Shown here: positions 1 to 64,000 of the stretch, piece by piece | Numbering within the stretch: the stretch's first letter is position 1 | Layout: each line of letters starts with the position of its first letter | Origin: Caldicellulosiruptor acetigenus | GTDB lineage: Bacteria; Bacillota; Thermoanaerobacteria; Caldicellulosiruptorales; Caldicellulosiruptoraceae | Direction: 5' to 3' | DNA: 64,000 nucleotides | Assembly: GCF_026914305.1 (NCBI RefSeq) | Contig: NZ_CP113866.1 | Span: 1,801,501 to 1,865,500 of the forward strand | Position numbers and translations under genes: made by a program | The notes under the pieces: generated by a model | What the model was told of the DNA's origin: nothing | The model's database searches: none | Seen by the model: the letters and a program-made list of their open reading frames with translations, nothing else

Positions 1-94
1 TGTAAAGACTGTTACAACAAAAAGCTGCAATGCTATTTTTGTTGCCTTTTTATACTGCAATTCTTGTCCTTCCTTTCATGGCTTAAAAAGATTT

Positions 95-1381
95 CTAAAC
101 ACTCTCTTTCAAAAACTTCTCTATGCTCTTTACCTCTTTTACAAGAGCCTCTTCATCAAGTGTAAAAAGCTTTCCATTCATGTAAAGTATCTGACCATCC
201 ACTATTGTAGCATACACATTCGAAGGATTGCTACTGTAAACAACATTTGAAATCGGATTGTAACATGGCAGCATGTTAAAATCATTTGCTTTCAGCAGTA
301 CTATATCAGCGCAAAAACCTTCCTGAAGAACGCCTGTCTTGTTTATACCTGCTGCTATGGCTGCATTTACTGTTGCCATCTTTAGAATCTGCTGTGCATT
401 CAAAATATCTGATAACCTATACATTCCCTTTTCAAGCAAAGATGCTATGTGCATCTCTTCAAGCATATTCAAGTTATTGTTGCTTGCTGCAGAATCTGTG
501 CCAATGGCAACATTTACACCAGACTTTATCATATTTTGCACAGGTGCAAAGCCATTGCCAAGCTTGAGATTGCTTGTCGGGTTGTAAACACAAGATACAT
601 TTTTCTCTGCCATAATTTCGATATCCTCATCATCGACATACACGCAGTGTGCTGCTATACAAATTGTATCAAAAAGCCCTGCCTGATTGCATAGTTTTAC
701 AGGTGACATGTCATATTTTTCATAACATCCATTAACTTCATTTTCTGACTCACTAAGATGTATCATCACACCTGTTTTAAACTCCTGTGCAAGCTGTGCA
801 ACTTTTTCTAAAAGCTCATATGAACATGTATAAACCGAATGTGGGCCGAAAAACACTTTTATCTTGTCACTTGAATAATTATAAATCAGCTCTTTTGTCT
901 CATCAAGTCTAAGATCTTCTTTTTCATCTGTCTGAAGTCCTCGTGATAAAACTGCCTTTATACCTGTTTGCTGGACAGCTTTTGCTGTCATATCTTCATG
1001 AAAATACATGTCAAAAAACATTGTTGTGCCACTTTTGAGCATCTCTGCAATACCAAGAAGAGAAGAAAAATAAATCATCTCTTTCGTGAGCTTTTCTTCT
1101 GCCGGGAAAATCTTTTCAAATAACCACTCGTACAAAGGCAAATCATCTGCAAAAGAACGCAAAACTGTTTGACCACAGTGTGTATGGGCATTTATAAGTC
1201 CCGGCATGGCTATTAAATCTTTTCCTTCAATGACTTTAACACAAGCTTGCTCATAAATAGATAGCTCTATATTTTCTGCTATCCTTGCAATCTTGCCACT
1301 CTTGATAAGAATATCACCCTTTAGAACCTCATTTTGTGCATTACAAGTAATAATTGTAGCATTTTTAATCAATATATCCAT
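95..1381 (-). CDS. mtaD: 5-methylthioadenosine/S-adenosylhomocysteine deaminase
   Basis: Predicted cytosolic metal-dependent amidohydrolase that deaminates methylthioadenosine or S-adenosylhomocysteine (SAH) to the inosine form. The amidohydrolase metal site is readable: HTHCGQ at about residue 66 after MPGLINA, then GPHSVYT, HLSESE, AAHCVY and GTDSAASNN, which supply the usual His/His/Glu/His/Asp ligands. The length of about 428 residues is normal. I start at the ATG at 1381, five bases after the ahcY stop; an in-frame TTG at 1399 would add six residues overlapping ahcY. Lying directly behind ahcY, it probably works in SAH recycling. Another amidohydrolase specificity (chlorohydrolase or guanine deaminase-like) is the main alternative. 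Confidence 0.85.
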   Translation of the reverse strand: MDILIKNATIITCNAQNEVLKGDILIKSGKIARIAENIELSIYEQACVKVIEGKDLIAMPGLINAHTHCGQTVLRSFADDLPLYEWLFEKIFPAEEKLTKEMIYFSSLLGIAEMLKSGTTMFFDMYFHEDMTAKAVQQTGIKAVLSRGLQTDEKEDLRLDETKELIYNYSSDKIKVFFGPHSVYTCSYELLEKVAQLAQEFKTGVMIHLSESENEVNGCYEKYDMSPVKLCNQAGLFDTICIAAHCVYVDDEDIEIMAEKNVSCVYNPTSNLKLGNGFAPVQNMIKSGVNVAIGTDSAASNNNLNMLEEMHIASLLEKGMYRLSDILNAQQILKMATVNAAIAAGINKTGVLQEGFCADIVLLKANDFNMLPCYNPISNVVYSSNPSNVYATIVDGQILYMNGKLFTLDEEALVKEVKSIEKFLKESV

Positions 1382-1386
1382 TTTAC

Positions 1387-2637
1387 TTACACTTCCCAAC
1401 TTTCAAGGTATTTTTCCTGCTCAGGTGTGAGCCTGTCTATTTCAATCCCAAGAGACCTTAATTTAACCTCAGCAACAAACCTGTCAATTTCCTCTGGAAC
1501 GTTATACACTCTCTTTTCCAATTTTTTATGATTTTGGACAACGTATATACTTGACAGTGCTTGAATTGCAAATGACATATCCATAATCTCAATTGGATGT
1601 CCATCTGCTGCTGCAAGGTTGACAAGCCTTCCCTCTGCTATTACAAAAACCTCTTTGCCATTTTCAAGAAGATACCCCTGGATATTTTTTCTTGCCTCGT
1701 ACTTTTTGACTGCCTTTTTCTCAAGCGTAGTAATATCAATCTCAACATTAAAATGCCCACTGTTGCACAAGATTGCTCCATCTTTCATTTGCAAAATATG
1801 TTCATACCTTATCACATCCTTACACCCTGTTGCAGTAACAAATATATCCCCAATCTTTGCAGCATCTTGCATCCTCATTACCTCAAACCCGTCCATATAC
1901 GCTTCTAAAGCCTTGATTGGGTCAACCTCGCTAACTATCACTTTTGCACCAAGTCCCTGGGCTCTTTTAGCAATTCCCTTGCCGCAAAAACCATATCCCG
2001 CAACAACCACATACTTACCTGCAACTGTTATATTTGTGGTTCTCATTATCCCATCCCAAGTAGACTGACCAGTTCCAATTCGATTGTCAAAAAGATGTTT
2101 GCAATAAGCATTGTTGACTGCAATCATAGGGAATTTGAGCTTGCCTTCCCTTTCAAGGGCTCTGAGCCTTATTACCCCTGTTGTTGTCTCTTCACAGCCA
2201 CCAATTATTCTATTTCCCAAATCTTCTCGCTTGGTATGAAGAAGATACGTCAAATCTCCGCCATCATCAATGATTAGGTCTATATCATTTTCAAGAGTTT
2301 TCTCAAGATGATTAAAATATTCGGATGAATCCACACCTCTTATTGCAAACACCTCAATGCCCTCATGAACAAGAGCGCTGGCAACATCATCTTGAGTAGA
2401 TAAAGGATTGGACCCTGTTACAAATACATTGCTACCTAAGTCTTTCAAAAGCAAGGCAAGATTTGCCGTCTTTGCCTCAAGATGAACAGAAATTGCTACG
2501 TTAAAGCCTTTGAGTGGTTTTCTATCCTCATACTCTTTTCTTATCTGATTCAAAATAGGCATAAACCTTTTTGCCCAGTTAATTTTTTTGAGCCCATCTT
2601 CCCACAAAGAATAATCTTTGATAATTGACAACAGCAT
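1387..2637 (-). CDS. ahcY: S-adenosylhomocysteine hydrolase (possibly S-inosylhomocysteine hydrolase)
   Basis: NAD-dependent SAH hydrolase family, splitting SAH (or S-inosylhomocysteine) into homocysteine and a nucleoside. Visible marks are the Rossmann motif GYGFCGKG at about residue 220 followed by VSEVDPIKALEA, the substrate region NNAYCKHLFDNRIGTGQS, and CNSGHFNVEID. The length of about 416 residues matches the shorter prokaryotic form. The ATG at 2637 lies one codon inside a GTG at 2640, and AAGGGTG precedes it. It follows dnaB by about 30 bases and is followed at once by mtaD, so the two SAH enzymes are probably co-transcribed. The GTGQS segment differs from the classical CRES version, a trait I associate with archaeal/Thermotoga-type enzymes; substrate preference is therefore uncertain. 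Confidence 0.9.
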   Translation of the reverse strand: MLLSIIKDYSLWEDGLKKINWAKRFMPILNQIRKEYEDRKPLKGFNVAISVHLEAKTANLALLLKDLGSNVFVTGSNPLSTQDDVASALVHEGIEVFAIRGVDSSEYFNHLEKTLENDIDLIIDDGGDLTYLLHTKREDLGNRIIGGCEETTTGVIRLRALEREGKLKFPMIAVNNAYCKHLFDNRIGTGQSTWDGIMRTTNITVAGKYVVVAGYGFCGKGIAKRAQGLGAKVIVSEVDPIKALEAYMDGFEVMRMQDAAKIGDIFVTATGCKDVIRYEHILQMKDGAILCNSGHFNVEIDITTLEKKAVKKYEARKNIQGYLLENGKEVFVIAEGRLVNLAAADGHPIEIMDMSFAIQALSSIYVVQNHKKLEKRVYNVPEEIDRFVAEVKLRSLGIEIDRLTPEQEKYLESWEV

Positions 2638-2669
2638 CACACCCTTTTTTGATTTTATAGTTATTTTAC

Positions 2670-4013
2670 TTATCTATTTTTCTCCAAATCTTTGAACTTT
2701 GTATGTTTGTCCAAGAAAAGAAGCTCAATTGTACCAGTGGGTCCATTTCTGTGCTTTGCAATTATAAGCTCTGCTATGTGTTTTTTGTCAGTGTCAGGAT
2801 TGTAATACTCATCCCTGTACAAAAACGCAACAATGTCAGCATCCTGCTCGATTGCCCCACTTTCGCGAAGGTCAGAGAGAATCGGTCTGTGGTCAGCCCT
2901 TGTTTCAGGTGCACGGGATAGCTGTGAAAGAGCAAGTACTGGGACATTTAGTTCTCTTGCCAAGGCTTTTAATGACCTTGAAATCTCGGCAATCTCCTGC
3001 TGTTTGCTTTCAAACCTGCCACGAGCAGTCATAAGCTGCAAATAGTCAACCATCACAAGACCAAGCCCTTTTTCTTTGAGCTTGAGCCTTCTACACTTTG
3101 CCCTCATCTCAGAAACTGTTATGGCAGGCGTGTCGTCAATATAAATTGGAGCGTTTGACAAAAGTGCTAAAGCCTTTGCAAACTTTTTCCACTCTTCATC
3201 CTCTAAGTTGCCAGTTCTAAGCTTATGGCTGTCTATCATTGCTTCTGAGCAAATCATACGGGTTACAAGCTGTTCCTTTGACATCTCAAGACTGAAAATA
3301 GCAACAGGCACACCAGCTCTCAAAGCTGCGTGCTGGACAATGTTTAGCGCAAAACTTGTCTTGCCCATTGCAGGTCTTGCTGCGATAAGTATCAGGTCTG
3401 ATGGCTGAAGACCTGCTGTCATTCTGTCAAACTCAGCAAATCCTGTGGGCACACCTATGATATGTGATTTTCTGAGATACAACTCTTCTATCTTGTTGTA
3501 TGTTTCAATTAATATCTCTTTTAAATGAGAAAAATCTTTTGAATTTTTGTGAGAAATCACATTGAAGATTGTCTTTTCAGCAAAATCAACAATGTCTTCA
3601 ACTCTTTCTGTCTGGCTCTTGCACTTTTCAATAATCTTCATTGAAGAGTTTATGAGCTTTCTAAGTAGCGATTTTTCTTCAACAATCTTTGCATAATATG
3701 TAGCATTTGCAGTGGTCGGAGTATTTATCACAAGGCTTGTCAGATACTCATTTCCTCCAATCGCATCGAATGTTCCTCTCTCTCTCAGTCTTTCAGCTAC
3801 AGTTATGACATCCACCGGTTTGCCCTCTTCAAAAAGGTCCATTATAGCAGCAAAAATCTCTTTAAGCTGTGGCGTTGAAAAATCTTCTTCTGTCAAAATC
3901 TCTGCAACATCAGAAATTACCTCGCGGCTCAAAAGCATTGCACCTACAACCGCTTCTTCTGCTTCGCGGCTTTCGGGCATCTGACCCTGGTTTTGAACAA
4001 TGTCGGGCTCCAT
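2670..4013 (-). CDS. dnaB: replicative DNA helicase DnaB
   Basis: Hexameric 5'-3' replicative helicase of the replisome. It has the N-terminal DnaB domain (residues 10-110, starting PESREAEEAVVGAM) and the C-terminal RecA-like ATPase with Walker A ARPAMGKTSFALN near residue 210, SLEMSKEQL, Walker B LVMVDYLQLM, and the late motifs SQLSRAPE and SDLRESGAIEQDAD. Its 447 residues are typical, with no intein. The start ATG follows GAGGAAG at a reasonable distance. It lies downstream of rplI in the gene order seen in Bacillus subtilis (yybS-gdpP-rplI-dnaB equivalents), so it is probably the distal member of that operon. Confidence 0.97.
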   Translation of the reverse strand: MEPDIVQNQGQMPESREAEEAVVGAMLLSREVISDVAEILTEEDFSTPQLKEIFAAIMDLFEEGKPVDVITVAERLRERGTFDAIGGNEYLTSLVINTPTTANATYYAKIVEEKSLLRKLINSSMKIIEKCKSQTERVEDIVDFAEKTIFNVISHKNSKDFSHLKEILIETYNKIEELYLRKSHIIGVPTGFAEFDRMTAGLQPSDLILIAARPAMGKTSFALNIVQHAALRAGVPVAIFSLEMSKEQLVTRMICSEAMIDSHKLRTGNLEDEEWKKFAKALALLSNAPIYIDDTPAITVSEMRAKCRRLKLKEKGLGLVMVDYLQLMTARGRFESKQQEIAEISRSLKALARELNVPVLALSQLSRAPETRADHRPILSDLRESGAIEQDADIVAFLYRDEYYNPDTDKKHIAELIIAKHRNGPTGTIELLFLDKHTKFKDLEKNR

Positions 4014-4038
4014 CTTTTACTCACTTCCTCAAATCTAC

Positions 4039-4485
4039 TTAGCTTGCTGTCACATGAACTTTAAGCTTTGCCACAACTCCCTGATATAGTCTAATAACAA
4101 CATCATAGCTTCCGATAAGCTTTATAGGGTCATCAAGCTCTATTTTCTTCTTGTCAATGTCAAACCCAAGCTGCTTTTTTATCTCATCAGCAATCTCTTT
4201 GTTTGTTATAGAACCAAAAAGCTTTCCATTTTCACCTGCTTTTGCTTTTATAATAATCTGGCTCTTTTCAAGCTTACTTGCCAAATCCTTTGCAGCTTGC
4301 AATTCTTTTTCCTTTTTCTTCTGTTCAGCCTCTTTCTTTTCTTTTATATGCTTTTCTAACCCTTCTGTTGCCGGTAGAGCAATCTTTCTTGGAATTAAAT
4401 AGTTTCTGGCATACCCATCGTTTACTTCAACTATTGAATCTTTCTTCCCAAGTCCTTTTACATCTTGCAAAAGTACAACCTTCAT
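4039..4485 (-). CDS. rplI: 50S ribosomal protein L9
   Basis: Ribosomal protein L9, binding 23S rRNA at the base of the L1 stalk. The N-terminal L9 signature is clear (MKVVLLQDVKGLGKKDS, then GYARNYLIP), followed by the long Lys/Glu-rich connecting helix (residues about 40-75) and the C-terminal domain (GKLFGSIT, KKIELDDPIK). I start at the ATG at 4485, which gives the family-standard MKVVLL; the GTG at 4497 would add four residues and sits too close to the AAGGAG site. It lies between gdpP and dnaB with short spacers, the usual Firmicute order. Confidence 0.97.
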   Translation of the reverse strand: MKVVLLQDVKGLGKKDSIVEVNDGYARNYLIPRKIALPATEGLEKHIKEKKEAEQKKKEKELQAAKDLASKLEKSQIIIKAKAGENGKLFGSITNKEIADEIKKQLGFDIDKKKIELDDPIKLIGSYDVVIRLYQGVVAKLKVHVTAS

Positions 4486-4515
4486 CTTAGAATACACACT
4501 CCTTTTTGTTTCAAT

Positions 4516-6519
4516 TTAGATGTTTCTGTTTTCGTTAATATATTCTTGAATGGCCTTTAAAAGAACCTCTTTTGCCTCTTCAATGCTTCTGTTTTCAAGC
4601 CTTGCTCCTGCTGTCTCTAAATGACCTCCACCGCCAATTTTTTCTAATATAACCTGAACATTTATCTTTCCATTCGACCGGCCGCTTATTAGCACACTGT
4701 TTTCTATTTTGCACACAACAAAAGAAGCGTCAATCCCTTTTATGTTCAAAAGCTCATCTGCCACCTTTGCTATTATAACATTATCCCGGCACACTTGTGA
4801 ATAATCAACCACAAGCGCAATATTGCTATAAATGATTTCCAGGTTCGAAATGAGCTGACTTTTTAAAATATAGCTTTCCAAGTCTTCTTTTAAGTACTCT
4901 TTAATAGCTTCCGGCATAGCATCATTCTCTCTGAGGTACGTTGCAACCTCAAAAGTCCTCACACCAACATTTTTTGTAAATCCTCTTGTGTCAATCATTA
5001 TGCCCGCCAATAGTATCTCTGCCTCAAATTTTTTCAGTTTTATCCCTTCATAGCTCAAAAGCTCTGCAACAAGTTCAGATACAGATGAAGCGTATGTTTC
5101 TGAATAGCAAATGAGAGCCTGTTCTATCCAGTCGGCAGGCCTTCTGTGATGGTCAATTACAATTATCTTTTCAAACTCCAAAATCATGTTTGGAATATCG
5201 ATGTAACTTGTTCTTTGAGTGTCTACCACAAACAAAAGAGAGGTTTTTGTTTTCATCTTCAAAGCTTTTTGCTGGTCAATTATTATATTCTGATATTGAG
5301 GATCATCAAGTAGCATCTGAAGAAAGTTTTTAATCGTAGGATTGTAAGAATTAATTACAATGTACACTTCCTTACCCAAATTTAGGCACAACTTACTCAA
5401 ACCCACAGCTGCACCCAGACAGTCAAGGTCAAAATACTGATGGCCAATAATAAATATCTTATCAGAATGTTTCACAATCTCTTTTATTGTCTGTGCCATA
5501 ACACGTGAGCGCACCTTTGAACGCTTTTCGTGTTCTTTTGTTTTACCTCCAAAAAATTCAAATTTACCATCATGAAATATTACAAACTGGTCACCGCCGC
5601 GGCTGAGTGCCATGTCAAGAGCTGTTTTTGCATCCTTTTGTGCCTGGAATATAGAGTCTTGCCTTATGCCAATACCGCAGCTTATGGTAGGAATTATCTT
5701 ATTGTACAAATTTACTTCTTTTATCTGCTCCAAAATATTAAATCTTCTTTCCTGCATCTTGTAAAAGGCTTCTTTATTGCATATAAAAAAGTACTTGTCC
5801 CGTTCATACTTCATTAAAAACACATCTGACCTTATTTGATTGTAAAACCAATCAGTGATACGTTTTTCTATCTCAGAAACAATAGAAGATTTAGATACCT
5901 CCGGTGCTGAATTCAGAACATCTTCATAGTTGTCAATGGTCAAATAACCAAAAACAACATTTTGTATTTCATATTTCTTTTGAAGAAGAACAAAATCAGT
6001 AACATCAACAAAGTAAAATAGGTTCAAAAACCTCTTCTCGTTCTTCCCTTCCTCCACCTCAACAATGGTTACCAAAACATCAAAGAAAGCACTTTCATAT
6101 TCAAACTTTTCAATCTTATTTTTTCCCTCCAAAACGGCTGAATAAAGCTCAGGAAGCTCATCTTTGAGATTTTTGCCTATCAATTTTTTGTTCTTTACTG
6201 TATTTAGAAATTTATGATTGTACCATATTATATCCCCATTGTACTCTGAAATAAGAATCGGAAATGGAAACTTCAAGAGTGTATCTTTTGATGCTGTGTC
6301 TATGTTAAGAGTGAGAGTTTCTATATATTCTAAAAGCTGTTTGTTCTTTTTTCTGTTGAGCCTCAAATTGTAAATGGCAAGTAGAACAATCAGTGAAAGA
6401 CAAATTAAGCCAATCTTGATATCAAAATATAGGATTATAAAATCAAAAAGTAAAGAAAGTATAAAACCTGCCTGGGAGACAGAAAAGTCAAATCTTAAGT
6501 GAGACTTTTTATCTTTCAC
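4516..6519 (-). CDS. gdpP: cyclic-di-AMP phosphodiesterase GdpP (YybT family)
   Basis: Membrane-bound phosphodiesterase that hydrolyses c-di-AMP. Order of parts: two membrane helices (about residues 12-50), a PAS-like domain (about 60-170), a degenerate GGDEF-type domain (about 175-315) and a C-terminal DHH/DHHA1 unit. The DHH part shows GHQYFDLDCLGAA, VVDTQRTSY and VIDHHRR; DHHA1 ends with GGGGHLETAGA. The 667 residues are normal. It begins with GTG overlapping the DUF2232 stop by four bases, with GAGGGTGG upstream, so it is translationally coupled. The GGDEF region has no GGDEF signature, as is usual for the family. Confidence 0.93.
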   Translation of the reverse strand: MKDKKSHLRFDFSVSQAGFILSLLFDFIILYFDIKIGLICLSLIVLLAIYNLRLNRKKNKQLLEYIETLTLNIDTASKDTLLKFPFPILISEYNGDIIWYNHKFLNTVKNKKLIGKNLKDELPELYSAVLEGKNKIEKFEYESAFFDVLVTIVEVEEGKNEKRFLNLFYFVDVTDFVLLQKKYEIQNVVFGYLTIDNYEDVLNSAPEVSKSSIVSEIEKRITDWFYNQIRSDVFLMKYERDKYFFICNKEAFYKMQERRFNILEQIKEVNLYNKIIPTISCGIGIRQDSIFQAQKDAKTALDMALSRGGDQFVIFHDGKFEFFGGKTKEHEKRSKVRSRVMAQTIKEIVKHSDKIFIIGHQYFDLDCLGAAVGLSKLCLNLGKEVYIVINSYNPTIKNFLQMLLDDPQYQNIIIDQQKALKMKTKTSLLFVVDTQRTSYIDIPNMILEFEKIIVIDHHRRPADWIEQALICYSETYASSVSELVAELLSYEGIKLKKFEAEILLAGIMIDTRGFTKNVGVRTFEVATYLRENDAMPEAIKEYLKEDLESYILKSQLISNLEIIYSNIALVVDYSQVCRDNVIIAKVADELLNIKGIDASFVVCKIENSVLISGRSNGKINVQVILEKIGGGGHLETAGARLENRSIEEAKEVLLKAIQEYINENRNI

Positions 6520-7424
6520 AATTCCACCCTCTTTGGTTTGCGTTTTTTAAAATCAAGTATAAGGTCCAGAAAACCTATAAATATCATTAAAATTAAAAAT
6601 TGCATACCGAATATGATTAAAACTGTAAAAAGCCAGCCTCTAATAAATTGTGAATTAATCTTTTCTTCTATCACCGCATATATCAAAGAAAGTGACTGAA
6701 TAAACAAAAGCAATAAAAGGATTATTATCATATTGCTCACAACAACATAAAAAGCACCAACGGTTGTTGGAAATAGAGAAAGAATAAAGAATACTACAAC
6801 TCCAACTGTAACTTCTTTGGGCATAAATAGCTTTGAAAAAGGTAAAAACTCCTTCTGAATTCCAACTTTGTTTGCAACAAATTTAGCAATATAATATCCA
6901 AAAAGCGCAAATACGATTGCTTCAACAATTACAAATCCAGGCATCATGAGTTTAAAAAATTCAACTAACCTATCTGAGAGATTGTCGTCACCAATTACTC
7001 TAAAATAACTTTCAAACATCCCCTTTAAAAGAGAAAGAACTTGGGCAACTTCATCTTTCTTATAAAGAACCTTTATAGCTTTTATAACAAGCACCTGGTA
7101 GAGCAAAAATCCTGCTGTCAGCGTTGCAAAATCCATAACAGTGGTCTTTGAAATTTGCAAAAGCAAAAATACGCATATGGGCAAGATAAATGTAATTAAG
7201 AGAAAAAGAAAATTAATTGGAGATTTACCAATAATCATAAGAATTAGAACAGAAATGGCATATGATATAACCATCCTTTTTATAAAATCCTCTTTTACTG
7301 CTACAACATAAAGAGGAAAACCTACCAAAGCCAAAATGGGATTAAACTGAAGTAAAAATAAAATAACTTGAAAAACTCCAAAAGCAATTAAAATAAACCC
7401 TTCTTTTAAAAGTTTATTGTTCAT
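6516..7424 (-). CDS. DUF2232 (YybS-like) polytopic membrane protein
   Basis: Hydrophobic protein of 302 residues with about eight predicted membrane segments and a basic C-terminus (FKKRKPKRVEL). By position, directly before gdpP, rplI and dnaB, it matches YybS of Bacillus, whose biochemical role is not settled. The 3' end overlaps the gdpP start by four bases. It follows pheA by 35 bases. I see no catalytic motif; assignment rests on topology and conserved gene order. Confidence 0.8.
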   Translation of the reverse strand: MNNKLLKEGFILIAFGVFQVILFLLQFNPILALVGFPLYVVAVKEDFIKRMVISYAISVLILMIIGKSPINFLFLLITFILPICVFLLLQISKTTVMDFATLTAGFLLYQVLVIKAIKVLYKKDEVAQVLSLLKGMFESYFRVIGDDNLSDRLVEFFKLMMPGFVIVEAIVFALFGYYIAKFVANKVGIQKEFLPFSKLFMPKEVTVGVVVFFILSLFPTTVGAFYVVVSNMIIILLLLLFIQSLSLIYAVIEEKINSQFIRGWLFTVLIIFGMQFLILMIFIGFLDLILDFKKRKPKRVEL

Positions 7425-7459
7425 CTATCTTTCACATCCATCCTCAATTTATTATCATC

Positions 7460-8278
7460 TCATTTATCTGGACAAACAACAGAATAGGAACCTAAAAGCT
7501 TAAAAAATGTAGATTTTCGTTGAACCACCTTTAGTGCATCACTCACATCTTCTTCATCCACAAATCCATCTATATCAACAAAAAACACATACTCACCAAG
7601 ATTGGTCTTTGCCGGTCGTGACTCTATCTTTGTCAAATTTAAGTCATAAAGATTAAAAATAGCCAAAATCTTGTAAAGACTTCCTGGCTTATCATAGGTT
7701 GAGAAGATAATTGATGTCTTATTTTTCTCGCCCTTTTCAAAGTTAGCATTCTTGTTTATAATAAAAAACCTTGTGTAATTGTTATCGTGGTTTATTGGCC
7801 CAGCCAAGATTTTAAGATTATTTTGCCGTGCTGCAAAAGATGAACAAATTGCAGCGTCTACTTCACCTTCTGCACACATCCTTGCAGCATATGATGTACT
7901 GCTAACTTGTATCAGTTTTGCCTGTTTAAAATTCTTTCTCAAATAGTCATGGCACTGAGAAAACGCCTGCGGATGTGAGGCAATTGTTAAAATTTGTTCT
8001 TTCTCTTCTCTTGCGCAAAGATAATGCTCTACTTTCAAAACTATCTCTTTTACTATATAAACCTGGGATTTTAACAGATAATCAAGGGTTGTTGAGACGC
8101 TTCCTTCAATGGAGTTTTCAACAGGAACAACTCCAAACTCAGCTCTATTTTCTTCAATGGTCTCAAACACATCATCTATAGTCTCGCATGCGATAAGTTT
8201 TTCTCTTTCTTTGCCAAAAAATCTTCTTGCAGCTTCATATGAATATGAACCAATAGGACCTAAATATGCAACCTTCAC
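7460..8278 (-). CDS. pheA: prephenate dehydratase with ACT domain
   Basis: Converts prephenate to phenylpyruvate for phenylalanine synthesis. The catalytic domain (residues 1-175) has MKVAYLGPIGSYS, VVPVENSIEGSV, SHPQAFSQC, STSYAAR and the NYTRFF motif whose Thr is catalytic. The C-terminal ACT domain (about 190-270) has KPGSLYKIL and KIESRPAKT, the phenylalanine-binding motifs, so feedback inhibition is likely. No chorismate mutase domain is fused. It starts with GTG preceded by GAGGTG. It is separated from the hisC-aroF-tyrA-aroA operon, which lies 30 kb away. Confidence 0.95.
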   Translation of the reverse strand: MKVAYLGPIGSYSYEAARRFFGKEREKLIACETIDDVFETIEENRAEFGVVPVENSIEGSVSTTLDYLLKSQVYIVKEIVLKVEHYLCAREEKEQILTIASHPQAFSQCHDYLRKNFKQAKLIQVSSTSYAARMCAEGEVDAAICSSFAARQNNLKILAGPINHDNNYTRFFIINKNANFEKGEKNKTSIIFSTYDKPGSLYKILAIFNLYDLNLTKIESRPAKTNLGEYVFFVDIDGFVDEEDVSDALKVVQRKSTFFKLLGSYSVVCPDK

Positions 8279-8348
8279 CTTTTCACCTCATAACCTGCTT
8301 TTTATATATTTTAACATTGATTGTGAAAGTATAAAAGACAAACATATC

Positions 8349-8403
8349 AAAAAGGCTCCCCGCCTAAAATTTACTTTAAACTTTTCAGGCAGAGAGCCTT
8401 TTT
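8349..8403 (-). terminator. intrinsic terminator after porB
   Basis: Inverted repeat AAAAAGGCTC...GAGCCTTTTT with an inner GCCT/AGGC pair, T-rich on both sides. It lies just past the porB stop and before the pheA start region, so it should end the por transcript on the minus strand. Confidence 0.8.
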
Positions 8404-8426
8404 GCTTTTGCTATACATTATATCGC

Positions 8427-9365
8427 TTATTTTTCACCACAAAGTTCTAAAAGTCTTTCCCATCTTCTGTCAACTTCCTGCTGAATCTGCTCAATTAAGT
8501 GTTCATTTCCCTTTTTGAACAGATGTCTGAACCTTCCTTGAGTCTTTAAAAACTCAACAACAGGAAGCTTTTCTTTTGGCTTGTATGTGAGCCTGTACTG
8601 ACCATTTACAACCTCATAAAGTGGCCAGAAACATGTATCAACTGCAAGCTTTGAAATTTCAATGAGCTTTGATGTCTCATACCTCCAACCTCTTGGACAT
8701 GGAGCCAAAACATTTAAAAATGCTGGTCCATCTGTATAAAGTGCCTTTTCAGCCTTTTCAATTAAGTCTTTGAGGTTTGGTGTGATGAAAGCTGTCTGTG
8801 CAACATACGGAATTCCATGCGCAACCATTATTTCTGTTAAATCTTTTCTCCACTGCATCTTACCTGGAATCACTTTTCCCTGTGGAGATGTTGTTGTATC
8901 AGCATAAAGCGGTGTAGCAGAAGATCTCTGGATACCTGTGTTCATATAAGCACCGTTGTCATAGCAGACATATACCATGTTGTGTCCTCTTTCCATTGCA
9001 CCAGAAAGAGACTGAAGACCAATATCGTATGTTCCACCGTCGCCACCAAACGCGATGAACTTAAACTCGCCCTGGACTTTTCCTTTTTTCTTCAAAACCT
9101 TGTATGCAGCCTCAGCACCGGCAACTGTTGCAGCAGCGTTCTCAAACGCACTGTGGATGAATGAGTCTTTCCATGCTGTGTATGGATAGATACAGCTTGA
9201 AACCTCCAAACATCCTGTTGCAACACCAACAACAGCCCTATCTTCTGGTTTGAGTGCGCGCAGTACTGCTCTTACAGCAACAGGTGCACCGCACCCTGCA
9301 CACATCCTGTGCCCGCCTGTAAACCTTTCAGGTCTTGCTGCAAGCTCTTTTATATTGTATGCCAT
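8427..9365 (-). CDS. porB: pyruvate:ferredoxin oxidoreductase beta subunit (TPP-binding)
   Basis: Thiamine-diphosphate subunit of 2-oxoacid (most likely pyruvate) ferredoxin oxidoreductase, making acetyl-CoA, CO2 and reduced ferredoxin. The [4Fe-4S] CAGCGAPV motif is at about residue 22, with TGCLEVSS, and the TPP motif begins GGDGGTYDIG and runs to CYDNGAYMNTGIQRS. Its 312 residues are typical of four-subunit enzymes. It is the last gene of a gamma-delta-alpha-beta operon with 17 bases to porA. Substrate cannot be proven from sequence, but YMNTGIQRS and the subunit order are POR-like. Confidence 0.93.
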   Translation of the reverse strand: MAYNIKELAARPERFTGGHRMCAGCGAPVAVRAVLRALKPEDRAVVGVATGCLEVSSCIYPYTAWKDSFIHSAFENAAATVAGAEAAYKVLKKKGKVQGEFKFIAFGGDGGTYDIGLQSLSGAMERGHNMVYVCYDNGAYMNTGIQRSSATPLYADTTTSPQGKVIPGKMQWRKDLTEIMVAHGIPYVAQTAFITPNLKDLIEKAEKALYTDGPAFLNVLAPCPRGWRYETSKLIEISKLAVDTCFWPLYEVVNGQYRLTYKPKEKLPVVEFLKTQGRFRHLFKKGNEHLIEQIQQEVDRRWERLLELCGEK

Positions 9366-9382
9366 CTTTATTTTGCACCTCC

Positions 9383-10564
9383 TTATTCTCTCACACCAAT
9401 GTAGTTGTAAACTTCACCAACATTTCCTGTCTTGACAATGTCAAGAAGTCTGTCATAAACCTTTGCGATGTCATCTGTCTTGACATCTCTTCCGCCAAGA
9501 CCATAGATGTAGTTAATAGCCTTTATACCATCTGCTCTCCCATAAAGAGCACTTGTAATCTCAGTGAAAAGTGGACCGCCAGCTGCGTTAAATCCATCTG
9601 ACTTGTCCATTATAGCAACTGCTTTTAAGTGCTTGAGTGCCCCTACAATCTCATCAACAGGAAATGGTCTGAAAAGTCTTGGCTTTAAAAGACCTACCTT
9701 GTATCCTTTGCTTCTGTACTCGTCAACAACAGCCTTTGCAGTTCCTGCTGTTGAGTTCATTACAACTATTGCAACCTCTGCATCGTCAAGCTTGTATGCC
9801 TCAAAAAGACCATACTTTCTGCCAGTCAAAGCAGCAAACTCTTCTGCAATCTCAAGTACTACCTTTTTAGCGTTTCTCATAGCTTCAGCCTGCTGTCTTT
9901 TGTGCTCAAAGTAGTACGGTGGCAAATCTAACGGACCCATTGAAATTGGGTTTTGCTCGTTCAAAAGATAAAACTCTGGATTGTATTCACCTACAAACTT
10001 CTTTACAAGTTCATCTTCCAAAAGCTCTATATTCTCAACAGCATGGCTTGTGATGAATCCGTCATAGCACACCATCACAGGAAGTCTTACATCCTTGTGC
10101 TCAGCAATTCTTATTGCCTGAATCAAAGAGTCGTAAGCTTCCTGGTTGTTTTCGCAGTAAATCTGAATCCAGCCACTGTCTCTTGCACCCATTGAGTCTG
10201 AATGGTCGTTGTGAATATTAATAGGACCAGAAAGAGCTCTGTTTATAACTGCCATAACAATTGGAAGTCTCATTGACGCTGCAATGTAGAGCATCTCCCA
10301 CATGAGTGCCAAACCTTGTGAGGATGTTGCTGTCATAGTTCGAGCTCCCGCAGCTGATGCACCAATACATGCGCTCATTGCGCTGTGCTCAGACTCAACA
10401 GCAACAAACTCAGTGTCTACCTCACCGTTTGCAACATATTGAGAAAAATATTGTGGCACCTCAGTTGAAGGTGTAATTGGGAAAGCGGCAACAACATCAG
10501 GGTTTATCTGTTTCATTGCAAAAGCTATCGCTTCGTTACCAGAAAGTCTATCACGAATAGCCAT
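9383..10564 (-). CDS. porA: pyruvate:ferredoxin oxidoreductase alpha subunit
   Basis: Alpha subunit carrying the pyrimidine-binding domain (VVAAFPITPSTEVPQYF, residues about 25-45), ESEHSAMSACIGASAAGART and the C-terminal domain II (VGLLKPRLFRPFP). About 393 residues from the ATG at 10564, which has AAGGAGG upstream; a TTG nine codons earlier is unlikely because it precedes that site. It sits between porD and porB with six- to thirty-base gaps and is co-transcribed with them. Confidence 0.93.
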   Translation of the reverse strand: MAIRDRLSGNEAIAFAMKQINPDVVAAFPITPSTEVPQYFSQYVANGEVDTEFVAVESEHSAMSACIGASAAGARTMTATSSQGLALMWEMLYIAASMRLPIVMAVINRALSGPINIHNDHSDSMGARDSGWIQIYCENNQEAYDSLIQAIRIAEHKDVRLPVMVCYDGFITSHAVENIELLEDELVKKFVGEYNPEFYLLNEQNPISMGPLDLPPYYFEHKRQQAEAMRNAKKVVLEIAEEFAALTGRKYGLFEAYKLDDAEVAIVVMNSTAGTAKAVVDEYRSKGYKVGLLKPRLFRPFPVDEIVGALKHLKAVAIMDKSDGFNAAGGPLFTEITSALYGRADGIKAINYIYGLGGRDVKTDDIAKVYDRLLDIVKTGNVGEVYNYIGVRE

Positions 10565-10597
10565 CTGTAGTTTCCCCTCCTTAAAATTCAAAAATTC

Positions 10598-10897
10598 TTA
10601 TTTCTTCTCCTCTACAAAATCAAAAGCTTTAAATGGACAAACCTCTGTGCAAACCCCGCAACCTTTGCAGTGGTCATAGTCAACTCCTACCATCTTCCCA
10701 TTTTCGACCTTTATTGATGAATCTGGACATACATAGAAGCAGAACAGACACTGCTTGCACTTATCTTCATGCCATACAGGTCTCATTGTTCTCCAGTCGC
10801 CTGTTTTAAAGTCCTCTGCATTACCCGGGTCAATAATTACACCTGCTGGTGTTATTTCCTTCCATGTAACATCTTCTGTTATTTTCATCTTTCTCAT
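10598..10897 (-). CDS. porD: pyruvate:ferredoxin oxidoreductase delta subunit (2x[4Fe-4S] ferredoxin)
   Basis: Small polyferredoxin subunit of 99 residues that passes electrons from the TPP site to external ferredoxin. Two Cys clusters are visible, CKQCLFCFYVCP and CKGCGVCTEVCP, each a CxxCxxCxxxCP motif. Its ATG shares one base with the porC stop (TAATG), with AGGAGG upstream, so translation is coupled. Confidence 0.93.
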   Translation of the reverse strand: MRKMKITEDVTWKEITPAGVIIDPGNAEDFKTGDWRTMRPVWHEDKCKQCLFCFYVCPDSSIKVENGKMVGVDYDHCKGCGVCTEVCPFKAFDFVEEKK

Positions 10898-11472
10898 TAT
10901 CCTTGCACCTCCTGCATTCCTCTAACAAACGCTTTGAGGTTACCCTCAATCACATCTGGCTTTGTTGCAAACTTGTGCTTGAGCGACCCTTCCATATCCT
11001 TTATTGCTTCTTCTTCAGGAATAATTCCTGTTACCTTTATAACTGCACCAAGAACAGGGATATTCGGGAAGTACTTGCCCAAACACTCCATTGAAATCTT
11101 TCTTGCATCAATTGTGTAAACTTTTCCATCAAAGCTTCCAAGCATCTTCTTTACTTCTTCAGGAGACTTTGAAGTGTTGACAATTATCGCACCATCTTTT
11201 TTGAGCCCTTTTGTTACATCAACACTTCCGATTAATGTTTCATCAACAACAACTACATAGTCAGGTTCATAAATGTTGCTGTGAATGGTGATCTTCTCAT
11301 CGCTTATTCTGTTGTAAGCTGTTATAGGAGCACCCATTCGCTCTGGACCATACTCAGGAAAACCTTGAACGTATTTGCCTGTGTTGAAAGCAGCTTCAGC
11401 TAAAAGAAGTGAAGCTGTCTTTGCACCCTGGCCACCTCGACCATGCCATCTTATTTCAATCATCTTGCCCAT
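10897..11472 (-). CDS. porC: pyruvate:ferredoxin oxidoreductase gamma subunit
   Basis: Gamma subunit with the family start MGKMIEIRWHGRGGQGAKTA and GFPEYGPERMGAPITAY. I start at the ATG at 11472, preceded by GGGAGGTTTGAAC; the open frame extends 20 codons further upstream but without a ribosome site. It is first in the por operon, about 80 bases downstream of a near-consensus promoter, so the operon is probably strongly expressed, as expected for central metabolism of a fermentative anaerobe. Confidence 0.92.
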   Translation of the reverse strand: MGKMIEIRWHGRGGQGAKTASLLLAEAAFNTGKYVQGFPEYGPERMGAPITAYNRISDEKITIHSNIYEPDYVVVVDETLIGSVDVTKGLKKDGAIIVNTSKSPEEVKKMLGSFDGKVYTIDARKISMECLGKYFPNIPVLGAVIKVTGIIPEEEAIKDMEGSLKHKFATKPDVIEGNLKAFVRGMQEVQG

Positions 11473-11553
11473 GTTCAAACCTCCCTCAAAAAAACATTTG
11501 AAAACTTTATTTGAAAAAGATAAACTCATCACTATAAGGCTACTTACCTTTTT

Positions 11554-11582
11554 ATTATATATTTTGAATGTTAAAAAATCAA
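11554..11582 (-). promoter_or_regulatory. sigma-A type promoter of porCDAB
   Basis: TTGATT, 17 bases, TATAAT on the minus strand, upstream of porC. The -10 is a perfect match. Confidence 0.75.
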
Positions 11583-11626
11583 CATATTTTTGAATACACC
11601 ATAATTGTATATATTTGGATTAGGGA

Positions 11627-11655
11627 TTGCAAAGAATCTGTAAGTAGGTTATAGT
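11627..11655 (+). promoter_or_regulatory. promoter of the TVP38/DedA-type gene
   Basis: TTGCAA, 17 bases, TATAGT, about 55 bases before the GTG start at 11711. It is divergent from the por promoter, with about 45 bases between the two -35 boxes. Confidence 0.6.
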
Positions 11656-11710
11656 AATATGGCGAGAGTTATATTATAAAACATCTTAAGTACGACATTG
11701 GAGGGCAAAA

Positions 11711-12421
11711 GTGAAGAGGAAAAATCTTTCAATTGTCTTAAATATCATTGCAATTGCAGGATTTATTTTACTGGCAACGGCAGTAGCCATACGATACTCT
11801 CATTTTCTTGTAAATATTGTCTCAAATCCGCAGAAATTTAAAAGCTGGGTTTTGTCTTTTGGTCATCTTGGTGTACTTGTCTTCATCCTCACTCAAATTC
11901 TTCAGGTTATTATTTCTGCTATTCCAGGTGAAGCTGTGCAAATCTCTGGCGGATACCTTTATGGTACGCTGCTTGGCACAGTATATTCGCTAATTGGCAT
12001 TATGATAGGCTCTGTGTGTGTATTTTATATAACAAGGCTTTTGGGATTTGGTCTTGTGAGGAAAATTGTCTCCGAGGAAAAGCTCAGAAAATTTTACTCG
12101 CTTATTAATTCACCAAAAGGAGATATAGCCATATTCTTACTCTTTTTAATTCCAGGACTTCCAAAAGACATTCTGACATACATTGCTGGACTTTCGCCAA
12201 TAAAACCACTAAGATTTTTTGCAATTGTAGCCGTTGCAAGACTGCCAGGAATATTTTTTTCATCATACATTGGAAGCAGCCTTGAAGAAAAAAACTACAC
12301 AATGGCAATTGTAGTTTCTGCTGCAGCTGCTATTTTGTTTGTCTTGGGTGTGGTATACAGAGACAAAATCATAAAAACCATTCATAATTGTGTGCACAAA
12401 AAAGGTAGCAGCAATCTTTAA
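11711..12421 (+). CDS. TVP38/TMEM64 (DedA-like) membrane protein
   Basis: Polytopic membrane protein of 236 residues in the TVP38/TMEM64/SNARE-associated family, related to DedA and thought to act in lipid scrambling or membrane homeostasis. Marks are the re-entrant region PGEAVQISGGYLYGTLLGT (about residues 78-96), FLIPGLPKDILTYIAGLSP (about 144-162) and RLPGIFFSSYIGS. It begins with GTG preceded by GGAGG. It stands alone, divergent from por and convergent with serS. Substrate unknown. Confidence 0.82.
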   Translation: MKRKNLSIVLNIIAIAGFILLATAVAIRYSHFLVNIVSNPQKFKSWVLSFGHLGVLVFILTQILQVIISAIPGEAVQISGGYLYGTLLGTVYSLIGIMIGSVCVFYITRLLGFGLVRKIVSEEKLRKFYSLINSPKGDIAIFLLFLIPGLPKDILTYIAGLSPIKPLRFFAIVAVARLPGIFFSSYIGSSLEEKNYTMAIVVSAAAAILFVLGVVYRDKIIKTIHNCVHKKGSSNL

Positions 12422-12443
12422 ATGATGTACTGCTGCTACCTTT
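12401..12443. terminator. bidirectional terminator between the TVP38-type gene and serS
   Basis: Twelve-base perfect inverted repeat AAAGGTAGCAGC / GCTGCTACCTTT. It overlaps the end of the plus-strand gene; on the minus strand it is followed by six T, so it probably serves mainly serS. Confidence 0.85.
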
Positions 12444-12457
12444 GTTCTTCCCTATTT

Positions 12458-13815
<1,358 letters not shown>

Positions 13816-13864
13816 TATTTTTTGTGCCTTTTCTCAAGCTACTTTGATTTTTGTCTCAAGAGTC

Positions 13865-13893
13865 TTTACAATAGCTTTAAAATGTTGTATTAT
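13865..13893 (+). promoter_or_regulatory. promoter of tRNA-Arg
   Basis: TTTACA, 17 bases, TATTAT, ending about 20 bases before the tRNA 5' end. Confidence 0.65.
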
Positions 13894-13913
13894 ATTGTTT
13901 GCAAAAATGTTGT

Positions 13914-13990
13914 GCGCCCGTAGCTCAGTAGGATAGAGCAATGGTTTCCTAAACCATGTGCCGGAGGTTCGAGTCCTCTCGGGCGCACCA
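13914..13990 (+). tRNA. tRNA-Arg (anticodon CCU)
   Basis: Complete cloverleaf: acceptor stem GCGCCCG/CGGGCGC, D arm TAGCTCAGTAGGATAGAGCA, anticodon stem ATGGT/ACCAT with loop TTCCTAA, T arm GGAGGTTCGAGTCCTC, and an encoded 3' CCA. The anticodon CCT reads AGG (Arg). I looked for a partial repeat of its 3' end downstream that would mark an integrated element and saw none. Confidence 0.97.
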
Positions 13991-14177
13991 TTAACTCTTT
14001 TTAGTCTTTTCTGAAAAATCTTTATAAAAATCTTTTTCCTTTCTTTCGATATTCCCTAATTTAAGATATCATAATTGAAACTTTATAGGCAGATTGATTA
14101 CAAAAGACTTTGTAAAATCTTTTTATTAAGTGAGGGTTATTTATAAATGTATTATTTGCAGTGTTTTTTATTATACA

Positions 14178-14206
14178 TTGACTTTTCTATGTGAGTGGTA
14201 TATATT
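14178..14206 (+). promoter_or_regulatory. promoter of the YARHG-domain gene
   Basis: TTGACT, 17 bases, TATATT. The stretch from the tRNA end to the gene start (about 290 bases) is very AT-rich and otherwise shows nothing I can name. Confidence 0.55.
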
Positions 14207-14278
14207 TATTAAATAAATACTTTACAACAATGATGTATTTTGGATATCTATGATGACGTTGTTGAAAGGAGGTATAAT

Positions 14279-15340
14279 ATGTTTAAAAAACATACTTTTG
14301 CTTTTTTGTTAATTTTTATTTTTCTGCTAAGCTGGCCAATTAAATCAATTGCAAATGATGATTTTATTTTTCCCCAAAGCCATATTAAAAAACTATCTGA
14401 AGACGTTTTCTTTAATCCCGAGGTATATAACAAATTGCATATTGCGCGAAATGAAATTTTTGCAAGACATGGTCATATTTTTGAAAACAGAGAGTTAAGA
14501 AATTATTTTCTATCCAAAAAGCGGTACAAACCTATCCAAAAAGTGTCTTTTGCCCAACTCAATAGCATAGAAAAATACAATGTAATTCTAATTTCATATT
14601 TCGAAAAATACTATTATAAAAGCAAATTATTCATTGAGAAAAACTACAAAGACAAAATACTCTTTTTTCCGGCAAATAAAAAAGTATATTATGATCTTAA
14701 TAATGACGGTATAAATGAATCTATCATTTATAAACCTTCTAATAAAGGTTTTTCTCTACAAATAAATAATCAATCAACAACAAACGAACTTTATACAAAT
14801 CTACAAAATAAGTTTGCAATTGTTGATATTGACAAGTCTGATAATTACAAAGAAATTGTTATTTTTGACGAAGGTCCAAGTAATGATTACACATCAATTT
14901 TTTACCAATTTTACAATAACAAAATTACAGAAATAGGAAGTGTAGGTGGAATTTACAACATTGGACTTCATATTTATGGTAACGGTATTGTTGAAGGATT
15001 GATCCGTGCAAAACTTCTTCAAACATGGTATTTTAATGAAAAATATATTTTGAAAAATCATAAACTTGAACCAATTCCTCAAGATATTTATAAAACAAAC
15101 TTCTACGTTTTTGTAAAAAAAGATATTAAACTTCACACCACAAGAAGCGAAAAAAGTAAGTGTTTCACTCTTAAGCAAGGACAAATCATAAATATAGTTG
15201 GCTGTGATAATAAAAAATGGTGCTTGATTGAAACATCTACTGGCAAAAAAGGATGGCTTCTTTTAAAAGATTTCTCTTTTCTTGTTGATAATAATATGGA
15301 TGCGCGAGATGCATTAATAGGACTATGTTATGCTGACTAA
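14279..15340 (+). CDS. secreted YARHG-domain protein with C-terminal SH3-like segment
   Basis: Protein of about 353 residues with a Sec signal peptide (MFKKHTFAFLLIFIFLLSW, cleavage near SIA-ND at residue 25). Residues 53-85 match the YARHG domain (ARNEIFARHGHIF, then Leu, YF, and RYKP). A middle part contains DLNNDGINES, an FG-GAP/EF-hand-like loop, and the last 60 residues (KLHTTRSEKS to KKGWLLLKDF) resemble a bacterial SH3 domain. Start ATG at 14279 follows AAAGGAGG with seven bases. It is single, with its own promoter and terminator, and noticeably richer in A+T than its neighbours. Function unknown; a cell-envelope role is inference. Confidence 0.75.
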   Translation: MFKKHTFAFLLIFIFLLSWPIKSIANDDFIFPQSHIKKLSEDVFFNPEVYNKLHIARNEIFARHGHIFENRELRNYFLSKKRYKPIQKVSFAQLNSIEKYNVILISYFEKYYYKSKLFIEKNYKDKILFFPANKKVYYDLNNDGINESIIYKPSNKGFSLQINNQSTTNELYTNLQNKFAIVDIDKSDNYKEIVIFDEGPSNDYTSIFYQFYNNKITEIGSVGGIYNIGLHIYGNGIVEGLIRAKLLQTWYFNEKYILKNHKLEPIPQDIYKTNFYVFVKKDIKLHTTRSEKSKCFTLKQGQIINIVGCDNKKWCLIETSTGKKGWLLLKDFSFLVDNNMDARDALIGLCYAD

Positions 15341-15373
15341 ACTTCTTTAAGTTTTTCATAGGAAAGTAGTAAT

Positions 15374-15418
15374 AGGGTTGCCAGAAAATATGAGTTAACT
15401 GACAACCCTCTATTTTTC
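15374..15418 (+). terminator. terminator of the YARHG-domain gene
   Basis: AGGGTTG-C-CAG ... CTG-A-CAACCCT hairpin followed by CTATTTTT. Confidence 0.75.
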
Positions 15419-15464
15419 ATCACATTATATGGAGTGGTTTATCATAACTTAAATTTGGCATTCT

Positions 15465-16139
15465 TTATATATTCAGTAAATACCCGTTTTTCTTCAGCCA
15501 ATCTTCATATTTTTTGTAATCAGGCATGAGAAGTTTTACCTTTGTCCAAAAATTCTTTCCATGATTTTTCTCTTCAAGATGCACAAGCTCATGGACAACA
15601 ACATAGTCTATTACAGACAGCGGTGCCATAATAAGCCGCCAAGAAAAGTTCAAGTTACCCTTTGCAGAACAAGAACCCCATCTTCTTTGTGCATTTGTTA
15701 TATGTACTTTGTTGTATTTAAAACCTCTTTTTTGAGCCCACCAGTTTACTCTCTCAAGAATCTTCTCATAGGCAGCTTTTTTATACCAATCTATGAATAC
15801 TTTCTTAGCTTCTGGCAAAGCGCTTCTTGAGAGATAAAACCCATTTTCAAATTTGAGTGGTACATCTTGGTCTTCCACTATGTGCAGTTTATAATACATG
15901 CCTAGGTATAAAAACTCTTCTTCGCTGACAAATTCCTTTGGCAAGGTTTTGGGATCTCTTGCTTCTATCTCTTTCTTTCTCTTGTCAATCCACTTTCTAT
16001 GTTTTTGAATAACATCCCATATTGTTTTTTCATCCACATGAAATGGAGCTTTGACTATGAGTGTGCTATTTTCTGTCATTTGCAAAGCTATGGTTTTTCT
16101 ATTTGAGCGGATTATTTTTTCAATTTTAACATCTACCAT
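15465..16139 (-). CDS. YgjP-type zinc metallopeptidase (M48/DUF45 family)
   Basis: Predicted cytosolic metallopeptidase-like protein of 224 residues. The gluzincin motif is VVHELVHLEEKNHGKNFW near residue 180 (HExxH plus the downstream His), preceded by NAQRRWGSCSAKGNLNFSWRL, the signature of the YgjP/DUF45 family. An N-terminal beta-rich segment carries RKTIALQ and KAPFHV. It starts about 35 bases after the nicotinate phosphoribosyltransferase stop and may be its operon partner. Physiological substrate unknown. Confidence 0.85.
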   Translation of the reverse strand: MVDVKIEKIIRSNRKTIALQMTENSTLIVKAPFHVDEKTIWDVIQKHRKWIDKRKKEIEARDPKTLPKEFVSEEEFLYLGMYYKLHIVEDQDVPLKFENGFYLSRSALPEAKKVFIDWYKKAAYEKILERVNWWAQKRGFKYNKVHITNAQRRWGSCSAKGNLNFSWRLIMAPLSVIDYVVVHELVHLEEKNHGKNFWTKVKLLMPDYKKYEDWLKKNGYLLNI

Positions 16140-16173
16140 AATATCGCTTCCCGCAAGGAAATAAAGACATACA

Positions 16174-17205
16174 TCACTTTACCCTCTTCAACCTTGTATT
16201 CACAGTAACACCAGGAATTCTTCCCCTTTTGGCAACAGGCTTGCCGTCAACCTCTTTTATATCCATCGTCATGTCAATTGGAGGTGCACCAGAAATATAG
16301 CTTCCAACACCAAAAGCATCTGCCCCTGCTTCTGAAAGTATTTTTATTTTTTCAGGATCAAGTCCGCCGGACACAAAAATCTTGACATGATCAAAGCCTT
16401 CTAAATCAAGCCTTTTTCTTACCTCATAGACAAGCTCAGGTGTAACCCCGCCTCTTTCACTTGGCGTATCAAGTCTTATACCATACAACTTTTCTTTTAG
16501 CAATTTTGCAACATCTAAAGCTTCTTGAGCTTCGTCCTTAAAAGTATCAACAAGAATGATACATGGTGAATCTTCAGGAATTACCTTATCGTACGCAATT
16601 GCAACCTCCTCTGTAGACCCCGCAATCAATATTGCAGCATGAGGAATTGTTCCCGATGGGGAAATTCCCAATATTTTTGCTGCCAATATGCAGCTTACCC
16701 CATCAGCGCCGCCCACTTTTGCTGCCCTTTCCATCACAGGCGCAACAGACGGGTGTATATGCCTTGCACCAAAACATAAAATGGGCTTTTGTCCCGCTGC
16801 CTCTTTGCATCTTCTGGCTGCTGTTGCCCATGCTGATGAACTTGCAAGTATACCAAGAATAGGTGTTTCATAAATTCCAAAGTCTACATATCTTCCTTCA
16901 ATTCTCATTACAACCTCTTTTGCAGAAAAGTTTTCCCCTTCTTCAAGAGAATACACGTTGCAATCAACATCTTTTAAAAGATTTAAAACCTCTGGAAGAC
17001 CACAAAATATTCCTTCTCTTCTTGCAAAAATTTCAGCTTTAACATAGGCATCCTCTCTTTTAAGATACTTCAAAACTTCAAGTGTTTTTATAAAGTATAT
17101 ATCTGTAGTCAAACCCATTTTAATCTCTTCATGTTGGGCAGAAAAAAATAATCTTTCATCTTCAACTTTGAATTTTTCAATATCATCAAGTCTACTAATC
17201 CTCAT
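16174..17205 (-). CDS. nicotinate phosphoribosyltransferase
   Basis: Short-form nicotinate phosphoribosyltransferase (343 residues) of the NAD salvage pathway, joining nicotinate and PRPP. Visible: an N-terminal domain with LTTDIYFIKTLE, the RRCKEAAGQKPILCFGARHIHP segment, ISPSGTIPHA (the TxPH motif), and phosphate-binding loops IFVSGGLDPEKI and GVGSYISG. It follows cbiO by 50 bases with AGGAAGGGAG upstream; co-transcription with the metal transporter is possible. Confidence 0.88.
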   Translation of the reverse strand: MRISRLDDIEKFKVEDERLFFSAQHEEIKMGLTTDIYFIKTLEVLKYLKREDAYVKAEIFARREGIFCGLPEVLNLLKDVDCNVYSLEEGENFSAKEVVMRIEGRYVDFGIYETPILGILASSSAWATAARRCKEAAGQKPILCFGARHIHPSVAPVMERAAKVGGADGVSCILAAKILGISPSGTIPHAAILIAGSTEEVAIAYDKVIPEDSPCIILVDTFKDEAQEALDVAKLLKEKLYGIRLDTPSERGGVTPELVYEVRKRLDLEGFDHVKIFVSGGLDPEKIKILSEAGADAFGVGSYISGAPPIDMTMDIKEVDGKPVAKRGRIPGVTVNTRLKRVK

Positions 17206-17255
17206 AGGCTCTGCTCCCTTCCTTTAAAAATTTTTGTTTTAGTAGCCATAACATC

Positions 17256-18005
17256 TCAAACCTCAAATTCTTCATCTATGACCTCAGCTTCAATCAAAAG
17301 ATTTTTATCCTCTAAAATCTCTTTTGTGGTGCCAATCTTAAGTATTCTGTGGTCTGGTGAAAGCAAAATTGTGTAGTCAGCCAAGCGAAAAAGCAAGTCA
17401 AAGTGGTGTGTAGAAACAATTAGAGTTTTTCCAACATCTTTGAGCTGTTTTAAAATCTTTGCAAAAAACCTTATGCTTTTGGGGTCAAGGTCGTTTGTCG
17501 GCTCATCAAGTATTAAAACCTCTGGGTTGTTTGCAAGTATTGAAGCAAGCGCTACCCTTTTTTTCTCCCCACCGCTCAATGTCAGTATATCATTTTCAAG
17601 TAAATTATCAATCCCCAGAAACTTCGCTACTTCCAAAACTCTTTTTTGGATTTTGCTTTCATCACTCATAAACTGTCTTGGCCCAAAAGCAATCTCATCA
17701 AACACAGTGAGATTAAAAAGCTGAAGTTCTGTCTCCTGAAACATATAACCTACCTTTTTGTAAAATCCGTTTTTGAAAAGCTCATCAAAAGAGGTTTTAT
17801 CAATTTTTTTATCGTAAAAATAAAGCTCTCCTTCAAAATCAAGTATGATTCCAGAAAGTATTTTCATTAGTGTAGTTTTACCACTTCCGTTGCAACCTAC
17901 AAGCGCAAAAGCCTTTCCTTTCTCAATCTCAAAGCTTGCTACTTCAAGAATGGTTTTGTTGTTTACCCTGTATGTTATATTTTTCCCTCTAAACACTGCG
18001 CTCAT
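17256..18005 (-). CDS. cbiO: cobalt/nickel ECF transporter ATPase CbiO
   Basis: ABC ATPase of an energy-coupling-factor metal transporter. Walker A is GCNGSGKTT near residue 38, Q-loop FQETELQLF, signature LSGGEKKR, Walker B EVLILDEPTNDLDP and the H-loop STHHFD. Its 249 residues are typical. The start overlaps the cbiQ stop by four bases. One ATPase gene is present, as in CbiMNQO systems. Confidence 0.93.
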   Translation of the reverse strand: MSAVFRGKNITYRVNNKTILEVASFEIEKGKAFALVGCNGSGKTTLMKILSGIILDFEGELYFYDKKIDKTSFDELFKNGFYKKVGYMFQETELQLFNLTVFDEIAFGPRQFMSDESKIQKRVLEVAKFLGIDNLLENDILTLSGGEKKRVALASILANNPEVLILDEPTNDLDPKSIRFFAKILKQLKDVGKTLIVSTHHFDLLFRLADYTILLSPDHRILKIGTTKEILEDKNLLIEAEVIDEEFEV

Positions 18006-18793
18006 CTTAAAATCCTCTCCAAAATGCTCATAATAATTAGGAAAAATACTACCAAAAGTTCTGGGATGGTAAGTTTGAATCTATACACTAATTTAATATT
18101 GCGAGATGAAAAGCCGCGCGTTTTCATAGAAATATAAGTAGCCTCTGAAATATATATGGTCTTTTGAGCAATGGCTCTTATCATAGATTTTACAAAATCT
18201 AATCTATTCCTTGATACACCCACTGTCCTTATCTTCTTTGCGAACAAAATATCTGTAATTGTGTGCAAAAGTACAAAGATGTTCCTTATCGTGAGCTCAA
18301 CAAGCCACATAAATTCTCTAATTCCCCCAAAAAAAGAAAAAGGCTTAAAAAGCCTGTCAATTCTTGAGTTATATATTACAACCTCACCTGTCATTATAAT
18401 GATGCCCGTCTTTAAAACCTGCATAATAGCGGGAATAATATTCTTTGTTATAAGCATATAAGGGATGCTTATGATAAATGTACCAAGCGGCACAAACGCC
18501 CAAGATGAAACAATCAATGCCTTGATATCAGCTTTTGATATTGCTGCAGCTACCAATACAAAAGTAAAAGCAACTGCTAAAAACAAAATACTATCAGAAA
18601 GGCTTACCAGTAAACTAAACCATATTAAAAACAAAAGCTTTGCCCATTCGTCAATCCTTGTAAATAAACTTTTGTTTCTTTTGAAAAACCACTGAGAAAT
18701 TTTTAAGTAACCAGAAAGACTCTTTTCCACATATCCCTCTTTTGCAACTTTGACTTTTGCGTTATCTTCTTCTTTCAAAAAATCTGGCAGCAC
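18002..18793 (-). CDS. cbiQ: ECF transporter transmembrane protein CbiQ
   Basis: Coupling membrane subunit (263 residues, about five to six hydrophobic segments) of the metal transporter. The family's cytoplasmic motif region is recognisable near the C-terminus (SEATYISMKTRGFSSRN, residues about 210-226). It lies between cbiN and cbiO with a four-base overlap to cbiO. Confidence 0.9.
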   Translation of the reverse strand: MLPDFLKEEDNAKVKVAKEGYVEKSLSGYLKISQWFFKRNKSLFTRIDEWAKLLFLIWFSLLVSLSDSILFLAVAFTFVLVAAAISKADIKALIVSSWAFVPLGTFIISIPYMLITKNIIPAIMQVLKTGIIIMTGEVVIYNSRIDRLFKPFSFFGGIREFMWLVELTIRNIFVLLHTITDILFAKKIRTVGVSRNRLDFVKSMIRAIAQKTIYISEATYISMKTRGFSSRNIKLVYRFKLTIPELLVVFFLIIMSILERILR

Positions 18794-18799
18794 TTTAGC

Positions 18800-19120
18800 T
18801 TACTTCCTTTCAGTCATTAAACGTTTTAATAAGAAAAATATGGCGAATATCACTGCCATTCCAATCAGTGCTGATAAAATATAGCCAATATACTGGTTGT
18901 GAATGAACTTAACTGAATAGTCATCAAAAAGGTCAAATTTATAAACCTCAGCATACTTTTTTAACCCCTCAGGCACAAACCCCAGCATCTTTTTTATTTC
19001 TTCCTGACTCCACTCGCCAAACGCCGGGTTTTGTGTCAAAAGCCCAAGCGGGGTCAAAATAGCAAGGGCAAACAGAGTTATTAATACCGTTTTAAAGTTA
19101 TTACCAACTCCCTTTTTCAT
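18800..19120 (-). CDS. cbiN: CbiN/PDGLE-type small subunit of the metal transporter
   Basis: About 106 residues with two membrane helices flanking an external loop. The loop carries FVPEGLKKYAE, a variant of the PDGLE motif found in NikN/CbiN-type accessory proteins of cobalt and nickel ECF transporters. I prefer the ATG at 19120 (GGGGTGG upstream) over the GTG at 19132, which overlaps that site. The PDGLE form occurs in both nickel and cobalt systems, so it does not settle the metal. Confidence 0.8.
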   Translation of the reverse strand: MKKGVGNNFKTVLITLFALAILTPLGLLTQNPAFGEWSQEEIKKMLGFVPEGLKKYAEVYKFDLFDDYSVKFIHNQYIGYILSALIGMAVIFAIFFLLKRLMTERK

Positions 19121-19141
19121 AACATAAACCACCCCTTTAAG

Positions 19142-19795
19142 TTACTTTTTTATTTTAGCAAAATTTTTTAAAGGTGAATATAGCAAAACTGTCAAAACTG
19201 CTTCAACCACCCCAACAATCAAAAGGTGTGGAACCATCATAGCAGGAATGGTTGTTTTCAGGTCGTACATAAAATACAACGGTTTCCCTGCTTTTGTAAA
19301 TAAAATTGGTTGAAGTCCAAGCTCAACTGCTGTCAAAAGTGCAGCTGCATTTGTTGAAATGTATGTGCTTATAAACATTCTAACCTTTTCATTCTTGAGA
19401 TTAGCCATTTTCAAAAGGCTGTCGACAAAAACAGTAACCAGCGGAATAGCAACAGCCATGTTAAACACATTTGTTCCAAGTGCCAAAATTCCTCCATCTC
19501 TGAACAAAAGAGCCTGGATTATCAAGACCACTGCCGATGCTATAATTGAAGCAAACGGCCCGAACAGATAGGTTATAAGTGGTATTCCAGTTATGTGAGC
19601 AGAACTGCCACCCACTACCGGAAAGTTGAACATCATAACAATAAATGTAAATGCCGATGCCACTGAAAGATGAACAAAGGTCTTTTCGTCAACTGATTTT
19701 TTAAACTTTGTAAATGCAATGCTAACTGCTGCCACAGATGCAGCATAAAATGTAGCACAAGTTTGCGGACTCAAATAACCATCAGGAATGTGCAT
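19142..19795 (-). CDS. cbiM: cobalt/nickel ECF transporter substrate-binding protein CbiM
   Basis: Membrane S component (217 residues) that binds Co2+ or Ni2+. The N-terminus MHIPDGYLSP has the invariant His at position 2 needed for metal binding, and GGSSAHITGIPLITYLFGP (about residues 61-79) carries a further conserved His. It is first in a cbiM-N-Q-O run, 8-10 bases from cbiN, with GGAGGAAAAG upstream. Expression may be affected by the hairpin just upstream (19840-19882). Co2+ versus Ni2+ cannot be decided here. Confidence 0.92.
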   Translation of the reverse strand: MHIPDGYLSPQTCATFYAASVAAVSIAFTKFKKSVDEKTFVHLSVASAFTFIVMMFNFPVVGGSSAHITGIPLITYLFGPFASIIASAVVLIIQALLFRDGGILALGTNVFNMAVAIPLVTVFVDSLLKMANLKNEKVRMFISTYISTNAAALLTAVELGLQPILFTKAGKPLYFMYDLKTTIPAMMVPHLLIVGVVEAVLTVLLYSPLKNFAKIKK

Positions 19796-19830
19796 TTGTA
19801 CTTTTCCTCCTTTTTTTAAAGTATTTGTGA

Positions 19831-19882
19831 AAAAATAAAAAAGCCCACGAAAAGCTGTTTACTTTAACCCTTCGTGGGCTTT
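19831..19882 (-). terminator. strong terminator or leader attenuator before cbiM
   Basis: Twelve-base perfect stem AAAGCCCACGAA / TTCGTGGGCTTT followed by a T-rich run on the minus strand. It is about 160 bases past the GH2 stop but ends only about 40 bases before the cbiM start, and a weak promoter-like TTGCTC-N18-TAAAAT precedes it. It either ends the GH2 transcript or attenuates cbiM. No cobalamin-riboswitch core (GCCACTG) or NiCo-type repeats are visible in the 245-base spacer. Confidence 0.85.
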
Positions 19883-20040
19883 CATTCAAATATTTAATTT
19901 ACCTTGCACCATTCACTTGCATCGCTGTTTTTAATTTTACCATACAACGCGATTACTGAGCAATAGTTTCTGTGGAAAGATAGTTTACCCTAAAAACATC
20001 CATTTGAGCAACTTAGAAAGATATTGAGAGTTTAATATCC

Positions 20041-22473
20041 TCAGATGCACTTTATCAAAGTCTGTGCCCCATCTAAACCATCTGCTAAAACTTCCAATTT
20101 GATTTCTCCCTCTTTGCCAATGCTTTTTACTATTGCAAGTGCATGTCCTTTGTAGAGCCTTCTCTCTCGGCTAACAAATGGTTCTGTTGACAAAGGATTG
20201 CTACTTCCTAAAGCGACAAGTTCACCGACGCCTTCAACTTCTACAACTATTCTGTTATCTGCGTAAGGTACTTCTCTTCCATTCTTATCTACTGCCATTA
20301 TTTTTATGTAGCATAAATCACCATAAGAAGAGGAAATAATTTCTCTGTCAGCAAACAATTTTAAGGCTGCGGGCTTACCTGTCGTTTCTATCCTGTCTCT
20401 GCCAATCTCCCTACCATCTTTATATGCTACAGCTTCCACTACCCCTGGTTCATAAATTGTGTCATAAACCGTTTTAAATTGAGTGATAGTCCCGGCTTCT
20501 TTTCTTCCCAAACTTCGGCCGTTTACAAACAGCTCAACCTCATCTGCATTTGCATAGACATGTATCGCTATTGCCATCCCTTCACATCCAGGAAAAGTGT
20601 AGCTTCGTTCAACTGGCTCCCATGCCCAAGGTTTAAAATATAGTTTTTTGCCATAAACTTGCGGTGGAAGTATTACAATATATGGGTCTTTTCTGTTTCC
20701 CCAAACAACATCTCTATAATACGATTGAGGACGTTTTTCACCACAAATATCAATATCTCCACAATTTGCTAAAAACCATGGATAAGACCCGCAAAAAGAT
20801 TTAAGATCATCTGCTTCAATACTTACCCTACCAAGACCTGCTTCGCCTAAATAATCAATGGCCGTCCACACAAAATCACCTATAACATTTGAATTTTCTA
20901 TTGTTTGTTTCCAGTTTTTAAAAAGAGTATACGGATAAGTTTCTGTACCACAAATTATCCGGTCAGGATATTTGTATCTATCATATTCATATCTATCTAC
21001 TTTATAGTTATAACCAACTACATCCAAAAACCTCGAAAACTTTTCTGAAAACTCGCCCCATTTATCTTCAATAACATCTGCTTCTTGTTTAAGCATTCTA
21101 ATTACATAGTTACCTTCTTCAATTATAGCAAAAAGTCTTTTATAATCATCCGGAATTGCGCACAGTGCCGCTGTTACCAGCCTTGATGAATCCAAACTCT
21201 TTACCTTTTTTGCTAATCGTTCACACCATGAGTATATTGAGTAGCCGCTATCATCATCAACATCAACTCCAACTCCCCATGTAATCTCGTTTCCTATTGA
21301 CCACATTATTATCGAAGGATGATTATAGTCCCTCATTATGGTGGACTCCAAATCTTCTTCCCAGTACTTGTCAAAAAATAGATGGTAGTCAAAACTAACT
21401 TTTCCAGCATGCCATACATCAAAAAATTCTTCTATCACCAGCATTCCTAATCTATCACATGCATCCAAAAAAGCTGGAGCAAATGGATTATGTGCAAGTC
21501 TTACTGCATTGAACCCAGAAGCTTTTAAAAGTTCTACTTTTCTCTCTTCTGCCCTATCGTAACTCGCACTTCCAAGCGGTCCGTTGTCATGATGAATACA
21601 GCCGCCTTTTAATTTTAATGGCTTACCATTTAATTTAAATCCTTCATTGGGATTAACCTCAATTGTCCGAACTCCAAACAATGTAGAAGCACTATCTTCG
21701 ATACTCTCATCACAAACAATAGTTGCTTGAATTTTATAAAGATATGGGTCTTCTATATCCCAATATTTAAATGGTTTTAGTTCTAAGGTTTTGGCAATTA
21801 CCTTTTCTTCACTTTTACCAATCAAAAACCTCTCTTCACTGCTGAGAATTAGTTTTTCCTCTTTTGAAAATACATCAAATTTTATTACTCCTTTAACTTT
21901 CTCATTGACACTGTTGACAACCACAGCTCTTATTTCTAATATCGCAGTTTCATTTTCAATTGCTCTGGTTTGAACATGCAAATGCCACGGTTTTATATAC
22001 ACCTTGCCACCAATATGTAACCACACATGCCTGTATATACCACAACCTGCGTACCATCTTGAGCTTGGCTTATGAGTATTTTCTACACGCACAATAATAA
22101 TGTTCTTATCATCAAACTTGACATGCTTTGTTATATCAACCAGAAAACTTGTATATCCATTGAAGTGTTTTGCAACCAATCTACCATTTACAAAAACCTC
22201 GGCTATACCCATAACTCCTTCAAACTCAAGTATTAAGTTTTTGCCTTGCCATTGCTCATCTAAAATTAATTCTTTTTTGTAATACAAGCTGCATCCCGCA
22301 GTATACCCTTCACCAGCACCTGAGGGATTGAGCTCACTTCTTTCCTTCTCAATTACAGCATCATGCGGCAGATCTACCTTTTTCCACTCATATTCTGAAC
22401 TTGTTAAGTTTAATACATTTACAAAACCAAGCTCAAGATATTCCCATGACCTGTCCAAATTTATTTTCTGCAT
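20041..22473 (-). CDS. glycoside hydrolase family 2 enzyme (beta-galactosidase or beta-glucuronidase type)
   Basis: Intracellular GH2 protein of 810 residues without signal peptide: sugar-binding domain (about 15-170), immunoglobulin-like domain (175-275), TIM barrel (280-600) and C-terminal domains including one of DUF4982 type (about 620-700). Acid/base Glu is in WSIGNEITWG near residue 395 and the nucleophile Glu in ICGTETYPY near residue 510; FNAVRLAHNP is the usual barrel motif. Being last in aguA-uxuB-uxuA-GH2, it probably trims imported oligosaccharides; beta-galactosidase, beta-glucuronidase and others remain possible. No good ribosome site precedes the ATG; a GC-rich hairpin lies about 20 bases upstream. 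Confidence 0.88.
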   Translation of the reverse strand: MQKINLDRSWEYLELGFVNVLNLTSSEYEWKKVDLPHDAVIEKERSELNPSGAGEGYTAGCSLYYKKELILDEQWQGKNLILEFEGVMGIAEVFVNGRLVAKHFNGYTSFLVDITKHVKFDDKNIIIVRVENTHKPSSRWYAGCGIYRHVWLHIGGKVYIKPWHLHVQTRAIENETAILEIRAVVVNSVNEKVKGVIKFDVFSKEEKLILSSEERFLIGKSEEKVIAKTLELKPFKYWDIEDPYLYKIQATIVCDESIEDSASTLFGVRTIEVNPNEGFKLNGKPLKLKGGCIHHDNGPLGSASYDRAEERKVELLKASGFNAVRLAHNPFAPAFLDACDRLGMLVIEEFFDVWHAGKVSFDYHLFFDKYWEEDLESTIMRDYNHPSIIMWSIGNEITWGVGVDVDDDSGYSIYSWCERLAKKVKSLDSSRLVTAALCAIPDDYKRLFAIIEEGNYVIRMLKQEADVIEDKWGEFSEKFSRFLDVVGYNYKVDRYEYDRYKYPDRIICGTETYPYTLFKNWKQTIENSNVIGDFVWTAIDYLGEAGLGRVSIEADDLKSFCGSYPWFLANCGDIDICGEKRPQSYYRDVVWGNRKDPYIVILPPQVYGKKLYFKPWAWEPVERSYTFPGCEGMAIAIHVYANADEVELFVNGRSLGRKEAGTITQFKTVYDTIYEPGVVEAVAYKDGREIGRDRIETTGKPAALKLFADREIISSSYGDLCYIKIMAVDKNGREVPYADNRIVVEVEGVGELVALGSSNPLSTEPFVSRERRLYKGHALAIVKSIGKEGEIKLEVLADGLDGAQTLIKCI

Positions 22474-22484
22474 TTTCGAAACTC

Positions 22485-22610
22485 AACAACACCTTGAGCC
22501 GCTTCAAAAAAGCAGCGGCTCAAGATGGCTGGGGTATTTATAGTCCGCCATATCAAAGCCTCCCAGCCCCAGCAGGCGGTTTTCGGGACAACTGTTTTTT
22601 GGTTATAACT
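22485..22610 (-). other. GC-rich, hairpin-forming spacer between uxuA and GH2
   Basis: The 144-base gap is much more GC-rich than its surroundings. It holds an 11-base perfect inverted repeat CTTGAGCCGCT / AGCGGCTCAAG (22493-22524) and, next to it, GCTGGGG (22528-22534) with CCCCAGC (22567-22573) enclosing a CCGCC/GGCGG pair. No T-run follows on either strand, so it is not a standard terminator. It could be an mRNA processing or stability element or a repeat-family copy. Confidence 0.55.
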
Positions 22611-22617
22611 TATCTCT

Positions 22618-23703
22618 TCATTTCATCCTTGACATCTTGTCAATTGCCTCCCAAAGCCCGTTCAAATACGCAATGCCAAGGGCTCTATCATAAAGTCCAT
22701 AACCAGGTCTTCCTTTTTCGCCCCAAATCATCCTTCCATGGTCAGGTCGCAAATACCCGTCAAAACCTATGTCGTATATAGCCTTCATAATCTCAAACAT
22801 GTCAAATGAACCATCTGTCGACAGGTGTGATGTCTCGTAAAAAGACCTCTCTCCCGTAAATTTTATATTCCTCACATGCATAAAATGTATTCTTCCCATC
22901 TTGCCAAAATATCTTATAAGCTCCGGAATGTTGTTTTCCCTGTTTGCTCCAAGCGACCCTGTGCACAAAGTCAACCCATTGTACGGACTGTCAACTGCTT
23001 TTAAAAACTTTTCTATATTTTCCTTGTTTGTTACAACCCTTGGAAGACCAAAAAGTGACCATGGCGGGTCATCTGGATGTATTGCCATTTTCACATCGCA
23101 CTGCTCACACACAGGAATTATATTCTCCAAAAAGTATATGAGATTCTGCAAAAGCTTATTCTCATCAACATCCTTGTACATCTCAAACAGGCTCTGGAGC
23201 TGTTTTAACCTGTAGCTCTCCCACCCAGGAAGAGAAAATCCTTGGGAGCCTCTTTCCATGCTTTTTACAAGTTCATCCGGCGTGAGATTCTTGAGCATAT
23301 CATGATTGTATTCCATAACCTCAGAACCATCAGGGAGCTTTTTTGCAAGGTCTGTCCTCAGCCAGTCAAATACAGGCATAAAGTTATAACATATTACCTT
23401 TACACCCGCTTTTGCCAAGTTCCTTATGGTCTGTTTATAGTTTTCTATATACCTGTCTCGACTTGGAAGACCAAGTTTTATGTCCTCATGGACATTTACG
23501 CTTTCTATTACCTCAAACTTCAGCCCTGCATCTTCTACCATTCTTTTTAGCTCAAAAATCCTATCTTCCGGCCATACCTCTCCAACTGGAATATCAAAAA
23601 GCGCTGTCACAACACCATATATACCTGGAATCTGGCGTATATACTCAAGAGGAATATTATCGTCCTTTGGACCAAACCACCTAAATGTCATCTTAAAACC
23701 CAT
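22618..23703 (-). CDS. uxuA: mannonate dehydratase
   Basis: Dehydrates D-mannonate to 2-keto-3-deoxy-D-gluconate. Clear family sequence: MTFRWFGPKDDNIPLEYIRQ, IPGIYGVVTALFDIPVGEVW, then metal-site motifs MAIHPDDPPW, LCTGSLG, FMHVRNIK and RPDHGRMIWGE with conserved His, Cys and Asp. Its 361 residues are normal. It follows uxuB by 31 bases with AAAGGGG upstream. It works after UxuB in glucuronate breakdown. Confidence 0.96.
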   Translation of the reverse strand: MGFKMTFRWFGPKDDNIPLEYIRQIPGIYGVVTALFDIPVGEVWPEDRIFELKRMVEDAGLKFEVIESVNVHEDIKLGLPSRDRYIENYKQTIRNLAKAGVKVICYNFMPVFDWLRTDLAKKLPDGSEVMEYNHDMLKNLTPDELVKSMERGSQGFSLPGWESYRLKQLQSLFEMYKDVDENKLLQNLIYFLENIIPVCEQCDVKMAIHPDDPPWSLFGLPRVVTNKENIEKFLKAVDSPYNGLTLCTGSLGANRENNIPELIRYFGKMGRIHFMHVRNIKFTGERSFYETSHLSTDGSFDMFEIMKAIYDIGFDGYLRPDHGRMIWGEKGRPGYGLYDRALGIAYLNGLWEAIDKMSRMK

Positions 23704-23734
23704 TTTTTTAAACCCCTTTCTTTTTGAAAATCTT

Positions 23735-25354
23735 TTAACTTACATACTTTTGCAAGGTTTTTCTCACAGCTCCAATGCCTTGTATCATCTCTTTGAAATA
23801 TTCCACTACCTTCTGAGACAGTCCCACTTTAAACAAGTCAACCCTGAAAATAACCTCATTTGCCAGAATTGGTCTTAGCCTTTCTTCTAAATCCTCATAC
23901 TCTTTACCAAGCACTATACCCTCAAGATGTTTTTTAAGCTCAAGTATAAGTGGGTCCGGGCTTGGCTCAAAAGTTTTCCCTTCATCATCAATGCACATCA
24001 AATACCTCAGCCATCCTGCTATTACAAGAGGGATGTATCTGAGGCTTTTCACATCTAAATCTGGGCTTTCTGCGTACGCTTTTATAGTCTCTCCAAATCT
24101 AATTGGCATTTTTTGTGACGTGTCTGTTGCAATCCTCTGTGGTGTGTCAGGTATATATGGGTTTGGAAATCTTTCTTCTATTACTTCCTTTATATACTCC
24201 CTCGGATTTATTATCTTCGGGTCAACAACAACCCTCAATCCCTCATCATATCCAATCTTTTCGATAAGCCTTTTTAGATGCTCATCTTTTACCTCTTCAT
24301 AAATTGTCTTATACCCAAGCAAACAGCCAAATATAGCCAAAGCCGTGTGAAGAGGATTCAAACATGTCTGAACCTTCATCCGCTCAGAGTCTTCTACTGT
24401 CTTCCTATCTGTCATAAACACTCCTGCTCTTTCCAGTGGCGGTCTTCCATTTGGAAAATTATCTTCTATTACAAGATACTGAGCCTTTTCTGTATTGACA
24501 AATGGTGCAATGTACGTATTTTTTGATGTGCAAATGATATCCATATTTTCAAGTCCATCTTCCTCTAAAAGCTCTTTTATTCTTTCTGACGGTCTTGGGA
24601 CAATCTTGTCTATCATGCTCCATGGGAAACTTACCACAGAAGAATCGTTCAAGTATTCAACAAAATCCTCTTCAACAAGACCTCTTTTTGCCCACTCTTT
24701 GGCTATTTGAACTATCGAGCTTTGCAGCTTTTCACCATTTTTAGAACAGTTGTCAAGGCTCACATATGCAATTGGTTTTCTGCCGCTTTTGTATCGAACA
24801 TATGCCAGGGCTGCAACCTTGCCCATCGAATTTTTTGGACTTTGCGGCCCATTTTCTATATCCTCTTTTACTGCAGGCAGATAGTCTCCTTTGAGGTCAA
24901 ACAGGTTGTATCCCTTTTCTGTTATTGTGAATGTCACCAGCTGAAGAGATGGGCTTTCAAATATTTGGCAAAGTCTTTGCCAGTCTGCTTCAAAGCTTTT
25001 GTCACACTTTAGCCCTTCTGTAATGCTTGCAATTACTCTTTTTTCTAAATTGCCTTTTGCATCAGATGTCACAACTAAACAGAGATTGTCATAAGGTTTG
25101 TATATTTTGTCTATTATCTCATAGTCAAAAAGCTCTGCTGCGATTACTCCCCTGTCAAGCTCTCCTCTTTCGATTAAATCCTGGGCTATTGCTGCAATGT
25201 ATCCTCTAAAAATATTGCCTGCTCCAAAATGAAGCCAGATAGGATCTTGGTAAGTAGCACTTTTTACTTTTTCAATATCAAATTGAGGCAATACAATATT
25301 GGCATTTTGCCATAAATCTTGCTTTGAGATATCTTTTCTCTTTAGCTCAAACAT
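23735..25354 (-). CDS. uxuB: fructuronate reductase (D-mannonate oxidoreductase)
   Basis: NAD-dependent polyol dehydrogenase-family enzyme (539 residues), predicted to interconvert D-fructuronate and D-mannonate. The N-terminal domain has WLHFGAGNIFRGYIA, the dinucleotide-binding loop typical of the mannitol dehydrogenase family; the catalytic region has VSFPWSMIDKIVPRPS and LNPLHTALAIFGCLLGY, and GWLRYL follows. Placement between aguA and uxuA supports UxuB over tagaturonate reductase or mannitol dehydrogenase. Confidence 0.9.
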   Translation of the reverse strand: MFELKRKDISKQDLWQNANIVLPQFDIEKVKSATYQDPIWLHFGAGNIFRGYIAAIAQDLIERGELDRGVIAAELFDYEIIDKIYKPYDNLCLVVTSDAKGNLEKRVIASITEGLKCDKSFEADWQRLCQIFESPSLQLVTFTITEKGYNLFDLKGDYLPAVKEDIENGPQSPKNSMGKVAALAYVRYKSGRKPIAYVSLDNCSKNGEKLQSSIVQIAKEWAKRGLVEEDFVEYLNDSSVVSFPWSMIDKIVPRPSERIKELLEEDGLENMDIICTSKNTYIAPFVNTEKAQYLVIEDNFPNGRPPLERAGVFMTDRKTVEDSERMKVQTCLNPLHTALAIFGCLLGYKTIYEEVKDEHLKRLIEKIGYDEGLRVVVDPKIINPREYIKEVIEERFPNPYIPDTPQRIATDTSQKMPIRFGETIKAYAESPDLDVKSLRYIPLVIAGWLRYLMCIDDEGKTFEPSPDPLILELKKHLEGIVLGKEYEDLEERLRPILANEVIFRVDLFKVGLSQKVVEYFKEMIQGIGAVRKTLQKYVS

Positions 25355-25401
25355 CTCAACTTCTCAACCTCACTTTCTTTTAAAAAATATTCTATTTTAT
25401 C

Positions 25402-27483
25402 TTATGGATATATTACTCTTCCCTTTTCATCAGGTATTCCTGTCTTTCTATAAAAATATGTGTTGATAACATCTCTCCATTCTATTGCATGTTCTTTTTG
25501 CATCTTTAATCTCTCATATACTCTGTTGAAAATTTCATCATCAATCTTTCCTTTTAGCTCTTTCCACTTTTCTATAAGCTTATCTACCATCTCAGCTCCT
25601 TCAAAGTGAGAGTCATACATAAACTGTATTAGTGTCTTTCCATTTTTAAGCCTAAAATCATACGGCACTCTGTGGAAAAATAGAAGAAGTTCTTCAGGAC
25701 ATTTATTTATATCATCGAATATTTCCTGCCAAGGCTTGTGATACTGCAATGTATAACCTGTTCCTCTTGAAGTTCTGTCAACCCCAATTGCTTTTGTGTC
25801 TGCCCGGTGATACGTCCCCCACTTTGAATACTCATACCCTTCCGGGTTTGGACCATAGTGATGACCTGGATTTACCATCCAGCCAAGCCCAAGCGGCGTT
25901 GTATATTTTTCGTAGATGGCGTGAGAATTAATAAGCATCCATAAAATGTTTTCAACTACCTTTTTGTCATCTCCAAATGTTAAAATAGTCCACTCTCTTG
26001 CTATATCTTCAATCTTTCTGTCCGGGTCCCACGCAAGTTTTCCAAACGTCCACAGATTCGCCTGCGCAAGGTCATGGCCCGTCCAGTTTATGCTATCCCC
26101 AATGTTTGAAACACCGGCAAATCCTGCATATTTCCTTCCAAACAGACTTCCATCCACTATTCTCTTTACATATGAACCTTTTCCTTTGCAGTAGGTGTCA
26201 AACTCTAAAATCTCTTTCCATAGCGTCCCCAAATAGCAAAGGTGAATTTGCTGCCCCGTATATTCTTGTGTTATTTGAAACTCCATCATCTGGTTTGTCT
26301 TTTCCATAGCGCCAAAAAGAGGTGAGACAGGTTCCCTTACCTGAAAATCCATCGGACCATACTTTATTTGTAAAATGACATTTTCTGAAAACCTTCCATC
26401 AAGTGGTTTAAAGTTGTCATATGCAGCCTTTGCCCTGTCTGTCTTTGTATCTCTCCAATCCTGCAGGCAATTGTAAACAAATGCACGCCAGATGACAACT
26501 CCTCCATAAGGCAAAAGTGCCTCTGCCAGCATGTTTGCTCCATCTGCATGTGTTCTACCGTATACATACGGCCCTGGATTGAACTCAGAGTCAGCTTTTA
26601 CCAAAAATCCACCAAAGTCTGGTATGTAGCTGTAAATAGTTTTTACAGTGTCCTTCCACCACTTTTGAACGTTTTTGTCAAGCGGGTCTGCAGTGTCAAG
26701 ACCTCCAATGTAAATTGGACTTGCAAAGTTTATGCTAAGATAAAGTTTTATACCATAGAGTCGGAATATTTCTGCTATTTTTGAAAGGTCATTTAGGTAT
26801 TTTGGTGTAATCAACCATATGGCTTTATCTCTTACATTTACATTGTTTATCACAACACCATTTATTCCAATTGAGGCAAGAAGCCTTGCATAATCCCCTA
26901 TACGTTTATAAATGCGTTTTATCCTGCCGTGTGAAAAAAATATTGATTTACCTGCATATCCTCTCTCAACACTTCCATCCATATTATCCCAGTGATTAAT
27001 AATTCGCAGGGGTGCCTTTGGATTTTCTATACAATTGAGTTCATTTAATTTTGTTTTAAGTCTAAATTTGTTTATCAAATGGAATATCCCATATATTATC
27101 CCTTTTTCACTTTTTGACGCAACAATAATGTATTTTTTCTTATTTTCATCTATAACTTTTATTATAAACCCTTCCTCACCTAATGCTTCTTTTTCAACAT
27201 CGGTTATAAAAGCTTGAAGATTTTCATTTGTCACTTTTCCCAAAACAATTCCATTGTCCACATAAAGATTCAAAGCACTGTTTAATCTTGGCTCAGTCCC
27301 AAACAGTACACTTAAAGCCATTTTAAGCTCATTTCCTGCATTTTGAAAATATATATTCTTCTCCAACAACACTATATGTTCCAAAAATTTTTCAACTTCC
27401 CAGACATATTCTTTCTTTTCTATAGGTTTATAAGAAAGCCAACACATAGAATATTTGGGGTTACTGCTGCTTGATAAAATCAT
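25402..27483 (-). CDS. aguA: alpha-glucuronidase, GH67
   Basis: Intracellular GH67 enzyme (693 residues) that cuts (4-O-methyl-)glucuronic acid from the non-reducing end of aldouronic acids derived from glucuronoxylan. Marks: [59 protein letters not shown] and the long [17 protein letters not shown] segment, all characteristic of GH67. No signal peptide, so substrates must be imported. A palindromic operator candidate lies 29-42 bases upstream of its ATG. It heads the aguA-uxuB-uxuA-GH2 group. Confidence 0.96.
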
Positions 27484-27511
27484 AGCAAATCCCAGCCTCC
27501 CGCAGATTTTT

Positions 27512-27525
27512 AGAAAACGATTTCT
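27512..27525. promoter_or_regulatory. candidate operator (cre-like/LacI-type palindrome) upstream of aguA
   Basis: AGAAAACGATTTCT, an imperfect palindrome with central CG and six of seven arm positions paired, embedded in AT-rich flanks between the response regulator stop and the aguA start. The central CG with AT-rich arms resembles CcpA cre or LacI-family operators. Confidence 0.4.
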
Positions 27526-27542
27526 TAAAATACCATAGAAAA

Positions 27543-29072
27543 TTAATCTTCATTGACAGAAACAGAATTTCTAAATTTGGAAGGACTTTTCCCTACATAC
27601 TCTTCAAATTTTAATGCAAAATAGTCAGGGTCACTATAACCCACTTCCTTTGCTATTTCATAAATCTTCTTATCAGTCTTTAAGAGCAATCTTTTTGCAT
27701 TTTCAATACGCACAAAATGTAGATATTTATTAAACGGCATATTAAAATGTTTTTTGAACATCCTTCCTAAATATATGGGATTAATATAAAACTGTTGGGC
27801 TATGCTTTTTATTGTTAAGTCTCTGTTGTAGTTTTCTTTTATAAACAACTCTATTTTCTTCATAAAGCTTGAGCCATTAAATTTGGAGTTCTGGTCAATG
27901 CAATTTATCACCTGGTCTAAAATTTCCATGACTTTGGAAATGAATTTGCTTTTCTGTATGTCTGTCCTAAATATAAACTTTATACTATCAGTTTCGAATA
28001 ATTGGTATACTTCAAAGTAATCTATTATTTCAAGCACAGCAAAGAGAATATAACCTTTTATTACTTCTGGTGATACTTTATTGTTCTGACACTCATCAAA
28101 AAACCTTGAAAGTTTTACATTTATATCTTCAAATCGCTTTTCTTCAATTAGTCTTATCAGCTCTTTTGAAAGTTTTTTATCCTCAAGGTAATGTTCAAAT
28201 TCCCCTATCTCTGATGCCTCAATGACACCACTCTTTTCGTAAAATTGGGCAAAGTTGAATTTTCTCAAAAGCTGTTTATACAACGTATGTATTTTCTGCG
28301 CAGAAACATACTCCTGCACAATTATTGCCTGCAAATTTAATATGTCTCTTATCTCGTCAAAAACCTGTTTAACTAAACTATTTTTCTTATACCCTTGAAT
28401 GGTGTTTACTACAAAAAGTAAGTTAAAGTAACTATCCCAATAACATTTAATCTCTATACCTTTGTCCAAATACTTGGTATTTACACTTTTTTCTGTTTCC
28501 ATTAATTTCTCATAAATGGTCAAATCATCTTCATATTGAAAAGCTTCCTGTTTTGAAATTCCAAGATATTTTTTCATTCCATCTTCACTACTACTCACAA
28601 GATAATCACCATTTTGTATCTCAAGAGCTTTTATAAAAGCTGAGTTCCTTCTCACATATTCAAATAATTCTTTCTTTTTATAGTCTTCCTTTTCGCTTGA
28701 TATCCTCGTTTTTATCCTCTCTAAGGTTTGAATAAGCTCATTCTCATCTATAGGTTTTAATAGATAATCATTTACACCATACTTTATAGCTGCCTTTGCA
28801 AATTCAAACTCATTGTACCCACTGATAATTATTATTGCTGGTTTGTTTTCAAACTCCTCTGAGACTCTTCTTATCAGCTCAATTCCATCCATTACTGGCA
28901 TTTTTATATCTGTTATTATTACATCCACCTTCTCACTTTTGAGGATATCAAGGGCTTCCTGACCATTTCCCGCTTCATATGCAATTTCAAATCCAAGCCT
29001 TTCCCAATCAATAAGTTTAATTATACCCTTTCTCATGAAAATTTCATCTTCTACCAAAAGAATTTTTATCAT
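27543..29072 (-). CDS. response regulator with AraC-type DNA-binding domain (YesN family)
   Basis: About 509 residues. The receiver domain (1-120) has the acidic pocket LLVEDE, the phospho-Asp in [14 protein letters not shown] and the Lys in YLLKPIDE. A long linker (about 150-390) precedes a C-terminal AraC/XylS helix-turn-helix pair ending [25 protein letters not shown] (shown here in part by [12 protein letters not shown]). I start at the ATG at 29072 (GAGGGTGTG upstream), 17 bases after the kinase stop. With the kinase it forms a YesMN-type two-component system that probably controls the neighbouring sugar transporter. Confidence 0.92.
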
Positions 29073-29088
29073 GGTTTGCACACCCTCA

Positions 29089-30927
29089 CTATATTTTATG
29101 AACAAACACTGGCAACTCTAAAGGAAGTTTGATAATAACCTTTGTGCCTTTCTGAAAAGAACTTTCAATATAAAACTCAGCATTGTCGTTGTAGTACAGC
29201 ATTAATCTTCTGTAAACGTTTTTAAGCCCAATACTTTTATCATACAATGGATTGTTAAGATTAGCATAAAGCTCCTCAAGCTTTTTCTTGTCCATCCCTA
29301 TGCCATTGTCAGAAACTTCTATCATTAACTTTACACCCTCTTTTTTTACCCTAACCGTTACTCTGCCACTGTCTTCTTTTTCCTCTATACCATGTATACA
29401 TGCATTTTCAACAAGCGGCTGAATTGTCATCTTAGGAATTAAACAGTTTTTAGCATCTTCTTCTACAAAAATTTCATATGTCAACTTTTCACCAAATCTG
29501 TATTGCTGTATTTTCAAAAAATCTTCTACAAAATTGATTTCTTCCTGAACTGTGGTTATATCATTTCCCCAATAAATAAGCCTCCTTAAAGTCCTTGTCA
29601 AGTACTTAATTATCTCAGCTGTCTCCAGTTCATTCTTTAAAACAGAACGCATTCTTATAGAATCCAGTGTGTTGAAAAGGAAATGCGGATTTATTTGACT
29701 TTGCAAAGCATTTATCTCTGCCTGTTTCTTTTCCACTTCAAGTGTCTTCTTTTGAATTTCAGAAAGCATTTCCTTCTCTATTAGTTCCTTGAGTCTTACA
29801 GTCATATTGTTAAATTCCCTGATTAGGCTGCCAATCTCATCATTCCCTTCCCTGCATGTCAGAATCTCGAAGCGCTGCTTTTTCACCTTTCTTATGTGTC
29901 TTTCCAAAAGCTCTAATCTATTTGATAAGGAAGTAGTTATAACCCTTATCAAAAAGGTTGCAAATATCAAGCTTAAAAGCGAAATAAGTAATATAAACTC
30001 GATAGCCCTGTATATTTCTCCCATCATATACGAGCGTGAAAATACTCCTACCAGTTTCCAGCCACTCAAAAGAGTTATATCCAGATTATTTACAAATACA
30101 TACGACCCTTTTGGCACAAATTTACTCGTTTCAAACTTTACAAACGGCTTGGTGAAGATTAGATTATTGTATGTATGGGCTGCAATTATTCTGTTGCTGC
30201 TGTCCAGCAAGTAAATCTCTCCGCCAAATACCTCAAAATTTATGGAATTGAAAAAGCTTGAAAGATAAATGTCAATTTTAGCTATTTTGGTATATTTGCT
30301 ATTGTTCCCTGTTGACGTACTTCTTTGCTCGTATTGATTGAGATTTCTTAACAGCGACACATATCCTTCTTCTCCATTTACTCCACTGTCGCTGGTTGGT
30401 ATTACAACTATCCCCTGCGGATTATTAATTACTTTATCATACCATTCCTTAACTTCTTGAATATTTAGTTTTCTATAACCGTCACTGTTCAAAATTGTGG
30501 AATTGTTTGTATATATTGTAACGCGAGCAATATTTGAATACACATTTCTACCCTGATATATCCTATTTCTCAGATATTGAACATAATTAGAGTAAAAATC
30601 ATCCATACCATGGTAATCAATGTCAAGCATATCGTTAAGTAAATCATCGGTATACAATGTATTTGAGTACAATATAGCTTCATCAATAACCCTTTTCACA
30701 TTTGTATTTAAGATATTAAATGCACTTTTTATCTGATTTATTTTCTGCTGCTGAAGATTCTTTACAATGAAAATGGTAAAAATAAAATGGCTCACTATTG
30801 TGGGGATTAAAACACAGAGGATATATACAAGAAGCAGCTTTTTTCTGACAGAAAGATTATCTAATTTATCAAGCAGCCTTTCTTTTGAGAATTTAAAAAA
30901 TTTTTTTAGCACTTTGTTCCACCACAA
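29089..30927 (-). CDS. YesM-type sensor histidine kinase
   Basis: Membrane sensor of 612 residues: helix one at about 28-52, an extracellular Cache-like domain (about 53-300), helix two at about 305-330, HAMP, then a His_kinase domain with the phospho-acceptor His in SQINPHFLFNTLDSIRMR and an HATPase with NACIHGIEE and DNGIGMDKKKLEEL. Start is a TTG with AGGAG nine bases upstream. It is preceded by a weak promoter and by the terminator of the permease operon, and followed by its response regulator. The ligand is unknown; a xylan-derived sugar acid or oligosaccharide is an inference from context. Confidence 0.9.
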   Translation of the reverse strand: MWWNKVLKKFFKFSKERLLDKLDNLSVRKKLLLVYILCVLIPTIVSHFIFTIFIVKNLQQQKINQIKSAFNILNTNVKRVIDEAILYSNTLYTDDLLNDMLDIDYHGMDDFYSNYVQYLRNRIYQGRNVYSNIARVTIYTNNSTILNSDGYRKLNIQEVKEWYDKVINNPQGIVVIPTSDSGVNGEEGYVSLLRNLNQYEQRSTSTGNNSKYTKIAKIDIYLSSFFNSINFEVFGGEIYLLDSSNRIIAAHTYNNLIFTKPFVKFETSKFVPKGSYVFVNNLDITLLSGWKLVGVFSRSYMMGEIYRAIEFILLISLLSLIFATFLIRVITTSLSNRLELLERHIRKVKKQRFEILTCREGNDEIGSLIREFNNMTVRLKELIEKEMLSEIQKKTLEVEKKQAEINALQSQINPHFLFNTLDSIRMRSVLKNELETAEIIKYLTRTLRRLIYWGNDITTVQEEINFVEDFLKIQQYRFGEKLTYEIFVEEDAKNCLIPKMTIQPLVENACIHGIEEKEDSGRVTVRVKKEGVKLMIEVSDNGIGMDKKKLEELYANLNNPLYDKSIGLKNVYRRLMLYYNDNAEFYIESSFQKGTKVIIKLPLELPVFVHKI

Positions 30928-30948
30928 GCTTTATATCTCCTAAGTTTA

Positions 30949-30976
30949 ATTATATCATAATACGCAATAATATTAA
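30949..30976 (-). promoter_or_regulatory. possible promoter of the two-component system
   Basis: TTAATA, 16 bases, TATAAT on the minus strand. The -10 is perfect and the -35 poor, consistent with activator dependence or low expression. Confidence 0.45.
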
Positions 30977-30993
30977 CTGTATTTATTTACCCA

Positions 30994-31029
30994 TAAAAAA
31001 TAAATCAAAGTGGGCGAAAATCACCCACT
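30994..31029 (-). terminator. terminator of the LplB/LplC permease genes
   Basis: AGTGGGTGA / TCGCCCACT hairpin (nine pairs with one G-T) followed on the minus strand by TTGATTTATTTTTT. Confidence 0.8.
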
Positions 31030-31043
31030 CCAAACAATTTCAA

Positions 31044-31952
31044 TTATTCTCCTTTCACACTGCCAAGAGTAAGACCCTTTACAAAATATCTCTGTAAGAA
31101 TGGATATACCATAATAATCGGAGCTGTTGCAACAATTGTCATACTTGCTCTTACTGAGTTTGGAGTAACCTGCTGAGTTTCAGCCATTGCTCCCATTTGA
31201 TAGTCAGGATTTCTTCCAACCTGCATGCTTACAGATGCCAGAATTTTTTGAAGCTCATACTGAAGGGTACTCAGGTCAGGTCTTTGTGAGTTAAAGATAT
31301 ATACATCAAACCACGAATTCCAATGTCCAACGCCTATAAAGAGTGCTATTGTCGCAACTGCTGGCAGGGTAAGTGGAAAGATTATCTGCCACAAAATTCT
31401 AAATTCACTTGCTCCATCAATCTTAGCAGATTCAATCAAACTTGAAGGAAGCGACTCTATATAGCTTCTGACCACAACAACATTAAACATTCCTAAAAGT
31501 GCTGGTACAATATAAACCCAAAATGTGTTTAAAAGTCCGAGCGACCTATACAATAAGTAGGTTGGAATTAAACCTGCTCCAAAATACATAGTCAAAACCA
31601 TTATTGCAGAAAACGGACGTCTTAACACAAAATCTTTTCTTGACAGAGGATAAGCAACAAACATTGTACAAATAATACCCAAGACTGTACCAAGAACTGT
31701 TCTTGCAACAGATACTAAAGCTGCATTATAAATCTGTGGATTACTAACAATAATTTCGTAATTCTTCAAAGTCCATTTTCTTGGCCAGATATAAATCCCA
31801 CCACGAACTGTGTCAAGAGCATCATTAAACGAAATTGCAAGAACGTTCAAGAAAGGATATAAAGTAACAATACCCACAAAAATCAGACTTATATAAACAA
31901 CCAAGTCAACGATAATATCCTCGGCTGTTTTTTTCTTAAACATCTCAAACAT
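31044..31952 (-). CDS. sugar ABC transporter permease, LplC/YtcP type
   Basis: Inner-membrane permease (302 residues, six predicted helices) of the CUT1 carbohydrate family. The EAA-loop region is ESAKIDGASEFRILWQIIFP near residue 185, and LYPFLNVLAISFND near the start is typical of LplC-like proteins. An in-frame ATG three codons in (31943) is better spaced from AGGAGG and could be the true start. It is the last gene before the terminator. No ATPase gene is present, so a shared MsmK-type ATPase encoded elsewhere must energise transport. Confidence 0.9.
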   Translation of the reverse strand: MFEMFKKKTAEDIIVDLVVYISLIFVGIVTLYPFLNVLAISFNDALDTVRGGIYIWPRKWTLKNYEIIVSNPQIYNAALVSVARTVLGTVLGIICTMFVAYPLSRKDFVLRRPFSAIMVLTMYFGAGLIPTYLLYRSLGLLNTFWVYIVPALLGMFNVVVVRSYIESLPSSLIESAKIDGASEFRILWQIIFPLTLPAVATIALFIGVGHWNSWFDVYIFNSQRPDLSTLQYELQKILASVSMQVGRNPDYQMGAMAETQQVTPNSVRASMTIVATAPIIMVYPFLQRYFVKGLTLGSVKGE

Positions 31953-31994
31953 TCCCTCCTGTTTATATAGTTGAAAAACCTTGCCAAGACTTTA

Positions 31995-32933
31995 CTATAC
32001 CACAGTGGATGCATTCAATTTTGCAGCAACCTTATTTGCAAACAAAACAAGCAAAATACTTACAACGCTCTTGAACATACCAGCAGCTGTAGCATATGAA
32101 TATCTGTACATTGTAATACCATAGTCAAGAACGTATGTGTCAAGAATTTGAGAGTAATCCTGAACAAGCGGGTTTCTGAGCAAAAGAACCTGTTCAAAAC
32201 CAGCATTCAAGAGCCAACCAACGTTGAGAATAAGAAGCATGCTAATTGTTGGTGCAATCCCTGGCAGTGTTACATACCTTATCTTTTGCAATCTTCCACA
32301 ACCATCCACACTTGCAGCATCATAAAGTTCCGGGTCAATACTTGTCATTGCAGCCAAATACACTATAGCATTCCATCCTGTTTCCTTCCAAACATTCGAG
32401 AGAGCCAATATCCACCAGAAATAATGTCCTTCGCCCATCCAAACAATTGGCTGTTTTATTATCTTAAGTGACATTAAAATTTGATTGAGTATACCTGACT
32501 CAGGTGAAAGCACACTTATAACTATACTCGCCGCCACAACCCAAGAAACAAAGTGAGGAAGATATGAAATTGTTTGAATGGTTCTTTTAAATAACATATT
32601 CTTAACTTCGTTTAGCATCAACGCAAGTAAGATAGCTGCTGCAAAGGACGTAACAAGCTTTAAAAAGCTTATAACAATTGTATTTCTCATAGCAAGCCAA
32701 AAACCAGAGTCACTAAACAAATCTTTAAACTGTTGCAATCCTACCCATTCTGAACCCCACACACCCTGGAAAGGCCTGTATTCTTTAAATGCAATGACCC
32801 ACCACCAAAGAGGTATGTAGTGAAACAGTATAACATAAAGTACAAACGGGAATATCATCAAAACTAATTCTTTTTGTTCCTTTACTTTTTGCCAAAAAGT
32901 TTTTTTCGAGTCGGTGTAATATACTGCGTCCAA
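31995..32933 (-). CDS. sugar ABC transporter permease, LplB/YteP type
   Basis: Partner permease of 312 residues and six helices. EAA loop: YDAASVDGCGRLQKIRYVTLP near residue 220 (motif core DAASVDGCGRLQKI). The N-terminus LMIFPFVLYVILFHYIPLWW is typical of LplB. The start is TTG with GGAGG eight bases upstream. It is separated from the upstream binding-protein gene by a strong hairpin, which would lower its expression relative to the binding protein. Confidence 0.9.
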   Translation of the reverse strand: MDAVYYTDSKKTFWQKVKEQKELVLMIFPFVLYVILFHYIPLWWWVIAFKEYRPFQGVWGSEWVGLQQFKDLFSDSGFWLAMRNTIVISFLKLVTSFAAAILLALMLNEVKNMLFKRTIQTISYLPHFVSWVVAASIVISVLSPESGILNQILMSLKIIKQPIVWMGEGHYFWWILALSNVWKETGWNAIVYLAAMTSIDPELYDAASVDGCGRLQKIRYVTLPGIAPTISMLLILNVGWLLNAGFEQVLLLRNPLVQDYSQILDTYVLDYGITMYRYSYATAAGMFKSVVSILLVLFANKVAAKLNASTVV

Positions 32934-33009
32934 AGCAATTACCTCCTTTGAAAACTTTCATTCCTCTATATTGTAAGTACCCATTAAAAGCAGTGTTAAA
33001 CCACATAAA

Positions 33010-33059
33010 AACAAAAATTTTATATAAGGGAAGAGGTAACTTCTTTACCTCTTCCCTTA
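33010..33059 (-). terminator. hairpin between binding-protein gene and permease genes
   Basis: Perfect 15-base stem TAAGGGAAGAGGTAA / TTACCTCTTCCCTTA with a five-base loop; the minus-strand tail TATAAAATTTTTG is T-rich. As no promoter is evident before the permeases, it may act as a partial terminator or an RNA-stabilising 3' structure. Confidence 0.75.
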
Positions 33060-33076
33060 TCCATTTTTACACAATA

Positions 33077-34753
33077 TTACTTAACTTTGATTCCGTACCA
33101 ATCAGCCATTCTCTGTCTCATTTGCTCTGTATAGAATTCTTCAATTGGCTTTGTATTTATCTTTGCTCTAACCTCTGCCTTGTACTTGTTCCACACCTCA
33201 TCATATTTGCCTTTTGGAGCCATTATAAGCATTGGTATATACTTTCTTGCAAGGTCGTTAGCAATATTGAGTGGTACCTGGATTTCTTTTTGCTTTTCTG
33301 GTGGAATGTTAATTTCCCAAGCATATCCCCAAGGTGGAGATTCAGGTTCATCTGCAAATGGTGGTTCAACAAATGTCTTTGCTTTATAAGCATCAAGGAC
33401 TTTCTTCTGTGCAGGTGCCCATTGCATGTATGCAATGTCCGGGTCAAGTTCAGGTTTTACATAGTTACCATCTGGAAGTTTCAGCTGCCATCTTGGCCAA
33501 ATGTTCCAGTAGCCAAGCCCTTCCTGTTTCTGATAAACAGGGTCTCTTGCTTTGTCAATCATAGCTTGAGTTCTGTACATCTTGCCTTTCTTATCAACAA
33601 GATAGTCCCTTCCTTTAATACCCCAGAACATGAGCTTTTGCACTTCTGGATTCAACATCTGGTCTAAGAACTGGAACGCTCTTACAGGGTCTTTACATTT
33701 TTTAGTAATACTTACTCCATCTCGAGTTCCGATTGACTGAAGCATGACATATCTTGATTTTTTAACTCCTTTGAATACAATACCAAACGGAACAAGGATT
33801 CTATCGTCTTCATTGTTCTTTCTTAAGGTATTGAATGCAGTGTTAAAATGCCATGACCTTCCCCAGCTTGTTACAACTCTACCTTGAGCAACTTTCGCTG
33901 CCCATTGGTCATATGTTTGAACAAAAGCTTCTTTATCAAAAAGACCTTCATTCCACAGAGCATTTAGCGCCTTGTATGCTTTATACATTCCTATTCCCGC
34001 CGGGTCATAGCTTGCTTTATATGTTTTTGGATCAACTTGTACAGTATCTGCAACCAAACCATTCAAACCTGTTGCTGGGTCCTGAATTACATAAAATCTT
34101 GCACCCTCTGTAATTGCTGACATACCTATTACAGGCATACCTTTATACTTTGGATATTTCTTGACATAGTTTCTTATCATTGGTACTAAATCTTCCCAGT
34201 ACTTTAACCTTGGCCAGTTATTCTTTTGCAGCATGTCAATCATAACATAGAGACCTTCACCGCTTGCACTCGGTGAAACTTCACCTCTTGTGTAGCTCAA
34301 GAAGTAAATGTGTCCATCTGCCTGGCGCAATTTTTTCAAATCAGCAGATGAATAAGCCTTCTTTGTCCACTGACCATATTTTTCAATATAATTGTCCAGA
34401 GGAACCAATGCCTTGTTCTGAATAAACTGTTTGTGCTCACCGCTACCATACACAAGGTCTGGCAAGTCTCCAGATGCAAGCATAAGTGATATTTTTGTTG
34501 CCTGGTCCATTCCTACAAAGTGTTCGATTTTTAGTCTCACACCTGTCTTTTTAGTAATTTCCTGACCAATAGCAGTGCTAAAGATATCTGGGTGATATTG
34601 TACTGTTGCATCTGCACTAAACATTGTAAATGTTACAATCTTTTTTGATGCACCTTCAACCTTCTGGGAAGATACAGGTACAATCCCACCCAGCACTGCA
34701 GAGATAATGAAAACAAGCGCTACCACAATAGAGATTTTTCTTATAAATTTCAA
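33077..34753 (-). CDS. extracellular solute-binding protein, LplA-like (copy 1)
   Basis: Large sugar-binding protein of 558 residues. N-terminal signal peptide MKFIRKISIVVALVFIISAV with a type I-like site VEGA-SKK; no lipobox Cys. The mature part has TGVRLKIEHFVGMDQATKISLMLASGDLPDLVYG (core LMLASGDLPDL), typical of family 1 LplA-type binding proteins. It is clearly paralogous to the 36.1-37.8 kb protein along its full length. Start is TTG with GGGGAGG upstream. It is directly followed by the LplB and LplC permeases and is probably their binding protein. Confidence 0.9.
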   Translation of the reverse strand: MKFIRKISIVVALVFIISAVLGGIVPVSSQKVEGASKKIVTFTMFSADATVQYHPDIFSTAIGQEITKKTGVRLKIEHFVGMDQATKISLMLASGDLPDLVYGSGEHKQFIQNKALVPLDNYIEKYGQWTKKAYSSADLKKLRQADGHIYFLSYTRGEVSPSASGEGLYVMIDMLQKNNWPRLKYWEDLVPMIRNYVKKYPKYKGMPVIGMSAITEGARFYVIQDPATGLNGLVADTVQVDPKTYKASYDPAGIGMYKAYKALNALWNEGLFDKEAFVQTYDQWAAKVAQGRVVTSWGRSWHFNTAFNTLRKNNEDDRILVPFGIVFKGVKKSRYVMLQSIGTRDGVSITKKCKDPVRAFQFLDQMLNPEVQKLMFWGIKGRDYLVDKKGKMYRTQAMIDKARDPVYQKQEGLGYWNIWPRWQLKLPDGNYVKPELDPDIAYMQWAPAQKKVLDAYKAKTFVEPPFADEPESPPWGYAWEINIPPEKQKEIQVPLNIANDLARKYIPMLIMAPKGKYDEVWNKYKAEVRAKINTKPIEEFYTEQMRQRMADWYGIKVK

Positions 34754-34816
34754 ATTTACACGCCTCCCCTCCTTGAATTTTTATTTAGGATGAACAATTA
34801 TCATCCTCTACTGTTC

Positions 34817-34880
34817 ATTTTACATAGTATTTAGATAAAAACAACCCTTAAAATCTAACATATTTCCCCCATAAAATTGA
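34817..34880 (-). promoter_or_regulatory. promoter and shared activator-type box of binding-protein copy 1
   Basis: TTGTTT, 16 bases, TAAAAT, preceded by AGGGTT overlapping the -35 and by TCAATTTTATGGGGGAAA further upstream. The same blocks in the same order and nearly the same spacing occur at 37835-37899 before copy 2. Shared blocks outside the -35/-10 suggest a common regulator, plausibly the AraC-type response regulator at 27.5-29.1 kb. Confidence 0.65.
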
Positions 34881-34892
34881 TATGTCAAAAAA

Positions 34893-35978
34893 CTATATTT
34901 TCCCAAATTCTTGAACAGCCCACATATATATTTTGATATTCTCAAGAGGAGTACCTGAAGCAACAGAACCTGCAGGTGTCTCGATAAAGTTTCCATCCTC
35001 TTTTAAAACTTGCATATCCCTCTTTACATATTCAATAATTTCCTCTGCGCTTCCGTTTCTCAATACAAATGGTGGCATCTGGCCATAAATCAACGCATGT
35101 GGCATGAGCTTTCTTATCGTAGCAGGGTGAATTTCAGGTCCAAAATTAACGCTGTTTACTCCAAGTTCATTTAAAATAGGAATTAGGTGCTGCATATTGC
35201 TATCTGAATGTTGATAGCGCGTATCTTCTTTTCTTGGTGCGAAGTTTTTAAACAAACTCTCCAAAATAGGTGCACAGTACCTTTCATAAAGCTTGGGAGA
35301 AAACAAAAAGCAGTTATCATCATTAATTGCAATTCCGTTATATTCAACTTCACAATAACCTCTTAAATTTTTTATATACTCCACAAGTTTTTCCTTTAAT
35401 ATTTTAAAAAACTCATCCACAAGCTCTGGTTCATCCATTAGTAGCATACAAAGATTTGTTGTCCCTAATAAACTTGTTGCAATTGTAGCAGGTCCTCTTG
35501 TCATATGTCCCCATATTAGTTTCTTGCCAGTTAGATTCTCGTAATCTTCTTTTTCCTTCAAAAGTTCAGGTGTAACCACTTTTTTTACATCAATCTTCTC
35601 CATCTTTTCTATAAAACTTTTTACCTCATCTAAACTTTCAATTGCCGGCTCAAGCCAAGGCGTTCCACCTTCTGATATCACAACCTTTGAACCCATTATA
35701 ACCTCAAATCTTGTTGGCTCTGGAGGGTCAAGCTCTTCTTCTGAATAAAACTTTCTTCCAAGCTCTTTTTCCAAAATATCATTAGCTTTTTTATGAATTT
35801 GAAGCCTGTATGATTTGTCAGAGTAATAATCAACTGTTGAAAAAGGACCAACCAGCTCAAACAAAAAATGGTCGTCAAGCCAAAAGTGTATAGGAATCCT
35901 TGTCTTTTTGTCAAAATTCAACCGACAAAAATCATTTTCTTCCCAGAATTTTTTTACATCAAATTTAGATAAGTCCAC
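34893..35978 (-). CDS. uroporphyrinogen decarboxylase/methyltransferase (UroD) superfamily protein, function unknown
   Basis: Cytosolic TIM-barrel protein of 361 residues in the UroD/MtaA/CmuA superfamily. Recognisable are HFWLDDHFLFELVG near the start, the central WGHMTRGPATIATSLLG, AINDDNCFLFSP and YQHSDSNMQHLIPILNELGV followed by VNFGPEIHP. The methyltransferase zinc motif HxC...C is not intact: the His is kept but HSD replaces HxC. It has GTG start with AAGGAGGAGGG upstream and sits between two sugar-binding-protein genes in a uronic acid locus, not in a haem or methanogenesis cluster. I do not know its reaction; see the findings for a hypothesis. Confidence 0.75.
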   Translation of the reverse strand: MDLSKFDVKKFWEENDFCRLNFDKKTRIPIHFWLDDHFLFELVGPFSTVDYYSDKSYRLQIHKKANDILEKELGRKFYSEEELDPPEPTRFEVIMGSKVVISEGGTPWLEPAIESLDEVKSFIEKMEKIDVKKVVTPELLKEKEDYENLTGKKLIWGHMTRGPATIATSLLGTTNLCMLLMDEPELVDEFFKILKEKLVEYIKNLRGYCEVEYNGIAINDDNCFLFSPKLYERYCAPILESLFKNFAPRKEDTRYQHSDSNMQHLIPILNELGVNSVNFGPEIHPATIRKLMPHALIYGQMPPFVLRNGSAEEIIEYVKRDMQVLKEDGNFIETPAGSVASGTPLENIKIYMWAVQEFGKI

Positions 35979-36009
35979 AAGAACCCTCCTCCTTTGTTGG
36001 TATTATTTT

Positions 36010-36063
36010 TTATACTACAAAAATTTATAGGGAAGACCTCTAAAATAGGAGGTCTTCCCTATA
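36010..36063 (-). terminator. terminator of binding-protein copy 2
   Basis: Perfect 15-base stem TATAGGGAAGACCTC / GAGGTCTTCCCTATA; minus-strand tail AATTTTTG. Lies right after the stop of the copy 2 gene. Confidence 0.85.
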
Positions 36064-36089
36064 AAATATACCACAATTTTATTCCAAGT

Positions 36090-37760
36090 TTAGTTCCAAT
36101 TCTTTACTCTCCAGCGAATCATCTCTGTCTTGAACTGCTCATACACTTTGTAATTTGTCTTTTCAAATGCCTGAACATATTCTTTCCATATTCTTTCAAA
36201 GTCAGCATCTGTTTTAGCCATTACAAGCTGCGGCAGATATTTTCTCTGAACTTCACTCATCTTCTGTGTCGCAATGGTTACTTGTGTCTTGTCAGCAGGA
36301 ATATTGATTTCCCATGCAAATCCATAAGGTGTTTCAAGTGGTGGGTCTGTAAATGGAGGTTGCATGAAATATTTAGCTTTGTAAGCATCAAGAACTTTCT
36401 TCTCAGCTGGTGTAAAGTTCTTGTATACATACTCTGGATCAAATCCTGGCTCTCTGTAATTTCCATCCTGCAGCTTCAAATATGCATGCGGGAATACCCA
36501 CCAGTATCCAAGCCCTTGTTTCTTTCTGTAAACAGAATCTTCTCTCTGTTTTTTCTGTTTGTCTGTTAGGTACATTTTTCCGTTTTTGTCTACACTGTAA
36601 TCAACACCTTTTATTCCCCAGTACATAAGTTTTTGAGCTTCTAAAGAGCACAGAGTATCAAGGAACTTAAATGCTGTGACAGGGTCTTTACACTTCTTTG
36701 TTATGCTAATACCATCTCTTGCGCCAATTGGCTGAATCATAAGATATCTTGCTCTTTGAACACCTTTGTAGACAACCGGGAAGGATATATGCATTCTATT
36801 GTATTTCTTTGCATTTTTCAAAGAAGCCTCTGCATCATACCCAAATTGCCACCACTGGTCATAGAATCCTACAACCCTACCCTGAGCAATCTTGGAAAGA
36901 TATGTGTCATAGTTTTGAACAAAAACTTCTTTGTCGATAAGTCCCTCTTTCCACATCTTATTCAAATCTTTGTAATATCTCTTTGAACCTCCCATTGTTG
37001 CATAAACTTTTGCTTCATATGTCTTTGGGTCAACAATCACATCACCATCATTTTGATATCCCATCAAATATGAAGGTGGATTTGTTAGTGTGAAGAATCT
37101 CCAGCTTTCAGTAATGAATGTAAATCCAATAGTTGGCTTTCCTTCTATTGTTGGGTTTTTCTTTACATAATCTCTAATGAGCTGCTGATAGTCCTCCCAA
37201 TACCTTACCTTTGGCCACTTTGCTTTTTCAAGAAGGTCAATTGGTAGCCAGAACCCATCTGGTTTGAGGTCTGGTGTTATTTCGTTTCTGTACGGTGATA
37301 AGAAATAAATTTTTCCATCTTTTTGTCTTAGCCTCTTCAAATCTTTTGCACTGTAAATTTGTTTGCAATATTTTCCGTATTTTTGAATATAGTTATCAAG
37401 TGGTACTAAAACACCTGCTTCAATCAATTTTCCATGTTCCTGGTGCCCGTGAATCAAATCTGGCAAATCACCAGATGCCAACATAAGACCAATCTTTGTT
37501 GCCTCATCCTGTCCCGCTAAGTATTCGATTTTAAGCTTTACACCTGTGAGCTTTGTAATCTCTTTACCGATTGGCGTGCTAAACAGGTCTGGATGAGGGT
37601 CTGCATTTGAATCTCCATAGAAAAATGTCAATGTCTTTACGGGTTGATTGCTTGAAGCCGCTTTCACAGAATCAGATTTTAAACTTGGGAATGTAACAAG
37701 ACTTGAAAAAATGAACACAAAACAGACAAACCAAGCAAAAGATTTTAATTTTTTTGACAT
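36090..37760 (-). CDS. extracellular solute-binding protein, LplA-like (copy 2)
   Basis: Binding protein of 556 residues, paralogue of copy 1: both share DLFSTPIGKEITK-type, LMLASGDLPDL, LVPLDNYI, SITKKCKDP and WEINIP segments in order. Signal peptide MSKKLKSFAWFVCFVFIFSS with type I-like site VKAA-SSN; no lipobox. It has GGAGGG before the ATG and its own promoter and terminator, so it is a stand-alone transcript without permeases. It probably uses the LplB/LplC pair of copy 1 with a different ligand range, or another transporter. Confidence 0.9.
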   Translation of the reverse strand: MSKKLKSFAWFVCFVFIFSSLVTFPSLKSDSVKAASSNQPVKTLTFFYGDSNADPHPDLFSTPIGKEITKLTGVKLKIEYLAGQDEATKIGLMLASGDLPDLIHGHQEHGKLIEAGVLVPLDNYIQKYGKYCKQIYSAKDLKRLRQKDGKIYFLSPYRNEITPDLKPDGFWLPIDLLEKAKWPKVRYWEDYQQLIRDYVKKNPTIEGKPTIGFTFITESWRFFTLTNPPSYLMGYQNDGDVIVDPKTYEAKVYATMGGSKRYYKDLNKMWKEGLIDKEVFVQNYDTYLSKIAQGRVVGFYDQWWQFGYDAEASLKNAKKYNRMHISFPVVYKGVQRARYLMIQPIGARDGISITKKCKDPVTAFKFLDTLCSLEAQKLMYWGIKGVDYSVDKNGKMYLTDKQKKQREDSVYRKKQGLGYWWVFPHAYLKLQDGNYREPGFDPEYVYKNFTPAEKKVLDAYKAKYFMQPPFTDPPLETPYGFAWEINIPADKTQVTIATQKMSEVQRKYLPQLVMAKTDADFERIWKEYVQAFEKTNYKVYEQFKTEMIRWRVKNWN

Positions 37761-37834
37761 ACCAAACCCTCCTCACTGTATATTTTGACATTTCCAAGGG
37801 CAAAAAGACTTTAAAAATTGTGAATCTGAAATAA

Positions 37835-37899
37835 ATTATAACTATAAATTGTAGAAATGTAACCCTGAAAAATTTTATATTTTTCCCCCGCAAAATTGA
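37835..37899 (-). promoter_or_regulatory. promoter and shared activator-type box of binding-protein copy 2
   Basis: TTACAT, 16 bases, TATAAT, with AGGGTT overlapping the -35 and TCAATTTTGCGGGGGAAA upstream, matching the block order before copy 1. The rest of the roughly 300-base spacer to hisC is AT-rich with no other feature I can name except the hisC promoter. Confidence 0.65.
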
Positions 37900-37996
37900 C
37901 TTTTTTTAAATCCTGATAAATCTAAAAGTTTATAATTAATCCACAAACATTTCTGCTAAACTAAATCCACTCTATTTTTTGCTCATTACTTTTTTC

Positions 37997-38026
37997 TTGA
38001 CAAGTCCTAAGAGTTGATAATAAAAT
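37997..38026 (+). promoter_or_regulatory. promoter of the hisC-aroF-tyrA-aroA operon
   Basis: TTGACA, 18 bases, TAAAAT, about 30 bases before the hisC start. The short leader has no visible attenuator or T-box. Confidence 0.7.
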
Positions 38027-38058
38027 TATTGAAAATCGTAAATTAGGGGTGTGCTAAT

Positions 38059-39135
38059 TTGTTCAGAGAAGTAATTAATACAATTTCTCCCTATATCCCT
38101 GGCAAGCCTATTTCTGAGGTGAAAAGAGAGCTTGGCCTTGAAAAGGTAATAAAACTTGCTTCAAATGAAAATCCTTTAGGACCATCACAAAATGTGAAAA
38201 AAGCTTTGTTGCAAAACTTGGATGAACTTGGTATTTACCCGGATGGAAATTGCACAGAATTAAAACTCAAGCTTTCAAAAAAGCTGGGTGTAAAACCATC
38301 GCAGATACTTCTGGGAGCAGGTTCTGATGAAATCACTCAATTTATTGCAGCTGTGTTCATAAATCCAGGTGACAATGCAATAATGGCAAAACCTTCTTTT
38401 CCACGATACGAAACAGTCACAAAAGTGATGGGCGGTGTGCCAATTGAACTTCCATTAAAAGATTTTACCCATGATTTAGAGGCTTTCTACAACAATATAA
38501 ATGAAAGAACAAAGGTAATATGGATTTGCAATCCAAACAACCCAACCGGTACAATTGTTAAAAGAAAGGAGTTATATGATTTTATAAAGTCAGTACCCTC
38601 ACACATTGCGGTTGTTGTTGACCAGGCTTATAAAGAATACATCGATGATCCAGAATACCCAGATGCCACAGAGTGGCTCAATGAATTTGAAAATCTCATT
38701 GTTCTTCAGACATTTTCAAAGATCTATGGTCTTGCCGCTTTAAGAGTTGGATATGCAATAGCATCAGAGGAGATCATTGAAAAATTAAACAGAGTAAGAC
38801 CACCTTTTAATGTAAATCACTTGGCACAGATTGCAGCTATTTTTGCTCTTGACGATGAAGAGCATGTGAATAAGGCAAAAGAGCTAAACAAAAAGTCTCT
38901 CGAATTTTTCTATAAAAGCTTTGAAGAGATGGGTCTTCCTTATATAAAATCATATGGAAATTTTGTGATGGTAGATGTAAAGAAGGATGCTGTTGAGGTG
39001 TTCAAAAAGCTCCTTTTAAAAGGTATAATTGTAAGACCAGGCGACATATTTGGTATGCCAACATATTTGAGAGTTACAACAGGGCAGGAAGGTGATAATA
39101 TGGGATTCATAAAGGCTTTGAAAGAAATTCTGTAG
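38059..39135 (+). CDS. hisC: histidinol-phosphate/aromatic aminotransferase
   Basis: PLP-dependent class I/II aminotransferase of 358 residues. Motifs: KLASNENPLGPS, AGSDEITQFIAA, CNPNNPTGTIV, VDQAYKEY and the PLP-lysine in LQTFSKIYGLAALRVGYA. Start is TTG preceded by AGGGGTG. Being first in an operon with aroF, tyrA and aroA, it probably also transaminates phenylpyruvate and hydroxyphenylpyruvate, as HisC does in several Firmicutes; the histidine role is inferred from family. Confidence 0.93.
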   Translation: MFREVINTISPYIPGKPISEVKRELGLEKVIKLASNENPLGPSQNVKKALLQNLDELGIYPDGNCTELKLKLSKKLGVKPSQILLGAGSDEITQFIAAVFINPGDNAIMAKPSFPRYETVTKVMGGVPIELPLKDFTHDLEAFYNNINERTKVIWICNPNNPTGTIVKRKELYDFIKSVPSHIAVVVDQAYKEYIDDPEYPDATEWLNEFENLIVLQTFSKIYGLAALRVGYAIASEEIIEKLNRVRPPFNVNHLAQIAAIFALDDEEHVNKAKELNKKSLEFFYKSFEEMGLPYIKSYGNFVMVDVKKDAVEVFKKLLLKGIIVRPGDIFGMPTYLRVTTGQEGDNMGFIKALKEIL

Positions 39136-39212
39136 AAAAAGAAAATTTGAAGAATGGTAGAACGGATGCAAACTGTAGTAAAATAAAAAATGGTAGTATG
39201 GAGGCGATGAAT

Positions 39213-40226
39213 ATGATTATTGTAATGAAAAAGGACTGTAAAGAGTCAGATATTGAAGAGGTTGTAAAGCTTATCACATCACTGGGCCTGCGGCCCCACA
39301 TTTCACAGGGCGTTGAAAGAACTGTAATTGGCGTTATTGGCGATGAGAGAATTCTGTCTGATGTCCCTATTGAACTTTTACCAGGTGTTGACAGAATAAT
39401 ACCAATCCTTGAGAGCTACAAACTTGCAAGCAGAACATTCAAACCTGAACCTACAGTTATAAAAATCAAAGATGTGGAGATTGGCGGAGATTCAGTCACG
39501 CTCATTGGTGGTCCTTGTGCAATTGAAAGTTATCAGCAGATGTTTGAAGTTGCAGAAAAGATTAAAAGAAGCGGTGCGAAGATTCTGCGTGGCGGAGCTT
39601 ACAAGCCAAGAACATCTCCATATTCTTTCCAGGGCCTTGAGGAAGAAGGATTGAAAATCTTAAAAGAAGCTGCACAAAAGTACGACCTTTTAGTTATAAC
39701 AGAGGTAATAAGCGAAAGTGCTGTTGACAGAGCGTATGACTATGTAGATATTTTCCAAATTGGTGCAAGAAATATGCAAAATTTTAATTTACTAAAATAT
39801 GTGGGAAGACAAGACAAGCCTGTTCTTCTCAAAAGAGGCCTTGCAGCAACAATTGAAGAGTGGCTGAATGCTGCTGAATATATATTGAGCGAAGGAAATC
39901 CAAATGTTATTCTGTGCGAAAGAGGAATAAGGACATTTGAGACAGCAACAAGAAACACTTTGGACATTTCAGCAATCCCTGTTGTAAAAGAAAAAAGTCA
40001 TCTTCCAATAATAGTTGACCCAAGCCATGCAGCAGGGAAAGCAAAGTATGTTCCAGCACTTTCAAAAGCGGCAATTGCAGCTGGGGCTGATGGGCTTATG
40101 ATTGAGGTCCATCCAAACCCGCAAAAGGCTCTATCTGACGGGCCTCAGTCAATCACACCTGAGGAGTTTGACAAACTTGTAAAAGAGATATCTTTAATAG
40201 CAAAATCAATTGGAAAGAGTGTATAG
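39213..40226 (+). CDS. aroF: 3-deoxy-7-phosphoheptulonate (DAHP) synthase
   Basis: First step of the shikimate pathway, joining PEP and erythrose-4-phosphate. About 337 residues: an N-terminal ferredoxin-like regulatory domain (1-70, MIIVMKKDCKESDIEEVV) as in Thermotoga-type enzymes, then the KDO8P/DAHP synthase barrel with GGPCAIES, LRGGAYKPRTSPYSFQG, LCERGIRTFE and VDPSHAAGK. I use the ATG at 39213, eight bases after GGAGG; the frame is open 22 codons further upstream without conservation. Feedback inhibition through the N-terminal domain is likely. Confidence 0.95.
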   Translation: MIIVMKKDCKESDIEEVVKLITSLGLRPHISQGVERTVIGVIGDERILSDVPIELLPGVDRIIPILESYKLASRTFKPEPTVIKIKDVEIGGDSVTLIGGPCAIESYQQMFEVAEKIKRSGAKILRGGAYKPRTSPYSFQGLEEEGLKILKEAAQKYDLLVITEVISESAVDRAYDYVDIFQIGARNMQNFNLLKYVGRQDKPVLLKRGLAATIEEWLNAAEYILSEGNPNVILCERGIRTFETATRNTLDISAIPVVKEKSHLPIIVDPSHAAGKAKYVPALSKAAIAAGADGLMIEVHPNPQKALSDGPQSITPEEFDKLVKEISLIAKSIGKSV

Positions 40227-40231
40227 AGGAA

Positions 40232-41074
40232 ATGGTGAGGGAAAGGATACTCATAGCAGGGCTTGGTCTCATTGGCGGTTCACTTGCAAAAGCTTTTAGA
40301 AAATGCGGGTATGAAATTCATGCTTACGATGTAAACAAAAGTGCAGTTGAAAAGGCTATTTGTGAAGGTATTGTAAAAGAGAAGATTGAGGATTTAGATG
40401 AGGCAGAGGATGAGTATGCCTTTAGTTTTATATGCGTTCCTGTATTAGAAAGTATACCCATTCTTAGCAAACTATCGTCAAAAATCAAAAATGGAATCAT
40501 AACAGATGTTGGAAGTACAAAAACTCAGATTTGCAAGTATTCCATCGAACATAAAATTACCAATTTCATCGGTGGACATCCCATGGCAGGCACTGAAAAG
40601 ATAGGCTATGAATATTCATTTGATGCACTCTTTAATGGTGCATACTACTTCATAACTCCAACTGGGATGAATAGAAAAGAGGATATTGAAAAGCTTAAGA
40701 ATCTTTTGCAATCAATAGGTTGCCAGGTTGAGGAGATTGACTTTGAACTTCACGACAAAATAACAGCTGTTATTTCACACCTTCCACATGTCGTGTCTGC
40801 AGGGCTTGTGAATATGTTAAGTAGTAGCGAGATATATTGCAAATTTGCTGGAGGAGGGTTTAAAGATATAACCCGTATCTCCTCCTCCAGTCCAAAAATG
40901 TGGGCAGATATATCAATCTCCAACAAGAACGTGTTGCTTGAACTCATTGAGGCTTATATTGAACTTCTGAAAAACTTCAAATTAAGTTTGCAAAGTGAAA
41001 ACTATGATGAAATTTACTCTTATTTTGAAAAAGCAAAATTAATTAGAGATAAGATTGTGAGTGATGGAAAGTGA
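40232..41074 (+). CDS. tyrA: prephenate dehydrogenase
   Basis: Oxidative decarboxylation of prephenate to hydroxyphenylpyruvate for tyrosine. Rossmann motif ILIAGLGLIGGSLAKAF at residues 6-22, DVGSTKTQI, GGHPMAGTEKIGYE (catalytic His region) and HLPHVVSAGLV. 280 residues, with no ACT domain. Five bases after aroF and overlapping aroA by four (GTGA), so tightly coupled. Confidence 0.95.
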   Translation: MVRERILIAGLGLIGGSLAKAFRKCGYEIHAYDVNKSAVEKAICEGIVKEKIEDLDEAEDEYAFSFICVPVLESIPILSKLSSKIKNGIITDVGSTKTQICKYSIEHKITNFIGGHPMAGTEKIGYEYSFDALFNGAYYFITPTGMNRKEDIEKLKNLLQSIGCQVEEIDFELHDKITAVISHLPHVVSAGLVNMLSSSEIYCKFAGGGFKDITRISSSSPKMWADISISNKNVLLELIEAYIELLKNFKLSLQSENYDEIYSYFEKAKLIRDKIVSDGK

Positions 41075-42372
41075 ATGTTAAGATAGACGGAAGAAGAAAA
41101 ATAAACTCAAATGTAGCTGTTCCTTCTGACAAGTCAATATCCCACAGAAGTATCATGATTGGAAGCTTGGCAAAAGGTGTGACAGAGATAGAAAACTTTC
41201 TCTTTTCGGATGATTGCTTGGCCACCATCAATTGTTTTAAAAATCTTGGCACTGACATAGAAATTCGAAATGACAAAATAATTGTCAAAGGAAATGACTT
41301 TAATCTCTTTGCTCCAAAACAGATATTAGACTGTCAAAATTCAGGAACAACCACAAGACTTCTTCTTGGAATTTTATCAACCCAGGAATTTGAGTCCATT
41401 TTGACAGGTGACAGCTCCCTTAAAAAAAGACCAATGAAAAGGGTCACTCTGCCTCTTTCTCAAATGGGAGCTGAGTTTGAGTTCTTAGAAAAAGAAGATT
41501 TCCTGCCTATTAAGGTAAAAGGCAGTAAAAAATTAAAACCGATTGAATATACCTTACCTATTCCAAGTGCGCAGGTAAAATCTGCATTGATTTTTGCGTC
41601 TTTAAGAGCTGAAGGTAAAAGCGTCATAAAAGAAAGTCCTAAATCAAGAGACCACACAGAACTGATGTTAAAACATGCGGGAGCAAATATAAAAAGCTGG
41701 GAAGAAGATGGGGTATATACAGTAGAGATACTGCCAAGTCAAGTTTCCAGTATAAAGATAAAAATTCCATCAGATATATCATCTGCAGCATTTTTTATTG
41801 TTCTTGCACTGATATGTGAAGGTAGCTCAGTGGTAATTGAAAACTGCATTTTAAACCCAACAAGAACAGGTATAATTGATGTGCTAAAACAGATGGGTGC
41901 TGATATTAGAATTGAAGATGTAGAAAATAGAAATGGAGAGCTTGTGGGAAAAATAATTGCAAGAAGCAGCAACCTAAAAGGTATAAAGGTTGACAAAAAT
42001 GATATTCCCCGCATTATAGACGAAATACCTATTTTGGCAGTTGCAGCGGCATTTGCCGAAGGTAAAACCACAATCGATAACGCTTCTGAGCTGAGAGTAA
42101 AAGAGAGTGATAGGATAAAGACAACAGTTCAGATGCTAAAAAGTTTCGGTGCTGATTGCTATGAACTTGAAGACGGACTTGAGATAATAGGCTCAAGGGA
42201 AAAACTCAAAAGTGCAGTTGTAAACTCGTATAAAGACCACAGAATAGCAATGGCAGCATCTATCATGGCGTGTGCAGTCGAGGGCGAGAGTACCATTTTG
42301 GATGCAGAGTGTGCATCAATCTCTTTCCCGAACTTTTACGACATTCTTTTTTCGTCAACAAAAAAGATATAA
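41071..42372 (+). CDS. aroA: 3-phosphoshikimate 1-carboxyvinyltransferase (EPSP synthase)
   Basis: Adds PEP to shikimate-3-phosphate. 433 residues with SDKSISHRSIMIGSLAKG, LDCQNSGTTTRLLLG, KRPMKRVTLPL, PSAQVKSALIFA, RDHTELML, DEIPILAVAAAFAEG and KESDRI; all active-site motifs are present. GTG start overlaps the tyrA stop. Last gene of the operon, ending at a strong terminator. Confidence 0.97.
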   Translation: MNVKIDGRRKINSNVAVPSDKSISHRSIMIGSLAKGVTEIENFLFSDDCLATINCFKNLGTDIEIRNDKIIVKGNDFNLFAPKQILDCQNSGTTTRLLLGILSTQEFESILTGDSSLKKRPMKRVTLPLSQMGAEFEFLEKEDFLPIKVKGSKKLKPIEYTLPIPSAQVKSALIFASLRAEGKSVIKESPKSRDHTELMLKHAGANIKSWEEDGVYTVEILPSQVSSIKIKIPSDISSAAFFIVLALICEGSSVVIENCILNPTRTGIIDVLKQMGADIRIEDVENRNGELVGKIIARSSNLKGIKVDKNDIPRIIDEIPILAVAAAFAEGKTTIDNASELRVKESDRIKTTVQMLKSFGADCYELEDGLEIIGSREKLKSAVVNSYKDHRIAMAASIMACAVEGESTILDAECASISFPNFYDILFSSTKKI

Positions 42373-42397
42373 AAAAGGGGCTGTTGGCCCCTTTTTT
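42371..42397. terminator. bidirectional terminator between aroA and the DeoR gene
   Basis: AAAAAAGGGGC / GCCCCTTTTTT palindrome with a five-base loop; T-runs on both strands. It touches the stop codons of both convergent genes. Confidence 0.88.
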
Positions 42398-43160
42398 AGC
42401 AATATACAATCTCCACATTTTTCTCTCTGATTGCATTTTCCTGGCTTGGCGGCAGTATCTTGTCTGTGAAGATGAAATCAACATCGTCAAGTGTTGCAAT
42501 GTTCACTAAAGCTGTCTTGTTCATCTTTGTGTGGTCTGCTATCATGTAGACTTTATCTGCTATCTCAATCATGAGCTTTTTGACCTGAGCTTCAAGCTCG
42601 TTCGACTCTGTAAATCCTTTCTCAATATCAAAACCTTTACAGGATATTATTGCTTTGTTTGCATTTAAAGACCGCAAAGTCTGTTCAGCTATCGGTCCAA
42701 CAAGCGACAAAGATTTGTTTCTGAGCGTTCCTCCAGTTGAGATAACCTTTATTGTGTCTTCAAAAACTTTTAGCTCATTGATTATCTGCTCTGAGTTTGT
42801 AATGACAGTAATTTTCTTTTTTGTTTTTAAAAGCTTTGCAACCTGAAGCGCAGATGTGCTCGAATCCATCACAAGAGTATCGCCGTCTTCAATATATTTT
42901 ATTAAGCTCAGTGCTATCTGCTTTTTACCCTCTATGTTTGTAACATTTCTAAACTCAAAAGGAATATCAACATTGTAGTTCTCAACCAATACTGCTCCGC
43001 CATACGTTCTTTTCAAAAGTCCTTCTTTTTCAAGCTTTTCAAGGTCACGCCTTATTGTCTCTTCTGTAACATTGAAAAGTTTTGCAAGTTCAGGGACAAG
43101 CACGCTTTTGTTTTCATTCAACATCGCCATAATCTTTTGTCTTCGCTCAATCGCAAGCAC
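42396..43160 (-). CDS. DeoR-family transcriptional regulator
   Basis: 254 residues: N-terminal winged helix (ERRQKIMAMLNENKSV, VTEETIRRDLEKLEKEGLLKR, YGGAV) and C-terminal sugar-phosphate sensor domain with MDSSTSALQVAKLL, NSEQIINEL, STGGTLR and DHTKMNKTAL. Start GTG with AAGGAGG upstream. It lies 56 bases after the acetyltransferase gene; a TATAAT right behind that stop may give it its own promoter. No sugar operon adjoins it, so its target cannot be guessed from context. Confidence 0.9.
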   Translation of the reverse strand: MLAIERRQKIMAMLNENKSVLVPELAKLFNVTEETIRRDLEKLEKEGLLKRTYGGAVLVENYNVDIPFEFRNVTNIEGKKQIALSLIKYIEDGDTLVMDSSTSALQVAKLLKTKKKITVITNSEQIINELKVFEDTIKVISTGGTLRNKSLSLVGPIAEQTLRSLNANKAIISCKGFDIEKGFTESNELEAQVKKLMIEIADKVYMIADHTKMNKTALVNIATLDDVDFIFTDKILPPSQENAIREKNVEIVYC

Positions 43161-43216
43161 CTTTTCTTTTTACCTCCTTATTCTGTTTTGGTTACTTTAT
43201 GTTTGTTTTTATTATA

Positions 43217-43774
43217 TCACATTTGAGTTTTGTTTGCTATTTTTAAATAATCTTTTCTTGTCATTCCCATAATAATAACATCGTGAAATCTTCCCTCAAT
43301 AAACCTTGCCTCTCTCAAAATACCTTCAATCTTAAATCCACATTTTTGATATGCTTTAATTGCCCTTACATTCTCATCGAAAGTATCAAGTTCTATTCTA
43401 TTGATATCAAGGGTATCAAAAAGATATTTCACAAACGCTTTAATTGCATCGGTGCCAAATCCTTTTCCCCAGTAGTTCTTTTCTCCAATATGTATGCCAA
43501 GAACTACCACCTTGTTGACAGAATCATAATCTCTATAGGAAATAGAACCAATAGGTTTTTTTGTTTCCTTTGTTTCTATAATAAATCTTTTAACAGAAGA
43601 GGATGAACGTCTGTAATACCATCTTCTAAACTCACCTATAGTAACATTTGAAATATTTGTTTCTGCTCTTGCCCAGTAGGCAACTTCTGGGTCATTTGCC
43701 CATTTTTGAAGATATTTTAAGTCTCCCCACCTAACCTCTCTGATATTCACAAGCTCACCTTGTGCTATTACCAA
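43217..43774 (-). CDS. GNAT acetyltransferase (RimJ/RimL type)
   Basis: 185 residues with the acetyl-CoA fold: N-terminal NIREVRWGDLKYLQKWANDP, motif A HIGEKNYWGKGFGTDAI, and motif B region ENVRAIKAYQKCGFKIEG. Closest in style to ribosomal-protein or spermidine N-acetyltransferases, but substrate unknown. TTG start is tentative; a GTG eight codons in is an alternative. It follows yfcE by six bases, so it ends the gerM operon. Confidence 0.82.
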   Translation of the reverse strand: MVIAQGELVNIREVRWGDLKYLQKWANDPEVAYWARAETNISNVTIGEFRRWYYRRSSSSVKRFIIETKETKKPIGSISYRDYDSVNKVVVLGIHIGEKNYWGKGFGTDAIKAFVKYLFDTLDINRIELDTFDENVRAIKAYQKCGFKIEGILREARFIEGRFHDVIIMGMTRKDYLKIANKTQM

Positions 43775-43780
43775 TTTCTT

Positions 43781-44257
43781 TCACACCTTTTCCAAATATG
43801 CTACAACCCCGTAAGGAGTAACTTCTGCTATTGCAAACGACCTTGAACCATCCCTTGAAAAAGCTAAACTTCCCGGATTTAAAAAGAGGATGCTGTCTGA
43901 ATAAAACTCCTCCTGCTGATGAGTATGACCAAAAAAGCAGGCATCCACTCTAAATGCTTTTGCATGATTTACAATAAGGTCATATGTTGACTTCACAGAG
44001 TACATATGACCATGGGTAATGAGTATTTTTTTGCCGCCAAGCTCAATTATCTTCTCAGCCGGAAAATCCTTCGTAAAGTCATTGTTGCCCCTTACAATCT
44101 CAAATTTGAGATTGGGAAACCTGCTTTGTAGATAAATTGCATCTTTTACCAAATCTCCAAGGTGAATGCACATCTGAACATTCTTTTCGTACTTTTTTAT
44201 AATTCTCTCTGCATCATATACAATCCCATGTGTATCACTTATCACAAGTACCTTCAT
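43781..44257 (-). CDS. YfcE/MJ0936-family metallophosphoesterase
   Basis: About 158 residues: [36 protein letters not shown] and FGHTHQQEE, the complete two-metal calcineurin-like set. Orthologue by position of Bacillus ysnB. Start ATG at 44257, inside the end of rdgB (23-base overlap), with GGGTGAG upstream. Natural substrate unknown. Confidence 0.9.
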   Translation of the reverse strand: MKVLVISDTHGIVYDAERIIKKYEKNVQMCIHLGDLVKDAIYLQSRFPNLKFEIVRGNNDFTKDFPAEKIIELGGKKILITHGHMYSVKSTYDLIVNHAKAFRVDACFFGHTHQQEEFYSDSILFLNPGSLAFSRDGSRSFAIAEVTPYGVVAYLEKV

Positions 44258-44849
44258 TGTAAATCTCACCCAGAATCTTTTTTAAGTTTTCAAAAGCTTT
44301 TGCTCTGTGAGATATTTGGTTCTTTATTTGGCTGTCAAGCTCTGCAAATGTCTTGTCAAATCCATCAGGTACAAACACAGGGTCATAACCAAAACCATTT
44401 TCACCTCTTGGTTCAAATGCAATTTTGCCACGGCAAATACCTTTTGTCTGATATATCCTACCTTGCTGGTCAATAAAGACAAGAACACATACAAACTGCG
44501 CACCTCTTTTGTCTTCTGGCACATCTTTTAGCTCATCCAAAAGTTTTTTTATTCTATCCTCATCTGTGGCTCTCTCTCCTGCATACCTTGCAGACATCAC
44601 ACCCGGCCTTCCACCTAAAGCATCCACCTCAAGCCCAGAATCATCAGCAAGTGTGGGCTGCCTGTAAAGTGAATACACAGTCTTTGCCTTTTTTAGAGCA
44701 TTCTCTTCAAACGTGCTGCCATCTTCTATGATGTTTATATTGCCATCAAAATCGTTTAGTGTAACCACGTCGTCAAAATAATTTTCAATGAGCTGTTTTA
44801 TCTCTCTTGCTTTTCCCTCATTCTTGGTCGCAACGAGAAGTTTTCTCAT
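44235..44849 (-). CDS. rdgB: XTP/dITP diphosphatase (RdgB/HAM1)
   Basis: House-cleaning pyrophosphatase that removes dITP, XTP and related nucleotides. About 204 residues starting [18 protein letters not shown]; also [37 protein letters not shown] and [12 protein letters not shown] start at the ATG at 44849, which lies inside the rph 3' end (32-base overlap), as in other gerM-rph-rdgB operons. Confidence 0.95.
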
Positions 44850-45594
44850 CTTTCGGCACACTCCCAACAAGATTGCAGTCCTCACCCAAAACTTCTTTCT
44901 GTACTTCTATTATCTTTTGTATACCTTGTTTTCCAAGCTCTAAAAGTCTCTGGAACTGCTCCCATGAAAATGGAGCCCCTTCAGCAGTTCCCTGTATCTC
45001 AATAAACTCACCTTTATCGTTCATGACAAGATTCATGTCAACTGCAGCTTTAGAGTCTTCTTCAAAGCAAAGGTCAAGCATTTCAACACCGTCGCAAATT
45101 CCCACAGATACAGCCGCAACAAAGTCTGTTATAGGAAAGTTTTCAATTATCTTTTCATCGTAAAGCTTTTTGCACGCATCAAACATGGCAATAAACCCGC
45201 CAGTGATGGAAGCTGTGCGTGTTCCACCGTCTGCCTGAATTACATCGCAGTCTATGATTATTACCCTTTCTCCAAGCGCTTTAAAGTTTATACCAGCTCT
45301 GAGCGCTCTGCCGATAAGTCTTTGAATTTCGTGACTTCTTCCACTGAGCCTCAGTTTATTTATATCTCTTACATTTCTCTGCTGGGTTGCACGGGGTAGC
45401 ATTGAGTATTCAGCTGTTATCCACCCTTCCCCACTTCCCTTTTTAAACGGTGGTACCTTGTCGTCAATCGTTGCTGTGACAATCACTTTTGTGTTGCCCA
45501 TTTCGATAAGGCACGAACCTTCTGCATATTTGATGAAGTTTCGTGTTATTTTTATTGGTCGAAGTTCATCGTAAGCTCTCTGGTCTTGTCTCAT
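44818..45594 (-). CDS. rph: ribonuclease PH
   Basis: Phosphorolytic 3'-5' exoribonuclease maturing tRNA ends. 258 residues: [80 protein letters not shown]. Follows gerM closely. Confidence 0.96.
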
Positions 45595-45615
45595 TATCTT
45601 TTTGCTCCTTTCCTT

Positions 45616-46599
45616 TTACAGTCTTATTTTTAAACTGTTAAGCTTGAACTGGTCCATATCTATATTTTCTTTCAAGTCGTACTGGTCAAGATAAGGTTCT
45701 TTTCCATCTACTGATAGTTTTAAAAATTTAAGCATTCTATCTATTTCCCTTGCAGTAAAGCATATTGAAGAAAGAATGATATCTACCTCGCTACTTCCTT
45801 TGAGGTTCAAAAGTTCTTTTGACAAGTCAATATACAAAGTATTTTCTTTTAACTTTACATTATTCAATTTTAACCCATTTAACTTAGAAAATCTATAGCT
45901 AAGACTATTGATTAAACTTTTTTGTGCAAATGTCATGGGAATATTTTTGAATTTCTCTGGAATATCTATCCACTTAGGAACAAGAAAAACCTCTGACAAA
46001 ACTTTCTGAGGAACAAAAATTATAACCTGTCCTGCCTTTTTTCGCTCAAAGGCTTTGTTTGTATAACTTTTCCCTTCATTGTAAAAGTATACTCTATCTA
46101 TATTTTCAAACGATGTCAAGTAATAAGTTATTGCCCTGATGTAAAAATCTAAATACTTTTGTTTGTAAAACTCGCTATTCAAGTCGATGGTTGCAGCGCC
46201 ATTTTCAATTTTCAAGAAGTTTATCTTCACACTGTCAGGAAAGATACAAAAAAGCCCAAAACTTCTGAGATTACGCTGTCGAGAAGCAGAAAAAATGGAA
46301 AGTTCAAGCCCTCTTTTTGCAACATCAAGTGTCTTGGTTGAGAAAACTTCTGTCAACACCAAATTGTAATTTTTATCGCAAAAAATAGTTTTAATACTTG
46401 CAAGATTCTCACTTTGTCCAGTTTGTTGAGAAAAATAAACATCACTTTCCACAACTTCAAATTTGATACTATCGTCCATTTGAGAGGTCTTGTTAGCGTA
46501 AGTACTTTCCTGTGAGGTGGAAGATAGACTTTCCCAGCTGCAACCTGCCAAGAAGATTAAAAAAGAAAGCACAGCAAAAAAAATAATTCTTTTTCTCAT
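45616..46599 (-). CDS. GerM-like lipoprotein with GerMN domains
   Basis: About 327 residues with a lipoprotein signal (FLIFLAGCSWES; lipobox LAGC at about residue 20) and two GerMN-like repeats (about 60-185 and 190-310), each ending with a hydrophobic beta-strand and an NLKGSSE/DLNSEFYK-type segment. Homologue by order of Bacillus GerM (spore germination/sporulation) in gerM-rph-rdgB-yfcE. Start at the ATG at 46599 (AAGGGTGG upstream). In a non-sporing thermophile it would act on the cell envelope; that is inference. Confidence 0.82.
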   Translation of the reverse strand: MRKRIIFFAVLSFLIFLAGCSWESLSSTSQESTYANKTSQMDDSIKFEVVESDVYFSQQTGQSENLASIKTIFCDKNYNLVLTEVFSTKTLDVAKRGLELSIFSASRQRNLRSFGLFCIFPDSVKINFLKIENGAATIDLNSEFYKQKYLDFYIRAITYYLTSFENIDRVYFYNEGKSYTNKAFERKKAGQVIIFVPQKVLSEVFLVPKWIDIPEKFKNIPMTFAQKSLINSLSYRFSKLNGLKLNNVKLKENTLYIDLSKELLNLKGSSEVDIILSSICFTAREIDRMLKFLKLSVDGKEPYLDQYDLKENIDMDQFKLNSLKIRL

Positions 46600-46707
46600 T
46601 CTAAACCACCCTTTCAAAAAGTTATGTTAATCTTTCATATTAAGAAGAATATTTAATCTTTGGGCGGCTTAGAACAAGAAAAAGAACTTAAAAAAATCTT
46701 TGATATC

Positions 46708-47688
46708 TTATCTTCTGGCAAGAAGCATGATAATCAGCGATGTCAATGAAAAACAAATACTCACAAGATATAAAAACAAGACTGTCTGTTTCTGATTCAA
46801 ACCTGCTTCCAAAAGCCTAAAATGCACCTGGCTTCTGTCAGCCTGATAAATAGGCTTGCCTTCTTTGATTCTCTTGAATATGACAAAAAGGTTATCAAAA
46901 ATGGGAAGTCCAAGTGTCAAAATGGGTACTATCAGTGATACTACCGTTGCAACCTTAAAAGTCCCTTCTACAGCAATTGTCCCAAGAACAAACCCTAAAA
47001 AAGTGGCACCGCTGTCGCCCATAAAGATTTTAGCCGGATGACGATTGAATATCAAAAACGCAGAAGACACACCCACTAAAGCTGCTGCCATATATGTTGA
47101 AACCCTTGCAGTTGATATTATGCTCAGGTTCATCAGTGCAACAAAAAACAGGGTTGTCCCGGAAATTGTGGTAATACCAGCTGCAAGTCCGTCTATCCCA
47201 TCAATAAAGTTTATAACAGTGGTCACTCCAAAAAGCCAAATAACTGTTGCTATATACTGGAACCAAACAGGAAAGCTTATGAATTTATGTGTAAAAGGAT
47301 TTGTAATCCCTTCAATCTGTATTCCCATAAAGAATACTATTGAACATGCCAAAATCTGCACAATGAATTTTGGCAGGGCACTGAGGTCTTTCCCCTGGGA
47401 TTTATACCAGTCATCTAAAAGACCTATTGCTAAAATCAAACATGAAGCAATAAAAAATCCTAAAAATTCCTTGCTAAAACCTCTTATCAAAAACTGGGAT
47501 ATGAAAAAAGCTAAAAAGAGAGCTATACCGCCTGTCACCGGTATAGGTGTTGAATGAATTTTTCGGGGATTGGGTCTGTCTACAAACCCCAGCTCAATAG
47601 ATTTTTTCTGCACATACGGTGTGATGATGGTTACAAGGACAAATGCTACCAAAAACGAAAGCGCGTCTTTTATCACAAGCTCAGCCAT
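46708..47688 (-). CDS. undecaprenyl-phosphate GlcNAc/MurNAc-type phosphotransferase (WecA/TagO family)
   Basis: Polytopic membrane enzyme (about 326 residues, ten or more helices) that puts the first sugar-phosphate on undecaprenyl phosphate for wall polymer synthesis. Motifs: RPNPRKIHSTPIPVTGG, LGLLDDWYK-type (IGLLDDWYKSQG), NFIDGIDGLAAG, FLIFNRHPAKIFMGDSGATFLG and SQVHFRLLEAG, i.e. the full MraY/WecA set. Start at the ATG at 47688 (GGAGGG upstream), overlapping the preceding small membrane gene by eight bases. Confidence 0.92.
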   Translation of the reverse strand: MAELVIKDALSFLVAFVLVTIITPYVQKKSIELGFVDRPNPRKIHSTPIPVTGGIALFLAFFISQFLIRGFSKEFLGFFIASCLILAIGLLDDWYKSQGKDLSALPKFIVQILACSIVFFMGIQIEGITNPFTHKFISFPVWFQYIATVIWLFGVTTVINFIDGIDGLAAGITTISGTTLFFVALMNLSIISTARVSTYMAAALVGVSSAFLIFNRHPAKIFMGDSGATFLGFVLGTIAVEGTFKVATVVSLIVPILTLGLPIFDNLFVIFKRIKEGKPIYQADRSQVHFRLLEAGLNQKQTVLFLYLVSICFSLTSLIIMLLARR

Positions 47689-48193
47689 GGTTAGTCCCTC
47701 CAAAGATTTTGAGGCTCTTTAGTTTTTGTAAAATCAGCGTAAGAAGATAATCATACAGAATAAAAATAACTTCTGAAGAAATAACTGTAAGAAGTATTCC
47801 ATATTTGAAATGCGGAATCTCTTTTATAATTAGTTTGAACATAAAATATAAAATAATTAACGCAAGGTTGTAATACAAAAGCTTTAAAAAAAACTCTACA
47901 TAAATGGGAAAGCCTTTTTCACATAAAGCCTTTATTATAGGATATAGACCAAAAATTAAAATATAAACCATTGCTACAAGCTTGTTAGGAATTAAAAATA
48001 TCCCTAACAAAGAACTTGCAATATATACTAAAAATCCCTCTTTAATTCCAAAGAGCCAAACCATTATCATGATACTTACAGAGCAAAGTATATAAAATAT
48101 GCTATTTGCTCGTGGCAAGATTGAAGCAAATATCAAAAAGATTATTGTCAGTGCCACCATCATACCTGCGTATGTAATTTTCCTCGTACTCAA
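47681..48193 (-). CDS. small polytopic membrane protein, unknown
   Basis: 170 residues with about five membrane helices and basic ends; topology recalls DUF2232 or S components of ECF transporters (MMVALTIIFLIFASILPRA), but no diagnostic motif is visible. Overlaps cheR upstream by four bases and the WecA/TagO gene downstream by eight, so the three are translated together. Confidence 0.7.
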   Translation of the reverse strand: MSTRKITYAGMMVALTIIFLIFASILPRANSIFYILCSVSIMIMVWLFGIKEGFLVYIASSLLGIFLIPNKLVAMVYILIFGLYPIIKALCEKGFPIYVEFFLKLLYYNLALIILYFMFKLIIKEIPHFKYGILLTVISSEVIFILYDYLLTLILQKLKSLKIFGGTNHG

Positions 48194-48972
48194 ATATTCA
48201 TCACCTTTTCATAAAAGAAGGTTTTTATGGGTTTTAACCCATATTTTTGAGGCATTATTATCTGTTCGGTTGAACCTACAAACAAAATACCATTCATGAC
48301 AAGCGACTTGTTAAAATTTCTGTAGACCATATCCTTCGCTTCTTCAGTAAAGTATATTAAGACATTTCGGCATACAATCAGGTCCATGTCCTTTGGATAT
48401 GGGTCTTTTAAAAGGTCATGGTGTTTGAACTCAACACATCTTTTTATCTCATCACTTATGTAATATAATTCTCCATTTTCTCTAAAAAACCTTCTTACAA
48501 ATTCCTGAGGCAGTCCTTCTAAGCTCTTTTTCATATATACTCCTTCTTTTGCTTTTCTTATAGCATCATCGTCAATATCGGTTGCTAAAATTTTTATCTC
48601 ACTCAAAGGGAAAAATCTTGTCAAAAGCATTACGATTGAATATGGTTCTTCACCTGTGGAACAGGCAGCAGACCATATCTTGGGTCTCTTTGTCCTCTTT
48701 AGTATATACGGCATGATTTCTTTTTCGAGTATCTCCCACTGTTGAGGGTTTCTGTAAAACTCTGAGACGTTGATTGTCAAATAATTTATAAACTCGTTGA
48801 AAAGTTTCTGGTCCTTTGTCAACGCATTATAATAATCTGCAAAAGTTTCAAACCCGTTTTTTTTCATGAGCGACTCAATTCTTCTTTTCATTTGTTTTTC
48901 TTTATAATACGAAAGATTTATCCCTACATACTCCCAAATCTTTTTTTTAAACCATTCATAATCAAGCTGCAT
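48190..48972 (-). CDS. cheR: chemotaxis protein methyltransferase CheR
   Basis: SAM-dependent methyltransferase for chemoreceptor glutamates. 260 residues: N-terminal helical domain (INLSYYKEKQMKRRIESLM), then TINVSEFYRNPQQWE, IWSAACSTGEEPYSIVMLL (SAM loop), ILATDIDDDAIRKAKEGVY and LIVCRNVLIYF, all standard. No other chemotaxis genes are near, and it is fused in an operon with wall-polymer and unknown membrane genes. Confidence 0.95.
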   Translation of the reverse strand: MQLDYEWFKKKIWEYVGINLSYYKEKQMKRRIESLMKKNGFETFADYYNALTKDQKLFNEFINYLTINVSEFYRNPQQWEILEKEIMPYILKRTKRPKIWSAACSTGEEPYSIVMLLTRFFPLSEIKILATDIDDDAIRKAKEGVYMKKSLEGLPQEFVRRFFRENGELYYISDEIKRCVEFKHHDLLKDPYPKDMDLIVCRNVLIYFTEEAKDMVYRNFNKSLVMNGILFVGSTEQIIMPQKYGLKPIKTFFYEKVMNI

Positions 48973-48995
48973 ATCTTACCCTCTTTCTACAAATT

Positions 48996-49382
48996 TTATT
49001 GCTGACATTTAAGATTGGCATAAAATGCCTGAACACCTAAAACAAGATAATCTCCTTTTCCTACAAATCCAGCTCTTTTGAAAAAGTTATCATTGAGGCC
49101 CTTTTTTACTTTAATAAAACTTATTGAATTTCTATAGCAGTAATTAATCTGCATTTTTAAAAGCCCATCACCAAATCCCATGTTTCTAAATTCTTCCTTT
49201 ACAAAGATGCTCAAGATTTCAGCTATGCCATTTTCAACTTTGAGCTGGGAAACTCCAAGTATGTTGCTACTATCCAACACAATGTGAGAAATTGCAGCTT
49301 CATCAAAAGGTACATTGTTTAGATTACAAAAGTTTTTGACCTCTTGTTGTTTTTCCTGTGGCACTTCTTTAAGCTCAATCAT
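48996..49382 (-). CDS. GNAT-family acetyltransferase, short
   Basis: 128 residues resembling the GNAT core: LSIFVKEEFRNMGFGDGLLK (acetyl-CoA loop, variant) and NDNFFKRAGFVGKGDYL near the C-terminus. The R/QxxGxG/A loop is present as RNMGFGD. It starts about 40 bases after a candidate promoter and precedes cheR by 23 bases. Substrate unknown. Confidence 0.75.
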   Translation of the reverse strand: MIELKEVPQEKQQEVKNFCNLNNVPFDEAAISHIVLDSSNILGVSQLKVENGIAEILSIFVKEEFRNMGFGDGLLKMQINYCYRNSISFIKVKKGLNDNFFKRAGFVGKGDYLVLGVQAFYANLKCQQ

Positions 49383-49422
49383 TGAATTTTCCCTCTTTTA
49401 ATACAAGAAAATATCTTATATA

Positions 49423-49451
49423 ATTATAACAAATTCATGCCCAGTTTGAAA
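49423..49451 (-). promoter_or_regulatory. candidate promoter of the GNAT-cheR-wecA group
   Basis: TTTCAA, 17 bases, TATAAT on the minus strand. The same 119-base divergent spacer must also hold the mogA promoter; a plus-strand TATAAT at 49419-49424 lacks a good -35. Confidence 0.5.
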
Positions 49452-49501
49452 TGCTAACCGAAAAATTTGTGCACAAGCTCTGCAGAAAGGAGATGAAATA
49501 G

Positions 49502-49996
49502 ATGTCTTTCACATTCGCAGTAATTACATGTTCAGACAAAGCATCAAGAGGAGAAAGAGACGATTTGAGTGCAAAAGTAATAATTGATATATTATCAGCC
49601 CAGGGTTTTACAAATGTATTTTATAAGATTGTTCCCGATGAAAAGGAAATGATAAAAGAAGCCATAGTCCAGGCACAAGAAAGCGGAGCAAATCTAATCT
49701 TGACAACTGGTGGAACAGGATTTTACACAAGAGATGTGACACCTGAGGCAACACTTGAAATTGTCGAAAAACAAACACCAGGCATTTCAGAGCTTATAAG
49801 ATATGAAACGGGAAAGATAAACAAGAGAAGCTACCTTTCCCGTGCAGTGTCAGGAATATATAAAAACAGTTTGATAATAAATCTTCCAGGTTCGCCAAAA
49901 GCAGTAAAAGAGTGCCTTGAAGCAGTTTTGCCAATTTTAGAGCATGGCCTAAATATTCTTTTAGAAAATGAAAAAGAATGCGGAAGCGAAAGCTAA
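49502..49996 (+). CDS. mogA: molybdopterin adenylyltransferase (MogA/MoaB type)
   Basis: Activates molybdopterin as MPT-AMP before metal insertion. 164 residues: TCSDKASRGERDD, LILTTGGTGFYTRDVTPEAT and SLIINLPGSPKAVKECLEAVLP (cores TTGGTGF and LPGSPKA). AAAGGAGATG precedes the ATG. It faces the tup-moe-moa operon with a 15-base gap between stop codons, so it is expressed separately and outside the riboswitch. Confidence 0.94.
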   Translation: MSFTFAVITCSDKASRGERDDLSAKVIIDILSAQGFTNVFYKIVPDEKEMIKEAIVQAQESGANLILTTGGTGFYTRDVTPEATLEIVEKQTPGISELIRYETGKINKRSYLSRAVSGIYKNSLIINLPGSPKAVKECLEAVLPILEHGLNILLENEKECGSES

Positions 49997-50011
49997 TTAG
50001 AACTAATTTTC

Positions 50012-50938
50012 TTATTCATTTATAATCTCAATAATATCTCCTGCTTTGATCTTGCCACCTTTTAATACTTTTGCAAAAAGACCCTCTTTTGGCATTATGC
50101 AAACCCCAACAGACTTTGCAATTTCGCAGCCACTGCCGTGACACTTTTTCCCTATTTGGCTTATTTCAAGTAACACATTATCTCCTATTTTAAGTTTTGT
50201 CCCAAGTGAAATTTTTTGAAAATCCAAATTTTCTGTTGTAATGTTCTCTGCAAACTTTCCAAAACAAAGGCCTTTGAGACCGTACTGCTGCATCTTCTTT
50301 ATGCTTGAGATATCAAGAAGACTTACCTGACGATGAGAAGACCCTGCATGGGCATCTCCTTCAATCCCATAGTCTTCAATCAAAATGGCTTCACTTACTG
50401 GTTCTTTTGGAGTCCCTTTTTGTCTGCTGATGTTGATTGACACAACCTTTGCAGTTTTATTTTCACTCTCAAAAATGTAATGTCCAGATTTCCCTCCAGA
50501 TTTTTCTATAAGCCTTATATCAGTAATTACCATATCTTTTTTTACCGCTTTGCACATGTCATACACTGTCTCTAAAAAAATGACAACGGCTGTGATTGCT
50601 TCCATCTCAGCACCTGTTTTTGCCTCAGTTTTTACTTCTGATACCGCTTCAATGTACCCTTCTTCTCTGTTTATCTTATACGAAACATCAACAAAAGACA
50701 AAAATATGTTGTGGCAAAGAGGTATCAGTTCGGATGTCTTTTTAGCAGCATTTATAGCTGCAATCTTGGCAGTTGCAAACACATCCCCTTTTGGTAAAAG
50801 CCCATTTTCAATTGCTTCAATAACATCCTTTCCTACAAAGATTTTCCCACTTGCCCTCGCAACCCTAAAACTTGGCTCTTTTGACGTAACATCTACCATC
50901 TTAGGAAGACCATCTTTGTCAATATGCGTAAATTCCAT
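50012..50938 (-). CDS. moaC: MoaC-MOSC fusion: cyclic pyranopterin monophosphate synthase plus MOSC domain
   Basis: Residues 1-155 are MoaC, making cyclic pyranopterin monophosphate in the second half of the first molybdopterin step: MVDVTSKEPSFRVARA, IPLCHNIFLSFVDV and VKTEAKTGAEMEA-type EMEAITAV, KSGGKSGHY. Residues about 160-308 are a MOSC domain (EDYGIEGDAHAGSSHRQVS, GKFAENITTE, CHGSGCEIAKSVGVCIMPKEG) with the conserved Cys. Stand-alone MOSC proteins of this type are linked to Moco sulfur handling. Start at the ATG at 50938 (GGAGGG upstream). Last gene of the riboswitch-controlled operon. Confidence 0.92.
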   Translation of the reverse strand: MEFTHIDKDGLPKMVDVTSKEPSFRVARASGKIFVGKDVIEAIENGLLPKGDVFATAKIAAINAAKKTSELIPLCHNIFLSFVDVSYKINREEGYIEAVSEVKTEAKTGAEMEAITAVVIFLETVYDMCKAVKKDMVITDIRLIEKSGGKSGHYIFESENKTAKVVSINISRQKGTPKEPVSEAILIEDYGIEGDAHAGSSHRQVSLLDISSIKKMQQYGLKGLCFGKFAENITTENLDFQKISLGTKLKIGDNVLLEISQIGKKCHGSGCEIAKSVGVCIMPKEGLFAKVLKGGKIKAGDIIEIINE

Positions 50939-50945
50939 CTTCAAT

Positions 50946-51872
50946 CTACCCTCCTATTCTGAACATCGGCATATCTGATTCTAAGCTTCTTATCAACTTT
51001 TTCTTTTTGACAAAATCCTCTATCTTTTTGAGCAGGAGAGCTTCATCATTCAGAAAATCTCTTAAACTCAAGCCAGTTTTATCAAACAGGCAGTTGTAAA
51101 GCACGCCAGTTGATGAGACTCTGACTTTATTGCACGTTTTGCAAAAATGGTCTGACACAGAGCTTATAAATCCTACCGTGTAGTCGAAATCTTCAATATA
51201 GTAATATTTAGCAGCCGAAACTTCCTCTGTCCCTATTTCTTTTATCCTTTTAAACCTTTTAATAACATCATCTTTGCTCACAAATTCGTCTTTAAAGATT
51301 TGGTTGGCAACGCCAATTGGCATAAGTTCAATAAAGCGAATAATAATATTATTCTTTTTTGCAAAGGAAATCAAATCTTTTATCTCATCAAGGTTCACAG
51401 AGCGAATGAGCACAGTGTTTATCTTCACTTTTTTGTGTTCTTTGAGCTCTTCTATAGTCTCTAAAACCTTATCCAAGCCGTCAATTCCCGTTACAAACTT
51501 GTATTTTCCTCTATCTAATGTATCAAGAGAAATATTTATTGATTTGAGCGGACTTTTAATAATCTTTTTAATCTTTTCGCTATCTAACCAACCATTTGTT
51601 GTTATATTTATATTTTCTATACCAATCTTGTTTGCAAACTCAATTATCCCAAAGATGTCATCTCGCAAAAAAGGTTCACCGCCAGTGATACGAAGCTTTT
51701 GTATCCCAAGCTTTTTAAATGCAGAGATTATTCTAAATATCTCTTCTTCTGATAGCTGACTTGAGCTTTCAGAGCATAAATCCTTTGTTCGGCAATACAT
51801 GCAAAAAAAGTTGCATCTATCAGTCACCGAAAGTCTTAAATAGTCTATTTTCCTTGAAAAACCATCAAACAT
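50946..51872 (-). CDS. moaA: GTP 3',8-cyclase MoaA
   Basis: Radical SAM enzyme for the first molybdopterin step. N-terminal cluster CNFFCMYC near residue 22, RITGGEPFLRDD, and the C-terminal cluster CKTCNKVRVSSTGVLYNCLF; ends with the GG tail (FRIGG) needed for activity. I choose the ATG at 51872 with AAAGGTG seven bases upstream; earlier in-frame TTG/ATG codons overlap the moeA stop. Needs reduced ferredoxin or flavodoxin for its clusters. Confidence 0.95.
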   Translation of the reverse strand: MFDGFSRKIDYLRLSVTDRCNFFCMYCRTKDLCSESSSQLSEEEIFRIISAFKKLGIQKLRITGGEPFLRDDIFGIIEFANKIGIENINITTNGWLDSEKIKKIIKSPLKSINISLDTLDRGKYKFVTGIDGLDKVLETIEELKEHKKVKINTVLIRSVNLDEIKDLISFAKKNNIIIRFIELMPIGVANQIFKDEFVSKDDVIKRFKRIKEIGTEEVSAAKYYYIEDFDYTVGFISSVSDHFCKTCNKVRVSSTGVLYNCLFDKTGLSLRDFLNDEALLLKKIEDFVKKKKLIRSLESDMPMFRIGG

Positions 51873-51886
51873 TTTCATCACCTTTT

Positions 51887-53050
51887 TCAAATCATCTTTA
51901 CCTCAACCAAACTTCCCTCTTCCACAACATCCACATTTACTGGCACAACTATATATCCATCTGCCCGTATCAAACTTGAAATCACGCTTGCTCCTCTTTT
52001 TAAAACTCTTGCGTGGTTTTTGCCATCCTTGTTTTCAACCTGTACTCTTATATACTCTTCAGCTCCAACGTCCGACCCAATCCTTCTTTCCAGTACAGCA
52101 AAGTAGCTTTTTTCTTTTGGATTTAGCAAATATGCCTCAAAGAAAGCCTTTAAAAAAATCTCTTTGAGAACAAAAAACATGGAGACAGGAAAACCAGGAA
52201 GTCCCATTACAAGCTTTCCATTTACCTCACCTATGACTGTTGGCTTTCCAGGCTTTATAGCTATACCATGGACAGTGACTTTACCAAGACTTTGAATTGC
52301 CTCATGTGTCAAATCCTTGTCACCTTTAGATGACCCAGCATTTACAAACACAATATCAAACTCGTCTAAAAGTTTTTTCAAAGTTTCTTTAAGAACATTT
52401 AAATTGTTGGCAACCGGTCTAAAAATGGTAATTTCAAAGCCATACTGGGAAAGAAGTTCACTAAAAATCACCGAATTGAACTCAACAAGCTGTCCAACTT
52501 TTTCAATTCTATCAACAAGCTCATCCCCAGTTGGCACAAAAGCAACTTTTGGCATTTTGTAAACCCTGACGTCAAGCCACCCACCAGCTTTTAAATATAC
52601 CTTGTCAAAAAATGTCAAAAGCTCACCTTTTTTGATTATCATCTCACCTTCTTTTATATCCTCGCCCTGTGAACGAACGTTTTGACGCGGATAGTAGCTT
52701 TGAAAAATTTTTATTTTACCGCCTTCAACTTGGACATCTTCAAAAGGAATAACCGCATTGAAATTCTCAACACTTTCCCCTGTTTGGACAGTTTTGAAAT
52801 TTTCAAGATATTTTGGATTTGTATCATACGCGTCAAATGTCTCTTCAGCCATCACAGCATATCCATCCATTGCAGCAACATCTGCAGGTGGAGATGTGTG
52901 AATAGCTTTGTAATCCTCTGCAACAAATCTATTTTTCGCATCATACAATGAAATCTCTTCTTCTTCTAATACCAGATATTTCTTTAGAATTTCCTGGATA
53001 CAAGCTCTTGCATGCTGGGGAAGCACAGCAGAAAAATGATAATCTTTCAT
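51887..53050 (-). CDS. moeA: molybdopterin molybdenum/tungsten-transferase MoeA, copy 1 (divergent)
   Basis: Metal insertion enzyme, 387 residues: PPADVAAMDGYAVMAEE, PTGDELVDR, KPGKPTVIGEVNGKLVMGLPGFPVS. The loop normally GGxSxGDxD is AGSSKGDKD, and GLPGNP is GLPGFP, so it departs from the consensus more than the neighbouring copy. Overlaps copy 2 by four bases. In tungsten users two MoeA copies often occur; which metal each prefers is inference. Confidence 0.92.
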   Translation of the reverse strand: MKDYHFSAVLPQHARACIQEILKKYLVLEEEEISLYDAKNRFVAEDYKAIHTSPPADVAAMDGYAVMAEETFDAYDTNPKYLENFKTVQTGESVENFNAVIPFEDVQVEGGKIKIFQSYYPRQNVRSQGEDIKEGEMIIKKGELLTFFDKVYLKAGGWLDVRVYKMPKVAFVPTGDELVDRIEKVGQLVEFNSVIFSELLSQYGFEITIFRPVANNLNVLKETLKKLLDEFDIVFVNAGSSKGDKDLTHEAIQSLGKVTVHGIAIKPGKPTVIGEVNGKLVMGLPGFPVSMFFVLKEIFLKAFFEAYLLNPKEKSYFAVLERRIGSDVGAEEYIRVQVENKDGKNHARVLKRGASVISSLIRADGYIVVPVNVDVVEEGSLVEVKMI

Positions 53051-54261
53051 ATCAATATCACCTCAACAATATCTCCTGCCTTGATACCGGTCTTTGTTGC
53101 ATCAACTCTTATATATCCACTTGCATTATTCAAAAGATTTATCGAACCTGATTTTCCATAAAGAGGCTCAGCTAAAATCTCATCACCAAAATGAAGCTTT
53201 ACAAATACAAACTCTGTTCTGCCGGATGAAGTTGCGATGCTTGTCTTCATCTTAGCAAGAACTTTTCTTGAAGTGTCCTGCTGATGTAATATGATGTCAA
53301 TGAGCCTTTTAACAAAAAAGTTGAATATAAAAAGGCAAGACACAGGATGGCCAGGAAGTCCAAAAACTGCCCTTGTTCCAACCTTTGCTATTATTGTTGG
53401 CTTGCCAGGTTTTATTGAAACACCGTCAACAAGCACCTTGGAATCTTTTAGGCTCTCAATAGCCTTTAAAGTGTTGTCGTATGTGCCAACAGAACTTCCA
53501 CCTGAAATAAGAACAATGTCATTTTCCTGCAAAGCTTTAAAGAGGGCATCTTTTAAAGCTTCAAAATCATCTTTTACAATCCCGTACATTTTTGGAAGAG
53601 CATATTCCTTGTAGCATGATGTGTACAATGTAAATGAGTTCACATCATAAATCTTTGCACTATCGAGTTTTTCATCCTGCGATATTATCTCATCTCCGGT
53701 TGAGATGATACCCACTCTTATTTTTTTAAAAACCTCCACATCCTTTTTCCCTATTGCAGCCAGCACACCAATTTGAGCAGGCTCAAGTTTTTGATATTTC
53801 TTGATGACAATGCTATCTTTTTTTATATCCTCACCTTTTCTAAGTATATTCTCGCCAGGCTTTGCTGGCTTGAAAACATAGAGTTTTCCATCCTCTTCAA
53901 TGGTATTTTCAAGCATCACAATGGCATTGGCATTTTGCGGTACATACCCTCCTGTGAATATCCTTGCAGCCTGTCCTTTTTGTATTTGAAGGTCTGGTAC
54001 CTCACCCGTTTTCACCTCGCCCACTATTTCAAACACTGCCGGGTTTTCATCATTTGCTTCAAATGTCTCTTCACACCTCAAGGCATACCCATCAACTGTG
54101 GACTTATCAAAGTGAGGAACATCTATTCCTGATACAATGTTTTGAGCTACAATTCTAAAAACTGCTTCTTGGATAGAAACCTTTTCTGACTCAAGATTAA
54201 AATCACAAAACTCATTTTTGAGTATCTCAAAAACCTCAAAATACGTTTTTAATACCTTCAT
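53047..54261 (-). CDS. moeA: molybdopterin molybdenum/tungsten-transferase MoeA, copy 2
   Basis: 404 residues: VPHFDKSTVDGYALRCEE, FTGGYVPQNANAIVMLE, RKGEDIKKDSIV, STGDEIISQ, SGGSSVGTYDNTL, VSIKPGKPTIIAK and GLPGHPVSCLF. Inserts oxometalate into adenylylated molybdopterin. Overlaps tupC upstream and moeA copy 1 downstream by four bases each, so the three are coupled. Confidence 0.93.
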   Translation of the reverse strand: MKVLKTYFEVFEILKNEFCDFNLESEKVSIQEAVFRIVAQNIVSGIDVPHFDKSTVDGYALRCEETFEANDENPAVFEIVGEVKTGEVPDLQIQKGQAARIFTGGYVPQNANAIVMLENTIEEDGKLYVFKPAKPGENILRKGEDIKKDSIVIKKYQKLEPAQIGVLAAIGKKDVEVFKKIRVGIISTGDEIISQDEKLDSAKIYDVNSFTLYTSCYKEYALPKMYGIVKDDFEALKDALFKALQENDIVLISGGSSVGTYDNTLKAIESLKDSKVLVDGVSIKPGKPTIIAKVGTRAVFGLPGHPVSCLFIFNFFVKRLIDIILHQQDTSRKVLAKMKTSIATSSGRTEFVFVKLHFGDEILAEPLYGKSGSINLLNNASGYIRVDATKTGIKAGDIVEVILI

Positions 54262-54851
54262 TTGTAGAGCTCCCCTTCTTTAATAATCTGACCATTTTCA
54301 AAACGTATCACATTGCCCTTCAAAGCTGCACCTTGATGATGTGTTACAACTATTATACACCTTTTTTGTGCTTCATCTTCTATAAGTTTGTACACAAACT
54401 CTTTTACATCTTTGTCAAGAAAAGAATCAGGCTCATCTAAAAAAAGTACATCAGAAGGTACATAAAACGCTCTTAAGAAACTTACCAGCTGTCTTTGCCC
54501 AGCTGAGAGCTGATTTATGTTGGCTTTAATAGGAACACCAAACATCTTTAAAACCTGCTGGGAAGTCTTTAACTTCTCATGCGAAAGAGCAACTGCAAGA
54601 TTATATTCAACAGACCCTTTAAAAAAATATGGCTGCTGCGGAAGCATAATGTTTTTCTTAAACAGATTGTGTATCCGCCCTGAATATTCTTTGTCTTTTC
54701 CAAACAGCATTTTCAAAAATGTGGTCTTCCCGCAACCGTTTGGTCCTTTTACAATATAAAGCCCCCTCTTTTCGAATGTGAGATTTTTGCACTCAAACAA
54801 TTCTCTGTTTTCAAAACTCTTTTTTACATTTACCACTTCAATCAAAGACAT
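54258..54851 (-). CDS. tupC: tungstate ABC transporter ATP-binding protein
   Basis: About 197 residues. Walker A KGPNGCGKTTFLK, Q-loop MLPQQPYFF, signature LSAGQRQLVSFLRAF, Walker B VLFLDEPDSFLD and H-loop VTHHQGA. I start at the ATG at 54851, within the tupB 3' end (14-base overlap); the longer frame adds 16 unlikely residues. Short, without the C-terminal MOP/TOBE domain of ModC. Confidence 0.9.
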   Translation of the reverse strand: MSLIEVVNVKKSFENRELFECKNLTFEKRGLYIVKGPNGCGKTTFLKMLFGKDKEYSGRIHNLFKKNIMLPQQPYFFKGSVEYNLAVALSHEKLKTSQQVLKMFGVPIKANINQLSAGQRQLVSFLRAFYVPSDVLFLDEPDSFLDKDVKEFVYKLIEDEAQKRCIIVVTHHQGAALKGNVIRFENGQIIKEGELYK

Positions 54852-55470
54852 CACCCTGCAATATTTGCAAAATTGTATTAAAAGTAAATGAGATGGCAAG
54901 CAGCACTAGCCCGAGCATAAGAGCGTTTGAAAACTCACCTTTAGTAATTTCAAAAATTATGGCTGTTGTCAAAATCCGTGTGCTTCCCTCTATGTTACCT
55001 CCCACTATCAAAACTCCACCAACCTCAGAGATTGCTCTTGAAAGCCCTAAAACAATAGCATATATTATCTCTTTTGAATATTCCCTCACAATGGCTGTAT
55101 ATCTCTTGCGTCCTTTCACACTCAAATAATCCAAGTTTTCAAGAACCCTATCTATGTTTTTAAGTCCAGACAGGGTATAAAGCATCACTATAGGAACAAT
55201 TAATATTACCTGGGTAATTATCATAGCCCATTTGGTAAAAAGTATATCCAAAAAACCAAAAGGACCTTTTCTGGAAAGTAATATGTAAACCAGAAGCCCC
55301 GCCAAGACTGGCGGGAGCCCCGATAAAGTATAAACTATTCTAACTATCATCTTTCTGTATTTAAATCTTTTGATTTTAAGAAAATACCCTGCAGGAACAC
55401 CTATCAAAACTGCCAAGAATGTCGAAGGAATACATACAACCAGGGTTGAAAGAACTACATTTGCCAGCAT
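54838..55470 (-). CDS. tupB: tungstate ABC transporter permease
   Basis: 210 residues with about five to six membrane helices; EAA loop RAISEVGGVLIVGGNIEGS and GLPPVLAGLLVYILLS, as in TupB rather than ModB. Follows tupA by 19 bases. Confidence 0.9.
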   Translation of the reverse strand: MLANVVLSTLVVCIPSTFLAVLIGVPAGYFLKIKRFKYRKMIVRIVYTLSGLPPVLAGLLVYILLSRKGPFGFLDILFTKWAMIITQVILIVPIVMLYTLSGLKNIDRVLENLDYLSVKGRKRYTAIVREYSKEIIYAIVLGLSRAISEVGGVLIVGGNIEGSTRILTTAIIFEITKGEFSNALMLGLVLLAISFTFNTILQILQGDVFD

Positions 55471-55489
55471 CTTTATACCTCTTGACCGC

Positions 55490-56305
55490 TCATTTTACTA
55501 TTCTGTAGATTTCTTTTTTGAAGAATTTTTGGTTAAAAGAACTTACAAGATTTTTAAATTCCTTGCTTTTTAAGTAAGAAGCAAATTTAGAAAGCTCCGC
55601 TTTTTTAGGTGAGTAAGCAAAGTAATAAATATTTGTAAGCACCTGCTCCTTCGGATTTTGATAAATTACATCCAAGCTCTCTAATTTATCTTTCATCTTG
55701 TAAAAGGTTGCTTCATCTGTGAGAATAAAAGCTTTCTTTTCATTTGCAAGATTTAGACTCATTCCCATACCCTGCCCTGACTTTATATAGCCTCCAAAAT
55801 CTGGCTGAACCTTTGCTAACTTCCATATCCCAAGCTCTCTTATATAAGTTGCCGAGTTGTCTGCACGCGAGACAAATTTAAAGTTATTTTTTCTTATCAG
55901 TGCAAAAGCTTCTTGAACACTTTTTACCTTTTTAAATAAATCTTTTTTATCTTTTGGCCCAACAAGTATAAAATAGTTCGAAACAAACGCAGTATAACCA
56001 TTTATCAGCTTCTCTTTTTTAAGCTCATTCAAAAACGACTTTTCATGTATTATTATCCCATCAGCGTCACCATTTTTGAAAATTTTCACCGCCTGACCGC
56101 TTCCCACTGAAATAAAATTGAACTTCACATTATTTTTCTTTTCAAATGCAGGTGTAACAAAGTCCAAAAAACCACTGTCATATATACTTGTAGTTGTAGC
56201 TATCTTGTATTTAACAGAAGCAGTCCCAGAGAAAATACTAACTCCAAACACACAAATCAAAACAAAAAATGCAACGACATTTTTTAAATATCTTTGTGTT
56301 TTCAT
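55490..56305 (-). CDS. tupA: tungstate-binding protein TupA
   Basis: Extracellular oxoanion-binding protein, about 271 residues: signal peptide (VVAFFVLICVFGVSIFSGTA, no proper lipobox), then IATTTSIYDSGFLD, the TupA TTTS motif, VGSGQAVKIFKNGDADGII, and FVSRADNSATYIRELG near residue 160. TupA binds tungstate much more tightly than molybdate in known cases. Start at the ATG at 56305 with AAGGGAG upstream; the ATG seven codons earlier lacks a site. First gene behind the riboswitch. Confidence 0.93.
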   Translation of the reverse strand: MKTQRYLKNVVAFFVLICVFGVSIFSGTASVKYKIATTTSIYDSGFLDFVTPAFEKKNNVKFNFISVGSGQAVKIFKNGDADGIIIHEKSFLNELKKEKLINGYTAFVSNYFILVGPKDKKDLFKKVKSVQEAFALIRKNNFKFVSRADNSATYIRELGIWKLAKVQPDFGGYIKSGQGMGMSLNLANEKKAFILTDEATFYKMKDKLESLDVIYQNPKEQVLTNIYYFAYSPKKAELSKFASYLKSKEFKNLVSSFNQKFFKKEIYRIVK

Positions 56306-56344
56306 GCGCTTTTTCTCCCTTTCCATAAAATTTTTATGTTATAA

Positions 56345-56537
56345 AAACAAAAAAGGATACTCCCCCGCTTTGAAACTTGAAATAGGAAAGAGTATCCTTC
56401 TAAAGCTAAATTTTAGAAGAATCTTTCCTTTCCAAAGCGGGAGGCGCAGTGGTTTCCCAAATCTGCACCCTATCGGCCACAGCACCATGAAGAGGAAACC
56501 ATCCTCTTTTTAGGCTGCTGTGGCTCGGAAAGATTCT
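56345..56537 (-). promoter_or_regulatory. Moco/Tuco-type riboswitch with terminator and antiterminator
   Basis: On the minus strand, beginning at the moeB stop codon, lies an aptamer closed by an 11-base P1 (56527-56537 with 56418-56428) and holding GAGCC, GGCCGATAGGG, GGGAAACCAC and GCGCCTCCCG, the conserved parts of the Moco RNA motif. Only a short link joins AGGG to GGGAAAC, i.e. no P3 hairpin, the trait reported for Tuco (tungsten) variants. Downstream is a terminator AAGGATACTC/GAGTATCCTT (56353-56399) with a T-run. CCCGCTTTG of the aptamer end (56433-56441) can instead pair with CAAAGCGGG (56364-56372) as antiterminator. Ligand binding should therefore switch tupA and downstream genes off. 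Confidence 0.87.
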
Positions 56538-57216
56538 AAAACTCAAAAACTCTGTATTCATTTGTCAGAAGATTTACAACCATGCACTTTCCGATTAAGT
56601 TCTCACCTTGAGCTGATATCAGCTTACAAAACTCAGAAAGTTCTAAAGCTGCTGTCAGCATTGGTGCAAAAATTGGGTTGCCAAGGTCTTTTTCAGCACC
56701 TTCAATATTTGTCTCTCCCAAAAGCTTTTCTATCCCGGGTGTGTCTTTTGTGATGATGGCAATCTGGGCGTACCAGCCAGCACACCCGCCGTGAATTAAT
56801 ATTTTCCCCATCTTTTGTGCAAACTTTGAAAGGCTCTTTCTTATTTCTATATTGTCAGTTGCATCAAATATATAACTTGCTTCCATCAAAAATATATCAA
56901 GATTTTCTAAATAAGCCTTTTCCTTTATAGGTTCAAAAGAAACGGCAGGGTTTATCTCTTTTACTCTTTTCTCTGCTTCAAATACTTTGTACTTTCCAAG
57001 GTTGTTTACATTAGAAATTATCTGCCTGTTTAAGTTTGTCTCATCAAAAGAGTCCATATCAACTGCTATAATCTTTTTCACACCAAGCCGCGCAAGTCCT
57101 TCAATCAAAAAACCACCTATTCCACCCACTCCAACAACTGCAACTGTTGTTGAAAGAAGTTTTCTTTGCCCTTCTTCTGTCAAGGCACTCAAGTTTTTTA
57201 AATATCTTTTTTGCAT
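56536..57216 (-). CDS. moeB: MoeB/ThiF-type MoaD-activating adenylyltransferase
   Basis: About 226 residues: VAVVGVGGIGGFLIEGLARLG (nucleotide loop GVGGIGG), DMDSFDETNLNRQ, and DATDNIEIRKSL. The CxxC zinc pairs of longer MoeB are not evident, so it is a short form. It adenylylates the MoaD Gly-Gly tail. Start at the ATG at 57216 (GGAGG upstream). It follows moaD by seven bases and its stop codon lies within riboswitch P1. Confidence 0.88.
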   Translation of the reverse strand: MQKRYLKNLSALTEEGQRKLLSTTVAVVGVGGIGGFLIEGLARLGVKKIIAVDMDSFDETNLNRQIISNVNNLGKYKVFEAEKRVKEINPAVSFEPIKEKAYLENLDIFLMEASYIFDATDNIEIRKSLSKFAQKMGKILIHGGCAGWYAQIAIITKDTPGIEKLLGETNIEGAEKDLGNPIFAPMLTAALELSEFCKLISAQGENLIGKCMVVNLLTNEYRVFEF

Positions 57217-57223
57217 ACTCAAA

Positions 57224-57454
57224 TTAGCCTCCAGTTGCAAATGGAGTTATATACACACTATCATTTTCCGACAATACATAGTCAAAGTCAACTCTTTTTT
57301 GATTGACAATCACAAACCCAACCTTGTCTTTTGGAATGTTTAAGTTTTCAAGAAGCTTTTCTACATTTGTGTTCGGGTCAATCTCAACTTCCATTTTCCC
57401 TATTTTGCTGCCGTACCTTCCAAAAAAACTATTTACCTCTACTCCAATCTTCAT
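57224..57454 (-). CDS. moaD: MoaD/ThiS-type sulfur carrier
   Basis: 76 residues with ubiquitin-like fold pattern and the functional C-terminal Gly-Gly (ITPFATGG). Carries thiocarboxylate sulfur for dithiolene formation in molybdopterin. It overlaps the aor 3' end by 26 bases with AAAAGG upstream, and is followed by its activating enzyme. MoaE, its usual partner, is not in the window. Confidence 0.9.
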   Translation of the reverse strand: MKIGVEVNSFFGRYGSKIGKMEVEIDPNTNVEKLLENLNIPKDKVGFVIVNQKRVDFDYVLSENDSVYITPFATGG

Positions 57455-59189
57455 ATTCCTTTTCCACCCTCTCGATATACATTTTCAAAAGCCTATTTAA
57501 CCTCTCTTCATCCATCTTACCCCACATTGTCGGTGTTTCAAATATTCTCTTTGGAAACTTATAATTTTCAAGTGAATATCCAAGCTCTTTTTTGATTTTC
57601 AGTTTTGTGAAAAATACATCATTCGCAAGTCGTGTGAGGTCATCGTCTGTCCAGTTTATACCAACAGCATTTAACGCTTTCAAGATGGTTGGCCTGTCAT
57701 ACACCTTTCGGGCAAACAGACATATGCATAGTGATGTGAGCACTGCCCTTTCTTTTTCTTCATTAATTACATAATTTATTATTTCATCATCTTTTAATTC
57801 TTTTGCACTCTGGTCATAAGAGTAACCTGCATTGTCTAAATGAGAATGCCTTGCACCAACTGTTTGACCAAGCGCAAATGCATAGCCTGTATGATATCCT
57901 GCCATCTCATTTCCACCATACAAAAGTGCAAATTCTTCTCCACCATATTTTTTCACAGCTTCTTTCAAACCTTTGCCAATTGTGTAGTAAAACTCGTTGA
58001 CTCTTTCTGCAATATTATCAATTGCTTTAACATACTCCATGGTGTTGCCAAACTCAAGGTCAGCAAGAGTGTCTTCTCTTGAGATAAGCCCTTTTTTGAG
58101 TGCTTCTGTTGCCCATGCCAATACAACACCTGTTGTTATAGCATCAAGTCCTGCAAGTTCAACCTCTTCTATAATCTGCAAAACCTCGTCTGTTGTCTTT
58201 ATCCCCAAAAGGCTTCCAAGTGCGTATATAAGTTCATGGTCATATGAGACAGAAATGGACTCATACTCATATCCCTTGTCAAACTCGCGTCTGAACTGTC
58301 CTATATGGATGCATCCAATGGGACAGCCTACACACGAAACCTTTCTGACCAAGTTCTTTTCGGCAAATGTCTCACCTGAGATATCGTCCGCATGCTCAAA
58401 TGTAGACTGAAGTAAATTCTTAGTTGGAAGAGAACTTATGCTATTTAGCACTTTGATATTCATAGGTGTTCCAAGCTCGTGATACTTGGCCATCGCATCT
58501 GTCTGTGTAACTTTTTTGTATATCTCCTGATAAGTCTTAAAGTACTCTTTAAGGTTGGCAATTGGCAAGTCCTCTTCTCCCATTATCATCATAGCTTTGA
58601 GGTTCTTGCTGCCAAAGACCGCACCAATCCCAAGCCTTCCAAAATGCCTGTAGGTGTCAACATTGACACAAGAGTATGTTACAAGGTTTTCCCCTGCCTT
58701 GCCAATTCTGATTATGCTTCTTTTTCCTGGACCTGGCTCTCTTTCTCTTATAACCCTTCCTGTCTCTTCTATGTCAAGTCCCCACATAGCTCTTGCATCT
58801 TTAAATTCAATATTTTTATCTGTAATGACAAGGTATGTGGGCTTTTGAGCTTTTCCTGTTATAACTATTGCATCATATCCTGCATTTCTTATAGCCATTG
58901 CAAGTCTTCCACCTGCATGGCTTTCACCATATTCGCCTGTGTGAGGTGAAATAAAGGTTGCTACAGCTTTTGTCACAACAGGAAAGATTGTTGAAAGAGG
59001 CCCGATTGAAATGATGATCGGCTGGCTTTCATGCAAAGGGTCAACACCTTTTTTCATATTTTCCTCTAAAAGCTTTGCTGCAACACCTGCTCCGCCTAAG
59101 TATTTATAAAGATCCTTCCTTTCTTGAATGTCTGCTTTTTTGTTTGTAAGGTCTATATAAAGCACTCTTATAAAGTCTTTGCCTATCAT
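57429..59189 (-). CDS. aor: tungsten-containing aldehyde ferredoxin oxidoreductase family enzyme
   Basis: About 586 residues, AOR family: N-terminal domain IDLTNKKADIQERKDL, YLGGAGVAAKLLEE, GGRLAMAIRNAGYDAIVITG, RIGKAGENLVTYSCVNVD and GRLGIGAVFGSKNLKAM, which bind the bis-tungstopterin. [4Fe-4S] Cys motif CVGCPIGC near residue 290 with a further Cys in TSLCICLF. These enzymes oxidise aldehydes using ferredoxin. Start at the ATG at 59189 just behind the ferredoxin stop (GAGGTGA upstream). A tungsten oxidoreductase of this family with uncertain substrate is known from Caldicellulosiruptor; this may be the orthologue. Confidence 0.93.
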   Translation of the reverse strand: MIGKDFIRVLYIDLTNKKADIQERKDLYKYLGGAGVAAKLLEENMKKGVDPLHESQPIIISIGPLSTIFPVVTKAVATFISPHTGEYGESHAGGRLAMAIRNAGYDAIVITGKAQKPTYLVITDKNIEFKDARAMWGLDIEETGRVIREREPGPGKRSIIRIGKAGENLVTYSCVNVDTYRHFGRLGIGAVFGSKNLKAMMIMGEEDLPIANLKEYFKTYQEIYKKVTQTDAMAKYHELGTPMNIKVLNSISSLPTKNLLQSTFEHADDISGETFAEKNLVRKVSCVGCPIGCIHIGQFRREFDKGYEYESISVSYDHELIYALGSLLGIKTTDEVLQIIEEVELAGLDAITTGVVLAWATEALKKGLISREDTLADLEFGNTMEYVKAIDNIAERVNEFYYTIGKGLKEAVKKYGGEEFALLYGGNEMAGYHTGYAFALGQTVGARHSHLDNAGYSYDQSAKELKDDEIINYVINEEKERAVLTSLCICLFARKVYDRPTILKALNAVGINWTDDDLTRLANDVFFTKLKIKKELGYSLENYKFPKRIFETPTMWGKMDEERLNRLLKMYIERVEKEYEDWSRGK

Positions 59190-59190
59190 C

Positions 59191-59601
59191 TTACTCACTC
59201 ACCTCTTCCATTGAAAGACAATTGTGTGGACACATTCTCACACATGCTCCACAGTGCTTGCAAACAATTGGAATTTTCCTGTCATAGTCCATGTGAATTG
59301 AGCCAACTATGCATGCTGCTACACACTTTTCGCATGCAATACATTTTTCTTCGATTAGCTTAACACCGCCACCAGGCCTTTTTACAAGCGCATTTGTAGG
59401 ACAAGCCTCTGCACACGCTGGCTCTTTGCACGCAACACAAATTGTTGCTGCGAACTTGCTCTGAAGTCCTCCTCTTGTCTTAACTTTTATTGAGCTTTTT
59501 GCAAGGTTGTGATTGTTATGGTTCACCGCTGCACATGTAAGCATACATGTAAAGCATCCAAGGCACTTGTTCATGTTATCAGCTCGAAGAACCTTTGGCA
59601 A
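59191..59601 (-). CDS. polyferredoxin (four [4Fe-4S]) electron-transfer partner of AOR
   Basis: 136 residues with 16 regularly placed Cys: CLGCFTCMLTC, CVACKEPACAEACP, CIACEKCVAACIVGS and CKHCGACVRMCP, i.e. four cubane clusters of HycB/CooF type. Overlap-free two-base junction with aor and shared promoter argue it carries electrons from AOR to bulk ferredoxin or another acceptor. Confidence 0.92.
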   Translation of the reverse strand: MPKVLRADNMNKCLGCFTCMLTCAAVNHNNHNLAKSSIKVKTRGGLQSKFAATICVACKEPACAEACPTNALVKRPGGGVKLIEEKCIACEKCVAACIVGSIHMDYDRKIPIVCKHCGACVRMCPHNCLSMEEVSE

Positions 59602-59659
59602 TTAAATCACCACCTGTAAAATCATATTTTAAAACTTCCCAAATTATAATCCTCTAAAA

Positions 59660-59688
59660 ATACTATTTTAATTAATACCCAAAATAGT
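59660..59688 (-). promoter_or_regulatory. hairpin in the ferredoxin-aor leader
   Basis: Perfect nine-base stem TACTATTTT / AAAATAGTA followed by TTTTTAG on the minus strand, in the roughly 130-base leader between the promoter and the ferredoxin start. It looks like a weak attenuator; no aptamer is recognisable in the rest of the leader. Confidence 0.4.
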
Positions 59689-59738
59689 AGACCTTTAATC
59701 ACCCAAAGTCCAAATTTCGTTTAAAATTTAACAATCTT

Positions 59739-59767
59739 ATTATATCATCCAAAATGAAAGTTTACAA
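59739..59767 (-). promoter_or_regulatory. promoter of ferredoxin-aor-moaD-moeB
   Basis: TTGTAA, 17 bases, TATAAT on the minus strand; perfect -10. Confidence 0.7.
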
Positions 59768-59789
59768 TAGGCTACTTGCAATTTATTAT

Positions 59790-59818
59790 TTGTGTTTTTG
59801 GGCATGATATTATATAAT
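59790..59818 (+). promoter_or_regulatory. promoter of the FAH-family gene
   Basis: TTGTGT, 17 bases, TATAAT; perfect -10, about 45 bases before the start. Back to back with the aor promoter. Confidence 0.65.
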
Positions 59819-59863
59819 CTTAACTAAGTTATATTTCACACTATTGAGAGGTGCTAAAGGCAG

Positions 59864-60613
59864 ATGAAGCTTGGAAGATTTTTTTATGCAAACAAAACAT
59901 TTTTCGGACTTGTTGAAGGTAGCTCAGTGAAGGTTTTGAAAAGTCTTGACCCACTTAAAATAAGCGACCAATCTTATCCCATAGAGGAGTTGAAAATTTT
60001 GCCGCCTGTCAAGCCTTCAAAGATTGTATGTGTGGGTCTTAACTACAAAGACCATGCGAAAGAACTTGGACTTGAACTTCCAGAAAGTCCCGTGCTGTTC
60101 CTAAAACCTCCGACATGTGTGATTGGTCACAACGACAGTATAATTTATCCGCAGCACATGAGTAGCCAGGTGGACTATGAAGGAGAGCTTGCGGTGGTTA
60201 TAAAAAAAGAGTGTCGCAATGTAAAACCACAAGAGGCAGATGAGTACATACTTGGCTACACGTGCGCAAATGATGTGACAGCAAGGGATCTTCAGCCAAA
60301 AAACGGTCAGTGGACTGTAGCAAAATCTTTTGATACTTTTTTGCCACTTGGTCCTATTATAACAGATGAAATTGACCCAAACAACAGTCCAATCAAAACT
60401 TATCTTAACGGCAAACTTGTTCAAAATTCCAATACAAGCAATTTCATCTTCACCGTGCAGGAGCTTGTAAGTTATATAAGCTCTATAATGACTTTAAAAC
60501 CTTTTGATGTGATAATTACAGGAACACCTTCTGGCATTGGAAGTATGAAAAAAGGAGATGTTGTTGAAGTTGAAATTGAGGGGATTGGAAAGCTTATTAA
60601 TTATGTAAAATAA
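59864..60613 (+). CDS. fumarylacetoacetate hydrolase (FAH) family protein
   Basis: 249 residues, FAH/2-hydroxyhepta-dienedioate isomerase fold. Motifs: VCVGLNYKDHAKELG, FLKPPTCVIG, DYEGELAVVI (metal-binding Glu pair), GYTCANDVTARDLQ (Asp ligand), KSFDTFLPLGP and ITGTPSGIG. May act as an acylpyruvase, oxaloacetate decarboxylase or tautomerase; sequence does not tell. Single gene with own promoter and terminator, divergent from aor. Confidence 0.88.
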   Translation: MKLGRFFYANKTFFGLVEGSSVKVLKSLDPLKISDQSYPIEELKILPPVKPSKIVCVGLNYKDHAKELGLELPESPVLFLKPPTCVIGHNDSIIYPQHMSSQVDYEGELAVVIKKECRNVKPQEADEYILGYTCANDVTARDLQPKNGQWTVAKSFDTFLPLGPIITDEIDPNNSPIKTYLNGKLVQNSNTSNFIFTVQELVSYISSIMTLKPFDVIITGTPSGIGSMKKGDVVEVEIEGIGKLINYVK

Positions 60614-60614
60614 A

Positions 60615-60640
60615 GGCTGGCAGTTTTAATTGTGCCAGCC
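60615..60640. terminator. bidirectional terminator after the FAH-family gene
   Basis: GGCTGGCA / TGCCAGCC perfect eight-base stem; T-rich tails on both strands, better on the minus strand (TTTATTTTA). Confidence 0.75.
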
Positions 60641-60652
60641 TCTCAAGACTTT

Positions 60653-61015
60653 TTATACAGCATTGTGAACAAATGCAACTATCTTTCTGCATGGAATGTC
60701 AACTATTGAACCAAGGCCACAAAATCTTCTGCGTGGCGGGCAACATCTTTCTCTTCGATGATGTTCACCAAACTCTTCTCTTGAGTCATAGCCTCTGTAC
60801 CAGAAGGGGTCATCTGGTGGTGTCCCTATAGTTACAATAAGCCTTATAAACCTTGGTGTGACAAGTGCCAAAACACCTGTAAATCCCTGTCCGCTTTCTC
60901 CTCCGCTTTCTGTGAACACTGTAACTGTTTCTCCTAAATATCTTTTCATGTGTTCACAGATGTCGTGGCAGTGATGTTCGTGACCTTCATACCTCAAATC
61001 CAGTTCTTCTGACAT
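60653..61015 (-). CDS. His/Cys-rich small protein of unknown function (Sm-like/CotB-like middle)
   Basis: 120 residues. The N-terminus is rich in His and Cys (EGHEHHCHDICEH), a second basic Cys cluster is RRERCCPPRRRFCG near residue 90, and a beta-rich middle (GETVTVFTESGG, GFTGVLALVTPRFIRLIVT) has the pattern of Sm-like/spore-coat CotB-type domains that form a small barrel. The C-terminus ends IPCRKIVAFVHNAV. GGGAGG precedes the ATG and is partly inside a 19-base perfect inverted repeat. Function unknown; metal binding is suggested by composition only. Confidence 0.7.
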   Translation of the reverse strand: MSEELDLRYEGHEHHCHDICEHMKRYLGETVTVFTESGGESGQGFTGVLALVTPRFIRLIVTIGTPPDDPFWYRGYDSREEFGEHHRRERCCPPRRRFCGLGSIVDIPCRKIVAFVHNAV

Positions 61016-61027
61016 ACCTTCTTACCT

Positions 61028-61077
61028 CCCATAATTCATATTATGTCTTCTTCCATTAACATAATATGAATTATGGG
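61028..61077. promoter_or_regulatory. perfect 19-bp inverted repeat abutting a ribosome binding site
   Basis: Arms 61028-61046 and 61059-61077 are exactly complementary (CCCATAATTCATATTATGT type), with a 12-base loop. On the minus strand the 3' arm ends ATGGG and runs into GGGAGG, the ribosome site of the His/Cys-rich gene. No T-run follows, so it is not an intrinsic terminator. It may be a large operator or an mRNA hairpin occluding translation. Confidence 0.75.
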
Positions 61078-61100
61078 TAAACTGTGTTACATAAAATTTT

Positions 61101-61673
61101 TTAACTTCCAAAATCCTCAATTATCTTTATTGCATCTTCAAACGAGTTGACCACGATTCCTTTTTTTAAATCATTGACCTCTTGTTCTGGTAAGTTCTCA
61201 ATACTAATTGGAGTAATGAGCTTTAGAGTATCACCATCTACAGGTTGCGAATAAAATATAGCTACTCTTCCGTCTTTTATAGAAATTATAAAATGGTTGG
61301 GACAAAAGCCGTCAAATACTCGGCTTATCACCACATACTTAGAGCTAAATGCATCTATTTCCCATTCTGCAAACATATTTTTAAAGTCCTGTTTTGACAT
61401 CCCTACATATTCTTTTGGTACTAACTTTTTCTCTTCGATGACGTGTCCACATCCTTTAAAATATTTTCTTACAACAAACAAAGTATTATCAGCTATTCTG
61501 CCTTCTATATCCTTGTTTATATATGCAATCTGTGTTACATTCTTACCTTTTATATCCTTTTCGGACTTTACTTTTCCTCTTTCTAATGTTATAGTAAACC
61601 CCACTGCAAACGACACTATAAACAGGAAAATAATAATAGCAGTGAGCGTGGCAGTTTTAAAATACAGTTTCAT
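61101..61673 (-). CDS. BofC-like protein
   Basis: About 190 residues: one N-terminal membrane helix (KTATLTAIIIFLFIVSFAVG) and an external domain with HVIEEKKLVPKEYVGMSKQDF, WEIDAFSSKYVVISR and CPNHFIISIKDGRVAIFY, the BofC C-terminal-type pattern (SIKDGRVAIFY). In Bacillus BofC inhibits the SpoIVB protease and lies near yebC; the same adjacency is seen here. I start at the ATG at 61673 with GGGGG ten bases upstream; a GTG at 61733 lacks a site. Confidence 0.72.
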   Translation of the reverse strand: MKLYFKTATLTAIIIFLFIVSFAVGFTITLERGKVKSEKDIKGKNVTQIAYINKDIEGRIADNTLFVVRKYFKGCGHVIEEKKLVPKEYVGMSKQDFKNMFAEWEIDAFSSKYVVISRVFDGFCPNHFIISIKDGRVAIFYSQPVDGDTLKLITPISIENLPEQEVNDLKKGIVVNSFEDAIKIIEDFGS

Positions 61674-61748
61674 TTTCTTGTAGCCCCCATTAGTACTCAA
61701 ACTTTTTTTACTATTATTCCCTGCCAAACCCACTGCTATACATAAAGT

Positions 61749-62480
61749 TTACTCTTCATCTTCTTCCCAGTTGTGATAAACCTCTTTTACATCATCGTTA
61801 TCTTCAAGCATGTCAATAAGTCTTCTCATTTTCTGGGCATCTTCACTTGAAAGCTTTACAGTTGTCTGAGGAATCATCTCTATCTGAGCTCTTATAAATG
61901 TAAAACCTTCCTTCTCAAGACCTTCTCTGACCTTTGAAAAATCCTCAGGTGATGTAATTATTTCATATATACCATTTTCTGAGGTAAAATCCTCAGCACC
62001 ATACTCTAACGCCTTTTCCATCACAAAGTCTTCATTTGGAAAACTTTCTTTTTCAATAACTATGACACCTTTTCTGCTGAACATCCATGAAACACAGCCT
62101 GTTTGACCAAGATTTCCACCATTTTTGTCAAAAATGTGTCTAAGTTCACCTGCAGTTCTATTTCTGTTGTTTGTCATTGCCTCAACAATAACTGCAACTC
62201 CACCAGGTCCATAGCCCTCGTACGTAATGTCTTCGTACCCTGTTGTGTCAATCTCACCAGCTGCCCTCTTTATAAACCCCATTATCTTATCCATGGGCAT
62301 GTTGTTTGCCTTAGCTTTTGCGATTACATCCCTGAGCTTCGGGTTTGTCTCAGGGTCAGGGCCGTACATCTTTGCTACAACCATAAGCTCTCTACCAAGT
62401 TTTGTAAAAAGTTTCCCTTTCTGTGCGTCTGTCTTTTCTTTTTTGTGTTTTATATTCGCCCACTTTGAATGTCCAGCCAT
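61749..62480 (-). CDS. yebC: YebC/PmpR-family transcriptional regulator or ribosome-associated factor
   Basis: 243 residues, near-invariant family sequence: MAGHSKWANIKHKKEKTDAQ, RDVIAKAKANNMPMDKI, YEGYGPGGVAVIVEAMTNNRNRT, GCVSWMFSRKGVI and DNDDVKEVYHNW. TACO1/YebC family members bind nucleic acid and have been linked to transcription control and, more recently, to translation of proline stretches. Strong promoter upstream; bofC-like gene follows 75 bases later. Confidence 0.95.
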   Translation of the reverse strand: MAGHSKWANIKHKKEKTDAQKGKLFTKLGRELMVVAKMYGPDPETNPKLRDVIAKAKANNMPMDKIMGFIKRAAGEIDTTGYEDITYEGYGPGGVAVIVEAMTNNRNRTAGELRHIFDKNGGNLGQTGCVSWMFSRKGVIVIEKESFPNEDFVMEKALEYGAEDFTSENGIYEIITSPEDFSKVREGLEKEGFTFIRAQIEMIPQTTVKLSSEDAQKMRRLIDMLEDNDDVKEVYHNWEEDEE

Positions 62481-62528
62481 ATTCTTACTTCCCCCTACTT
62501 TTTAAACTGCTATTGTGCTCAATATGGA

Positions 62529-62558
62529 ATTATAAATTAGATTTAAAGCTAATGTCAA
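62529..62558 (-). promoter_or_regulatory. promoter of yebC
   Basis: TTGACA, 18 bases, TATAAT on the minus strand: both boxes are perfect consensus, so strong expression is expected. Confidence 0.75.
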
Positions 62559-62616
62559 ATGAAATTGGTACATAAGATTTAATAATGAACAAAGATTAGC
62601 TTGTGATGAAAGAAAG

Positions 62617-64000
62617 ATGAATAAAAAGATTTTAAAGCAAATCGTAATACTTACACTTTGTAATATATTAACATATAGCCTATTTTTCTTTTATAGAGTA
62701 TTCATATCGCGCAGAATTGGTTCTGTTGGCATGGGACTTTATACATTTGGCATGACACTTTATTATCTATTCTACAGCATATCAAGCGGTGGGATTTTGA
62801 CAGCCATTTCAAAATATATTGCTGAAAACTGCTATTCAGCTGGGCTAAAAGAAAAAGTTGTCTTTGTGATGAGCAGGATACTCTTTTTCTGGAGCGTTAT
62901 AATTTCCATATTGTTTTTGACATTAAACCCATTTTTCTGTGATATTGTATTTTCTACTCCACATCTCAAACACATGGTCTACCCTCTTATTGTGTGTATT
63001 GTGGTTGTCACCCAGTCAGCTATTTTGAAAGGCTTTTTTTATGGCATTCAAAATCCTACTCCCCCTGCCTTGGCAGAGGTGTTTGAAAATATTGTCAGAC
63101 TTTCTGTCACCTGTCCTATTTTTTTGACAGTAGCAAAGTCATCTTCGCTTGACACAAAGCTATTTTTGTCTTTCTTAGGAATTCTTATAGGAGAACTTTC
63201 AAGTCTGAGTTTCCTTTGGATATCATACAAGCTCAAATACAAAAATATTCGATTTTCGATTAAGCTTTCTGAGATTGTGCAGATTTCCTCTAATATATTC
63301 AAAGTATCTGTGCCGCTTGCCACAGCCAGTGTCCTTGGAATGATTTTTCAATCACTTGAAAATATGATAATTCCCAAAATGTTTGAAAGCATCGGCAATA
63401 CAAAAACCAAAGCAATCTCCATTTATGGAATAATAAATGGCATGAGCTTCCCAGCAGCAACCTTGCCACTTGTAATAATAAATTCACTATCCATCATAAT
63501 AATTCCTACCATTTCCGAGACAAAGATTAACACAAAAACCCTAAACTCTCGAATAAACTCTTTTCTTTTACTTACCATTGCTATTTCATTGCCAGCAACA
63601 TGCATATTTTTACTTTTTCCTGTACAGATTTGTAATTTGCTATACAAAAACCCTCAAGCAGGAGTGTATCTTAAGCACATTGCCCCTGCAATAGCATTTT
63701 ATTATCTTTCTGTTGTACTTTCAAGTTTACTTAATGCACTTGATAAGGTCAATTTTAATTTTATTTTAAATACAGTACTGACAGTAGCAAGATTGATAGC
63801 CTATATTCCAGCTATATTACTTTTTAAAAGTGAAATCCCTTATATCTGGATTTCAAATATATTTGCCCTTATTTCATGCATCATAATGATTGAAAAGATA
63901 TCAAGGCTTGAGTTTGAATTTGTTCTTGAAAAAAGGATAATCTTTCTCATATTCCAATTTGCAGTTGTGTGCCTGCTTATATTTACCATACTCATTTATC
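62617..64000 (+). CDS. SpoVB/MATE-type polysaccharide or lipid II flippase, truncated by window end
   Basis: Open frame without stop to the window edge (461 codons), starting MNKKILKQIVILTLCN. About 12 membrane helices are predictable; the pattern (FFYRVFISRIGSVGMGLYT, SGGILTAISKYIAEN, VPLATASVLGMIFQSLEN, YGIINGMSFPAATLPL) is that of SpoVB and related MOP-superfamily exporters used in wall or spore-cortex synthesis. The ribosome site is weak (GAAAGAAAG). The C-terminus is missing from the window. Confidence 0.85.
   Translation, partial: MNKKILKQIVILTLCNILTYSLFFFYRVFISRRIGSVGMGLYTFGMTLYYLFYSISSGGILTAISKYIAENCYSAGLKEKVVFVMSRILFFWSVIISILFLTLNPFFCDIVFSTPHLKHMVYPLIVCIVVVTQSAILKGFFYGIQNPTPPALAEVFENIVRLSVTCPIFLTVAKSSSLDTKLFLSFLGILIGELSSLSFLWISYKLKYKNIRFSIKLSEIVQISSNIFKVSVPLATASVLGMIFQSLENMIIPKMFESIGNTKTKAISIYGIINGMSFPAATLPLVIINSLSIIIIPTISETKINTKTLNSRINSFLLLTIAISLPATCIFLLFPVQICNLLYKNPQAGVYLKHIAPAIAFYYLSVVLSSLLNALDKVNFNFILNTVLTVARLIAYIPAILLFKSEIPYIWISNIFALISCIIMIEKISRLEFEFVLEKRIIFLIFQFAVVCLLIFTILIY

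Follow-up and report, generated by a model that had tools for sequence, protein, structure and literature searches.

The RNA encoded directly past moeB in the thermophilic, plant-degrading bacterium Caldicellulosiruptor acetigenus is most probably an OFF riboswitch of the Moco family, of the type without a P3 stem, which terminates transcription inside an operon and most likely senses the tungsten cofactor. Our computation established the RNA, its conservation, two mutually exclusive folds, the gene order, and the promoter and operator ahead of the cluster (Table 1). The riboswitch class is already known; new here are the RNA itself, the long antiterminator that it has and the position that it occupies. 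Coordinates refer to the window, that is, the whole stretch of 64,000 nucleotides analysed (contig NZ_CP113866.1, positions 1,801,501 to 1,865,500).

A P3-less Moco RNA at the moeB stop codon

An Rfam search of the whole window returned a single match to the Moco RNA model (RF01055), at 56542-56409 on the minus strand, with a score of 70.6 bits (E 5e-15; gathering score, 36 bits) over the full length of the model (positions 1-135). This covariance-model match corroborated the family assignment of an earlier note made from the letters of the sequence, and it is the sole Moco RNA in the 2.74-Mb genome. The same note had described an 11-bp P1 that includes the moeB stop and had pointed out that P3 is absent, and all of this held true. 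P1 pairs 56537-56527 with 56428-56418 over 11 bp, and its opening two bases are the A and the G of the moeB stop TAG (56538-56536). In the cmscan alignment only GAUA (56474-56471) separates P2 from the GGG block, at the place of a hairpin in the model.

The order to which the species belongs is represented by 13 genomes from two genera, Caldicellulosiruptor (12 genomes) and its sister genus. Among them, G001 can be identified as Caldicellulosiruptor bescii DSM 6725, since its second contig is identical to plasmid NC_012036.1 over the 4,000 bases compared. Every genome carries exactly one Moco RNA, scoring between 60 and 74 bits, and the slot of P3 holds four nucleotides in all 13. As is expected of the family, the helices are kept by compensatory changes among these genomes and the RNA adjoins genes for the pterin cofactor and for tungstate; as is expected of the P3-less (Tuco) subtype, the P3 stem is missing and the host has tungsten-transport genes as well as a tungsten enzyme. 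A chance match, or a decayed relic without function, is contradicted by the E value, the conservation in 13 of 13 genomes and the covariation; nothing was found in its favour, and its probability is practically negligible.

Table 1. Features of the tungsten cluster and of its RNA (window coordinates)
Feature	Position	Strand	Remarks
Sigma-70-type promoter TTGTAA-17-TATAAT (TG-extended) before fd	59739..59767	-	same site in 12/12 genus genomes
Rex operator TTGTTAAATTTTAAACGA, directly past the -10 box	59717..59734	-	top Rex-consensus match in the region; conserved in the genus
fd, 4Fe-4S ferredoxin-like subunit	59191..59601	-	
aor, tungsten oxidoreductase	57429..59198	-	Pfam AFOR_N + AFOR_C
moaD, sulfur carrier	57224..57454	-	
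moeB/thiF-type adenylyltransferase; stop TAG 56538-56536 overlaps P1	56536..57240	-	
Rex-like sequence TTGTAAATCTTCTGACAA within moeB	56562..56579	-	equals the weak Rex candidate published for C. bescii, 274 bp ahead of Athe_0824
Moco RNA aptamer (RF01055), P3-less type	56409..56542	-	70.6 bits
P1 5' strand AGAAUCUUUCC, begins within the moeB stop codon	56527..56537	-	
GAUA replacing the P3 hairpin	56471..56474	-	cmscan alignment
P1 3' strand GGAAAGAUUCU, common to the antiterminator	56418..56428	-	
Antiterminator hairpin (ON state)	56362..56443	-	minimum-energy fold and pair counts
Terminator hairpin (OFF state)	56354..56398	-	folding and covariation
Terminator U-rich tract	56343..56354	-	
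tupA, tungstate-binding protein, first controlled gene	55490..56305	-	start by ribosome-binding site
tupB, tungstate permease	54838..55470	-	
tupC, ATP-binding protein	54258..54899	-	
moeA1	53047..54261	-	
moeA2	51887..53050	-	
moaA	50946..51890	-	
moaC-MOSC fusion, closing the controlled unit	50012..50944	-	

Gene content, conservation and relatives

The placement proposed in the earlier note, at the end of moeB inside a tungsten cluster, was confirmed, with fd-aor-moaD-moeB upstream of the RNA and tupABC-moeA-moeA-moaA-moaC downstream; on either side of the RNA, adjacent genes overlap or are almost contiguous. All the genes that the note had placed under control are present, although the last proved to be a MoaC-MOSC fusion. 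Translation of tupA probably starts at the ATG at 56305 rather than at 56326, given a good ribosome-binding site ahead of it. A mog/moaB gene follows the cluster on the opposite strand. The product of aor is the only AFOR_C protein in the window genome and is 99% identical to its C. bescii orthologue (XOR/GOR), an enzyme, GOR, that oxidises glyceraldehyde-3-phosphate (PMC13328260).

The gene order fd-aor-moaD-moeB-[RNA]-tupABC-moeA-moeA-moaA-moaC/MOSC is found in 13 of 13 genomes, each of which encodes one AFOR_C protein. In genome G005 (L168), a 505-aa transposase gene has its place between the terminator and tupA, about 0.3-1.9 kb past the RNA. Outside the order, the same cluster, switch included, recurs in Caldicoprobacter algeriensis (L150); the oxidoreductase there is 85% identical, which makes horizontal transfer probable. 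In all 14 loci (the 13 genomes plus Caldicoprobacter), the moeB stop lies 6-8 nt before the aptamer core.

Scanning the genome collection for the P3-less signature yielded 117 stretches, 99 of them with an aptamer that a pattern test showed to be convincing and many located ahead of tup or moa genes. Among the 86 other P3-less loci with enough upstream sequence, the nearest upstream frame is on the opposite strand in 36, and only Caldicoprobacter has a same-strand gene less than 15 nt away. The Thermoanaerobacteraceae cluster (G016/L180) runs fd-aor-...-moeB, RNA, gene, second RNA, and then tupABC and further genes, which contradicts the notion, considered and dropped, that a position behind moeB is exclusive to the order and Caldicoprobacter. 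Post-moeB placement is rare, with a relative in Thermoanaerobacteraceae. The two P3-less Moco RNAs of that locus, at 6223-6340 and 7873-7996 of L180, flank a gene of 230 aa.

Two mutually exclusive folds

The aptamer and the region downstream fold in two ways, either as P1, the aptamer helices and a terminator, or as one long hairpin. The intrinsic terminator reported in the earlier note is there: 56398-56390 pairs with 56362-56354 (-19.5 kcal/mol as an isolated fold), followed by T6GT5. Its loop is long, and a mechanical terminator scan limited to loops of up to 8 nt misses it.

The note had also proposed a competing nine-base antiterminator, and here its claim stood in part. Bases 56441-56433 are perfectly complementary to 56372-56364, above chance in the window sequence (when the sequence downstream was dinucleotide-shuffled 100 times, no shuffle was as good), but the pairing runs on to 56443/56362 and forms merely the base of a hairpin of ~30 pairs (56443-56362). 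The outer helix of this hairpin (56443-56433 with 56372-56362) joins CUCCCGCUUUG, part of the aptamer core, to CAAAGCGGGGG; in the inner helices the P1 3' strand pairs with the 5' arm of the terminator. By itself, the 9-bp helix was rejected as the antiterminator, since it has only one or a few bases in common with the arms of the terminator and would cross the terminator instead of excluding it. The main competition, within the same long hairpin, is between the P1 3' strand and the terminator 5' arm. The long hairpin takes up the aptamer core, the P1 3' strand and the terminator 5' arm, and therefore excludes P1, core and terminator together. Terminator and antiterminator are mutually exclusive, with P1 on the side of the terminator, the arrangement expected of an OFF riboswitch.

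Across the 13 genomes, 95% of the pairs of the terminated fold are retained and 16 pairs have changed on both sides; for the antiterminated fold the figures are 94% and 6 pairs. None of 500 shuffles reached the counts of either fold, and slid versions of either gave clearly lower ones. Such counts, from related sequences and a short alignment, are supportive of both folds, short of proof. The outer helix is not free to covary, since one of its strands is the invariant aptamer core; its partner outside the aptamer, CAAAGCGGG (56372-56364), is kept exactly or as a near match, and the helix is present in 14 of 14 loci. A comparable helix occurs in only 9 of 111 other sequences, one being Caldicoprobacter, and we discarded a core-invading antiterminator as a general trait of P3-less RNAs.

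The antiterminated fold has the lowest energy in the window sequence and in C. bescii, and the terminated fold in most other genomes, by up to ~7 kcal/mol; the gap between the two folds, which share strands, spans only some -7 to +5 kcal/mol against totals of 55-88. Since most genomes favour the terminated fold already in the ligand-free state, the order of folding during transcription must matter.

A probable Rex-controlled promoter upstream of the enzyme genes

The strong promoter before fd, with its adjoining Rex operator, is likely to be the main promoter of the cluster. In C. bescii, Rex binds in vitro before the ferredoxin-XOR pair, and deletion of rex raises the transcripts of both fd-XOR and tup (PMC6391272). 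The rise for tup is small (log2 0.38-0.77, significance not taken into account), and Rex binding at a candidate site 274 bp ahead of tup is weak, the Kd being far above those of other sites (PMC6391272). That study contains no mention of a riboswitch (PMC6391272). The candidate site is the Rex-like sequence 56579-56562 at the end of moeB, whose distance to tup, measured in the C. bescii sequence, is 273 bp, versus the published 274 bp. Direct Rex control of tup from this site was rejected, on the grounds that the published binding is weak and that the sequence also encodes conserved residues. Read-through of tup from the fd promoter, if it takes place, would be expected to raise tup in the rex deletion despite weak Rex binding nearby. 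The Caldicoprobacter counterpart of the moeB site is a perfect TTGTCAA-TCTT-TTGACAA repeat, and the window version a near-palindrome.

An independent promoter inside moeB could instead serve tup and the rest, in which case the RNA would be an ordinary 5' leader that abuts moeB by accident. Relatives elsewhere are mostly operon leaders, and moeB does contain weak promoter-like matches, such as that at 57044-57017, a site found again in 9 genomes at ~515 nt ahead of the RNA. However, the interval from the RNA to tupA holds no promoter-like match in any of the 13 genomes, and none is conserved among them in the last 500 nt of moeB; a private promoter for tup was set aside for want of a conserved candidate close to tupA. 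Synonymous (codon) conservation shows no rise at the moeB end that would betray a hidden element, and both the fd promoter and the Rex operator are conserved. We consider an independent promoter unlikely and favour transcription from fd through the RNA.

Tungsten or molybdenum cofactor

P3-less Moco RNAs were proposed as tungsten-cofactor sensors on finding that 17 of 19 host organisms have tungsten genes (Regulski et al. 2008, PMC2408646), a correlation and not a direct demonstration of binding; deletion of P3 from the Escherichia coli Moco RNA destroyed control and did not change specificity (PMC2408646). From this association and the local gene content, we infer that the ligand is most likely the tungsten cofactor.

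The correlative basis of that assignment would also accommodate a real OFF switch for the molybdenum cofactor, for both metals or for a metal-free pterin intermediate, and two observations speak for it: a PF00384-type oxidoreductase is encoded in every genome of the order, and 10 of the 13 have the molybdate-binding protein ModA, with no match in C. bescii, G009 and G010. Yet the controlled unit opens with a tungstate transporter, C. bescii retains the switch with no ModA match, and a xanthine-dehydrogenase-type molybdenum protein was not found in any of the 13 genomes. ModA of the window genome lies beside NifB/NifX-like frames, which, on our reading of those frames, suggests a nitrogenase supply. 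A ligand other than the tungsten cofactor thus seems rather improbable, and we retain the tungsten cofactor in what follows.

The ModA-ModB pair adjoins the NifB-like and NifX-like frames at G000:C1:2201968-2202585 (L185). The PF00384 pterin oxidoreductase of the window genome (643 aa; G000:C1:1523016-1525321) is encoded beside a MobA-like gene, a pairing present once in every genome of the order. At the level of the class, none of 37 genomes gave a match to MoaE (PF02391), though moaA, moaC, moaD, moeB and moeA occur.

Proposed mechanism

In the model that we propose, RNA polymerase would start at the Rex-controlled fd promoter and transcribe fd-aor-moaD-moeB and then the switch. When cofactor is low, the P1 3' strand and the aptamer core would join the terminator 5' arm in the long antiterminator hairpin, and transcription would continue into tupABC-moeA-moeA-moaA-moaC/MOSC. 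With ligand bound, P1 would form and free the terminator 5' arm, the terminator would fold, and transcription would end ~190 nt past the moeB stop. Cofactor feedback would not touch the genes of the tungsten enzyme, which precede the switch, and tungstate uptake and pterin synthesis would be expected only when redox state demands the enzyme and cofactor is short. The ligand, the read-through and the sign of control are the parts of this model that we infer.

The ribosome finishing moeB might add to this by blocking P1 and so tuning the switch, with moeB translation favouring read-through. A ribosome protects ~10 nt past its A site (PMC4824070), which at the spacing conserved in all 14 loci would cover nearly the whole P1 5' strand, and in E. 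coli termination can be almost lost when a stop codon lies 5 bp ahead of the terminator (PMC4824070). Here the terminator hairpin is ~140 nt from the moeB stop, so only P1 could be affected, and a disturbance of P1 is, at most, sterically plausible. Against a functional role, the spacing could reflect gene packing in one inherited cluster, the Thermoanaerobacteraceae cluster has its RNA ~50 nt past moeB, and ribosomes pause at stop codons only briefly. We hold such tuning to be quite improbable, and find still more doubtful the fuller reading, in which one RNA joins three signals: the redox state through Rex, the level of tungsten cofactor, and moeB translation through a ribosome on the P1 5' strand. 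Were it true, the demand for enzyme, a shortage of cofactor and the active production of the pterin-sulfur machinery would together govern transport and cofactor synthesis.

Comparison with known systems

The RNA shares with the Moco RNA motif RF01055 its sequence blocks, its P1/P2/P4-type helices and the proposed feedback on cofactor genes, and terminator-type platforms are known for some members (PMC2408646). In the E. coli Moco RNA, by contrast, P3 is present and P1 hides a ribosome-binding site, whereas the RNA described here is P3-less, has a terminator platform and lies within an operon. Tuco-type RNAs, three of which occur in one Syntrophomonas wolfei operon, likewise lack P3, accompany tungsten or pterin genes and have intrinsic terminators behind them. 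Here, however, there is a single RNA, its P1 overlaps the preceding stop codon, and tungsten enzyme genes lie upstream.

The Thermoanaerobacteraceae cluster resembles ours in having fd-aor-...-moeB, a P3-less Moco RNA and, later, tupABC-mog-moeA-moeA-...-moaA-moaC; it differs in its two RNAs with a gene between them, in its longer stretch and in the distance of the first RNA from moeB, and its aor is only ~30% identical. The gene set and the proposed role in tungsten-cofactor synthesis correspond to the AOR-MoaD-MoeB clusters of Iyer et al. (2006, PMC1779556), a description that did not include the RNA.

Implications

Direct sensing of the tungsten cofactor by P3-less Moco RNAs has stood as a correlation since 2008. 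C. bescii would suit a clean test, being genetically workable and having no ModA that we could find, one tungsten oxidoreductase and one such RNA. The placement of the RNA also offers a reading of a loose end in the Rex data, namely that tup is raised without rex despite poor Rex binding nearby. If our interpretation is right, the enzyme genes and the supply genes share one promoter in a split operon, and cofactor feedback would act on the supply genes only.
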